From NCBI GenBank assembly GCA_947496375.1, contig CANMCY010000023.1, positions 1-36,174 of the forward strand: a DNA stretch of 36,174 nt, in the 5' to 3' direction. The stretch comes from Flavobacteriales bacterium (lineage in GTDB: Bacteria; Bacteroidota; Bacteroidia; NS11-12g; UBA955). Positions 1 through 36,174 of this stretch are shown in pieces (the stretch's first letter is position 1; each line of letters opens with the position of its first letter). Under the pieces are notes generated by a model. That model did no database searches and was not told the DNA's origin. It saw nothing but the letters and a program-made list of their open reading frames with translations. The translations under genes and the position numbers were made by a program.

Positions 1-1134
1 AATCAAAAGCATATAGAGTACTGTGGAAACTAAAATTGTTTTGTGTGGCAAGTCCCTAACTACGGCAAAAAATGACATCACCATCTTTAACAATGCCAAT
101 AGGGCAAAGAAAATTATATAAACCCAATATAACGGGGGTTGTGAGGTCCGGATTTCTTTGCTGCCCATACTCATGAAACCATTTCCCTGCGGCAATTGAA
201 AGAAAGCGATGAAATCATATCGTCCGGGGTCTAACAGTGCCTTAGCAAAGCCCATAGCATGCAAATACGCGTATTTTACAGGCGACATTCTGATTGCTTT
301 TTGGGTTTCATTTTGCATAAAATGAAATTTTTCTTTAAAATCCATGCTGTCCATTCTGACTGCAGCCACACGATAATACATTTCCTCACCGGAAAACTCT
401 CCTTTTGTTAAGCTTCGAATATTGTACTCAAAAGCATTGGTGACAGAAATAGAGGAAAAGTGGAATACCCCTGTATGTTTTTGATTAACCCATGAAATAG
501 AAAGTACGACAACCACGGGAAGAACGAGCCATATTTTCTGTTTGCCCTTGATCCAAAACAGCCCTATCAAAGCAATCCATGCCCAGGGCATGAACACTGG
601 TTTTAGCAATAAAAGCGCTATTACAGTCATTGAAACACGAAGCCATTGTCTTTCGATAAAGGCCAAGGTGCCAATTAAAACCAGTACCTGACAGAGGATA
701 TCCGGCATAATCATGGCCGTGTAATAGTACTGCAGGGGATACAGTAAAAGCAATACCAGTGCAATCTTAAAACAAGTCTCCTTCCCTATTTTCACGAGCA
801 GTTTGTGCATCAGAAATGGAACCCATGCAGACAGCATAAATTGAAATAACAGCAAAAGGTTGCTAACGTAAAAAATGGCAATCAACATAGGATAGCCGGG
901 TGTGCGTCTTGTTTCTGGCAGACTTAGCTGTTCGCAAGCGTCGGCCGTTGAACAGGCACTCCAACCCTTGCCTGCCATTAGGTTTGTTGCTGAAGATTTA
1001 TATTCGCCGGTATCTACCAGTTCGGAAGGCAGAATGATTTGTTTACCCAGCGCCAGCAACAGCAGCAACAGATAAAGGCCATAGAGCGGATATTTCCTGA
1101 AGAAAGCCAAGAATGCCCTATAGCGCTGTTTCAT
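1..1134 (-). CDS. GT39/PMT-like membrane glycosyltransferase, C-terminus beyond the window
   Basis: The frame is open from an ATG at 1134 to the left edge, giving 378 residues without a stop, so the C-terminus is missing. A basic N-terminus (MKQRYRAF) is followed by a first membrane helix at about residues 17-35. Next comes DTGEY at 41-45, then a GKGW and an RTPGYP motif near 79. That arrangement (acidic residue in the first outer loop, then RTPGYP) is typical of GT-C enzymes of the ArnT/PMT_2 family, which move a sugar from a polyprenyl-phosphate carrier to a lipid or protein on the outer face of the inner membrane. Many further hydrophobic helices follow. Asp41 is the expected catalytic residue by family analogy. 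The start lies 12 nt after the stop of the small membrane protein gene upstream, so the two are probably cotranscribed. Acceptor and sugar cannot be read from the sequence. Confidence 0.75.
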   Translation of the reverse strand, partial: MKQRYRAFLAFFRKYPLYGLYLLLLLLALGKQIILPSELVDTGEYKSSATNLMAGKGWSACSTADACEQLSLPETRRTPGYPMLIAIFYVSNLLLLFQFMLSAWVPFLMHKLLVKIGKETCFKIALVLLLLYPLQYYYTAMIMPDILCQVLVLIGTLAFIERQWLRVSMTVIALLLLKPVFMPWAWIALIGLFWIKGKQKIWLVLPVVVVLSISWVNQKHTGVFHFSSISVTNAFEYNIRSLTKGEFSGEEMYYRVAAVRMDSMDFKEKFHFMQNETQKAIRMSPVKYAYLHAMGFAKALLDPGRYDFIAFFQLPQGNGFMSMGSKEIRTSQPPLYWVYIIFFALLALLKMVMSFFAVVRDLPHKTILVSTVLYMLLI

Positions 1135-1146
1135 GTTGCCAAAATA

Positions 1147-1626
1147 CTACTTTAAAATCCAAAAGCGAACACCGGCCAGTACGATTGCAAAAACCAGGGT
1201 TCCAACGGCAAATTCGAAGCGGACAGTTAATACAACGATACTTAGTACAAACAGAATACCCGACACCAGCAGCATTAAGGTTCTGGGCCCGTGCGGATTA
1301 CCGAGTGTTTGAACCAGTTGATTACCGTTCGAATCCTGCACGTCATAATCAATGGCTTTCAGGCCACCAAAAAATGGGGTTTGATATGACACTACGCGCT
1401 GTCCGGGTACCGGCAGGATTACGGCATGATCTACTTCAATCTGCGAATGGTCATCCAAAACCACGGTATATTGCCTATCCCCATTAGGAAATACGGCCTG
1501 AAAGGCCTCTGAGCAGGTTGTTGTTGTCAATTGGGGTTTCAGAAATTCGTCCGTCGTATAAACCCCGTTAAGTAACAGAATAAAAACAGCACAAATTCGG
1601 GCCAGTTTTAACAGTTTTACTTCCAT
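1147..1626 (-). CDS. Small membrane protein of unknown function, three predicted helices
   Basis: I do not recognise this 159-residue protein. It has a hydrophobic N-terminal helix at about 5-22, a soluble stretch at 23-114 rich in beta-type patterns (for example YTVVLDDHSQIEVDHAVILP), and two closing helices at about 115-134 and 139-157, ending FWILK. This suggests a small extracytoplasmic domain held between membrane anchors. A single Cys lies at residue 38. It sits 32 nt downstream of the E2 gene and 12 nt upstream of the GT39-like glycosyltransferase, all on the minus strand, and no promoter box is evident before it. It is probably the middle gene of a three-gene transcript. The tight link to the glycosyltransferase makes an accessory role possible, but that is only inference from position. 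Confidence 0.7.
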   Translation of the reverse strand: MEVKLLKLARICAVFILLLNGVYTTDEFLKPQLTTTTCSEAFQAVFPNGDRQYTVVLDDHSQIEVDHAVILPVPGQRVVSYQTPFFGGLKAIDYDVQDSNGNQLVQTLGNPHGPRTLMLLVSGILFVLSIVVLTVRFEFAVGTLVFAIVLAGVRFWILK

Positions 1627-1658
1627 GGAAGCAGATTTGAGGCCCTGTTTAGGGATAA

Positions 1659-2996
1659 TCAGATTTCAGTTTCAGAATCCCATTGCTCCAGATAGTCGGC
1701 GACCTTACGCACAAACATGCCTCCCAGCGCGCCATCCACCACGCGATGGTCGTAGCTGTGGCTGAGGAACATCATGTGGCGTATTGCAATCACATCGCCG
1801 TATTCTGTTTCAATAACGGCGGGTTTCTTGCGTATGGCACCTATGGCCATGATGGCCACCTGGGGCTGATTTATAACCGGTGTGCCCATTACATTGCCGA
1901 ATGAACCCACATTGGTAACGGTGTAGGTTCCGCCCTGAATCTCATCGGGAGATAATTTACCCACCCTAGCCCTGTTGGCCAAATCATTTACCACACGGGT
2001 AATACCCAGCAGGTTCATGGTATCGGCATTCTTGATCACCGGCACGATGAGATTACCGTTTTGCTGGGCCACCGCCATGCCGATATTGATATTCTTTTTC
2101 TTGATTATTTTATCTCCGTCTACCGATACATTGATCATCGGAAAGTCTTTGATGGCTTTGGCTATGGCCCATACAAAAACGGGGGTAAATGTAATATTTT
2201 CTCCTTCGCGCTTTTTGAATTTGTCCTTAACCTTATTGCGCCAGTTCACCAGATTGGTAACATCGGCTTCCACAAAACTGGTAACATGGGGGCTATTTCT
2301 TTTGCTCATGACCATGTGGTCGGCGATGAGTTTACGCACCCTGTCCATTTCAATGATTTCATCTCCGGCACCCAGCGAAACGGCCACAGGGGCTTGTTTT
2401 TCTGCCACGGGTGTGGCTGCGGGAGACTGGACTTCAGGTGCGGTTGGTGTTGTGGTTGCGGCAGGAGCAGCACCACGGTTTTGAACATAGTTAAGGATAT
2501 CCGACTTGGTAACGCGGCCTTCTTTACCGGTTCCGGGAATGCGATCCAGTTCTTCCATGCCAATGCCTTCGGTTCTGGCTATGTTGAGAACAAGGGGGGA
2601 ATAAAACCTATCACCGGATGCAGTTACCGCTGCAGGGGCAGCCGGTTGTGCATGATTTGCGGCAACTTCAATGGTTTTCTCCACTTCCTTCACAGGGGTA
2701 GTCTGTGGGGATGCAACTACAGCAGGAGTAGGAGCCGGAGCTGATGCAACGCTTCCTTCAGTGGCAATCATGGCCACGGGTTCGCCAACTTTCACAACCT
2801 GTCCGTCTTTGTATAGCTGTTTCACCAATACGCCGGACTCGGTGCTGGGTATCTCGCTATCTACCTTATCGGTAGCAATTTCCACAATAGGTTCATCTTT
2901 TTCAACCTTATCGCCTTCATTTTTTAGCCAGCGTATGATGGTTGCTTCGGCAATACTCTCGCCCATTTTGGGCATAAGGATGGGTTTTTCTGCCAT
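1659..2996 (-). CDS. 2-oxoacid dehydrogenase E2 (dihydrolipoamide acyltransferase)
   Basis: This is a 445-residue E2 subunit that transfers the acyl group from the E1 active site to CoA through a swinging lipoyl arm. A single lipoyl domain occupies about 1-80, with the lipoylated lysine at Lys44 in ATDKVDSE. A Pro/Ala-rich linker follows, then an E3/E1-binding domain at about 131-171 (FYSPLVLNIARTEGIG...). After a second linker comes the catalytic domain at about 215-445, carrying the HRVVDG signature (His417, Asp421). The ATG at 2996 is preferred over one at 3011 because the latter lies inside the promoter -7 box (3009-3016). Domain layout and N-terminus resemble Bacteroidota enzymes usually assigned to branched-chain or pyruvate complexes rather than SucB. 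No E1 or E3 genes are adjacent, so the substrate stays open. lipB, elsewhere in this window, belongs to the pathway that supplies the lipoyl group. Confidence 0.93.
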   Translation of the reverse strand: MAEKPILMPKMGESIAEATIIRWLKNEGDKVEKDEPIVEIATDKVDSEIPSTESGVLVKQLYKDGQVVKVGEPVAMIATEGSVASAPAPTPAVVASPQTTPVKEVEKTIEVAANHAQPAAPAAVTASGDRFYSPLVLNIARTEGIGMEELDRIPGTGKEGRVTKSDILNYVQNRGAAPAATTTPTAPEVQSPAATPVAEKQAPVAVSLGAGDEIIEMDRVRKLIADHMVMSKRNSPHVTSFVEADVTNLVNWRNKVKDKFKKREGENITFTPVFVWAIAKAIKDFPMINVSVDGDKIIKKKNINIGMAVAQQNGNLIVPVIKNADTMNLLGITRVVNDLANRARVGKLSPDEIQGGTYTVTNVGSFGNVMGTPVINQPQVAIMAIGAIRKKPAVIETEYGDVIAIRHMMFLSHSYDHRVVDGALGGMFVRKVADYLEQWDSETEI

Positions 2997-3008
2997 AATA
3001 TGGAGGTG

Positions 3009-3040
3009 CAAAAATCGGGGTTTTTAGGGGTAACTGCAAA
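3009..3040 (-). promoter_or_regulatory. Promoter of the E2 gene (TTTG-N20-GATTTTTG)
   Basis: On the minus strand a TTTG (3037-3040) is followed after exactly 20 nt by GATTTTTG (3009-3016), close to the Bacteroidota consensus TTTG-N19..21-TAnnTTTG. The first base of the -7 box deviates (G for T). The box is followed by CACC, as at topA, uvrA and the M43 protease gene. It leaves 12 nt before the ATG at 2996 and excludes the upstream ATG at 3011. Confidence 0.65.
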
Positions 3041-3056
3041 TTTGTGTTTTCGAACC

Positions 3057-3980
3057 CTATTCTTCGGTATCCGATTCTTCCGTCATGCCCAGTTTTTTCA
3101 TGTAGTATGATACATATTTCATCCTGCCTTCGTCCCGGTTTTTTTCATAGGCATAGTGTAGGTTTCTGAGCATTCTTTTCAGAATTTCGGGATTTTGGCA
3201 GGTATCAAAAAAAGCGGGTTGAGATTCCACCTTAATTACCTGCAGAAAATCACGGATGTTTTTATGTAAAAAAATCTGGCCTCGGCTAAATGGATTTATG
3301 TAAAAGAGTATGGGACCAAAATCTTCCCTGTTGAGGGCTGTGGGAGTATTGAAAGGAATGACGGGATTTAGGTGAGAGTCATCGCAATATGCCAAAACAA
3401 AATGTTGGGGTAAATTAACACCAAACACCGGCAACCCTAATTTTTGAGCTACGATAGCGTAGAGATTGCATAGCGATATGGGATTACCTGAACGGGTTTC
3501 AATCACCCTGTTTATAAGGGAATTATCGGGGTTGTGATAATCATTTGAATTGCCTTTGAAATTGTATCTTTCAAAGAAAATATGGTTGAGAATCTTGATT
3601 TTATCGTAGGGATTGGAAGCATTATACAGCGACATCCAGGCATCCATTCTCATTTTCTCAACAAAGTTCAGCACCAGAGACTCATCCAGCCCGGGGTAAT
3701 GAATTTTGCTGACCAGCAAGCAGGCCTGCAGCAGGGATTTTTCGGTGGATTTCAACCAATCATCAAAGTCGGCTGACAATTCTTTTCGTTGAATATTACG
3801 GATTATTTCTTCGATGCGACCGGCCCGGAGCGGATCCTGATTGGTGAGCCAGTATTGCTCCAGTAACGGAACTATTTCTGCGCCTTCGGAGAGAAGACGA
3901 CCCGCTACGGTTCCCACCACCTGCTCATCGGTATCGTCAAGCAGGTATAACATGGCTTTCAGTTCAGATTCCGAAATCAT
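3057..3980 (-). CDS. SirB1-family protein (transglutaminase-like core)
   Basis: This 307-residue protein matches the SirB1/transglutaminase-like core 2 family. The diagnostic stretch is at about 141-195: FKGN, then DYHNPDNSLINRV, then GNPISLCNLY, and finally GLPVFGVNLPQHF. The N-terminal 90 residues look helical and could be a repeat-like scaffold. The family shows a cysteine-protease-like fold, but its biochemical role is poorly defined, and many members have no obvious catalytic Cys. Here Cys171 lies in the core motif. No signal peptide is seen, so it is probably cytoplasmic. A TTG at 3989 would add three residues, but a strong promoter box at 3994-4001 places the likely transcription start close to it, so the ATG at 3980 is chosen. 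It lies between topA and the E2 gene, each with its own promoter, so there is no functional hint from context. Confidence 0.8.
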   Translation of the reverse strand: MISESELKAMLYLLDDTDEQVVGTVAGRLLSEGAEIVPLLEQYWLTNQDPLRAGRIEEIIRNIQRKELSADFDDWLKSTEKSLLQACLLVSKIHYPGLDESLVLNFVEKMRMDAWMSLYNASNPYDKIKILNHIFFERYNFKGNSNDYHNPDNSLINRVIETRSGNPISLCNLYAIVAQKLGLPVFGVNLPQHFVLAYCDDSHLNPVIPFNTPTALNREDFGPILFYINPFSRGQIFLHKNIRDFLQVIKVESQPAFFDTCQNPEILKRMLRNLHYAYEKNRDEGRMKYVSYYMKKLGMTEESDTEE

Positions 3981-3993
3981 GTGCCTCAACTAT

Positions 3994-4025
3994 CAAATAT
4001 ACAAAATTTCCGCGATAAAAACAAA
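3994..4025 (-). promoter_or_regulatory. Consensus promoter of the SirB1-family gene
   Basis: On the minus strand TTTG (4022-4025) is separated by exactly 20 nt from TATATTTG (3994-4001). This is a full match to the Bacteroidota pattern TTTG-N20-TAnnTTTG and the best promoter in the window. It leaves 13 nt to the ATG at 3980. Confidence 0.8.
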
Positions 4026-4078
4026 TCAAATACTGGACAAAGCATCATGCGGTGAATTTTCCTGCTGACGCACTAAAA

Positions 4079-6562
4079 TCAACGTTTTTTGCGCGAAGCA
4101 GGCTTCTTCTCAGGCGTATTTTTCACCAGGTCCATTACCTCTTCGTAGGTGAGTTCTTCCGGTTTTTTACCTGAAGGAATTTTCACATTCAGTTTTCCGT
4201 AACTAATGTAGGGACCATATTGGCCTTTTACGATCTTCAGACTTTTATCCTGTTCAAATTCCTTGATAATCTTGGATTTTTCGCTTTCTTTTTTGGCCTC
4301 GATGAGGGGTATGGCCTCTTGCATGGTAACGGTCACAGGATTGGTCCCTTTGGGAAGACTGACGAATAATTCTCCAAACTTGATGTAGGGTCCAAAACGG
4401 CCTTTATTTACGGATAGTTTATGGCCTTCATATTCACCAATTTCGATGGGAAATTGGGGTTCATTGGCCAGATTTTGCAGAAAAAGTTCAGCATCTTCCT
4501 CGCCAAAAGCGTGTAAATCTGTATTTCTTGGGAGACTATGAAATTTATCGGCTACTTTCAAATAAGGACCATATCTTCCCACAGCTACTACCGCCTCAGT
4601 TCCATTAGACAATTGTAGTTTTTTAGGAAGCTCAAATAATTTCAGGGCCTCCTGCAGTGATATATTCTCCATGCTGATACCTGCGGGAATACTAGCATAT
4701 TTTTGTTTTTCATCCTCCTCCTGGGTGCCTATCTGCACCATGGGGCCAAATCGGCCAAGTCGCACCAGCACAGTTCTGCCTGAAGCGGGATCTTGACCGA
4801 GAATGCGTTCTCCGGTGACACGTGTGGCGGTTTCTTTTGTACGCTGGATATTCTCAGCAAACGGATCATAGAAAGTTTGCATCATATCCTGCCATCCCAT
4901 ATTACCGTCGGCGATTTCGTCAAACTCTTTTTCAACAGAAGCGGTAAAACCATAATCCATGATTTGATTAAAATGCTGAAGGAGAAAATCAGTGACCAGC
5001 ATTCCCATGTCTGTAGGAAACAGTTTTTTCTTTTCGGCGCCAAAGTTTTCTGTTTTCACCTCACGGTTTAACCCGTTTTTATTCATCAATACCGACACAA
5101 ATCTGCGGGTTTTGCCCTCACGCGATTCGGAGGTAACATATCCCCTTTTTTGAATGGTGCTTATGGTGGGTGCATAGGTAGAGGGACGACCAATACCCAG
5201 TTCTTCCAGCTTTTTCACCAGGGCAGCTTCAGAGAAGCGGGCTGCAGGCCGGCTAAATTTCTCTTCTGCCTTTATATCAAGATAATTAAGGATATCATTA
5301 ATGGCAACACGCGGCAGTACCCCGGATTCGTCTGATTCCTCATCATCATCGTTACTTTCTATGTAAAGTTTCAGGAAACCATCAAATTTGATAATTTCAC
5401 CTTCTGCAGAAAAAATCTCGGCGTTGGCAGAATTGCCAATGCTGATAACCGTTTTTTCCAGGTCAGCGGTTTTCATCTGCGAGGCCACAGCCCTTTTCCA
5501 GATTAGGTCATATAACTTTTTTTGCTGCGGGTCATCCCCGGCTGCCGTTTTATCAAAATAGGTAGGGCGAATGGCTTCGTGGGCTTCCTGGGCACTTTCG
5601 TTTTTATTACTGAATTTGCGTACTTGACTGTATTCAGGTCCAAACATGGCGGTAATCTGGTCTTTGGCAGCAGCCACAGCCAGCTGACTCATATTCACCG
5701 AATCGGTACGCATGTAGGTAATGTGTCCATTTTCATAAAGGCGTTGCGCCAGAGACATGGTTTTAGACACATCGTAACCCAGTTTGCGGGAAGCTTCCTG
5801 CTGTAACGTACTGGTGGTGAAAGGCGGTGCCGGATTTCTGTGCGTGGGTTTTACTTCGGTATTCAGCACCGTAAATGCCGCCTGCTGAACCTGTTTCAAA
5901 AAGGATACGGCTTCGTCTTCTGTTTTAAACTTGCGGGTTAATTCTGCTTTTAAGGATTTGCCTTCTTGGTTGGTGAACAGTGCACTAACCTTGAATTCGG
6001 ACTGACTTTGAAATGCATTGATTTCTCTTTCGCGCTCCACAATTAAGCGAACAGCAACAGATTGAACCCGGCCTGCAGACAAACCGCGGCCAACAGTTCT
6101 CCATAGTATCGGGGAAAGTTCAAATCCTACCAATCTATCCAGTACACGGCGTGCCTGCTGGGCATCTACCAGATATTTATCAATACTTCTGGGATTTTCA
6201 ACTGCCTTGAGTATGGCGGGCTTGGTGATTTCATTGAAAACAATGCGTTTGGTATTTTCTTCACTGAGGCCCAGCGTATCAAACAAATGCCAGCTGATGG
6301 CTTCTCCTTCCCGGTCTTCGTCCGTTGCAAGCCAGACAACTTCCGCTTCCTTGGCCATTTTTTTCAATTTCTTGACCAGCTCCTTTTTATCCGGATCAAT
6401 CTCGTATTTAGGTCTAAAACCGTTTTTTACGTCAATGGCACCATCACCACGACTTAAATCGCGAATGTGTCCCATACTGGAGGTAACGGTGAAACCGCTT
6501 CCCAGATACTTTTCAATGGTTTTGGCTTTCGCCGGAGACTCAACAATAACGAGGTTCTTCAT
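4079..6562 (-). CDS. topA: DNA topoisomerase I (type IA)
   Basis: This is an 827-residue type IA topoisomerase that relaxes negatively supercoiled DNA by transient single-strand cleavage. The Toprim domain at the N-terminus shows Glu8 in VESPAKAKT and the metal-binding DEDREGE at 81-87. The catalytic tyrosine is Tyr283 in HITYMRTDS. The C-terminus lacks Cys4 zinc fingers and instead carries four short G-[RQ]-[FY]-GP repeats (GRFGPMVQ, GRYGPYLK, GRFGPYIK, GQYGPYIS), the topoisomerase C-terminal repeat type seen in Bacteroidota and related groups. It ends in a basic tail (ASRKKR). A TTG two codons upstream (6568) is possible, but the ATG at 6562 starts MKNLVIVESP and fits the family. The promoter box lies 38 nt upstream, overlapping the end of the metalloprotease gene. 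There is no obvious terminator after the stop. Confidence 0.97.
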   Translation of the reverse strand: MKNLVIVESPAKAKTIEKYLGSGFTVTSSMGHIRDLSRGDGAIDVKNGFRPKYEIDPDKKELVKKLKKMAKEAEVVWLATDEDREGEAISWHLFDTLGLSEENTKRIVFNEITKPAILKAVENPRSIDKYLVDAQQARRVLDRLVGFELSPILWRTVGRGLSAGRVQSVAVRLIVEREREINAFQSQSEFKVSALFTNQEGKSLKAELTRKFKTEDEAVSFLKQVQQAAFTVLNTEVKPTHRNPAPPFTTSTLQQEASRKLGYDVSKTMSLAQRLYENGHITYMRTDSVNMSQLAVAAAKDQITAMFGPEYSQVRKFSNKNESAQEAHEAIRPTYFDKTAAGDDPQQKKLYDLIWKRAVASQMKTADLEKTVISIGNSANAEIFSAEGEIIKFDGFLKLYIESNDDDEESDESGVLPRVAINDILNYLDIKAEEKFSRPAARFSEAALVKKLEELGIGRPSTYAPTISTIQKRGYVTSESREGKTRRFVSVLMNKNGLNREVKTENFGAEKKKLFPTDMGMLVTDFLLQHFNQIMDYGFTASVEKEFDEIADGNMGWQDMMQTFYDPFAENIQRTKETATRVTGERILGQDPASGRTVLVRLGRFGPMVQIGTQEEDEKQKYASIPAGISMENISLQEALKLFELPKKLQLSNGTEAVVAVGRYGPYLKVADKFHSLPRNTDLHAFGEEDAELFLQNLANEPQFPIEIGEYEGHKLSVNKGRFGPYIKFGELFVSLPKGTNPVTVTMQEAIPLIEAKKESEKSKIIKEFEQDKSLKIVKGQYGPYISYGKLNVKIPSGKKPEELTYEEVMDLVKNTPEKKPASRKKR

Positions 6563-6592
6563 CTTCAAAAAAATAACGGTGCAACAAAAAAT

Positions 6593-8704
6593 CTAGGGTG
6601 CAAAGGTAATGGGTTTGATAATGAACCCGTTCCTTGTCTGAATGCGAACCAGATAAATTGAGCCGTTATCCACAGCGAGATTACCTAAGGTAATCAATGA
6701 TTTACCCACAGGCATAAATTTTTTGCATAGGGTTTGAATCACCCGACCCTGAACATCACAGATATCTACAGTTACCGGCATCCCCATGGTAAGATTGAGT
6801 TCCAAAGTTGCGTTATCTCTAGCCGGATTTGGGTAAACAGCTGCTTTTACTTCATCCTTTTCTATTATGTGGGTTCCGGAAAACCACTGGCTTACATTGA
6901 TATCGTCTATCCAAACCGAGTTTCCAGAATTGCTGATGATATCAATACGGAAAATGGCATTTTTCACCGTATCCAGTCTATTGAGCTGTGAAAAAGAAGG
7001 AATATTAATCAGTTTCCACTGGCTTTTGTTTACCGGAACAAAACCGGGCTTGGAAGTACCGCCGGAATATGCGAGGCCTGTACCTGTTCGTTCAAGAATC
7101 TGACGGAATGAATTTCCGCAGTCTGTGGAAACGTAAACCCTGAGAATTTCAGAAGCGGTAGGATCAGAGGTAGGCAGGGCGTATGCAGCATAGAAAGAGA
7201 GTCGGGCAGGTAAACCCAGTTTGCCCAGTTTACTCAAGTCATAGGAAGGTGTACGGAAGCTAAAAACTGTTCCGGAAGCGGTAAATGAATTAATCTTGGC
7301 CTGATAGCTTTTGGCACCCGTATAGGACACTGTATCTGCTAAAGTCCATCTGGAACCTGAAGGAGAAAGGTGCTGAAAACCACGCCCAACGGGATCACTT
7401 TCAAACTTTTCTTCCGCATTGGGATATAGTGCAGACTCCTGCCCTATTACTTCTATGTAATCGGTTACAGAAGATGAATTACTGCCTTTTGCGTTTTGCA
7501 CCGTGAGCGAAACTGAATATTTACCGGCAGTCTGGTAAATTACTACCGGGCTTTCTGAGCTTGAAGACGGAGAGGATGAACCCGGTAAGCTCCAGCTTCG
7601 CGCTGTTACCGTGGCTTTGCAACTCATATCATAAAATTTCACCGGCTCGCCGGCACATACCACCCTATTGGAGGATGAAAACGAGGCAGTAGGCGGAGTA
7701 GATGAATTAGGGGTAATACCGGTAGCCAGCAAATTGGCGGCAGAAACATTCCCTGAGCGAGGTGACCTTGCGAGATAATATTCCATTATTGCTTTTTGCT
7801 GCTTCGTAAACATGGCCATGCAGCTGCCATCGCTGTAATCCATGTAATTTTCCCACTGATCGGGAAGATTGGGATTATCATTAGAGCAGCTATTTCCGTT
7901 GGCAGGGCAGCTGGCATTGGTGAAGGTAGAGGCCACTGGAGGTGTATCGTCGCACTGATCATCATCATTACAACCACCTTGGAATGTATGAAACAATCCC
8001 AGCCAATGACCCACTTCATGTGTAAGGGTTCTGCCGCTGTCTCCGGGAACTGCAGTGCCAATGGTACCCACACGGTCATGACGCATTACAATACCATCCA
8101 CGGCTGAATTTGTTAAAAATGGGAAAACAGCATAACCCAGGGTGGTGCCATTGCCCGAAGATTGTATACTTGTTACCACCCAAATATTCAGGTATTTGGT
8201 ATAATCCCAGCGAGCAATGGATTTAACGGTGGCGTTTGATTGATCTACATCAACTCCATACGGACTGTACACACGATTTATACCATCCGTACATTTGCCT
8301 GAAGGATCAATGTTGGCCAGCTTAAATTCAATCTGGCAATCGGCGGCCACCGCGGTAAACTGGCTACGGATTTTGGTCCGGTTGGGATTCAGAAAATTAA
8401 AATCCTGATTCAATACCCGAACCTGATCCAGAATCTGTTCGCGGCTAATATTTTCAGCACCATTGGTATGGATGACGTGGAATACGACGGGAATGGTGTA
8501 TTTGGCGGCTCTTCTAACCGGATTATTTCTGGCGGCGCGCGCCTCGGCATTGTATGCTTCGCGCTTGGCTGCCAGTGTAGGATCTTGCTTCAGCATTTGC
8601 TGATAGTGCAACTCTGTTCCGCACGAATGCTCATGGTGAAACTGGGCTGATAAAGGTAAAAGGAAGGAAACCAGTAAAGCCGCCGCGGTAAATATTTTCT
8701 TCAT
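6593..8704 (-). CDS. Secreted M43 (pappalysin/cytophagalysin-type) metalloprotease with PKD domain and T9SS tail
   Basis: A 703-residue secreted zinc protease. The chosen ATG at 8704 gives a clean signal peptide (MKKIFTAAALLVSFLLPLSA, cut near residue 20); the in-frame ATG at 8761 would put 19 extra residues before it and lies upstream of the promoter box. The metzincin site HEVGHWLGLFH has His229, Glu230, His233 and His239, and a Met-turn follows at NYMDYSDG (Met288). Several Cys residues flank it, as in M43 enzymes. A PKD-like domain lies at about 345-430, followed by a beta-rich domain. The C-terminus has YPNPARDNATLELN and ends KPITFAP, a type A sorting domain for export by the type IX system. 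The product is probably cell-surface-bound or released and degrades proteins, but the target is unknown. It has its own promoter and lies between yraN and topA. Confidence 0.92.
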   Translation of the reverse strand: MKKIFTAAALLVSFLLPLSAQFHHEHSCGTELHYQQMLKQDPTLAAKREAYNAEARAARNNPVRRAAKYTIPVVFHVIHTNGAENISREQILDQVRVLNQDFNFLNPNRTKIRSQFTAVAADCQIEFKLANIDPSGKCTDGINRVYSPYGVDVDQSNATVKSIARWDYTKYLNIWVVTSIQSSGNGTTLGYAVFPFLTNSAVDGIVMRHDRVGTIGTAVPGDSGRTLTHEVGHWLGLFHTFQGGCNDDDQCDDTPPVASTFTNASCPANGNSCSNDNPNLPDQWENYMDYSDGSCMAMFTKQQKAIMEYYLARSPRSGNVSAANLLATGITPNSSTPPTASFSSSNRVVCAGEPVKFYDMSCKATVTARSWSLPGSSSPSSSSESPVVIYQTAGKYSVSLTVQNAKGSNSSSVTDYIEVIGQESALYPNAEEKFESDPVGRGFQHLSPSGSRWTLADTVSYTGAKSYQAKINSFTASGTVFSFRTPSYDLSKLGKLGLPARLSFYAAYALPTSDPTASEILRVYVSTDCGNSFRQILERTGTGLAYSGGTSKPGFVPVNKSQWKLINIPSFSQLNRLDTVKNAIFRIDIISNSGNSVWIDDINVSQWFSGTHIIEKDEVKAAVYPNPARDNATLELNLTMGMPVTVDICDVQGRVIQTLCKKFMPVGKSLITLGNLAVDNGSIYLVRIQTRNGFIIKPITFAP
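6601..6608 (-). promoter_or_regulatory. -7 promoter box of topA
   Basis: TACCTTTG on the minus strand lies just before the stop codon of the upstream protease gene. With the following CACCC it forms a 13-base string, TACCTTTGCACCC, identical to the one at 11733-11745 before uvrA. No clear -33 TTTG is present at the usual distance. The predicted leader is roughly 30 nt. Confidence 0.55.
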
Positions 8705-8713
8705 GAATGGGTG

Positions 8714-8721
8714 CAAAAATA
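8714..8721 (-). promoter_or_regulatory. -7 promoter box of the M43 protease gene
   Basis: TATTTTTG on the minus strand, followed by CACCC, sits 9 nt before the ATG at 8704. It supports that start over the in-frame ATG at 8761. No convincing -33 element was found. Confidence 0.55.
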
Positions 8722-8776
8722 ACCTTTTTGATGTTGCTTGGTTTTCGAAATTTTCGTGCATGACAGTAAAATGACC

Positions 8777-9145
8777 CTAAATACCCATGGGGAAAAAGGC
8801 ATCCGGATGATAATAAAGATGCCTGCTAAAATGGGTAATAACAACCGATACAATGTCGAAACGCAATGGCCCGTTGTGCGGATTTTGTATCAAATAATTT
8901 TGCGCAGCCAGTATTAATTTTCGCTGTTTATCGGGATTTACCCTATCCTCAGGATGAACCCTATCATCTACCATTAATCTTGATTTTACCTCTACAAAAA
9001 CCAGTCTGTGCCTGTCTTTGGCCACGATGTCAATTTCCAGTTTACCTGACCTCCAGTTTCTATGGATGATTTCGAAACCTTTGAAACGGAGAAAGTCTGT
9101 GGCGTAGTTTTCACCCGCATCTCCCACTTGCTTTGAAGTCCCCAC
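8777..9145 (-). CDS. yraN: YraN family (UPF0102) nuclease-like protein
   Basis: A 122-residue member of the YraN/UPF0102 family, small proteins with a restriction-endonuclease-like PD-(D/E)XK fold. The family signature is complete: GDAGENYATDFL at 8-19, the K-G-F-E-I-I-H-R-N-W-R turn at 22-32, then LEIDIVAKD with Glu37 and Asp39, and VFVEVKSR with Glu52 and Lys54. These are the expected metal-binding and catalytic positions. The biochemical role is not established; it is often proposed to act in DNA recombination or repair. The GTG at 9145 is chosen because it gives the normal family N-terminus and lies 4 nt after a good promoter box, which predicts a leaderless transcript. It is divergent from lipB across 64 nt. 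Confidence 0.92.
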   Translation of the reverse strand: MGTSKQVGDAGENYATDFLRFKGFEIIHRNWRSGKLEIDIVAKDRHRLVFVEVKSRLMVDDRVHPEDRVNPDKQRKLILAAQNYLIQNPHNGPLRFDIVSVVITHFSRHLYYHPDAFFPMGI

Positions 9146-9149
9146 AAAT

Positions 9150-9180
9150 CAAATATACGAAATATTCTACAAAAAAGCAA
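9150..9180 (-). promoter_or_regulatory. Promoter of yraN (TTG-N20-TATATTTG)
   Basis: On the minus strand TTG (9178-9180) is followed after 20 nt by TATATTTG (9150-9157). The box ends 4 nt before the GTG start of yraN. This is one half of the divergent yraN/lipB control region. Confidence 0.7.
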
Positions 9181-9196
9181 GTATTTTAAAATCACG

Positions 9197-9204
9197 TATT
9201 TTTG
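9197..9204 (+). promoter_or_regulatory. -7 promoter box of lipB
   Basis: TATTTTTG ends 5 nt before the lipB ATG at 9210. The box end and start codon also lie in a perfect short inverted repeat, TTTGCA-N4-TGCAAA (9201-9216), which may be coincidence. The upstream sequence is A-rich with no clear -33 TTTG. Confidence 0.5.
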
Positions 9205-9209
9205 CAAGC

Positions 9210-9896
9210 ATGCAAATGTGCAACCGAAAAGATTTGGGTTTGATGGACTACAAGGATGCGTGGGATTTGCAGCTGTCGTTATTCGAAGAAAAAATCAAGG
9301 CAAAAACAAACGGAGAAAAGCCGCAGCATGATTTACTTTTAGTAGAACATCCTCATGTATACACGTTTGGGAAAAGTGCGGAACGCAGCAACCTGCTCGC
9401 CGATGCAGAAACCTTGTCTCAAATAGGTGCCGGCGTATATGATATTGAGCGTGGCGGTGATATTACCTACCATGGACCCGGGCAGTTGGTGGCATACCCC
9501 ATTTTCGACCTGGAGCAACTGGGGGTGGGCGTTAAAGTTTTTGTGGAAGGCATTGAAACTGCCATCATGCGCACATTGGCGGACTGGGACATTGTGGCAG
9601 AAACGATTCCGGGCAGAATTGGGGTATGGTTAGATAAAGACAAGCCACGTGAAAGGAAAATTGCCGCCATTGGAATAAAGTGCAGTCGCTTTGTCAGTAT
9701 GCATGGACTTGCACTGAATGTTAACACCAACCTATCCATGTTTAACCATATTGTTCCGTGTGGCATCTCTGACAAGCAGGTTTGCAGTATGGAGGGCGAA
9801 CTGGGCCGACAAATTGACATGTTTGTCGTAAAAAACACATTAGGCAAGCATTTTGCATCTATATTTGGATTACAATACAACGATGAACCGCAATAA
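9210..9896 (+). CDS. lipB: Octanoyl-[ACP]:protein N-octanoyltransferase
   Basis: A 228-residue LipB that moves octanoate from acyl carrier protein to lipoyl domains, the first step of endogenous lipoylation (LipA then inserts sulfur). Family motifs are all present: EHPHVYTFGKS at 46-56, the signature RGGDITYHGPGQLVAYPI at 81-98, KIAAIGIK with the catalytic Lys150, and HIVPCGI with the catalytic Cys184. Length is normal and no signal peptide is seen, so it is cytoplasmic. The E2 subunit encoded at 1659-2996 is a likely substrate, although the genes are not linked. ATG at 9210 is supported by a promoter box 5 nt upstream; a second Met at residue 3 is an alternative. Its 3' end overlaps the lemA start by 14 nt, so lipB heads the lemA-TPM-TPM cluster. 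Confidence 0.96.
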   Translation: MQMCNRKDLGLMDYKDAWDLQLSLFEEKIKAKTNGEKPQHDLLLVEHPHVYTFGKSAERSNLLADAETLSQIGAGVYDIERGGDITYHGPGQLVAYPIFDLEQLGVGVKVFVEGIETAIMRTLADWDIVAETIPGRIGVWLDKDKPRERKIAAIGIKCSRFVSMHGLALNVNTNLSMFNHIVPCGISDKQVCSMEGELGRQIDMFVVKNTLGKHFASIFGLQYNDEPQ

Positions 9897-10479
9897 CATT
9901 ATTTTACTTTCGGTGGTGGGCTTTTTTGCCATCATCTTCTTCTGGGGCTGTAATAAGTACAACGGCATTATTGACAAGGATGAAAAGGTTAAAAATGCCT
10001 GGGGGAATGTTCAAACGCAGTACCAGCGCAGGGCCGATTTGATTCCGGCACTTATCAGAACTGTACAGGAAGCAGGCAAGAATGAAAAAGGCATTTTGGA
10101 ATCTGTTACCAAAGCCCGTGCTGGTATCACAGAAGCCAAGGATGAAATCAGTAATGCTAAAAACCCTCAGGATCTGGAGCGGGCCAATGCCAAAATCAGT
10201 AGTGCGTTCACGCTTGCTGTAGAGGCCTATCCTCAAGTTAGAAGTACTGAAGCATATTTAAAATTGCAGGATGAGATGCCCGGTACTGAAAACAGAATTG
10301 CCACAGCAAGATCTGACTATAATAATACCGTTCGGGTGTACAATACTGCTGTACGCACCTTCCCCGGCAATATCGTGGCAGGATTTGGCGGATTCACCGT
10401 AAAGGATGAATTCAAAGCCGAGGCGGGTAGTGAGAAAGCGCCTGATTACGACAAGGCCTGGGATAAAGGCAAAGAATAA
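9883..10479 (+). CDS. lemA: LemA family protein
   Basis: A 198-residue LemA-like protein with an N-terminal hydrophobic segment (about 6-22) followed by a mostly helical domain: NKYNGIIDKDEKVKNAWGNVQTQYQRRADLIP is the hallmark segment, followed by long amphipathic helices. LemA proteins are membrane-anchored with the helical domain usually outside; their function is not settled, though they often sit beside TPM-domain genes as here. Cys23 follows FFWG, but Phe and Trp at -3 and -2 make this a poor lipobox, so a plain membrane anchor is more likely. The ATG at 9883 overlaps the end of lipB by 14 nt, and an ATG 30 nt further upstream lies deep inside lipB and would spoil the N-terminus. The next gene starts 5 nt after the stop, so this is an operon. 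Confidence 0.92.
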   Translation: MNRNNIILLSVVGFFAIIFFWGCNKYNGIIDKDEKVKNAWGNVQTQYQRRADLIPALIRTVQEAGKNEKGILESVTKARAGITEAKDEISNAKNPQDLERANAKISSAFTLAVEAYPQVRSTEAYLKLQDEMPGTENRIATARSDYNNTVRVYNTAVRTFPGNIVAGFGGFTVKDEFKAEAGSEKAPDYDKAWDKGKE

Positions 10480-10484
10480 TCCGG

Positions 10485-10925
10485 GTGTTTCCATTCTTTC
10501 AAAAAACAGTAAGCCTTGATGAGGCCTCCATATTGGAGGCGATCCGCAGCGCAGAAAGTCGGTCCAGGGCCGAAATACGGGTGCATGTGGCCCGAAAAAT
10601 CGGGAAAACAGGTACGTTAGCCGCGGCGCAGGCCACTTTTAACGAACTTGGCATGCACCGCACTGAACTTCGAAACGGAGTGTTGATTTTTGTTTGCCCC
10701 GGCGAAAAAAAGTTTGCCATACTCGGTGATATTGGCATACACCAACATGTGAATGATGCATTTTGGGAACATGTAAAATCTGAAATGCAGGATCTGATGA
10801 AAACGGGCAAGCTTACAGAAGCCATTTGCTATGGAATAAACCTTGCAGGTGAAAAACTGCAACAATACTTCCCTGCAGGAGATCACAATCCCAATGAATT
10901 GAGCAATGAAATTTCGAGGGATTAA
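10485..10925 (+). CDS. TPM-domain protein without signal peptide
   Basis: A 146-residue protein consisting of little more than a TPM domain (formerly DUF477): ILEAIRSAESRSRAEIRVHV at 17-36, then RNGVLIFVCPGEKKFAILGD and a helical end with GDHNPNELSNE. The domain is related to plant TLP18.3 and to MoxR-linked proteins, with suggested phosphatase or chaperone-like roles that are not proven for bacterial members. Unlike the next gene, it has no signal peptide or membrane helix, so it would act in the cytoplasm or on the inner membrane face. The start is a GTG 5 nt after the lemA stop; no ATG is available before the domain. Its 3' end overlaps the following TPM gene by 20 nt, which fits translational coupling. 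Confidence 0.85.
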   Translation: MFPFFQKTVSLDEASILEAIRSAESRSRAEIRVHVARKIGKTGTLAAAQATFNELGMHRTELRNGVLIFVCPGEKKFAILGDIGIHQHVNDAFWEHVKSEMQDLMKTGKLTEAICYGINLAGEKLQQYFPAGDHNPNELSNEISRD

Positions 10926-11670
10926 CATATTACTCGCAGTGCTGCTTTGTTGCAGCAGCCATGGGTTATTAAAGGCGCAAACAGAAGATGATATTGCCAG
11001 AAAACCGGTACCGGATTATCGCGGTCTGGTGAATGACTTTGCCGGGCTGTTGTCGGCAGATGAAGTTCAGCAGCTTGAAAAAACTTTAAGGGCATACGAA
11101 GACAGCAGCAGCACGCAAATTGTGGTTGTGACAGAAAAGACCCTTAACGGACGCGACCAGTTTGACCGAAGTATGGATTTTGCCCGCCTGTGGGGTGTAG
11201 GCCAAAAGGATAAAAACAACGGTGTGGTGATATACCTGGCCCTTGAAGAACGCAAATTAAGTATCCGCACTGCCAATGCCACACAGGGCGCACTCACTGA
11301 TGGCGAATCCGGGCAAATCCGGAGAAACATTATGCAGCCATTGCTCAAACAGGGCAAATACTTCGAAGCGTTTGACGGAGGAAGCCGGGCTGTAATGCAG
11401 GCCCTTGCCGGTGAATTCAAAGCTGATGGAAAAACAAAACAGAGTGACGCCCCCGGCTTTATAATCCTATTCATCGTTTTATTGATCATTTTTATTGCAT
11501 CCTCTTTTGGACGCAGAGGCAGAAGTCGCGGTTACGGCGGAATGGGCCCCTATTTCTGGGGTGGCGGATTTGGAGGCGGTTTTGGGAGCGGAGGAAGCTC
11601 AGGAAGCAGTTGGGGCGGCATGGGCGGTGGCGGAGGATTTGACGGCGGTGGCTCTGATGGTGGCTGGTAA
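10906..11670 (+). CDS. TPM-domain membrane protein (YgcG-like) with Gly-rich tail
   Basis: A 254-residue protein with a signal peptide (about 1-24, ending LLKAQ), a TPM domain at about 37-165 starting PDYRGLVNDFAGLLS, a single membrane helix near 184-198 (FIILFIVLLIIFIAS), a basic stretch (GRRGRSRG), and a low-complexity C-terminus of Gly, Ser and aromatic residues ending GGSDGGW. This is the classic YgcG architecture, with the TPM domain outside the cytoplasmic membrane and the Gly-rich tail inside. Function is unresolved in the family. It completes a lemA-TPM-TPM set, an arrangement seen across Bacteroidota, and overlaps the previous gene by 20 nt. The next gene, uvrA, has its own promoter, so this is probably the last gene of the lipB operon; no strong terminator is visible. 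Confidence 0.9.
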   Translation: MKFRGINILLAVLLCCSSHGLLKAQTEDDIARKPVPDYRGLVNDFAGLLSADEVQQLEKTLRAYEDSSSTQIVVVTEKTLNGRDQFDRSMDFARLWGVGQKDKNNGVVIYLALEERKLSIRTANATQGALTDGESGQIRRNIMQPLLKQGKYFEAFDGGSRAVMQALAGEFKADGKTKQSDAPGFIILFIVLLIIFIASSFGRRGRSRGYGGMGPYFWGGGFGGGFGSGGSSGSSWGGMGGGGGFDGGGSDGGW

Positions 11671-11732
11671 TTCAGATTGCGTATACACTACTTTATTATT
11701 GTCCAAATCTTCAATTAGCACCGCTTTTTCAG

Positions 11733-11740
11733 TACCTTTG
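11733..11740 (+). promoter_or_regulatory. -7 promoter box of uvrA
   Basis: TACCTTTG, followed by CACCC, lies 10 nt before the uvrA TTG start. The 13-base string is identical to that upstream of topA (6596-6608, minus strand). No good -33 TTTG is seen at 17-23 nt upstream. Confidence 0.55.
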
Positions 11741-11750
11741 CACCCCTGTT

Positions 11751-14591
11751 TTGGAGCCGGAAATCAATTATATAGACAAAGGTGAAATCACCGTCATTGG
11801 TGCCAGGGAACACAACCTGAAAAACCTGGATCTGGTTATACCCAGAAACAAATTGGTTGTTTTCACAGGATTATCCGGTTCAGGCAAAAGCTCGCTTGCC
11901 TTTGACACCCTATTTGCGGAGGGGCAGCGCCGTTATCTGGAAAGTTTCAGCGCGTATGCCCGCCAATTTATTGGTGATATGAAGCGGCCGGATGTAGACA
12001 AAATCACCGGTCTTAGCCCTGTAATCAGCATAGAACAAAAAACCGTTTCGCGCAATCCCCGAAGCACGGTGGGAACTGTTACTGAAGTTTATGATTTTCT
12101 GCGCCTGCTGTTTGCCCGTGCCGGTGAGGCCTTCAGCTATGTTTCAGGAGAGAAAATGGTTCGGTTTACGGAAGCCCAGATTATCGCATCCATCATTGAG
12201 CGCTTTAATGGCGAAAAAGTAACCATGCTTGCCCCCCTTGTGAAAGGCAGAAAAGGCCACTATCGGGAGCTTTTTGAACAAACACTAAAGCGAGGGTACA
12301 ATAAAGTGAGGGTTGACGGTGAAATTCTGGACATCAAACCCGGCATGCAGGTGGACCGCTATAAAATCCATGATATAGAGGCGGTAGTGGACAGGATACA
12401 GGTAAATGGACTTGATACACAACGATTGAATGACAGTGTAGGTACAGCACTGAAAATGGGGCATGGCTATCTGATGATTCTCACCGATAACACTGTTCAT
12501 CCCTATTCCAGGTTTTTAATGGATCCTGTTTCCGGTATCAGTTATGAGGAACCTCAGCCCAATAGCTTTTCTTTTAACAGTCCTTATGGAGCATGCGAAC
12601 ATTGCGAAGGTCTGGGAGAAGTAGCAGAAGTAAATATTGATTACATCATCCCCGACAGAACCAAAAGCATAAACAAAGGAGCTATTATTCCTGTGGGTGA
12701 GCTAAGGGATAACTGGACATTTACCCAACTGAGGGCAGTTGCCAAACACCTCAACTTCAGTCTGGCGGATACCATCGAAAAGCTTTCCCAAGAGCAGGTA
12801 GATGCTGTTTTATATGGACTAAAAGACAAAATCACCTTGGAATACACAGGCAATGACGGTAAGAAACACAAATACCAAAGCCAGTGGAAAGGGGTAGTGC
12901 ACTACATAAATGAGAATTTTTTCGAGAGCGATGATGATAAACTAAGGCAGTGGGCAGAGGAATTTATGCATACCCAGTCCTGCCCTGATTGTGGCGGCAG
13001 TCGATTAAAAAAACAATCGCTGTTTTTCCGTTTTGGCGAAAAAAACATTTCAGAAGTAGCTTCCATGAATCTCGGTGACCTGGCCCTTTGGATTAAAAAC
13101 ATTGATGCCAGTATTTCAGATCGCCAAAAGATTATCGCGGCAGAGCTATTGAAAGAAATTGGTGCCAGGGTTGGTTTTCTCAATGCTGTCGGTCTGGAAT
13201 ATCTGAGCTTGAACAGTCCGGCCAGAACCCTGAGTGGAGGTGAAGCCCAGCGTATACGTCTTGCCACCCAGATAGGCAGCAAACTGGTGAATGTGCTATA
13301 TATACTGGATGAACCCAGCATAGGACTTCATCAACGTGATAATGAAAAACTTATTGACAGTCTGAAAGAGCTGCGCGATCTGGGCAACACAGTGCTGGTG
13401 GTGGAACACGACAAAGACATGATGCTGGCAAGCGACTGGCTCGTGGAGATTGGTCCCGGAGCCGGAGCCCATGGCGGAGAAATAGTAGCATCTGCAGTCC
13501 CTGAAGAGTTTGTAAAATCTGATAGTGTAACTGCCTCATACCTTGCTGACCGAATAAGCATTGCTGTTCCTTCAAAAAGAAGAAAACCGGGTAAAGAAAA
13601 ACTGGTTTTGAAAGGTTGCAAAGGGCACAATTTAAAAAACGTGGATGTGGAAATTCCGCTGGGGCTGCTGGTTTGTATCAGTGGTGTAAGTGGCAGTGGT
13701 AAATCATCATTAATCAATGAAACCCTCTTCCCTATTTTACACAATCATGTTTACAGTACCCACTACAGACCTTTGGAACACGCCTCTATCAAAGGGCTGG
13801 AGCACATTGATAAGGTTATCCGCATAGACCAAAGTCCGATTGGCAGGACCCCACGAAGCAATCCTGCGACCTATGTTGGGGTATTCACCGAAATCAGAAA
13901 TTTATTTGCCGAACTGCCAGAAGCAAGAATACGTGGCTACAAACCCGGCAGGTTCAGCTTCAACGTTAAAGGAGGCCGTTGTGAGGGCTGCGGCGGTGGC
14001 GGGAAAAAAGTCATTGAAATGAACTTTTTGCCCAATGTGGAGGTGAAATGCGATGTTTGCCAGGGAAAGCGATACAATCGTGAAACGCTGGAAGTAAGGT
14101 ATAGGGGCAAAAGTATATACGATGTGCTGGAAATGTCGATTGCACAGGCCGTTGTTTTTTTTGAGCATTTACCACTCATTCACCGAAAAATAAAAACCAT
14201 GGTGGATGTAGGTCTTGGCTATATAACTTTAGGACAAAGCAGCACAACCCTAAGCGGTGGTGAGGCACAACGGGTAAAACTGGCCACTGAATTAAGCAAA
14301 AAAGACACCGGAAAAACGGTTTACATATTAGACGAACCCACAACCGGACTTCATTTTGATGACATCAGACAGTTACTGTCTGTATTGCAGGAACTGACCG
14401 ATAAAGGCAATACGGTACTGGTCATAGAACACAACATGGACGTAATAAAAGTGGCAGACCATGTAATCGATCTGGGCCCGGAAGGAGGCACCGGCGGTGG
14501 AACCATTTTGGCTACCGGCACACCGGAAGAAATTATTAAAGTAAAATTCAGTCATACGGGTAGATTTCTACGTAAAGAGCTAATTAGCTAA
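11751..14591 (+). CDS. uvrA: Excinuclease ABC subunit A
   Basis: A 946-residue UvrA, the damage-recognition ATPase of nucleotide excision repair that loads UvrB onto lesions. It contains two ABC ATPase modules. The first Walker A is GLSGSGKSS at 40-48 and the second is GVSGSGKSS. Both signature motifs are intact (LSGGEAQRIRLATQ and LSGGEAQRVKLATE), as are both Walker B/D-loop strings (YILDEPSIGLHQRD, YILDEPTTGLHFDD). Zinc sites are present at CEHCEGLGEV/CPDCGGSRL and at CEGCGGGG/CDVCQGKRYN. The start appears to be a TTG at 11751 giving MEPEINYIDKGEITVIGARE; no in-frame ATG or GTG lies before the conserved core, and the promoter box 10 nt upstream fits. Length is normal, and there are no odd substitutions at catalytic positions. 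Confidence 0.97.
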   Translation: MEPEINYIDKGEITVIGAREHNLKNLDLVIPRNKLVVFTGLSGSGKSSLAFDTLFAEGQRRYLESFSAYARQFIGDMKRPDVDKITGLSPVISIEQKTVSRNPRSTVGTVTEVYDFLRLLFARAGEAFSYVSGEKMVRFTEAQIIASIIERFNGEKVTMLAPLVKGRKGHYRELFEQTLKRGYNKVRVDGEILDIKPGMQVDRYKIHDIEAVVDRIQVNGLDTQRLNDSVGTALKMGHGYLMILTDNTVHPYSRFLMDPVSGISYEEPQPNSFSFNSPYGACEHCEGLGEVAEVNIDYIIPDRTKSINKGAIIPVGELRDNWTFTQLRAVAKHLNFSLADTIEKLSQEQVDAVLYGLKDKITLEYTGNDGKKHKYQSQWKGVVHYINENFFESDDDKLRQWAEEFMHTQSCPDCGGSRLKKQSLFFRFGEKNISEVASMNLGDLALWIKNIDASISDRQKIIAAELLKEIGARVGFLNAVGLEYLSLNSPARTLSGGEAQRIRLATQIGSKLVNVLYILDEPSIGLHQRDNEKLIDSLKELRDLGNTVLVVEHDKDMMLASDWLVEIGPGAGAHGGEIVASAVPEEFVKSDSVTASYLADRISIAVPSKRRKPGKEKLVLKGCKGHNLKNVDVEIPLGLLVCISGVSGSGKSSLINETLFPILHNHVYSTHYRPLEHASIKGLEHIDKVIRIDQSPIGRTPRSNPATYVGVFTEIRNLFAELPEARIRGYKPGRFSFNVKGGRCEGCGGGGKKVIEMNFLPNVEVKCDVCQGKRYNRETLEVRYRGKSIYDVLEMSIAQAVVFFEHLPLIHRKIKTMVDVGLGYITLGQSSTTLSGGEAQRVKLATELSKKDTGKTVYILDEPTTGLHFDDIRQLLSVLQELTDKGNTVLVIEHNMDVIKVADHVIDLGPEGGTGGGTILATGTPEEIIKVKFSHTGRFLRKELIS

Positions 14592-14615
14592 TTCACACAT
14601 CTATTATCTTTTGCC

Positions 14616-14640
14616 AAAAAAACATATATTTGTTTTTTTT
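14616..14640 (+). promoter_or_regulatory. Promoter box inside an A/T hairpin before the S74 protein gene
   Basis: TATATTTG (14625-14632) matches the -7 box and leaves 14 nt to the ATG at 14647. The box lies in a perfect inverted repeat: AAAAAAACA (14616-14624), loop TATATT, then TGTTTTTTT (14631-14639) and one more T. In RNA this could act as a weak terminator for uvrA, whose stop is 24 nt upstream. Both roles are inference, and A-U stems are weak. Confidence 0.4.
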
Positions 14641-14646
14641 AGCAAC

Positions 14647-16629
14647 ATGAAAAAACAATCAATACTGGCTTTCCTGTGCATTCTTGGGTACATGGGTATA
14701 TCTAATGCGCAGGCCCCCAATTTGTTTTCATACCAAGCGGTTATCCGGGATGGCAGCGGCACACTTGTCATCAATTCAGGCATTGGAATGGAATTAGTTA
14801 TCCGACAAGGTAGTTCTACCGGAACTGTAGTTTACAGCGAAACGCAAAAAGTCAACAGCAACGCCAATGGATTAATCACAGCCCAAATAGGAGCCGGTAA
14901 TGTTGTGAGTGGTAATATAAACAGTATAGACTGGAGCAAAGGACCCTATTTCCTGGAAAGTAATTCTGATGCTACCGGGGGCAACAACTACACTATCAAA
15001 GGGACAACGCAGCTATTGTCTGTGCCATACGCACTATATGCCGCAAAATCAGGCAATGCTGTAACAACAGCTATTATAGCGGGTCAGGGAATGAGAAAGA
15101 GCGGCGACACCCTGCATGCAAATTCAGAAAATGATATTTGGAATGCCGGTAAAATCAAAGGTAAAGCTGTTTCAGGAATTTCACCTGCCAAAGACGATGT
15201 TTTGCAGTGGAATGGAACGGAATGGATACCTGCCAAAATCAGCGCAGGTGGCGGAGGAGGAACATTGAATGTGATAGCAGGAAACGGCCTTAAAAAAAGT
15301 GGGGATACTCTAAGTGCATTAAACAAACAAGCTATATGGAGTGCGGGTGATATAATGGGGAGAAGTATTTCAACAGCTACTCCTGCCAAGGATGATGTAT
15401 ACCGTTGGACTGGGACTGCGTGGGCTCCATCGGCAATTACAGGCGGAGGTGGCGGCAGCAATCCTACAGTGGCCGGTTTTGGCCTGTTAAAAAATGGTGA
15501 CACTCTGTCGGCAAGAGCCAATTTCGCCATGTGGAATGCGGCCTATTTACAAGACAATTCCGTTTCGTCTGCCAAGCCCGCAGCCAACGATGTTTTGCAA
15601 TACAACGGCTCAATCTGGGCACCTGCAGCACTAACCGGTATGAGCGTTTTCGCCGGCACAGGATTATCCAAAAATGGTGATACACTGGACGCATTGAACA
15701 ATACAGCCATGTGGAACGCCAATCTGCTTCAGGGCAGAAGCGTATCTTCTACTGCCCCATCCACCAATGATGTATTGAAATGGAATGGCAGCAGCTGGGC
15801 ACCGGGTACCGGCGGAAGCGGCAGCAGTATCAGCTGCGGAACATCGTTTAATACCAATTACACAGTGCGTGGCACCGGTAGCGGAAGCTGGGAATGTACC
15901 GATGCCATTTGGATTAATAGCACAAAAAATGTTGGTATCGGAACCACCTCACCATCTTCCTCCTTCGACTTATCTGTTGGTACATCGGGCCTTCTGGTAA
16001 ACGGTTCCACCACTACTTCCAACTTTGCAGGAAGGGTTCGCATAGGCAGCACATCCACCACCAGTTATGACCTGCAAGTTGATGGCGATGGATACATGAC
16101 AGGAGGACTGAGGGTAGGCACAACATCAGCGCCCGCCACGGGTGGTATTATGGCCAATGGAGTGATAGAAACCAATGCGCGTTTTATCATGAACTCAAGC
16201 ACTACCGGAACCGGAACTACGGTTGTACGTACATCCGGCGGTGAATTAAGACCCACCTCCTCCACCATACATGTGAAGGAAAATGTTAAGAATCTTCAAT
16301 TTTCTAAAGAGAAATTATTGTCACTCAGGCCGGTATCATACAATCTGAAACCAGCTTTGGGTGGGGATCATGAAATAGGATTGATTGCAGAGGAAGTAGC
16401 AGAATTCATACCCGAACTTGTTGTTTTTGGTCCCGAGAGGAAATGGAAAGGCAACACAGGTATAGCCGAAACTGATGCTAATGGTAGAGAGATTCTGAAC
16501 TACAACAAAATGGTTCCCTACTCAGTACACTACGACAGACTGCCTGTTTATTTGCTCAGTATTATCAGGGAACAGGAAACAAGAATAAAAAATCTGGAAG
16601 AACGCTTGGAAAAACTGGAAAGACGCTGA
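14647..16629 (+). CDS. Secreted repeat protein with C-terminal S74 intramolecular chaperone domain
   Basis: A 660-residue protein. ATG at 14647 gives a signal peptide (MKKQSILAFLCILGYMGISNA, cut near 21-23); the TTG at 14611 would add 12 residues and lies upstream of the promoter box. Residues 24-140 form an N-terminal domain common in Bacteroidota surface proteins (FSYQAVIRDGSGTL ... LLSVPYALYA). Four imperfect repeats of 60-66 residues follow at about 143-387, each with a G-x-G-[ML]-x-K-[SN]-GDTL core and ending W-[IA]-P. After a beta-rich stalk comes an S74 domain (about 539-637) like that of phage tail spikes, with Ser539 and Lys544 placed as the self-cleaving dyad, and a terminal coiled coil (REQETRIKNLEERLEKLERR). 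The product is probably a trimeric surface fibre. There is no T9SS sorting tail and no phage genes nearby. Confidence 0.88.
   Translation: MKKQSILAFLCILGYMGISNAQAPNLFSYQAVIRDGSGTLVINSGIGMELVIRQGSSTGTVVYSETQKVNSNANGLITAQIGAGNVVSGNINSIDWSKGPYFLESNSDATGGNNYTIKGTTQLLSVPYALYAAKSGNAVTTAIIAGQGMRKSGDTLHANSENDIWNAGKIKGKAVSGISPAKDDVLQWNGTEWIPAKISAGGGGGTLNVIAGNGLKKSGDTLSALNKQAIWSAGDIMGRSISTATPAKDDVYRWTGTAWAPSAITGGGGGSNPTVAGFGLLKNGDTLSARANFAMWNAAYLQDNSVSSAKPAANDVLQYNGSIWAPAALTGMSVFAGTGLSKNGDTLDALNNTAMWNANLLQGRSVSSTAPSTNDVLKWNGSSWAPGTGGSGSSISCGTSFNTNYTVRGTGSGSWECTDAIWINSTKNVGIGTTSPSSSFDLSVGTSGLLVNGSTTTSNFAGRVRIGSTSTTSYDLQVDGDGYMTGGLRVGTTSAPATGGIMANGVIETNARFIMNSSTTGTGTTVVRTSGGELRPTSSTIHVKENVKNLQFSKEKLLSLRPVSYNLKPALGGDHEIGLIAEEVAEFIPELVVFGPERKWKGNTGIAETDANGREILNYNKMVPYSVHYDRLPVYLLSIIREQETRIKNLEERLEKLERR
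15073..15807 (+). repeat. Four tandem coding repeats (about 60-66 codons each)
   Basis: Units begin near 15073, 15271, 15469 and 15646. Shared positions are the AG-x-G core, K-[SN]-GDTL, a W near position 25 of the unit, S[VI]S before an [AP]-x-x-[ND]DV string, and a closing W-[AI]-P. The first two units end in a Gly5 linker. Spacing is 66, 65 and 60 residues. The units have diverged, so this is an old duplication and not a recent expansion. Confidence 0.8.
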
Positions 16630-16637
16630 TACATTTG
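16606..16637 (+). promoter_or_regulatory. Promoter of the sugar transporter gene
   Basis: TTG (16606-16608) is followed after 21 nt by TACATTTG (16630-16637). The -33 part lies inside the end of the preceding gene and the -7 box begins right after its stop codon. It leaves 10 nt to the ATG at 16648, so the transporter can be transcribed on its own. Confidence 0.6.
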
Positions 16638-16647
16638 AAAAAATGTT

Positions 16648-18066
16648 ATGCAGAAAAACAATACAGGTGCTTTTTTAACGTTAATCTCGGTTTTCTTCTT
16701 CTGGGGCTTTGTTGCAGCCAGCAATGATATTTTAATACCGGTTTTCAAAAAAGCGTTAAATCTTACACAGCTGCAGTCTCAGCTGATCTCATTTGCTTTC
16801 TATATTGCCTATACAGTAGGTTCCCTGGGTTATTTTATCATCTCCTCTATACGGAAGGAAGATATCCTCCATACCATAGGATACCGTAATGGACTGGCGC
16901 TGGGCTTATGCTTATCTGCCGTAGGAACCCTTCTGTTTATTCCGGCCGCCAATTCTGCATCATTCAATCTACTCATATCGGGTCTGTTTATTGTAGGATT
17001 GGGATTTTCACTTCAACAGATAGCAGCCAATCCACTGGCCATCAATCTGGGCAATCCCAAGGAGGGTAACATGCGTTTAAGTCTGGCCGGTGGTATCAAC
17101 AATATAGGCACAACCATTGGGCCGGTAATTGTTGCTTTTGCCATATTTGGGAAAGTAAATTCGGGTGAAACCGAGCTAAATCTGGAAGCCGTTCAAATTC
17201 CCTATCTCGTTTTGGGTGCTGCATTTCTGCTGGTTGCTGCTATTTTTAAATTTTCGAATATTCCGGATAAAGCCAACATTGAAGAAGAAAAATCCACCAC
17301 CTCTATAGCGGACATCATCACAATGCCACAAGTGCTGCTGGGCATGATTGCAATATTCGTTTATGTAGGTGTGGAGGTTTCTACCGCCAGCAATTTACCT
17401 GAATTTATGAAACAAAAACTGGGAACACGAGAGCAGGATATTGCCCCATTTGTTTCACTTTTCTGGGCCAGCCTTATGATAGGTCGCTGGACCAGTGCGG
17501 CAGGTGCATTCAGTTTAAAAGAAGGTGCTAAGCAAAAACTTAGCATTTTGTTGCCTTTTGCCGCATTCAGCATTTTTGCCTTGGTAAACTTTATTGCCGG
17601 CTACGATATTTCCCAATTTTACCCGTACCTGTTTATTGTAATACTGCTGGCTACGGCTGATACCATCAGCGACGGTAACCCTGCCAGACAGCTATTCATC
17701 TATTCCCTACTTGGGATGGCTGCTCTCATTACCGGCATTCTTACCCATGGAATCATCAGCGTGTTTGCTTTTATTTCGGTGGGTTTGTTTTGCAGTACAC
17801 TTTGGCCATGTATATTCACACTTAGCATTGCAGGTTTGGGTAACAAAACCAATACCGCATCAAGTTTGCTTATCATGATGATTATGGGTGGAGGAATTAT
17901 TCCATTGGCACAGGGCGCACTGGCCGACGACAAACTGTTAGGTATTCAACATTCATACTGGATAGGCGTGCTGTGTTTTGCCTATCTGGCCTTCTTTGCT
18001 TTGAAAATCGAGAGAGAATTGCGCAAGCGAGGTGTGGTAACCGGCACGGTAGACGCTACCCACTAA
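16648..18066 (+). CDS. FHS-family sugar transporter (MFS, FucP/GluP-like)
   Basis: A 472-residue major facilitator with about 12 hydrophobic helices. The start, FFFWGFVAASNDILIPVFKK at about 17-36, is the characteristic opening of the fucose-glucose/galactose H+ symporter family (FHS). NPLAINLGNPKEGNMRLSLA at about 130-149 followed by GTTIGP is the second family landmark. It would import a hexose or deoxyhexose across the inner membrane driven by protons; the exact sugar cannot be read. A GPx or sugar-kinase partner gene is absent, so it is not part of a recognisable utilisation cluster here. It has its own promoter overlapping the end of the S74-protein gene. It is convergent with the hydroxylase gene, 58 nt away, and a hairpin lies between them. 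Confidence 0.9.
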   Translation: MQKNNTGAFLTLISVFFFWGFVAASNDILIPVFKKALNLTQLQSQLISFAFYIAYTVGSLGYFIISSIRKEDILHTIGYRNGLALGLCLSAVGTLLFIPAANSASFNLLISGLFIVGLGFSLQQIAANPLAINLGNPKEGNMRLSLAGGINNIGTTIGPVIVAFAIFGKVNSGETELNLEAVQIPYLVLGAAFLLVAAIFKFSNIPDKANIEEEKSTTSIADIITMPQVLLGMIAIFVYVGVEVSTASNLPEFMKQKLGTREQDIAPFVSLFWASLMIGRWTSAAGAFSLKEGAKQKLSILLPFAAFSIFALVNFIAGYDISQFYPYLFIVILLATADTISDGNPARQLFIYSLLGMAALITGILTHGIISVFAFISVGLFCSTLWPCIFTLSIAGLGNKTNTASSLLIMMIMGGGIIPLAQGALADDKLLGIQHSYWIGVLCFAYLAFFALKIERELRKRGVVTGTVDATH

Positions 18067-18105
18067 ACTGTTGTTTTATTATTAATGACAACAACCCACG
18101 TAAAA

Positions 18106-18122
18106 CAGCCGCTTGCCGGCTG
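18106..18122 (-). terminator. Hairpin terminator between the transporter and hydroxylase genes
   Basis: CAGCCG (18106-18111) pairs perfectly with CGGCTG (18117-18122) across a 5-nt loop. Read on the minus strand the stem is followed by TTTTACG, a short U run, three bases after the hydroxylase stop codon. It fits an intrinsic terminator for that gene, though the stem is only 6 bp. Confidence 0.55.
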
Positions 18123-18124
18123 AA

Positions 18125-19015
18125 TTAACGTTGTTCTTCCTCAAATCTGAGCTGTTGGCTTGTTTTACGGCTTCCATCATGACTCCAACCGGGCGGACCA
18201 AAAACATACATAAACTTTTCGCGAATGCCGGGTGCGGATTTTACATCATGCCACATTTGTCTCCACTCATTAAAAAGAATATTGCCGGGATTATAGGTAT
18301 TTAAGTTGGTGGTTAAACCATATTTGATTTTATCATACTTCTCATCTTCCGGCTCAAACGTGCCAAAAATCTTATCCCATACAATCAGTATCATACCCAT
18401 GTTTTTATCGAGGTAACGTGGATTACTGGCGTGATGCACCGCATGATGGCTGGGACTCACAAAAATCCAGTCCCATACCGGTATGCGTTGGATGAGTTCT
18501 GTATGAATGATAGATCCATAGAGCTGCTGAATGGAAAATGCCAACACTATGTCGGCAGCTTCAAACCCAATAAACCCCAGCGGTATGAAGAATAAAAACC
18601 GATATAGCGGCTCAAAAACAGAACTGCGAAAACCCACTGTGATATTGTATTTCTCGCTGCTGTGGTGAACCGTATGGACTGCCCAGAAAAATCGAACCAT
18701 GTGGCTCATCCAGTGCACGAACCAGTACACAAGGTCTGTGAGTACAATAGCGGCTACCCAATACAGGACACCATGCTCATTCCAGCTGATGAATCGGTTG
18801 GGAAAAGACCAGCTCATCAATAGCAGAAACGCACCCCGCATTGCAGTATCCAGCAGGATATTCAAACTGGTCATTAAAAAATTGTTGAGGGTATCTTTGG
18901 TTGTGTAGAGCTCCCTTTTGAGATAAACGCTTGCCAAAATTTCGGCCAGAATGGTAACCGTATAAACGGGCACCGAAATGATGACCATTGCCTGTTCCCA
19001 CCAATATTGTTCCAT
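18125..19015 (-). CDS. Sterol desaturase/fatty acid hydroxylase family, AGMO-like
   Basis: A 296-residue integral membrane di-iron oxygenase of the fatty acid hydroxylase superfamily. Several hydrophobic helices at about 10-32, 45-68, 82-100, and 137-170 surround the three His boxes: HWMSH (101-105), HTVHH (114-118) and HHAVHH (190-195). The segment around the third box, HTELIQRIPVWDWIFVSPSH, and the following NPRYLDKNMGMILIVWDKIFGTF resemble alkylglycerol monooxygenase (AGMO/TMEM195) more than sterol C-4 or C-5 enzymes. The substrate could be a glycerol ether lipid, a fatty acyl chain or another membrane lipid; this cannot be decided here. ATG at 19015 follows a -7 box by 7 nt. It is divergent from the AsmA-like gene with 80 nt between starts. 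Confidence 0.85.
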   Translation of the reverse strand: MEQYWWEQAMVIISVPVYTVTILAEILASVYLKRELYTTKDTLNNFLMTSLNILLDTAMRGAFLLLMSWSFPNRFISWNEHGVLYWVAAIVLTDLVYWFVHWMSHMVRFFWAVHTVHHSSEKYNITVGFRSSVFEPLYRFLFFIPLGFIGFEAADIVLAFSIQQLYGSIIHTELIQRIPVWDWIFVSPSHHAVHHASNPRYLDKNMGMILIVWDKIFGTFEPEDEKYDKIKYGLTTNLNTYNPGNILFNEWRQMWHDVKSAPGIREKFMYVFGPPGWSHDGSRKTSQQLRFEEEQR

Positions 19016-19022
19016 CCTGTCG

Positions 19023-19030
19023 CAAATCTA
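19023..19030 (-). promoter_or_regulatory. -7 box of the hydroxylase gene
   Basis: TAGATTTG on the minus strand, followed by CG, ends 7 nt before the ATG at 19015. There is no clear -33 element. Confidence 0.5.
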
Positions 19031-19065
19031 CATCAGTTCATCTATACATGCCTTACATTCCGCAC

Positions 19066-19073
19066 TATTTTTG
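19066..19073 (+). promoter_or_regulatory. -7 box of the AsmA-like gene
   Basis: TATTTTTG followed by CA lies 22 nt before the ATG at 19096. The upstream in-frame start at 18988 is 78 nt before the box, within the divergent gene, and is rejected. Confidence 0.55.
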
Positions 19074-19095
19074 CAGTAATTTCGTTACACTAAAA

Positions 19096-22020
19096 ATGCA
19101 AAAGAAGTTTATTAAATATACAGGCATTTCCATTGGGGTTATATTCATATTATTGCTGATTATCCCCTTTTTTCTCAAAGGCCCTGCATTGAAAGCCATC
19201 AAGAAAGTCATCAATGAGCAGGTAAATGCGCAAGTTGCTTTTGATGAAGACATCAGTTTGGGTCTGATTCGCAATTTCCCCGATTTATCTGTTGGCATAA
19301 ACAATATATGTATCATTGGCAAAGACAGCTTTGAGGGAGATACCTTGGCATACATACCCAAACTATCATTAACCGTTGATTTAATGAGCGCCATAGGTGA
19401 AGGACCTGTAGCGTTGCAAAAAATAGGATTGAGACGTCCGCGTATTTTTTTGCAGACCCTTGAAAGCGGAACCGCCAACTGGGATATTGTAAAATCAGAT
19501 ACTACGGCAAAAGTGGCTACAGATACTTCCGGAAAAGGCTTCAAACTCGACCTTCAATTGCTGGAAATAGAAGATGCAACCGTGGACTACAATGATAGAA
19601 GTATCGGTTTCAGAACGCTGATAACAGGTATGAATCATGAGAGTTCAGGCGATTTTACCCAGGACGAGTTCACGCTAAAAACCCATACTGAAACAGATGC
19701 ATTAACACTTACATACGGTGGAATGGACTGGTTACAAGGAATAAAATCCAATATTGATGCAGAACTCGGTATGAATATGAAGCAAATGAAATTCAGCTTC
19801 AAAGAGGCCAAAGCGCGATTGAATGAACTGGATATTCAAAGCAATGGCTTTGTGGATTTGAACGAAGAAGACATAGAAATGGATATTTCTTTTAAAGCGC
19901 TTCAAAATACATTCAAAAGCTTCCTGAGTATCGTACCAGGCATGTATAGCAAAGACTTTGAAAAAGCAGAAGTAAGCGGAGCATTGGCGTTGCAAGGTTC
20001 ACTCAAAGGCACAATGACCGATGCCAAGATGCCCAAAACCGAAATTGGATTGCAGGTGATTAATGGGGCCTTCCACTATCCTCAATTATCACAGTCTGCC
20101 CAAAATATTCATATAGATTTTGTATTCTCCAATCCGGATGGTGTGCCAGACAACAGTATAATAAACCTCAAAAGACTACAGATGAATTTGGCCGGGGCAC
20201 CCATATCAGTAAAGTGCCTTCTGAAAACACCTGAAAGCAATCCCTACATCGATGCGGAAGCCAAAGGCAGTATAGAACTGTCAAAAATTAAAAATCTGCT
20301 TCCATTGGAAAAAGGGACTGACATAGCCGGCATGGTGAATGCCGATTTATCTATGAAAGGTTATTACAGTCAGTTGAGCAAAACACAAGTTCAAAATTTA
20401 CAGGCGGGCGGGAAGCTGGAAATTAAAAATCTTGTTTGGAAAAATGCCAAGGAATCTGCTCAGCTCAGCGATTTTGCCCTGCAATTTACCCCACAGAAAA
20501 TTTCCATGCCCACTTGTATTGGAAACGTAAATGGCAATGATTTCAATGTAAGCGGTATACTTAATCAATTACCGGGTTATTTGTTCAATGATGAAGCCCT
20601 GCAGGGAACCCTCTCATTCACGAGTAAATTCATCAATATAAACAGTCTGATGTCTGCCTCAGAAACACCCGCAAGCCAGGGAGGAAGCACAGAACTTCCC
20701 ATTATAGAAATACCCAAAAACCTTGATTTAACGCTGAATACCAGCATTGATAAACTCATTTATGAAAAATACACGCTAACCGGTATTTCAGGAAATGTGG
20801 CGGCTAAAGACGGTATCCTCAACCTCAACAAACTGCAAGCGGACATGTTGGGTGGACACGTTGTGCTGAACGGAAACTATGACAGCCGAGACACCAAACA
20901 TCCAATAACTGAAATAAATACTACTGCCACCGGATTCACTCCATCTACCACGGCAGCGAACTTCCCAATGATTCAGAAATATGCCCCTATTTTCAGCAAG
21001 TTGGAAGGTTTATTTGACGCAGGAATTGAATTAAAGAGTTCGCTGGACAGCAAAATGCAACCCGATTATAAGGATTTGAACCTAACCGGAAAATTATCCC
21101 TGAGTCAGTCCGGCATACAAGGAACCGAGTTTTTAAAACAGCTTGGCAAACAACTAAACACCAGTTCTCTGGATAGATTAAATATTAAACCCCAGAAAAT
21201 CAATTTCCGTATACATGACGGAGCTTTTGAGCTATTAGACAGTCTGAACTTATCCTTGCCGAGTGGCGGTGTGATGAGATTGTCTGGACATACAAATCTT
21301 GACCAGACCATTTCCTATGGCGGCTGGTTAAAAGTACCTGCAAAAAACATTGGGACAGGGAATGCACTCCTAAGGGAATGGAACCAAAAGACTGGCCTTA
21401 ATGCGAAAACACAGGAAGAAATTCCGGTTGATATTCGCATTTCCGGTACCATTACCAAACCCTTAGTTTCAGTTTCTCTTAAAGGTTTTGCCCGGTCGGT
21501 AAAAGAAAACCTTAAAGACGCAGCTACAGTGGCATTGGAGAAAAAACGGGCTGAAGCCCTGAAACTGGCTCGTGAAAAGGGCGAATTATTGAAAAACGAA
21601 GCAGCCAAAAGAGCGTCACAGATTCGAGAGGAAGGAAGAAAGCGGGCGGCACAATTAACCGGTGAAGGCCAACAAAAGGCCAATCTAATTCGTCAGGAAG
21701 GTGAAAAAGCAGCTGAAAGGATTAATACTGAGGCACAGAAACAAGCTGCAGCAATCGAAGCCAAAGCCACCGATCCCTTACAAAAAGCCGTTGCCAAAAA
21801 GGCGGCCGACAAGGTTAGAGATGAGGGCCGAAAGAAAGCTGAGGCAACCAGGGGGGAATTTAATCTGAGGGCCAGGCAAACAGAAGAAGAAACTACGAAA
21901 AGGGCCACTCAGATGCAGGGAGAAGCGGATAGAAATGCCGATAAAATAGAGCGAGAGGCAAGTGATAAAGCAGCACAGCTTCTTAAAGAGGCAGAAGAAA
22001 AAAGTACGTTAGAAAAATAA
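19096..22020 (+). CDS. AsmA-like envelope protein with C-terminal 11-residue-repeat tail
   Basis: A 974-residue protein. ATG at 19096 is followed by a basic start and one membrane helix at about 10-27 (ISIGVIFILLLIIPFFL), then the AsmA-type beginning (KAIKKVINEQVNAQVAFDEDISLGLIRNFPDLSVGINNI). AsmA/TamB-type proteins form long beta-rich grooves in the periplasm and are linked to phospholipid movement between membranes. The body to about residue 800 has the repeating beta pattern and a late AsmA-like domain (LNLTGKLSLSQSG ... SGGVMRLSGHTNL). The odd part is 821-974: an almost Pro-free, Ala/Glu/Lys/Arg-rich helical tail built of about 14 units of 11 residues. The stop lies 6 nt from the end of the convergent flavoprotein gene, and no terminator fits between them. 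Confidence 0.85.
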   Translation: MQKKFIKYTGISIGVIFILLLIIPFFLKGPALKAIKKVINEQVNAQVAFDEDISLGLIRNFPDLSVGINNICIIGKDSFEGDTLAYIPKLSLTVDLMSAIGEGPVALQKIGLRRPRIFLQTLESGTANWDIVKSDTTAKVATDTSGKGFKLDLQLLEIEDATVDYNDRSIGFRTLITGMNHESSGDFTQDEFTLKTHTETDALTLTYGGMDWLQGIKSNIDAELGMNMKQMKFSFKEAKARLNELDIQSNGFVDLNEEDIEMDISFKALQNTFKSFLSIVPGMYSKDFEKAEVSGALALQGSLKGTMTDAKMPKTEIGLQVINGAFHYPQLSQSAQNIHIDFVFSNPDGVPDNSIINLKRLQMNLAGAPISVKCLLKTPESNPYIDAEAKGSIELSKIKNLLPLEKGTDIAGMVNADLSMKGYYSQLSKTQVQNLQAGGKLEIKNLVWKNAKESAQLSDFALQFTPQKISMPTCIGNVNGNDFNVSGILNQLPGYLFNDEALQGTLSFTSKFININSLMSASETPASQGGSTELPIIEIPKNLDLTLNTSIDKLIYEKYTLTGISGNVAAKDGILNLNKLQADMLGGHVVLNGNYDSRDTKHPITEINTTATGFTPSTTAANFPMIQKYAPIFSKLEGLFDAGIELKSSLDSKMQPDYKDLNLTGKLSLSQSGIQGTEFLKQLGKQLNTSSLDRLNIKPQKINFRIHDGAFELLDSLNLSLPSGGVMRLSGHTNLDQTISYGGWLKVPAKNIGTGNALLREWNQKTGLNAKTQEEIPVDIRISGTITKPLVSVSLKGFARSVKENLKDAATVALEKKRAEALKLAREKGELLKNEAAKRASQIREEGRKRAAQLTGEGQQKANLIRQEGEKAAERINTEAQKQAAAIEAKATDPLQKAVAKKAADKVRDEGRKKAEATRGEFNLRARQTEEETTKRATQMQGEADRNADKIEREASDKAAQLLKEAEEKSTLEK
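21556..22017 (+). repeat. Hendecad (11-codon) repeat region in the AsmA-like gene
   Basis: Splitting residues 821-974 of the product into elevens lines up units such as IREEGRKRAAQ, LTGEGQQKANL, IRQEGEKAAER and INTEAQKQAAA: hydrophobic at position 1, Glu at 4, Gly/Ala at 5, Ala near 9. After IEAKATDPLQK the frame shifts by one residue and continues (RDEGRKKAEAT ... QGEADRNADKI, EREASDKAAQL) to the end. Confidence 0.8.
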
Positions 22021-22026
22021 AAGGAC

Positions 22027-23289
22027 TCAGGATTTTTCGATGGCCCGAACGCCTGCAAGGTATCCGGTACACCAGGCCGCCTGAAAATTAAACCCACCGG
22101 TAACACCGTCCAGGTCAATGATTTCGCCGGCAAAAAACAGACCCGGTATTTTCTTACACTCCATGGTATCCTTGTCTATTTCTGTAATTGATACCCCTCC
22201 TGCTGTTACAAATTCTTCTTTGAAAGTGGTTTTACCTTTCACTGAAAATGGACTGCGGATACAGTTTTCAAGCAAGCGATTTTTATCCTGTTTAGACAAG
22301 TCCCTTACCACAGTCTCTGCATTAACACCGGCGCGATTCAGAAGCAAATCCCAAAGGCGGGCCGGCAAATGAAAAGGATTGGTATTCCCCACTTTTTTTG
22401 CAGCATTCATCAGCAAATCGGCATCCCATAAACTTCGTGCCTTCTCCTCTCCCATTCCGGTCCAGTCAACCAGCATATTTACATCATAATTTTCAGCATA
22501 CAATTCACGGGCTAAAAACGCCGATGCCTTCAACACTGCCGGACCACTCAAACCCCAGTGAGTAATAAGTACGGGGCCGGAAAACCAGCCCTTTTCAGGA
22601 CCTGAATCCATCCCAACCACACGCACTTTACAACCCTGCACGCTGATTCCCATGAGCGAATGCAATTCCTTATCAGGAATATTGAAGGTAAAAAGCGACG
22701 GTACGGGTTCGATAATTTCTATGCCGTGGCGGATAATAAAATCAAACTGACTAAGTTTAGGAAATCCGCCACAGGCCAATATCAAAGACTTGGCAACGAT
22801 ATTAATCCCTTTATCGGTTACAACCCGGAATCCTTTGGGAGACAGGGGCTCAAACGATTTTAGCCCTGTTGATGTTATGCATTCCACACCAAGTCGTTCC
22901 GCCTCATGTAATAAACAATCCACTACGGTTGCAGAATCGTCGGATATGGGAAACATACGGCCGTCTTCTTCAGTTTTCAGCTGAACACCATGACGTTCAA
23001 ACCAACGTATGGTATTAGTGACGCCCCATTTTCGCAGCGCCCATTTCAGCAATCCGCGGCCCCGTGGGTAATATTCTAAAATGGATGCCAGATCGGGTTC
23101 GTTGTGAGTAACATTGCACCGTCCCCCCCCACTGATAGCAACCTTCGCCAGCAGCTTATTCGATTTTTCAATTATGAGTACTTTTTTGGCCGGTTTGGCA
23201 GTTTTGGCATGTATAGCTGCGAAATAACCTGCGGCCCCGCCCCCAACAATCAGTAAATCGGTATGAATTTCCGGCGGATGGATATACAA
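22027..23289 (-). CDS. HI0933-family FAD-dependent oxidoreductase (YhiN-like)
   Basis: A 420-residue flavoprotein of the HI0933/YhiN family. The dinucleotide-binding motif DLLIVGGGAAGYFAA lies at about 11-25, followed by EKSNKLLAKVAISGGGRCNVTH at about 41-62, the family signature. The C-terminal FAD loop is PGLFFAGEIIDLDGVTGGFN, and it ends with a WCTGYLAG segment. The reaction catalysed by the family is not firmly known. The start is uncertain: the frame offers TTG at 23289, no ATG before the FAD motif and a stop 4 codons upstream, yet a TAGTTTTG box (23287-23294) overlaps that TTG. It is convergent with the AsmA-like gene (6 nt apart) and divergent from recF. Confidence 0.9.
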   Translation of the reverse strand: MYIHPPEIHTDLLIVGGGAAGYFAAIHAKTAKPAKKVLIIEKSNKLLAKVAISGGGRCNVTHNEPDLASILEYYPRGRGLLKWALRKWGVTNTIRWFERHGVQLKTEEDGRMFPISDDSATVVDCLLHEAERLGVECITSTGLKSFEPLSPKGFRVVTDKGINIVAKSLILACGGFPKLSQFDFIIRHGIEIIEPVPSLFTFNIPDKELHSLMGISVQGCKVRVVGMDSGPEKGWFSGPVLITHWGLSGPAVLKASAFLARELYAENYDVNMLVDWTGMGEEKARSLWDADLLMNAAKKVGNTNPFHLPARLWDLLLNRAGVNAETVVRDLSKQDKNRLLENCIRSPFSVKGKTTFKEEFVTAGGVSITEIDKDTMECKKIPGLFFAGEIIDLDGVTGGFNFQAAWCTGYLAGVRAIEKS

Positions 23290-23294
23290 AACTA
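23287..23294 (-). promoter_or_regulatory. -7-like box overlapping the flavoprotein start
   Basis: TAGTTTTG on the minus strand contains the TTG proposed as the start of the HI0933-family gene. A box cannot both precede the transcript and contain its start codon, so either the box is chance or translation starts further in at a rare codon. No -33 element supports it. Confidence 0.3.
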
Positions 23295-23390
23295 ATCGTT
23301 ATCGGTTTATCCATCATCATTAACACAGATGATTTGTTGCAGCTACTTAAAATGAAAGGATTCTGAAATGCAATAACCACTCAAAAAAAC

Positions 23391-23398
23391 TAACTTTG
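23391..23398 (+). promoter_or_regulatory. -7 box of recF, leaderless spacing
   Basis: TAACTTTG is followed by CGGT and then the recF ATG at 23403. The kmo start has the same TTTGCGGTATG string. The 4-nt spacing predicts a transcript that begins at or next to the AUG. Confidence 0.6.
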
Positions 23399-23402
23399 CG
23401 GT

Positions 23403-24530
23403 ATGCACATCGGCAGGCTGCAACTGTTTTATTTTAAGAACCACAACGAACAGCACCTGCAGTTTTGCAATGGCATCAATTGCATTACAGGTCCCAATGG
23501 CAGCGGAAAAACCAATATTCTGGACGCGGTTTACTACCTGGCCAATACCAAGAGTTTTTTTAATGGAATAGATCAGCAACTGATTAAACATGGACAGGAG
23601 TTTTTTAGCATACACGGTTTTTTTGAAAATGATACTACCACGGAGATTCTGGTAAACTTTGGCAAAAGCAAAAAAACGCTTAAGAAAAACGGCAAGGTAT
23701 ATAGTCGGCTGATAGACCATATAGGCATCATACAAACGGTATTTATTACGCCCTATGATATTTCGCTGGTGCTTGAAGGCAGCGAGGAGCGCCGCCGGTT
23801 TCTGGACTTCACCATCAGCCAGACCGACAGGTCTTATCTGGAGCAACTAAGTTTGTATAAAAAGCTGCTAGATCAGCGAAATGCTTTTTTAAAACAAGCT
23901 GAAGGTCGCCCGGTAGATCCCATATTGCTGGAAACTTTTGATGATAGAATGGCTAAGGCCGGCCAGATTATTTTTGAAAAAAGAAGGGACTTTATTGCTG
24001 AATTTACTTCATATTTTCAAGAATTATACCGGTTTTTAAGTGGAGACGCAGAACACCCTACCCTGCTGTATGTGAGTGAATTGCACGAAAAGCCCCTACT
24101 AGATATCTTATTTCTCAGCAGGGAAAAAGACAGGGTGCTACAGCGCACAGGCAGTGGCATTCATAAGGATGATCTTGAATTTTTACTGAGCGATTTTCCG
24201 CTCAAAAAATATGGTTCTCAGGGTCAAATCAAAAGCTACGTCATTGCCTTAAAACTGGCTCAGTATAAGTATTTCCTTGAAAAAACAGGGAAGAAACCCA
24301 TTTTGCTGCTGGACGATATTTTCGAAAAAATTGATGGCAATCGGGCCGGAAAGCTCATGGAACTTGTTGCAAGAGATTATTTCGGGCAAATTATCATTAC
24401 CGATACGCATGCTGACAGGGTGAAAGAGCATTTAGAAGGATTGGCCGTAGACAAAAAATACTTTGCGCTGGAGATGCCAGTCAATACAAATGCTGCACCG
24501 GCTCAAAATTCCAGCGAAGACCCAGATTAA
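23403..24530 (+). CDS. recF: DNA replication and repair protein RecF
   Basis: A 375-residue RecF, an SMC-like ATPase that with RecO and RecR helps load RecA at single-strand gaps. Walker A is GPNGSGKT at 30-37. Further landmarks are VFITPYDISLVLEGSEERRRFLD in the middle, the ABC-type signature YGSQGQIKS, and Walker B KPILLLDDIFEKID. The D-loop and the late IITDTHADRV complete the ATPase. Length is normal. It stands alone here, away from dnaA, dnaN and gyrB, which is common in this phylum. ATG at 23403 lies 4 nt after the promoter box. The last 50 nt overlap the end of the convergent RemB/Wzi-like gene, so the Asn/Ala/Pro-rich final residues of RecF are encoded opposite that gene's C-terminal codons. 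Confidence 0.96.
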   Translation: MHIGRLQLFYFKNHNEQHLQFCNGINCITGPNGSGKTNILDAVYYLANTKSFFNGIDQQLIKHGQEFFSIHGFFENDTTTEILVNFGKSKKTLKKNGKVYSRLIDHIGIIQTVFITPYDISLVLEGSEERRRFLDFTISQTDRSYLEQLSLYKKLLDQRNAFLKQAEGRPVDPILLETFDDRMAKAGQIIFEKRRDFIAEFTSYFQELYRFLSGDAEHPTLLYVSELHEKPLLDILFLSREKDRVLQRTGSGIHKDDLEFLLSDFPLKKYGSQGQIKSYVIALKLAQYKYFLEKTGKKPILLLDDIFEKIDGNRAGKLMELVARDYFGQIIITDTHADRVKEHLEGLAVDKKYFALEMPVNTNAAPAQNSSEDPD

Positions 24531-26151
24531 ACCAGTTTCCTGACGACGGATGCCAGCCGGTTTGGTTTCGGTACAGCCAGCTTAAATCTATGTTTACATT
24601 GTGGTAGAGCATGTAGGTAATATCTACCTTAAAGGAACGAATGTTTGATAATTCTCCCTGCAACATGGTAATCCCGTCGTCTCCTACCCTCATATCATTG
24701 TCGCGGCGGGGATTGCTGCCAAAATTGGTTCCATTCAGCCAGGGATCGTTTCCTTGTTTGGCCATCATAGCCAGCGCGTGAATGCGCAGGTTTGGCAATA
24801 TTTTGGGCTGAAAGAAACCTTTAAAACTCCATTCCCTAAAATTACTGCCCAAGGGATGCGCCAATGGCTGATTATAATGGGTGTAGCTGTTCAACACATC
24901 GGAGTGTGAATAGGTATAAGGCCTGACCGTGTTGTATTCAGCCTGAAGCAGACCATTGCCTTTGGTTGTTCTTAGAATACGCATGAGACCCAGCTGCCAG
25001 CCGAATTTATTGCCCCACCAGCCACCCTGTTTCAATTTGTTCAGCTTAAACTCATCCAGCAAGCCCTGACCGTAAAATCTCCATCGATAAGGCAAACTAT
25101 AGGTAAAATCAAATGCCATCAGGGCATTATCGGCACTGCCGGCATTGGCTTCTGCCGAACGATAAAAAATGATGGGGTTCAGGTAATCGAGATCAAAACC
25201 TCCTTGCGGACGATTATGGATAATCATTTCAGAAAAGCCAAGTTCCAGCTTTTGAAAGGGATTGGCAAATGTTAAGCTGCCCCTATGCATGGCAACATAT
25301 TTTTTTGGCAACAGCGTGTTTCCTGAAAGCGGTGTAAAACCATTCAACTGACCGTATAAATTTTGGTATTTAAAGGGCCCCAGGGATGTATTTAAGCGAA
25401 TAAAACCATAGGGACCAGCATGGTTGCTTAAAATCAAACTGCGAATGCCCTGGCCGACAAAAAAGCGGTCGTGCCCGGCACTCATTACAATGTGATTTTT
25501 GGCCGTTACATCATTCAGCAATGCGGCAGAAATGTAGCCAACCGACTGCAGATAGTCTGACTGAGCAGCTGCTACACCGCCATTTTGTCCGGCACCTTTC
25601 CACCAGCCCAGTCCGGGAATCACCCCCAGCGAATCGCGGTAACGATTTACAAATTGCGGGAAATACGACTGGTTTTCAGTAACGCGGGAATAAAAAGCCA
25701 CTTTCCGCTGAATGTTGCCCCGAACCTCTACCCCTCTTCCATTTTGATTAAAAGTGCTTTCAAAGCCACTCCCTGCCTGTAAATTCAACACAGGATTAAC
25801 AATGAAAGTGGAATTCCCTTTTATGTTCACATCCTGCCAGCTATAAAACATCCCTTTGCGATGAAATAACCGGTTTCTGCCAACGGTTTGTATTTTCTTC
25901 AATCCAACAAATCGCGGTGAAGATTCCGGATTGTCCGTAACAAAATAGTTTTTAAAAGACACCCCCCTGCCTTGAGCAATACTATCGGAATTACCTTGCC
26001 ACACCCTCGGATTAAAACGCAGACTATTTCCGCCATCCTGCGTAATAATCAATTGCAATTCCTGCCAGCAACCCGGTTCATAGACAATATACTGGGCATT
26101 TGCCTGAAAACATGCACAAAGTAGCAGAGACAGGATAAACCTTGCTTGCAT
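24481..26151 (-). CDS. Outer-membrane beta-barrel protein, RemB/Wzi-like
   Basis: A 556-residue exported protein. A signal peptide (MQARFILSLLLCACFQANA) is cut near residue 19, and the rest is rich in alternating aromatic and polar strands typical of outer-membrane barrels, ending NLGLRWNFEPVQHLY. Segments such as FSEMIIHNRPQGGFDLDYLNPIIFYR and WWGNKFGWQLG recall the Bacteroidota RemB proteins (gliding-associated) and the related Wzi capsule-assembly barrel, though this is from memory of the families and not from a search. It could bind surface polysaccharide or support surface adhesin transport. No glycan genes adjoin it. ATG at 26151 follows a -7 box by 4 nt. Its 3' end overlaps recF convergently by 50 nt. 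Confidence 0.7.
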   Translation of the reverse strand: MQARFILSLLLCACFQANAQYIVYEPGCWQELQLIITQDGGNSLRFNPRVWQGNSDSIAQGRGVSFKNYFVTDNPESSPRFVGLKKIQTVGRNRLFHRKGMFYSWQDVNIKGNSTFIVNPVLNLQAGSGFESTFNQNGRGVEVRGNIQRKVAFYSRVTENQSYFPQFVNRYRDSLGVIPGLGWWKGAGQNGGVAAAQSDYLQSVGYISAALLNDVTAKNHIVMSAGHDRFFVGQGIRSLILSNHAGPYGFIRLNTSLGPFKYQNLYGQLNGFTPLSGNTLLPKKYVAMHRGSLTFANPFQKLELGFSEMIIHNRPQGGFDLDYLNPIIFYRSAEANAGSADNALMAFDFTYSLPYRWRFYGQGLLDEFKLNKLKQGGWWGNKFGWQLGLMRILRTTKGNGLLQAEYNTVRPYTYSHSDVLNSYTHYNQPLAHPLGSNFREWSFKGFFQPKILPNLRIHALAMMAKQGNDPWLNGTNFGSNPRRDNDMRVGDDGITMLQGELSNIRSFKVDITYMLYHNVNIDLSWLYRNQTGWHPSSGNWFNLGLRWNFEPVQHLY

Positions 26152-26155
26152 AATG

Positions 26156-26163
26156 CAAACATA
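26156..26163 (-). promoter_or_regulatory. -7 box of the RemB/Wzi-like gene, leaderless spacing
   Basis: TATGTTTG on the minus strand is followed by 4 nt (CATT) and then the ATG at 26151. No -33 TTTG is seen. Confidence 0.5.
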
Positions 26164-26188
26164 AGCACTGCCATTGGTTTATCGAGAA

Positions 26189-26641
26189 TTAGTACTTAGT
26201 TAAAATCCAGTATCCATCTTTTTTCGTGCCTGAAACGCCATTATAAATCATGGATTTTATTTTGAAATATGGTTTACAACAATCTTTTGCTTCTGGATTG
26301 AAAATAAGTTTTATGGTATCAATATCTGATTTGTTTAAGAGATAGAATGTATCTGACGGATAGCTTTTTCCATTTTTGTAATAAGGATATGTAGTAAACA
26401 TAGAATCATAGTACATGAGCCAGGCACGGCTCCATGTATTGCCACCCAATGTTTCTCCGGTTATCCAAACACTATCTGCCTCATATTTTGCCAAGGGACC
26501 GAAAAACAAATCGGCTCCTGTTTTGCTATCCACAATTTTAAAGCTGCCAGATTCGGCACATTCATAATCACATCGGTTGCACTGAAATTGCTGCAACAGC
26601 ATAGACATTGCCACCAAAACTGAAGCGAATATCCATTTCAT
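26189..26641 (-). CDS. Exported Cys-rich protein of unknown function
   Basis: I do not recognise this 150-residue protein. ATG at 26641 begins a signal-like segment (MKWIFASVLVAMSMLLQQFQ) followed at once by a Cys cluster, CNRCDYEC. A later CC pair at about 120 could form disulfides with it. Cys21 does not fit a lipobox (Gln at -1), so a cleaved secreted form or an anchored form are both possible. The body has Asp/Lys-rich loops and Tyr-rich strands (YYDSMFTTYPYYKNG). An ATG at 26731 would put 30 basic residues in front of the signal and is rejected. It is divergent from the M61 gene across 59 nt and ends 37 nt before the RemB/Wzi-like start, so the two minus-strand genes may be cotranscribed. 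Confidence 0.65.
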   Translation of the reverse strand: MKWIFASVLVAMSMLLQQFQCNRCDYECAESGSFKIVDSKTGADLFFGPLAKYEADSVWITGETLGGNTWSRAWLMYYDSMFTTYPYYKNGKSYPSDTFYLLNKSDIDTIKLIFNPEAKDCCKPYFKIKSMIYNGVSGTKKDGYWILTKY

Positions 26642-26700
26642 GGTTAAGCGGTATACAAATTGTCGATAAAGAACCCTTAAAAATACCCGTAATTTGTGGT

Positions 26701-28470
26701 ATGCGAATATACGCGAGTATTTTAATAGCATTATTCATACACATGAGCCACGCAAAGCAAATCAGCCCCATTCATTACACCCTCAGCATCCCTGAGCCCC
26801 ATACCCACTATGTGAAAGTAGAAATGGAAATATCATGTGCAAACAAAAAGGAAGTGACGGTTAGCATGCCGGTATGGACCCCGGGCAGCTATTTGGTTAG
26901 GGAATTCAGCAAGAGTGTGGAGCGTTTTGAAGCCACAGCTTCAGGCAAGCAACTGCCTGTTATCAAAACCAACAAAAACAACTGGAGCATATCCAAAGGT
27001 AAAGCGGAAAAGATTATCGTTACCTATTGGGTATATGCTTACGAATTCAGCGTACGCACTTCTTTTGTGGATGCAGAACAGGCGCTTATTAATCCCAGCA
27101 GTATTTGCATGATGGCGCAGGGAATGGAGAATGTGGCGGGAACAATTGGAATCAACCTGCCCGGCAACTACACCAAAATCAGCACTGCCTTGCCCAAAAA
27201 CACAGAAGGTTACTTTGTATTCCAGCATTATGACGAACTTGCAGATTCGCCCCTGCAGCTTGGCAATCATGAAGAATGGGATTTCGAAGTGCGCGGTGTT
27301 CCGCACAAAGTGGCGATGGTGGGCATTAACAATGCCGACAAAACCCGTTTTTTAAAAGATCTAAAAACCGTTTGCGAAACCATGACCGATATCGTAGGGG
27401 TGCATCCCTGCAAACAATACCTGTTTATCGTTCAGAATGTGGAAGCGGGTGGAGGCGGCCTGGAACACCTGAACAGCACGGTGGTGGTTATGAACCGTCT
27501 GAACTGGAAAGATGAAGGTAAATACAAATCTTTTCTGGGCCTGTGTGCACACGAATACTTCCACCTGTGGAATGTGAAACGCATACGCCCCATAGAACTT
27601 GGGCCTTTCAACTACCACGCTGAAAACTATACAGAACAGCTTTGGGTAGCAGAGGGAATTACATCATATTATGATGAACTGGCAATGCTCAGGGCGGGAT
27701 TTGTGAAACCCATGCAGTTTATTGCCACTCTGGAGGGTTACATAAACGATCTGGAAAACAGGCCCGGCAGCAAAATACAAACCCTGTCACAAAGCAGCCA
27801 CGATGCTTGGATCAAAGAGTATCGCCCAAATGAAAATAGCAAAAATACCAGCATCAGCTATTACGCAAAAGGACTGGTTGTAGCAGCCCTCCTGGATGCA
27901 AAAATCAGCGCTGCCACAAACGGAAAGAAGAATCTGGATGATTTGATGAAAATGCTTTGGACACGCTACTACATTGATAAAAAACGTGGTTTCACCTCAA
28001 CAGAATTTGAAGCTGCCGCCACTGAAGTTGCAGAAACGGAATTAAAACCATTCTTTGATAAGCATGTGCGTTCTTTGGACATTCCGGATTACCAAAATAT
28101 TTTGGGCGACGCAGGACTAACCATCAATGTAAAAACCGAAAAGCGACAGTCAAGCGGTATGACTACGGCTTCAGAAAATGGTAAAACGATTGTAAAGTAT
28201 GTGGAAAGCGGCTTGCCGGCATGGATTTCGGGGGTAAATGTTAATGACGAACTCATTGCCATCAATGGTTTCCGAGTTAACAACGATGCCGATGATTTGT
28301 TAAAAAAATTATCATACCCGGCTTTATCAAAACTGATGGTCTGCCGGGGTGGTATTCTGAAAGAACTCAATTTTACCTATGCTCCCGCCGGCAGATTTTC
28401 ACTGTCACTGGGATTTGAAAAAGAAAAAATTACGCCATCTCTTGAAAAATGGCTGGGTAAAATCAACTGA
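26701..28470 (+). CDS. M61-family aminopeptidase with PDZ domain
   Basis: A 589-residue exported zinc peptidase. ATG at 26701 gives a signal peptide (MRIYASILIALFIHMSHA); the earlier in-frame start lies inside the divergent gene. The N-terminal beta domain (VSMPVWTPGSYLVREF at about 55-69) is typical of M61 enzymes. GGGGLEHLNS at 250-259 is the substrate-binding loop. The metal site is HEYFH (His284, Glu285, His288) with Glu318 in VAEGIT as third ligand. A PDZ domain closes the protein (about 490-570, GLPAWISGVNVNDELIAING). The closest characterised relatives are glycyl aminopeptidases with broad preference for Gly or Ala; the substrate here is unknown. The Ldh-family gene starts 2 nt after the stop, so the two are in one operon. 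Confidence 0.93.
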   Translation: MRIYASILIALFIHMSHAKQISPIHYTLSIPEPHTHYVKVEMEISCANKKEVTVSMPVWTPGSYLVREFSKSVERFEATASGKQLPVIKTNKNNWSISKGKAEKIIVTYWVYAYEFSVRTSFVDAEQALINPSSICMMAQGMENVAGTIGINLPGNYTKISTALPKNTEGYFVFQHYDELADSPLQLGNHEEWDFEVRGVPHKVAMVGINNADKTRFLKDLKTVCETMTDIVGVHPCKQYLFIVQNVEAGGGGLEHLNSTVVVMNRLNWKDEGKYKSFLGLCAHEYFHLWNVKRIRPIELGPFNYHAENYTEQLWVAEGITSYYDELAMLRAGFVKPMQFIATLEGYINDLENRPGSKIQTLSQSSHDAWIKEYRPNENSKNTSISYYAKGLVVAALLDAKISAATNGKKNLDDLMKMLWTRYYIDKKRGFTSTEFEAAATEVAETELKPFFDKHVRSLDIPDYQNILGDAGLTINVKTEKRQSSGMTTASENGKTIVKYVESGLPAWISGVNVNDELIAINGFRVNNDADDLLKKLSYPALSKLMVCRGGILKELNFTYAPAGRFSLSLGFEKEKITPSLEKWLGKIN

Positions 28471-28472
28471 TT

Positions 28473-29558
28473 ATGGCAACCGTATTAATTCAGCGCGAAA
28501 AACTTCAATCCTGGGTTGAGCAGGTTTTCATTCACCATGGATTTTCTGTTGAAAATGCCCTGCTCTCTGCGGATGTTCTCATGGCAGCTGATTTGCGCGG
28601 TATCGATTCTCATGGTGTGGCACGCTTATCCGGCTACCTCAGACTGATTGAGAGAAAACGCATCAATCCAGAGCCACTAATGAAAATAGTTCACGAAACC
28701 CCCTCTACTGCAACCTTAGATGCAGACGAGGGAATTGGATTAGTTTCAGCACCGGCAGCCATGGATATTGCGATTGAAAAAGCCAAAAATGTTGGCAGCG
28801 GCTGGGTTGCGATTCAGAACAGCAATCATTTTGGCATTGCAGCATACCATGCAATGAAAGCCCTACCCCATGACATGATTGGTTTTGCAGTAACCAATGC
28901 AAGTCCGCTGGTTACACCGGTGCTGGGCGCTGAACGCATGCTGGGCACCAACCCTATATGCATAGCGGTTCCTGCTTTGAATGAACCACCGTTTGTACTG
29001 GATATGGCCACCTCTGCAGCCAGCAATGGCAAATTGGAAATTGCAGAACGCGCCGGAAACTCCATCCCATCAGGCTGGCTGACCACAAAGGACGGTTCCG
29101 ATAGCATCAGCCCCTCTGAACTGAGAAATGGAGGCATGCTGCTAACACTGGGAAGTGATATGGACCATGGAAGTTATAAAGGTTTTGGCCTTGCCGCGGC
29201 CGTGGATATCCTCAGTGGTGTTCTCAGTGGTGCCAATTACGGACCTTGGGTTCCACCGTTTGTGTCTTTTCTCGATCCATTGGACAACCTTCCGGGTAAA
29301 GGCATAGGACATTTTGTAGGTGCCTGGAGAATTGACGGTTTTAGGCCTGCGGAAGAATTCAAAAAACACATGGATCAATGGATTCAGCGATTTAAAGCAA
29401 CAAAACCATTGCAATCCGATAATCCCGTTCAGATTCCGGGTGATAAAGAACGTAACAGTCAAACGGAAAGAGTCCACCGTGGAATACCGCTGGTGGAAAA
29501 CGTTTGGAATGACCTCCAAAACATTTCGGCGCAAACGGGTATTGTATTAGCATCTTAA
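28473..29558 (+). CDS. Ldh-family NAD(P)-dependent oxidoreductase (malate/L-lactate dehydrogenase type 2)
   Basis: A 361-residue enzyme of the Ldh_2 family, which oxidises 2-hydroxyacids with NAD(P) and is unrelated to the classic Rossmann malate and lactate dehydrogenases. Family marks are RGIDSHGVARLSGYL at about 42-56 with the catalytic-type His47, the SNHFGIAAYH string (His119), MLGTNPICIAVP, and HGSYKGFGLAAAVDILSGVLSG. Members act on malate, L-lactate, sulfolactate, ureidoglycolate or imino acids, and the substrate cannot be picked from these motifs. The location is cytoplasmic. It begins 2 nt after the M61 peptidase stop and ends 3 nt before a 63-residue membrane protein gene, so all three are one transcript, although a shared purpose is not evident. 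Confidence 0.92.
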   Translation: MATVLIQREKLQSWVEQVFIHHGFSVENALLSADVLMAADLRGIDSHGVARLSGYLRLIERKRINPEPLMKIVHETPSTATLDADEGIGLVSAPAAMDIAIEKAKNVGSGWVAIQNSNHFGIAAYHAMKALPHDMIGFAVTNASPLVTPVLGAERMLGTNPICIAVPALNEPPFVLDMATSAASNGKLEIAERAGNSIPSGWLTTKDGSDSISPSELRNGGMLLTLGSDMDHGSYKGFGLAAAVDILSGVLSGANYGPWVPPFVSFLDPLDNLPGKGIGHFVGAWRIDGFRPAEEFKKHMDQWIQRFKATKPLQSDNPVQIPGDKERNSQTERVHRGIPLVENVWNDLQNISAQTGIVLAS

Positions 29559-29561
29559 TCC

Positions 29562-29753
29562 ATGCAAAAAAAATCGCACAAGATTATTGCCCTGATAGCA
29601 TTCATTGCCATCATTCTGGGCACCGGTTATGTCATTTACCAATACAAACTAAAAGGCCGTAAATCTCTGCGCAAAGGCGGTTACCGCACCGATTACAATC
29701 CCCGTTATGTTGATTCGATGGTAAGGGCAAAACAGAAGCAAAAACGAGATTAA
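29562..29753 (+). CDS. 63-residue single-pass membrane protein
   Basis: A very small protein with a basic start (MQKKSHK), one hydrophobic helix at about 8-27 (IIALIAFIAIILGTGYVIYQ) and a strongly basic tail (YKLKGRKSLRKGGYRTDYNP ... KQKQKRD). By the positive-inside rule both ends are basic, but the C-terminal tail is more so. I do not recognise a family. It starts 3 nt after the Ldh-family gene stop, a spacing that supports it as a real translated gene and not a chance ORF. It is likely an inner-membrane accessory peptide of unknown role. Confidence 0.6.
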   Translation: MQKKSHKIIALIAFIAIILGTGYVIYQYKLKGRKSLRKGGYRTDYNPRYVDSMVRAKQKQKRD

Positions 29754-29801
29754 TTCGATTGCAAAGTTGTTTAAATCATCATTTAGACATTTATTGCGGG
29801 C

Positions 29802-30509
29802 ATGCACTATGCCATTTCACCGGGTAGCCATGAGTGGTGGGCAGGAATTGTTTTTTCACTCGCTTTCATCATGCTGCCAATTTATTGGGTCAAAGACAAA
29901 TCAGATCAGGTAAAAACCGGAACAGGGAAAGCCATAGGTGCTGCCATTTTGATGGTCATTATCATACAACATGGCTACCTTTTGAGCACCGGAAAATGGC
30001 AATTACATAGCGCCTTACCATTGCATTTATGCTCTATCAGCGTCATTATTGCAGGACTCATACATTTCAAACCCGGGCAAAATTTATTTGAATTACTGGT
30101 ATACTGGGGTCTACCCGGGGCCTTTCATTCGCTCATTACGCCGGAATTGACCCATGGTTTTTCTCCGTTTTTATACGCCGAGTATTACATTGCACATGCC
30201 GGCATTTTTGCCATGGCTATTTTCTCGTTGGTTGTTTACGGAATGAAACTCAGAAAAAACAGCTGGTTAAAGGTCTGGCTGTTTACCCAGCCGGTACTGG
30301 CTTTCGTAGAGATTGCCAATTATCTGACCGGAGGGAATTATATGTATCTTAGCGAAAGGCCCATTGCAGACAACCCGTTTATTATGGGTGAATGGCCCTG
30401 GTACATCATAGGATTAGAGTTTGCAGGGCTATTGCATTTTGCCATTGTTTACGGAATATTCTTACTGTTCAAAAAAGTAACAATTAATCCGTCAGCATCT
30501 GCTGAATAA
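29802..30509 (+). CDS. YwaF-type (TIGR02206) integral membrane protein
   Basis: A 235-residue polytopic protein with about six or seven hydrophobic helices (for example 14-31, 44-61, 95-112, 128-147, 204-225). Conserved polar marks inside or beside helices are the HSALPLHLCSISVI segment, YWGLPGAFHSLITPEL, and a YYIAHAGIFA turn, which match the YwaF/TIGR02206 family of Bacillus and Bacteroidota. Its function is unknown. ATG at 29802 lies 48 nt after the small membrane protein gene; no clean promoter box is found in between, so readthrough is possible. Its last 26 nt overlap the end of the convergent kmo gene. Confidence 0.85.
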   Translation: MHYAISPGSHEWWAGIVFSLAFIMLPIYWVKDKSDQVKTGTGKAIGAAILMVIIIQHGYLLSTGKWQLHSALPLHLCSISVIIAGLIHFKPGQNLFELLVYWGLPGAFHSLITPELTHGFSPFLYAEYYIAHAGIFAMAIFSLVVYGMKLRKNSWLKVWLFTQPVLAFVEIANYLTGGNYMYLSERPIADNPFIMGEWPWYIIGLEFAGLLHFAIVYGIFLLFKKVTINPSASAE

Positions 30510-31818
30510 GGGGTTCCATGAACGATCTGTCTGCCAGCTTTTCTTCCAGCTTCCCATCGATAATATAATTCAGCAAGCGGTCATTTTTAGCCCCCATTTC
30601 CAAAGCATATCGGTAGGGTGTGGTATGGAAAGTAGTCAGTTCATATTGACTTTTGAATAAATCAGGGTATAATTCTGTAAGATCGTGCTCTACGTGTTTT
30701 CGATGCCGGAATGCTGCTGTACCTACCAGATCACGCATTTCCACAAAATTCTGTATGGCGAGATTCGCAATCGCATCGGCATTGGGTTTGCGTGACTTTT
30801 GGTAATGATCAAGTGCTGTGGGCCAGTTGCCGTTATGCTCAGCGATCAATTCATCCAGTACAATACAATCCTCGAAGCAGCAATTCATGCCCTGACCATA
30901 AAACGGAATAATGGCATGCGCAGAATCACCCAGCAAAGCCGCCTTATGTTTCACCCAGGGATAGCATCTCATGGTGGCCAGGTTTCCTGTAGGATTTCCA
31001 AAAAAATCATCAATCAGTCCGGGCATCATATCAATGGTATCGCCAAATTCTTTTTTAAAGAAAGTCAACACTGATTCGGGGGTACTGAGTGAAGCAAAAC
31101 TATTTTCTCCCTCCCAGGGCATAAACAACGTGCATGTGAAATTACCACCCGGATTAGGCAGTGCAATCATCATAAAACTGCTTCTGGGCCAAATATGAAG
31201 TGAGTTTTTTTGAATTCGGAAGTCCCCGTTTGCGCCGGGTGTAATCTCAAGTTCTTTATAGCCGTGGGCCTCATAGGTTTGTGAGTAGTTAAACCGGCTT
31301 GTCATGAACGAATCGCGAACAGCACTAAATGCACCATCGGTACCGATTACAATATCGGCCTTATCTTCAACCGCATTGCCGTTTGCATCAGTATAGCGGG
31401 TAATGCCTGTTTCAGGATCACAAAACGTGCATTTGTGATCAAAGTACATATGAATATTTGGGAAAGCATCCGCCAGCTGAAGTAGTCGAATATTAAGTGC
31501 CCCACGGGAGATTGAATAAATGGCTTGTCCGTCTTTGCCATAGGGCTGGTATGCCAGATTGCCTTCACGGTCATGCATCATTCTGCCGGTCATAGGTATC
31601 GCAATGTCCAGTATATCCTTATCAATACCGGCTTTCTCCAACCCCCGGATACCGCGAGTAGACAGTGCGAGGTTAATACTTCTGCCACCCAGGTAATTCC
31701 CCTGACGCATATCAGGTCTGCGTTCGAATACGTGAACCTCGTAACCCCTGCGGGCAAGAAAAACAGACAGTAAGCCGCCCGACAAGCCGCCCCCAACCAG
31801 TGTAACCTTTTCAGCCAT
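30484..31818 (-). CDS. kmo: Kynurenine 3-monooxygenase
   Basis: A 444-residue flavin monooxygenase that hydroxylates L-kynurenine to 3-hydroxykynurenine with NADPH and O2, a step of tryptophan breakdown to quinolinate and NAD. The FAD fold starts VTLVGGGLSGGLLSVFLARRG at 5-25 with the acidic ERR end of strand 2. Kmo-specific strings follow: GGRSINLALSTRG, ISRGALNIRLL, and the second FAD motif GDSAHAIIPFYGQGMNCCFEDC. Length agrees with bacterial Kmo. No other kynurenine-pathway genes (kynureninase, 3-HAO or TDO) are in the window. ATG at 31818 follows a -7 box by 4 nt. It overlaps the convergent YwaF-type gene by 26 nt and is divergent from the deacetylase gene. Confidence 0.95.
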   Translation of the reverse strand: MAEKVTLVGGGLSGGLLSVFLARRGYEVHVFERRPDMRQGNYLGGRSINLALSTRGIRGLEKAGIDKDILDIAIPMTGRMMHDREGNLAYQPYGKDGQAIYSISRGALNIRLLQLADAFPNIHMYFDHKCTFCDPETGITRYTDANGNAVEDKADIVIGTDGAFSAVRDSFMTSRFNYSQTYEAHGYKELEITPGANGDFRIQKNSLHIWPRSSFMMIALPNPGGNFTCTLFMPWEGENSFASLSTPESVLTFFKKEFGDTIDMMPGLIDDFFGNPTGNLATMRCYPWVKHKAALLGDSAHAIIPFYGQGMNCCFEDCIVLDELIAEHNGNWPTALDHYQKSRKPNADAIANLAIQNFVEMRDLVGTAAFRHRKHVEHDLTELYPDLFKSQYELTTFHTTPYRYALEMGAKNDRLLNYIIDGKLEEKLADRSFMEPLIQQMLTD

Positions 31819-31822
31819 ACCG

Positions 31823-31830
31823 CAAAATTA
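31823..31830 (-). promoter_or_regulatory. -7 box of kmo, leaderless spacing
   Basis: TAATTTTG on the minus strand is followed by CGGT and the kmo ATG. The 4-nt gap and the TTTGCGGTATG string match recF. No -33 element was found. The divergent deacetylase promoter lies just beyond it. Confidence 0.55.
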
Positions 31831-31842
31831 AGCATAAGTACA

Positions 31843-31874
31843 TTTGGATTATTTCTAAAAAAGACTTCATTTTG
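31843..31874 (+). promoter_or_regulatory. Promoter of the deacetylase-GT2 operon
   Basis: TTTG (31843-31846) is followed after exactly 20 nt by TCATTTTG (31867-31874), one mismatch from TAnnTTTG. It leaves 8 nt to the ATG at 31883. Confidence 0.6.
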
Positions 31875-31882
31875 TCCTGCCA

Positions 31883-32497
31883 ATGCACATTTTCCAAATT
31901 CCGGCCCTGCTACCTAAATTATTTCCTCACTGGATATGGCGAGGCAGCAAGGACCACAAAACGATATTTCTTACGTTTGATGATGGTCCCCATCCGGAAA
32001 TTACGCCTTGGGTACTTAAGACATTGGAATCTTATGAAGCAAAAGCCACTTTTTTTTGTGTAGGAGAAAACGCCCAAAAGTACCCACACATTATACAATT
32101 AATCAAGGATCAGGGACATGAAATCGGCAACCACACCCATAATCACCTGAAAGGTTGGCAGTATTCTAAGCAACAATATATCGATAACATTATCAAGGCC
32201 ACTGAGTGGCTACCTGGCAATCTTTTTCGTCCACCCTATGGCAGAATTCGTTTTTCACAGGCAAATAGATTGCGTAAAATGGGTTTTAAGATTGTGATGT
32301 GGAGTTTGCTCAGTTGTGATTACGATCCAAAACTAAACCGGGAGTATTCCCTCAAGAAAATGATAAAACATTCCAAGAATGGCAGTATTGTGGTTTTTCA
32401 TGACAGTGAAAAAGCATTTGAGAATTTAAAATTCCTCTTGCCGCGCTATCTGGAATTTCTCACCCAAAATGGTTTTGAGCTAAAACACCTGGGATGA
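31883..32497 (+). CDS. Polysaccharide deacetylase (NodB/CE4 type) without signal peptide
   Basis: A 204-residue single-domain CE4 deacetylase that removes N-acetyl groups from GlcNAc-type sugars. Motif 1 is TFDDGPHPE with Asp33 and Asp34. Motif 2 is NHTHNH, giving the metal ligands His84 and His88. Motif 3 is RPPYG at 116-120. Motif 5 is near VFHDSEK with His173. No signal peptide or N-terminal helix is evident (MHIFQIPALLPKLFPHWIW), which is unusual for enzymes acting on wall polymers and points to a cytoplasmic, perhaps lipid-linked, substrate. It overlaps the GT2 gene by 4 nt (ATGA), so the two are translationally coupled. The substrate is not determined. Confidence 0.93.
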   Translation: MHIFQIPALLPKLFPHWIWRGSKDHKTIFLTFDDGPHPEITPWVLKTLESYEAKATFFCVGENAQKYPHIIQLIKDQGHEIGNHTHNHLKGWQYSKQQYIDNIIKATEWLPGNLFRPPYGRIRFSQANRLRKMGFKIVMWSLLSCDYDPKLNREYSLKKMIKHSKNGSIVVFHDSEKAFENLKFLLPRYLEFLTQNGFELKHLG

Positions 32498-33594
32498 TTG
32501 CATTCTGTTTATTACTGGGCATAGGAATGGTTTACATTGCCATCCAGATTTGGCAATTGATAACCCTTTTTCGCTATAAACACCATTATCAGCCGGAACC
32601 TGCAATATGGCCTGAAATCAGCATCCTCATTGCTGCCAGAAACGAAGAAGCCAATATCAGACAGTGCCTGAACTCTCTCTTGAATCTGGATTACCCAAAA
32701 GACAGACTGCATATTATTTGCGGCAACGACCAAAGTACGGACCATACCGGGGTTATTTTGGCCGAATATTCAGCACTCCACCCTCACATAAAGTCGGTGA
32801 TGATAACCGATGACGACTCAGGCCTCAAAGCAAAAGCCAGGGTAATGGCCCAATTGGAAGTTTACGCTATCGGTGAATTTTACCTGATTACCGATGCCGA
32901 TATTACAGTGAAGCCGGAATGGGCCAAGTTCATGGTTCGCAGCATGACAGATGAAATGGGGGTTTGCAGTGGTACCACGGTTGTAAAAAGCCATAGTAAG
33001 TGGGGTACAATGCAAGAAATAGACTGGGCTTATTTCATGGGGATGCTCAATATTATTTCCTACAATGGAGTGCCGGCAACTGCTGTTGGCAATAATATGA
33101 TTGTGCGTTCAAAGGCCTACCATGAAGTGGGGGGCTACAGAGGAATAAAATTCTCCATCACGGAGGATTACAAGCTTTACAGTGAAATCTGTAAAAAAGG
33201 GTGGAAATGGGATAATATTATGCAGGCAGAGGTAACCGCCTACTCCGCTCCGGTATGCGATTTAACTGATTTATTGCATCAGCGTAAGCGCTGGCTAAGC
33301 GGTGGAAAAGAATTACCCTGGTACTGGTGGGTTTTGTTTGGTGTTTTTGGACTATTTTATTTTTCAATACCCGTCCTACTTTTTATTGACCCTGCAACCG
33401 GATGCACACTATGGTTTATTAAATGGCTGATTCAAACCCTGCAAATCAGGGGTATTTACAATCAGATTAAAGAACCCCATCCCCGCTGGCATGACTACCT
33501 GATGTATGAAATGTTTATTACAATTAATACCATTTTGACGGCAATTTTTTCCATAATTCCCTTTGGCACACGCTGGAAAAACAGGACGTATTAA
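32494..33594 (+). CDS. Membrane GT2 glycosyltransferase
   Basis: A 366-residue family 2 glycosyltransferase. An N-terminal helix at about 2-24 precedes the GT-A domain: ISILIAARNEEANIRQCLNS at 42-61, the DAD metal site (134-136), TEDYKLYS with the TED catalytic-base motif (223-225), and QRKRW at 263-267. The Q-x-x-R-W motif places it with processive or lipid-linked polysaccharide synthases. Two further hydrophobic stretches at about 276-298 and 340-356 anchor the C-terminus in the inner membrane. Donor and product are unknown. Its start codon overlaps the deacetylase stop (ATGA at 32494-32497), so the deacetylase and transferase probably act on the same lipid or glycan. 108 nt separate its stop from the next ATG frame. 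Confidence 0.92.
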   Translation: MIAFCLLLGIGMVYIAIQIWQLITLFRYKHHYQPEPAIWPEISILIAARNEEANIRQCLNSLLNLDYPKDRLHIICGNDQSTDHTGVILAEYSALHPHIKSVMITDDDSGLKAKARVMAQLEVYAIGEFYLITDADITVKPEWAKFMVRSMTDEMGVCSGTTVVKSHSKWGTMQEIDWAYFMGMLNIISYNGVPATAVGNNMIVRSKAYHEVGGYRGIKFSITEDYKLYSEICKKGWKWDNIMQAEVTAYSAPVCDLTDLLHQRKRWLSGGKELPWYWWVLFGVFGLFYFSIPVLLFIDPATGCTLWFIKWLIQTLQIRGIYNQIKEPHPRWHDYLMYEMFITINTILTAIFSIIPFGTRWKNRTY

Positions 33595-33642
33595 AACCAG
33601 AGATGTAAACAGCTAAAACCACCCAAGTATTGCGGCTGTAGG

Positions 33643-33672
33643 GTTAAATGACTAAAAACATAGACATTTAAC
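33643..33672. promoter_or_regulatory. Near-perfect palindrome/hairpin between the GT2 and lipoprotein genes
   Basis: GTTAAATG-A-CTA (33643-33654) pairs with TAG-A-CATTTAAC (33661-33672) around a 6-nt loop (AAAACA), with one A/A mismatch. It lies 20 nt upstream of the -33 element of the lipoprotein gene. Neither strand shows a T run straight after it, so an operator fits better than a terminator. Confidence 0.5.
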
Positions 33673-33691
33673 AAAAAACATGATTTCATAC

Positions 33692-33723
33692 TTGCATAAG
33701 TTATGAGACCTCCTTTATTTTTG
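33692..33723 (+). promoter_or_regulatory. Promoter of the lipoprotein gene (TTG-N21-TATTTTTG)
   Basis: TTG (33692-33694) is followed after 21 nt by TATTTTTG (33716-33723), leaving 9 nt to the ATG at 33733. It excludes the in-frame start at 33703. Confidence 0.65.
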
Positions 33724-33732
33724 TTGAATAAT

Positions 33733-34365
33733 ATGCAAAAAGTAAAACGCTTAATTGTTCCTGTAATCGCGGCCGCAGTAATTATTATTGGCTGTAAATA
33801 TGAAGATGGCCCAGGAATATCATTCCGTTCAAAAAGGGACCGTATTGCCAATGAATGGATTGTTGATCAGTTTATCTATGATGGAAAAGATGTAACAGAT
33901 TCGGTAAACAGCCGTCAGGACACCTTCAGCATCATATTTGAAATGACGCGTACAGGTTCCTATTCTGTTGAGTGGGTTCGCTACACCATAGATCCAAACA
34001 ATGGTATAAAATATTACGGTACATCTCACGAAACCAACCACAATCTCAATAATTCAGGCCCCTCTATGTGGCATCCCAAAAACATTGGTGATTACGGAAG
34101 AAAAATGCCTATACCCCTAAAAGCACTGGGTGCCAGAGGTTATTGGAGTTTTGATAAAAAGCACGAAAACATCATCATTGGTCAGGAACGTTCGTATTCT
34201 ACCGAACCTACCAATGGAAACGGTAACGGTTTCCATGCAAATGCCCGCTTTTGGAGAATTACCAAACTGAAGGAAAAAAATATTGGTTTCAAGGGTGTTG
34301 ATTCTGAAGGTAAATCCTGGTCAATGCAACTGAAAAATCTCAATACTGAACCCTATTGGTATTAA
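33733..34365 (+). CDS. Putative lipoprotein of unknown function
   Basis: A 210-residue protein. ATG at 33733 gives a basic start, a hydrophobic stretch (LIVPVIAAAVIII) and a good lipobox IIGC with Cys21, so lipid anchoring is likely. The mature part starts KYEDGPGISFRSKRDRIANEW and has a beta-rich pattern with many aromatics (IANEWIVDQFIYDGK ... FEMTRTGSYSVEWVRY). This 'R-I-A-N-E-W' opening resembles lipocalin-like or DUF-type lipoproteins common in Bacteroidota, but I cannot assign a family. It has its own promoter with a palindrome upstream and a strong terminator after it, so it is a single-gene unit. Confidence 0.75.
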   Translation: MQKVKRLIVPVIAAAVIIIGCKYEDGPGISFRSKRDRIANEWIVDQFIYDGKDVTDSVNSRQDTFSIIFEMTRTGSYSVEWVRYTIDPNNGIKYYGTSHETNHNLNNSGPSMWHPKNIGDYGRKMPIPLKALGARGYWSFDKKHENIIIGQERSYSTEPTNGNGNGFHANARFWRITKLKEKNIGFKGVDSEGKSWSMQLKNLNTEPYWY

Positions 34366-34383
34366 GTAAATATTCATCTTCTC

Positions 34384-34414
34384 AAAAGGCTTCATACCGA
34401 GGCCTTTTGTTTTT
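34384..34414 (+). terminator. Intrinsic terminator after the lipoprotein gene
   Basis: AAAAGGCTTC (34384-34393) and GAGGCCTTTT (34399-34408) form a 10-bp stem with one G-U pair around a 5-nt loop (ATACC), followed by GTTTTT. It is the clearest intrinsic terminator in the window. Confidence 0.85.
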
Positions 34415-34423
34415 AAATTTCAA

Positions 34424-35095
34424 ATGATAACCCTTCAGGACGATTACAACACGCAACGTGAACATCTGATTATATCCGAATATGGTCGGCAGATTCAGGA
34501 GTACGTAAAACACATTAAATCCTTATCTGAAAAAGAGAATAGAACCCGATGGGCTAATAGTCTCATCAACATCATGGCTACCCTAAACCCGGAACTCAAA
34601 CAACAAAGTAATTACCGGGAAAAGCTATGGGGACATTTATTTCAGATTGCCGATTTTGAGCTGGATGTAGAATGTCCATACCCTGTCCCCACCCGAGAAG
34701 ACAAATCCAAAAAACCGGCTCATATCCCCTATTTTGATTCCAAGATCAAGTTTAGGTTCTATGGACGCAACCTACAGGATATGGTGGACAAAGTAGGTGA
34801 AATGGAAAATGGTGAATTAAAACAGGATTTGGTGAATTTGATTGCATCGTTCATGTATAACAGCTGTAAAAGCTGGAACAATGAAAACCTCAGTAATGAT
34901 GTAATTGCTGAACATTTGAAAATTTTATCCAAAGGAAAATTATCTCCGGAAGGTCAGGATATCGTTGTGTCTCCGGATAATAGCCCTGCACAGTTTAATC
35001 AGGGAGGAAGTAACCAGCAGCGTAAGTTCTTCAAACGCGGAGGGCAGAAGAAAGGCAGATTTAACAGAAATAACGGGGGATTCAGAAGGCACTGA
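34424..35095 (+). CDS. DUF4290 protein with basic Gly/Arg-rich tail
   Basis: A 223-residue protein of the Bacteroidota-restricted DUF4290 family, usually found directly upstream of murA. The helical domain (about 1-185) includes YNTQREHLIISEYGRQIQEY, then NLMATLNPEL-like helices (SLINIMATLNPELKQQ) and PYPVP with a conserved FYGRNLQDMV. The C-terminal 33 residues (191-223) are low-complexity, with ten Lys/Arg, many Gly and Asn and no acidic residue (FFKRGGQKKGRFNRNNGGF), resembling RNA-binding RGG tails. No signal peptide is seen. The function is unknown. The murA ATG lies 2 nt after its stop, so the pair is cotranscribed. The ATG at 34424 follows a weak TAAATTTC box and the terminator of the previous gene. 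Confidence 0.85.
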   Translation: MITLQDDYNTQREHLIISEYGRQIQEYVKHIKSLSEKENRTRWANSLINIMATLNPELKQQSNYREKLWGHLFQIADFELDVECPYPVPTREDKSKKPAHIPYFDSKIKFRFYGRNLQDMVDKVGEMENGELKQDLVNLIASFMYNSCKSWNNENLSNDVIAEHLKILSKGKLSPEGQDIVVSPDNSPAQFNQGGSNQQRKFFKRGGQKKGRFNRNNGGFRRH

Positions 35096-35097
35096 TT

Positions 35098-36174
35098 ATG
35101 GAAGTATTTAAAATTGAAGGGGGGCATAAACTCAAGGGGGAATTGACACCTCAAGGTGCAAAGAACGAAGCACTGCAAGTTTTGTGTGCTGTTTTACTTA
35201 CCGCAGAAGAGGTAATCATTGAGAATATTCCTGAAATAAGGGATGTATTAAAACTGATTGAATTGCTTCGCAGTCTCGGAGTAAAAACCCATAGAATAGA
35301 ACGCGGCAAGTTCAGCTTCAAAGCCGATAATATTGATCTGGAATATCTAAAAACTCCCGAATTTAAAAAGCAGGGGGCTGCATTGCGGGGCAGCATCATG
35401 ATTGTAGGCCCATTACTGGCTCGATTTGGAAAGGGCTATATACCTTCTCCCGGAGGCGATAAAATTGGCCGACGCAGACTGGATGTGCATTTTGAAGGAT
35501 TTGCTCAGCTGGGGGCTAAATTTGAGTATTTACCCCAAGACAGTTTTTACCAGGTACATGCTGAAAAATTGAAAGGCAACTATATGCTGTTGGATGAAGC
35601 GTCGGTAACCGGAACTGCCAATATTGTGATGGCGGCAGTTCTGGCGGAAGGCACCACAACCATCTACAATGCCGCCTGCGAACCCTATTTGCAGCAACTA
35701 TGCGGAATGCTGAACAGTATGGGAGCTAAAATTTCAGGTGTAGGTTCAAATATGCTCATAATTGACGGGGTAACGTCACTGAAGGGTTGTATACATCGTT
35801 GCCTGCCCGACATGATTGAAATTGGCAGTTTTATTGGCATGGCCGCACTGACACAGAGCGAGATTACCTTGAAAAACTGCCGTATTGATATGCTGGGTAT
35901 TATTCCCAGAATGTTTCAGCGCCTGGGCATTCAGATGGAAATTAAGGGAGATGATATTTATATCCCTGAAAATACGAACTATGAAATTGACACCTTCATT
36001 GATGGTAGTATTCTCACCATTTCAGACCAAATATGGCCCGGTTTTACCCCGGATTTAATTTCGATAGCATTGGTCACTGCGACTCAGGCCAGAGGCACCG
36101 TACTTATCCATCAGAAGATGTTTGAAAGTCGCCTGTTCTTCGTTGATAACCTGATTGATATGGGTGCACAAATT
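35098..36174 (+). CDS. murA: UDP-N-acetylglucosamine 1-carboxyvinyltransferase, C-terminus beyond the window
   Basis: The frame is open for 359 codons to the right edge; a full MurA is about 430 residues. It transfers enolpyruvate from PEP to UDP-GlcNAc, the first committed step of peptidoglycan synthesis. Landmarks are FKIEGGHKLKGELTPQGAKNEAL at 4-26, with the Lys-Asn pair that binds PEP, and RGSIMIVGPLLARFGK at 97-112. The active-site loop is SPGGDKIGRRRLDVHFEGF, where Asp121 replaces the Cys of E. coli MurA (Cys115). Cys-to-Asp MurAs are catalytically active and are not alkylated by fosfomycin, as known for Mycobacterium and Chlamydia. The gene is coupled to DUF4290 (2 nt apart). Confidence 0.96.
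   Translation, partial: MEVFKIEGGHKLKGELTPQGAKNEALQVLCAVLLTAEEVIIENIPEIRDVLKLIELLRSLGVKTHRIERGKFSFKADNIDLEYLKTPEFKKQGAALRGSIMIVGPLLARFGKGYIPSPGGDKIGRRRLDVHFEGFAQLGAKFEYLPQDSFYQVHAEKLKGNYMLLDEASVTGTANIVMAAVLAEGTTTIYNAACEPYLQQLCGMLNSMGAKISGVGSNMLIIDGVTSLKGCIHRCLPDMIEIGSFIGMAALTQSEITLKNCRIDMLGIIPRMFQRLGIQMEIKGDDIYIPENTNYEIDTFIDGSILTISDQIWPGFTPDLISIALVTATQARGTVLIHQKMFESRLFFVDNLIDMGAQI

Follow-up and report, generated by a model that had tools for sequence, protein, structure and literature searches.

The AsmA-family protein encoded in the window, the 36,174-nucleotide stretch of DNA analyzed here, ends in a tail that is very probably a rod built as a helical hairpin, as judged from structure prediction. 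The tail itself is real and conserved, and the job we assign to it is a guess. On the reading we tentatively favor, short of even confidence, a straight two-helix rod would be hinged to the body of a lipid bridge, with a basic tip docking to a membrane or to a partner. The coordinates of the gene and of the segments of its product are collected in Table 1.

Table 1. Segments of the AsmA-family gene and its product within the window
Feature	Residues	Position	Strand	Basis
AsmA-family gene	974 aa + stop, ATG start	19096..22020	+	ORF list, translation, Pfam AsmA PF05170
N-terminal hydrophobic helix, presumed inner-membrane anchor	2-42	19099..19221	+	AlphaFold2 secondary structure; hydrophobic stretch GISIGVIFILLLIIPFFL
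Beta-rich AsmA body	43-796	19222..21483	+	AlphaFold2 strands throughout; Foldseek matches
Hinge (probable)	807-818	21514..21549	+	Low pLDDT in full-length model
Hairpin arm 1, 11-residue repeat	815-889	21538..21762	+	Lag identity; both AlphaFold2 models
Hairpin turn (KATD)	890-893	21763..21774	+	Helix break in both AlphaFold2 models; orthologue conservation
Conserved basic tip, DPLQKAVAKKAADKVRD	893-909	21772..21822	+	Family consensus [ND]P[LI]xKxAAKKAAxK; charge counts
Hairpin arm 2, 11-residue repeat	894-972	21775..22011	+	Lag identity; both AlphaFold2 models

The gene, its body and its neighbors

The open reading frame spans 18988..22020 on the forward strand, and the ATG at 19096 is the likely start codon. 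When the body was scanned alone, Pfam AsmA was found at 40.7 bits (cut-off 29.8) over residues 3-171, which bears out the AsmA-type body proposed by the sequence-only reading. AsmA was not among the Pfam matches when the whole protein, body and tail, was scanned by hmmscan, presumably because of the biased composition of the tail; automated annotation may thus overlook AsmA proteins that carry repetitive tails. The tail belongs to no Pfam family. Its scan returned FliH, DivIVA, Scy and HflC, all far below their cut-offs, and these were rejected as relatives and taken as common helix composition.

AlphaFold2 predicted both the N-terminal helix and the beta-rich body of the AsmA family, with mainly strands following the helix up to residue 794, and TamB in TamAB as well as apolipoprotein B are among the Foldseek matches of the full-length model. 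By analogy with the AsmA-like proteins of E. coli, the N-terminal helix presumably anchors the protein in the inner membrane. This gene gave the only AsmA-family match of the genome over the Pfam cut-off apart from one TamB, paralogues having been sought by profile search only. The TamB C-terminal domain PF04357 is absent from this gene, the only matches to it in the genome lying on contig C13, and the C-terminus of the genome's own TamB has no comparable helical tail. Operon partners were considered and rejected: both flanking genes lie on the opposite strand, and they adjoin the AsmA gene in near relatives only.

Elsewhere in the window, an M43 metallopeptidase with a PKD domain is encoded at 6596-8761 on the reverse strand and carries a Por_Secre_tail, which makes it a probable cargo of type IX secretion. 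The forward strand at 14611-16626 encodes a 672-aa protein with a C-terminal Peptidase_S74 domain (intramolecular chaperone of endosialidase); such domains are usual on phage tail spikes, and here the context is chromosomal. An ORF of 556 aa at 24484-26151 on the reverse strand had no Pfam match at E 1e-5.

Repeat, predicted hairpin and probable hinge of the tail

The sequence-only reading had placed a tail of 154 residues with an 11-residue period at nucleotides 21556-22017; these coordinates and this length are right and correspond to residues 821-974. Over residues 797-974 (178 aa), identity at lag 11 was 0.25 (z = 6.2 against 1000 composition-preserving shuffles), with further signals at lag 22 (z = 3.7) and lag 33 (z = 2.4). 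Lag 7 gave z = -0.7, so that the period is 11 rather than 7, and a heptad coiled coil was rejected. Autocorrelation pointed to no competing period. The register shift noticed earlier also exists: the registers stand 20 residues apart instead of 22 across IEAKATDPLQKAVAKKAADK. The shift wipes out the single Fourier line at 11/3 (power 0.2), and hydropathy then shows an apparent period of 3.74. Tandem Repeats Finder detected no DNA repeat in the gene, which indicates that the period is maintained at the protein level; a recent origin by DNA tandem duplication was rejected, as no array was detected. By a first motif count, 44 of 45 orthologous tails with the turn motif described below likewise have more lag-11 identity than their shuffles (z > 3).

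In the full-length AlphaFold2 model the tail is predicted as two helices broken at KATD-P, and the same break was found when the tail was modeled alone with 46 aligned tails (pLDDT 94.6, pTM 0.76). The tail thereby joins period 11 with helices in two models, the combination expected of a hendecad coiled coil. The models are of single chains, and among the orthologues the hairpin was modeled for the protein of the window only. In 47 orthologues, N or D occupies the turn in 44 and P the next position in 42; the turn consensus, [ND]P[LI]xK, coincides with the register shift. The earlier expectation of a long, nearly straight helix held for straightness and failed for the single helix, since one continuous helix of ~26 nm is contradicted by the conserved turn and by both models. 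An alpha-helical rise of ~1.5 A for every residue puts the arms, from their residue counts, at 11-12 nm each, and the rod could by this estimate supply much of the periplasmic span missing from the 800-residue body. In the full-length model, pLDDT fell below 50 at residues 807-814 and 816-818, whereas in the tail-alone model a helix runs straight through the same region, so that the hinge is probable.

The antiparallel course of the tail is read from its fold matches, which run contiguously through known hairpins. The PDB matches are antiparallel hairpins, namely chemoreceptor cytoplasmic domains, Smc coiled coils, a designed bundle and the antifreeze protein Maxi. On straight or Ala-rich hairpins the rmsd was 2.1-3.2 A (4tql over 155 residues, 4ke2 over 174, 1jad over 161 and 8e4g over 127), whereas the chemoreceptors and other typical heptad hairpins, which are left-handed, gave 6-9 A. 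Straight helices are expected for 11-residue packing, and the packed helices may form a straight or right-handed supercoil, the observation bearing on this being the low rmsd on straight bundles. The E-values of these fold matches were weak (best 0.014 for the tail), and no weight is placed on folds missing from the match lists. Since a Z near 10 is frequent by chance for helical models, the matches reflect shape and not kinship. Across orthologues, the lengths of the two arms correlate with r 0.57 in the raw data but with r 0.21 (p 0.07) by independent contrasts. Matched growth, nearly gone after phylogenetic correction, was therefore dropped as proof of the hairpin. Some orthologue tails have clearly unequal arms (78/48 and 86/49), which indicates that pairing of the arms over their full length is not general.

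The sequence profile of the tail matched best a designed bundle, 4uos (2.8e-7), with weak matches to ATP synthase b, V-ATPase E and apolipoprotein A-IV (E 0.005). The last of these bears on the earlier suggestion of a helix of apolipoprotein or LEA group 3 type that could lie on a membrane; taken further, such amphipathic helices would aid the entry or exit of lipid at the groove. Repeats of 11 residues are typical of such helices and the tail is rich in lysine, but the bulky hydrophobic residues I, L, V, M and F make up only 10 of 75 residues in arm 1 and 10 of 79 in arm 2 (~13% each). Each arm has one hydrophobic stripe, its core positions are mostly Ala or Gly and the remainder is highly charged; furthermore, a well-packed hairpin was predicted with high confidence for the tail alone. 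The suggestion is weakened, and we consider membrane-lying helices improbable; of all the alternatives, this is the one most clearly opposed by the single stripe and the Ala/Gly-rich core.

The other profile matches lend themselves to a different alternative, in which the tail is an oligomerization domain: two hairpins would form a four-helix bundle, dimerizing the lipid bridge, and the basic tip would be secondary. ATP synthase b and V-ATPase E function as paired helices (PMC6131620), and Maxi, whose Ala-rich hairpin of 11-residue repeats was fitted to the tail at 2.8 A, forms a dimer (PMC5304152). However, the one stripe of each arm would already be buried by the hairpin, and the arms are otherwise highly charged. 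We regard oligomerization as rather unlikely.

Tail forms and the basic tip among orthologues

Of 58 near relatives, 46 have an orthologue, as do 165 of the 197 genomes sampled from the class; further orthologues occur elsewhere in the phylum, in some of its other classes. The protein described here belongs to this Bacteroidota AsmA-like group, sharing with it both homology along the full length of the body and a charged C-terminal tail. The statement that AsmA proteins normally stop after the beta body did not survive this comparison for the present family: every complete orthologue examined carries a charged, helix-prone tail of 44-204 aa, and the repeat tail is absent from one distant paralogue (L043). 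Compared with the two nearest full-length relatives, amino acid identity is 78-83% in the tail and 76-77% in the body, and synonymous sites are saturated or nearly so. Inside the genus, conservation of the tail is thus about equal to that of the body, and the alternative of an unconserved, unstructured run found no support from this comparison or from the helical models.

Assigned from sequence, the 102 tails of the class fall into hairpins with the turn motif and the 11-residue repeat (47), single helices, mostly with a 15-residue repeat (45), and short tails (10). In the first motif count, period 15 was the most frequent period in tails lacking the turn motif (33 of 58). In other classes the tails are 44-69 residues long, frequently with a basic-hydrophobic ending such as KKKLKIKWP, and the shortness of these tails suggests that the hairpin and the single helix are each lengthened forms. 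Three orthologues stand apart. The last 154 residues of L099 form a long charged tail with z 0.6 at period 11 and z -0.6 at period 15, perhaps a fourth form. In L110 and L112 a non-repeat stretch (TGLDIKTDSLAK and ALGTDVELDRDS, respectively) precedes the repeat, and these tails are possibly intermediates between the short and long forms.

On the body tree of the 102 orthologues the tail forms interleave, with at least 19 changes on the best, unrestricted tree; the starred branches of the same tree require at least 7 changes for the hairpin form, and a separate IQ-TREE analysis of the window's family forced at least two interchanges between hairpin and single helix. Interchange of hairpin, single-helix and short forms on this scale would be expected of a neutral spacer, for which any long charged helix suffices and the forms drift. 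Inside each form, however, the period, the turn motif and the tip charge are preserved, and the turn region is 95-100% identical in near relatives; we hold the spacer to be the least probable of the alternatives. It is possible, though less than an even prospect, that the periplasmic rod has been rebuilt repeatedly, passing between a hairpin of 11-residue repeats and a single helix of 15-residue repeats with a basic patch kept at its far end. If true, the rebuilt rods would be a natural series from which to learn which contacts an AsmA-like bridge needs at its distal end.

The range of tail lengths also bears on whether the rod is folded back onto the AsmA body so as to cap or stiffen the groove. 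The predicted hinge would allow this, but tails vary from 44 to 204 aa although the body is well conserved, and no interface was readable from the model outputs; such folding back seems very unlikely. The single-helix tails have weak matches to ATP-synt_B and V-ATPase_G_2, which would suit oligomerization in another guise, a parallel pair of helices forming a two-helix bundle; as part of the same explanation, it is rather unlikely to the same degree.

The evidence for the docking tip that we favor comes from charge. The pattern was noticed first in the data and counted afterwards: the 17 residues from the turn onward have a mean net charge of +3.0, compared with +0.2 in the rest of the tail, and are the more positive in 47 of 47 hairpin orthologues, among which the P and K of the tip motif are nearly invariant. 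In the last 15 residues the mean net charge is +3.2 in single-helix tails, +3.5 in short tails and +0.7 in hairpin tails. The C-terminus is basic in 41 of 45 single-helix tails and 9 of 10 short tails, and near neutral in hairpin tails. Hairpins are thus basic at the turn and single helices at the C-terminus, in each case at the end of the rod farthest from the body. The relatedness of the orthologues weakens this rule: across seven independent pairs on supported branches, the C-terminal charge differed as expected in 5 on average and in the opposite direction in 0.1 (median p 0.06).

Proposed role and comparison with known systems

In the mechanism we propose, the tail is very probably a rigid rod of two straight alpha-helices of ~75-79 residues, packed antiparallel through a hendecad Ala/Ile core, joined at the N/D-P turn and hinged onto the distal end of the inner-membrane-anchored AsmA beta-groove. 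The basic tip of the rod lies about 11 nm away from the hinge in this prediction and would most likely dock on a negatively charged surface or on a partner, perhaps at the cell wall or toward the outer membrane. Docked in this way, the tip could hold or position the lipid bridge at its open end. In orthologues with a single helix of 15-residue repeats, the basic C-terminus would substitute for the turn.

To our knowledge, little is known outside Proteobacteria of the contact between AsmA-like lipid bridges and the outer membrane. The orthologue group occurs in most of the class genomes sampled, and here the bridge ends distally in a clearly delimited rod that can be deleted and whose tip is conserved, which makes the docking question directly testable in a genetically workable species of Bacteroidota; where nature has exchanged hairpin rods for single helices or the reverse, the variants to compare already exist. 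Among the papers searched, none has AsmA and hendecad together.

The lipid-bridge role of this protein is itself inferred from its E. coli relatives, the only members for which phospholipid transport between membranes through the groove has been shown (PMC8912898, PMC12800296). In common with the AsmA family and with the AsmA-like TamB, YhdP and YdbH of E. coli, the protein has an N-terminal membrane helix and a long beta-rich periplasmic body; it differs from them in the helical rod added behind the body, and TamB is described as terminating in a beta-stranded C-terminal domain (PMC12045153, PMC12800296). The AsmA-like proteins listed for Flavobacterium johnsoniae, five in number and compared here by description only, belong to the same phylum and broad family and may include orthologues of this protein; the part of that source drawn on here makes no mention of a helical tail on them (PMC12045153).

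The designed long helical bundles 4tql and 4uos have long antiparallel helices like those of the tail (4tql at 3.2 A), but they are artificial and consist of three or more helices. Maxi (4ke2), the type I antifreeze protein of winter flounder, resembles the tail as an Ala-rich 11-residue-repeat hairpin, and its dimer builds a four-helix bundle (PMC5304152); it is, however, an ice-binding fish protein with a water-filled core, and common descent is not implied.

The peripheral stalks of rotary ATPases (b, E and G) are Ala-rich right-handed coiled coils built on repeats of 11 and 15 residues, and they include ATP synthase b and V-ATPase E (PMC6131620). They differ from the tail in having two chains, no hairpin and no AsmA body, and in not being periplasmic; the likeness, accompanied by weak sequence matches, is one of repeat type rather than demonstrated homology. 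In the A-ATPase stalk, subunit E is hendecad and G changes to a 15-residue repeat, both being right-handed, and the alternation of 11- and 15-residue tails among the orthologues parallels this E/G pair (PMC6131620).
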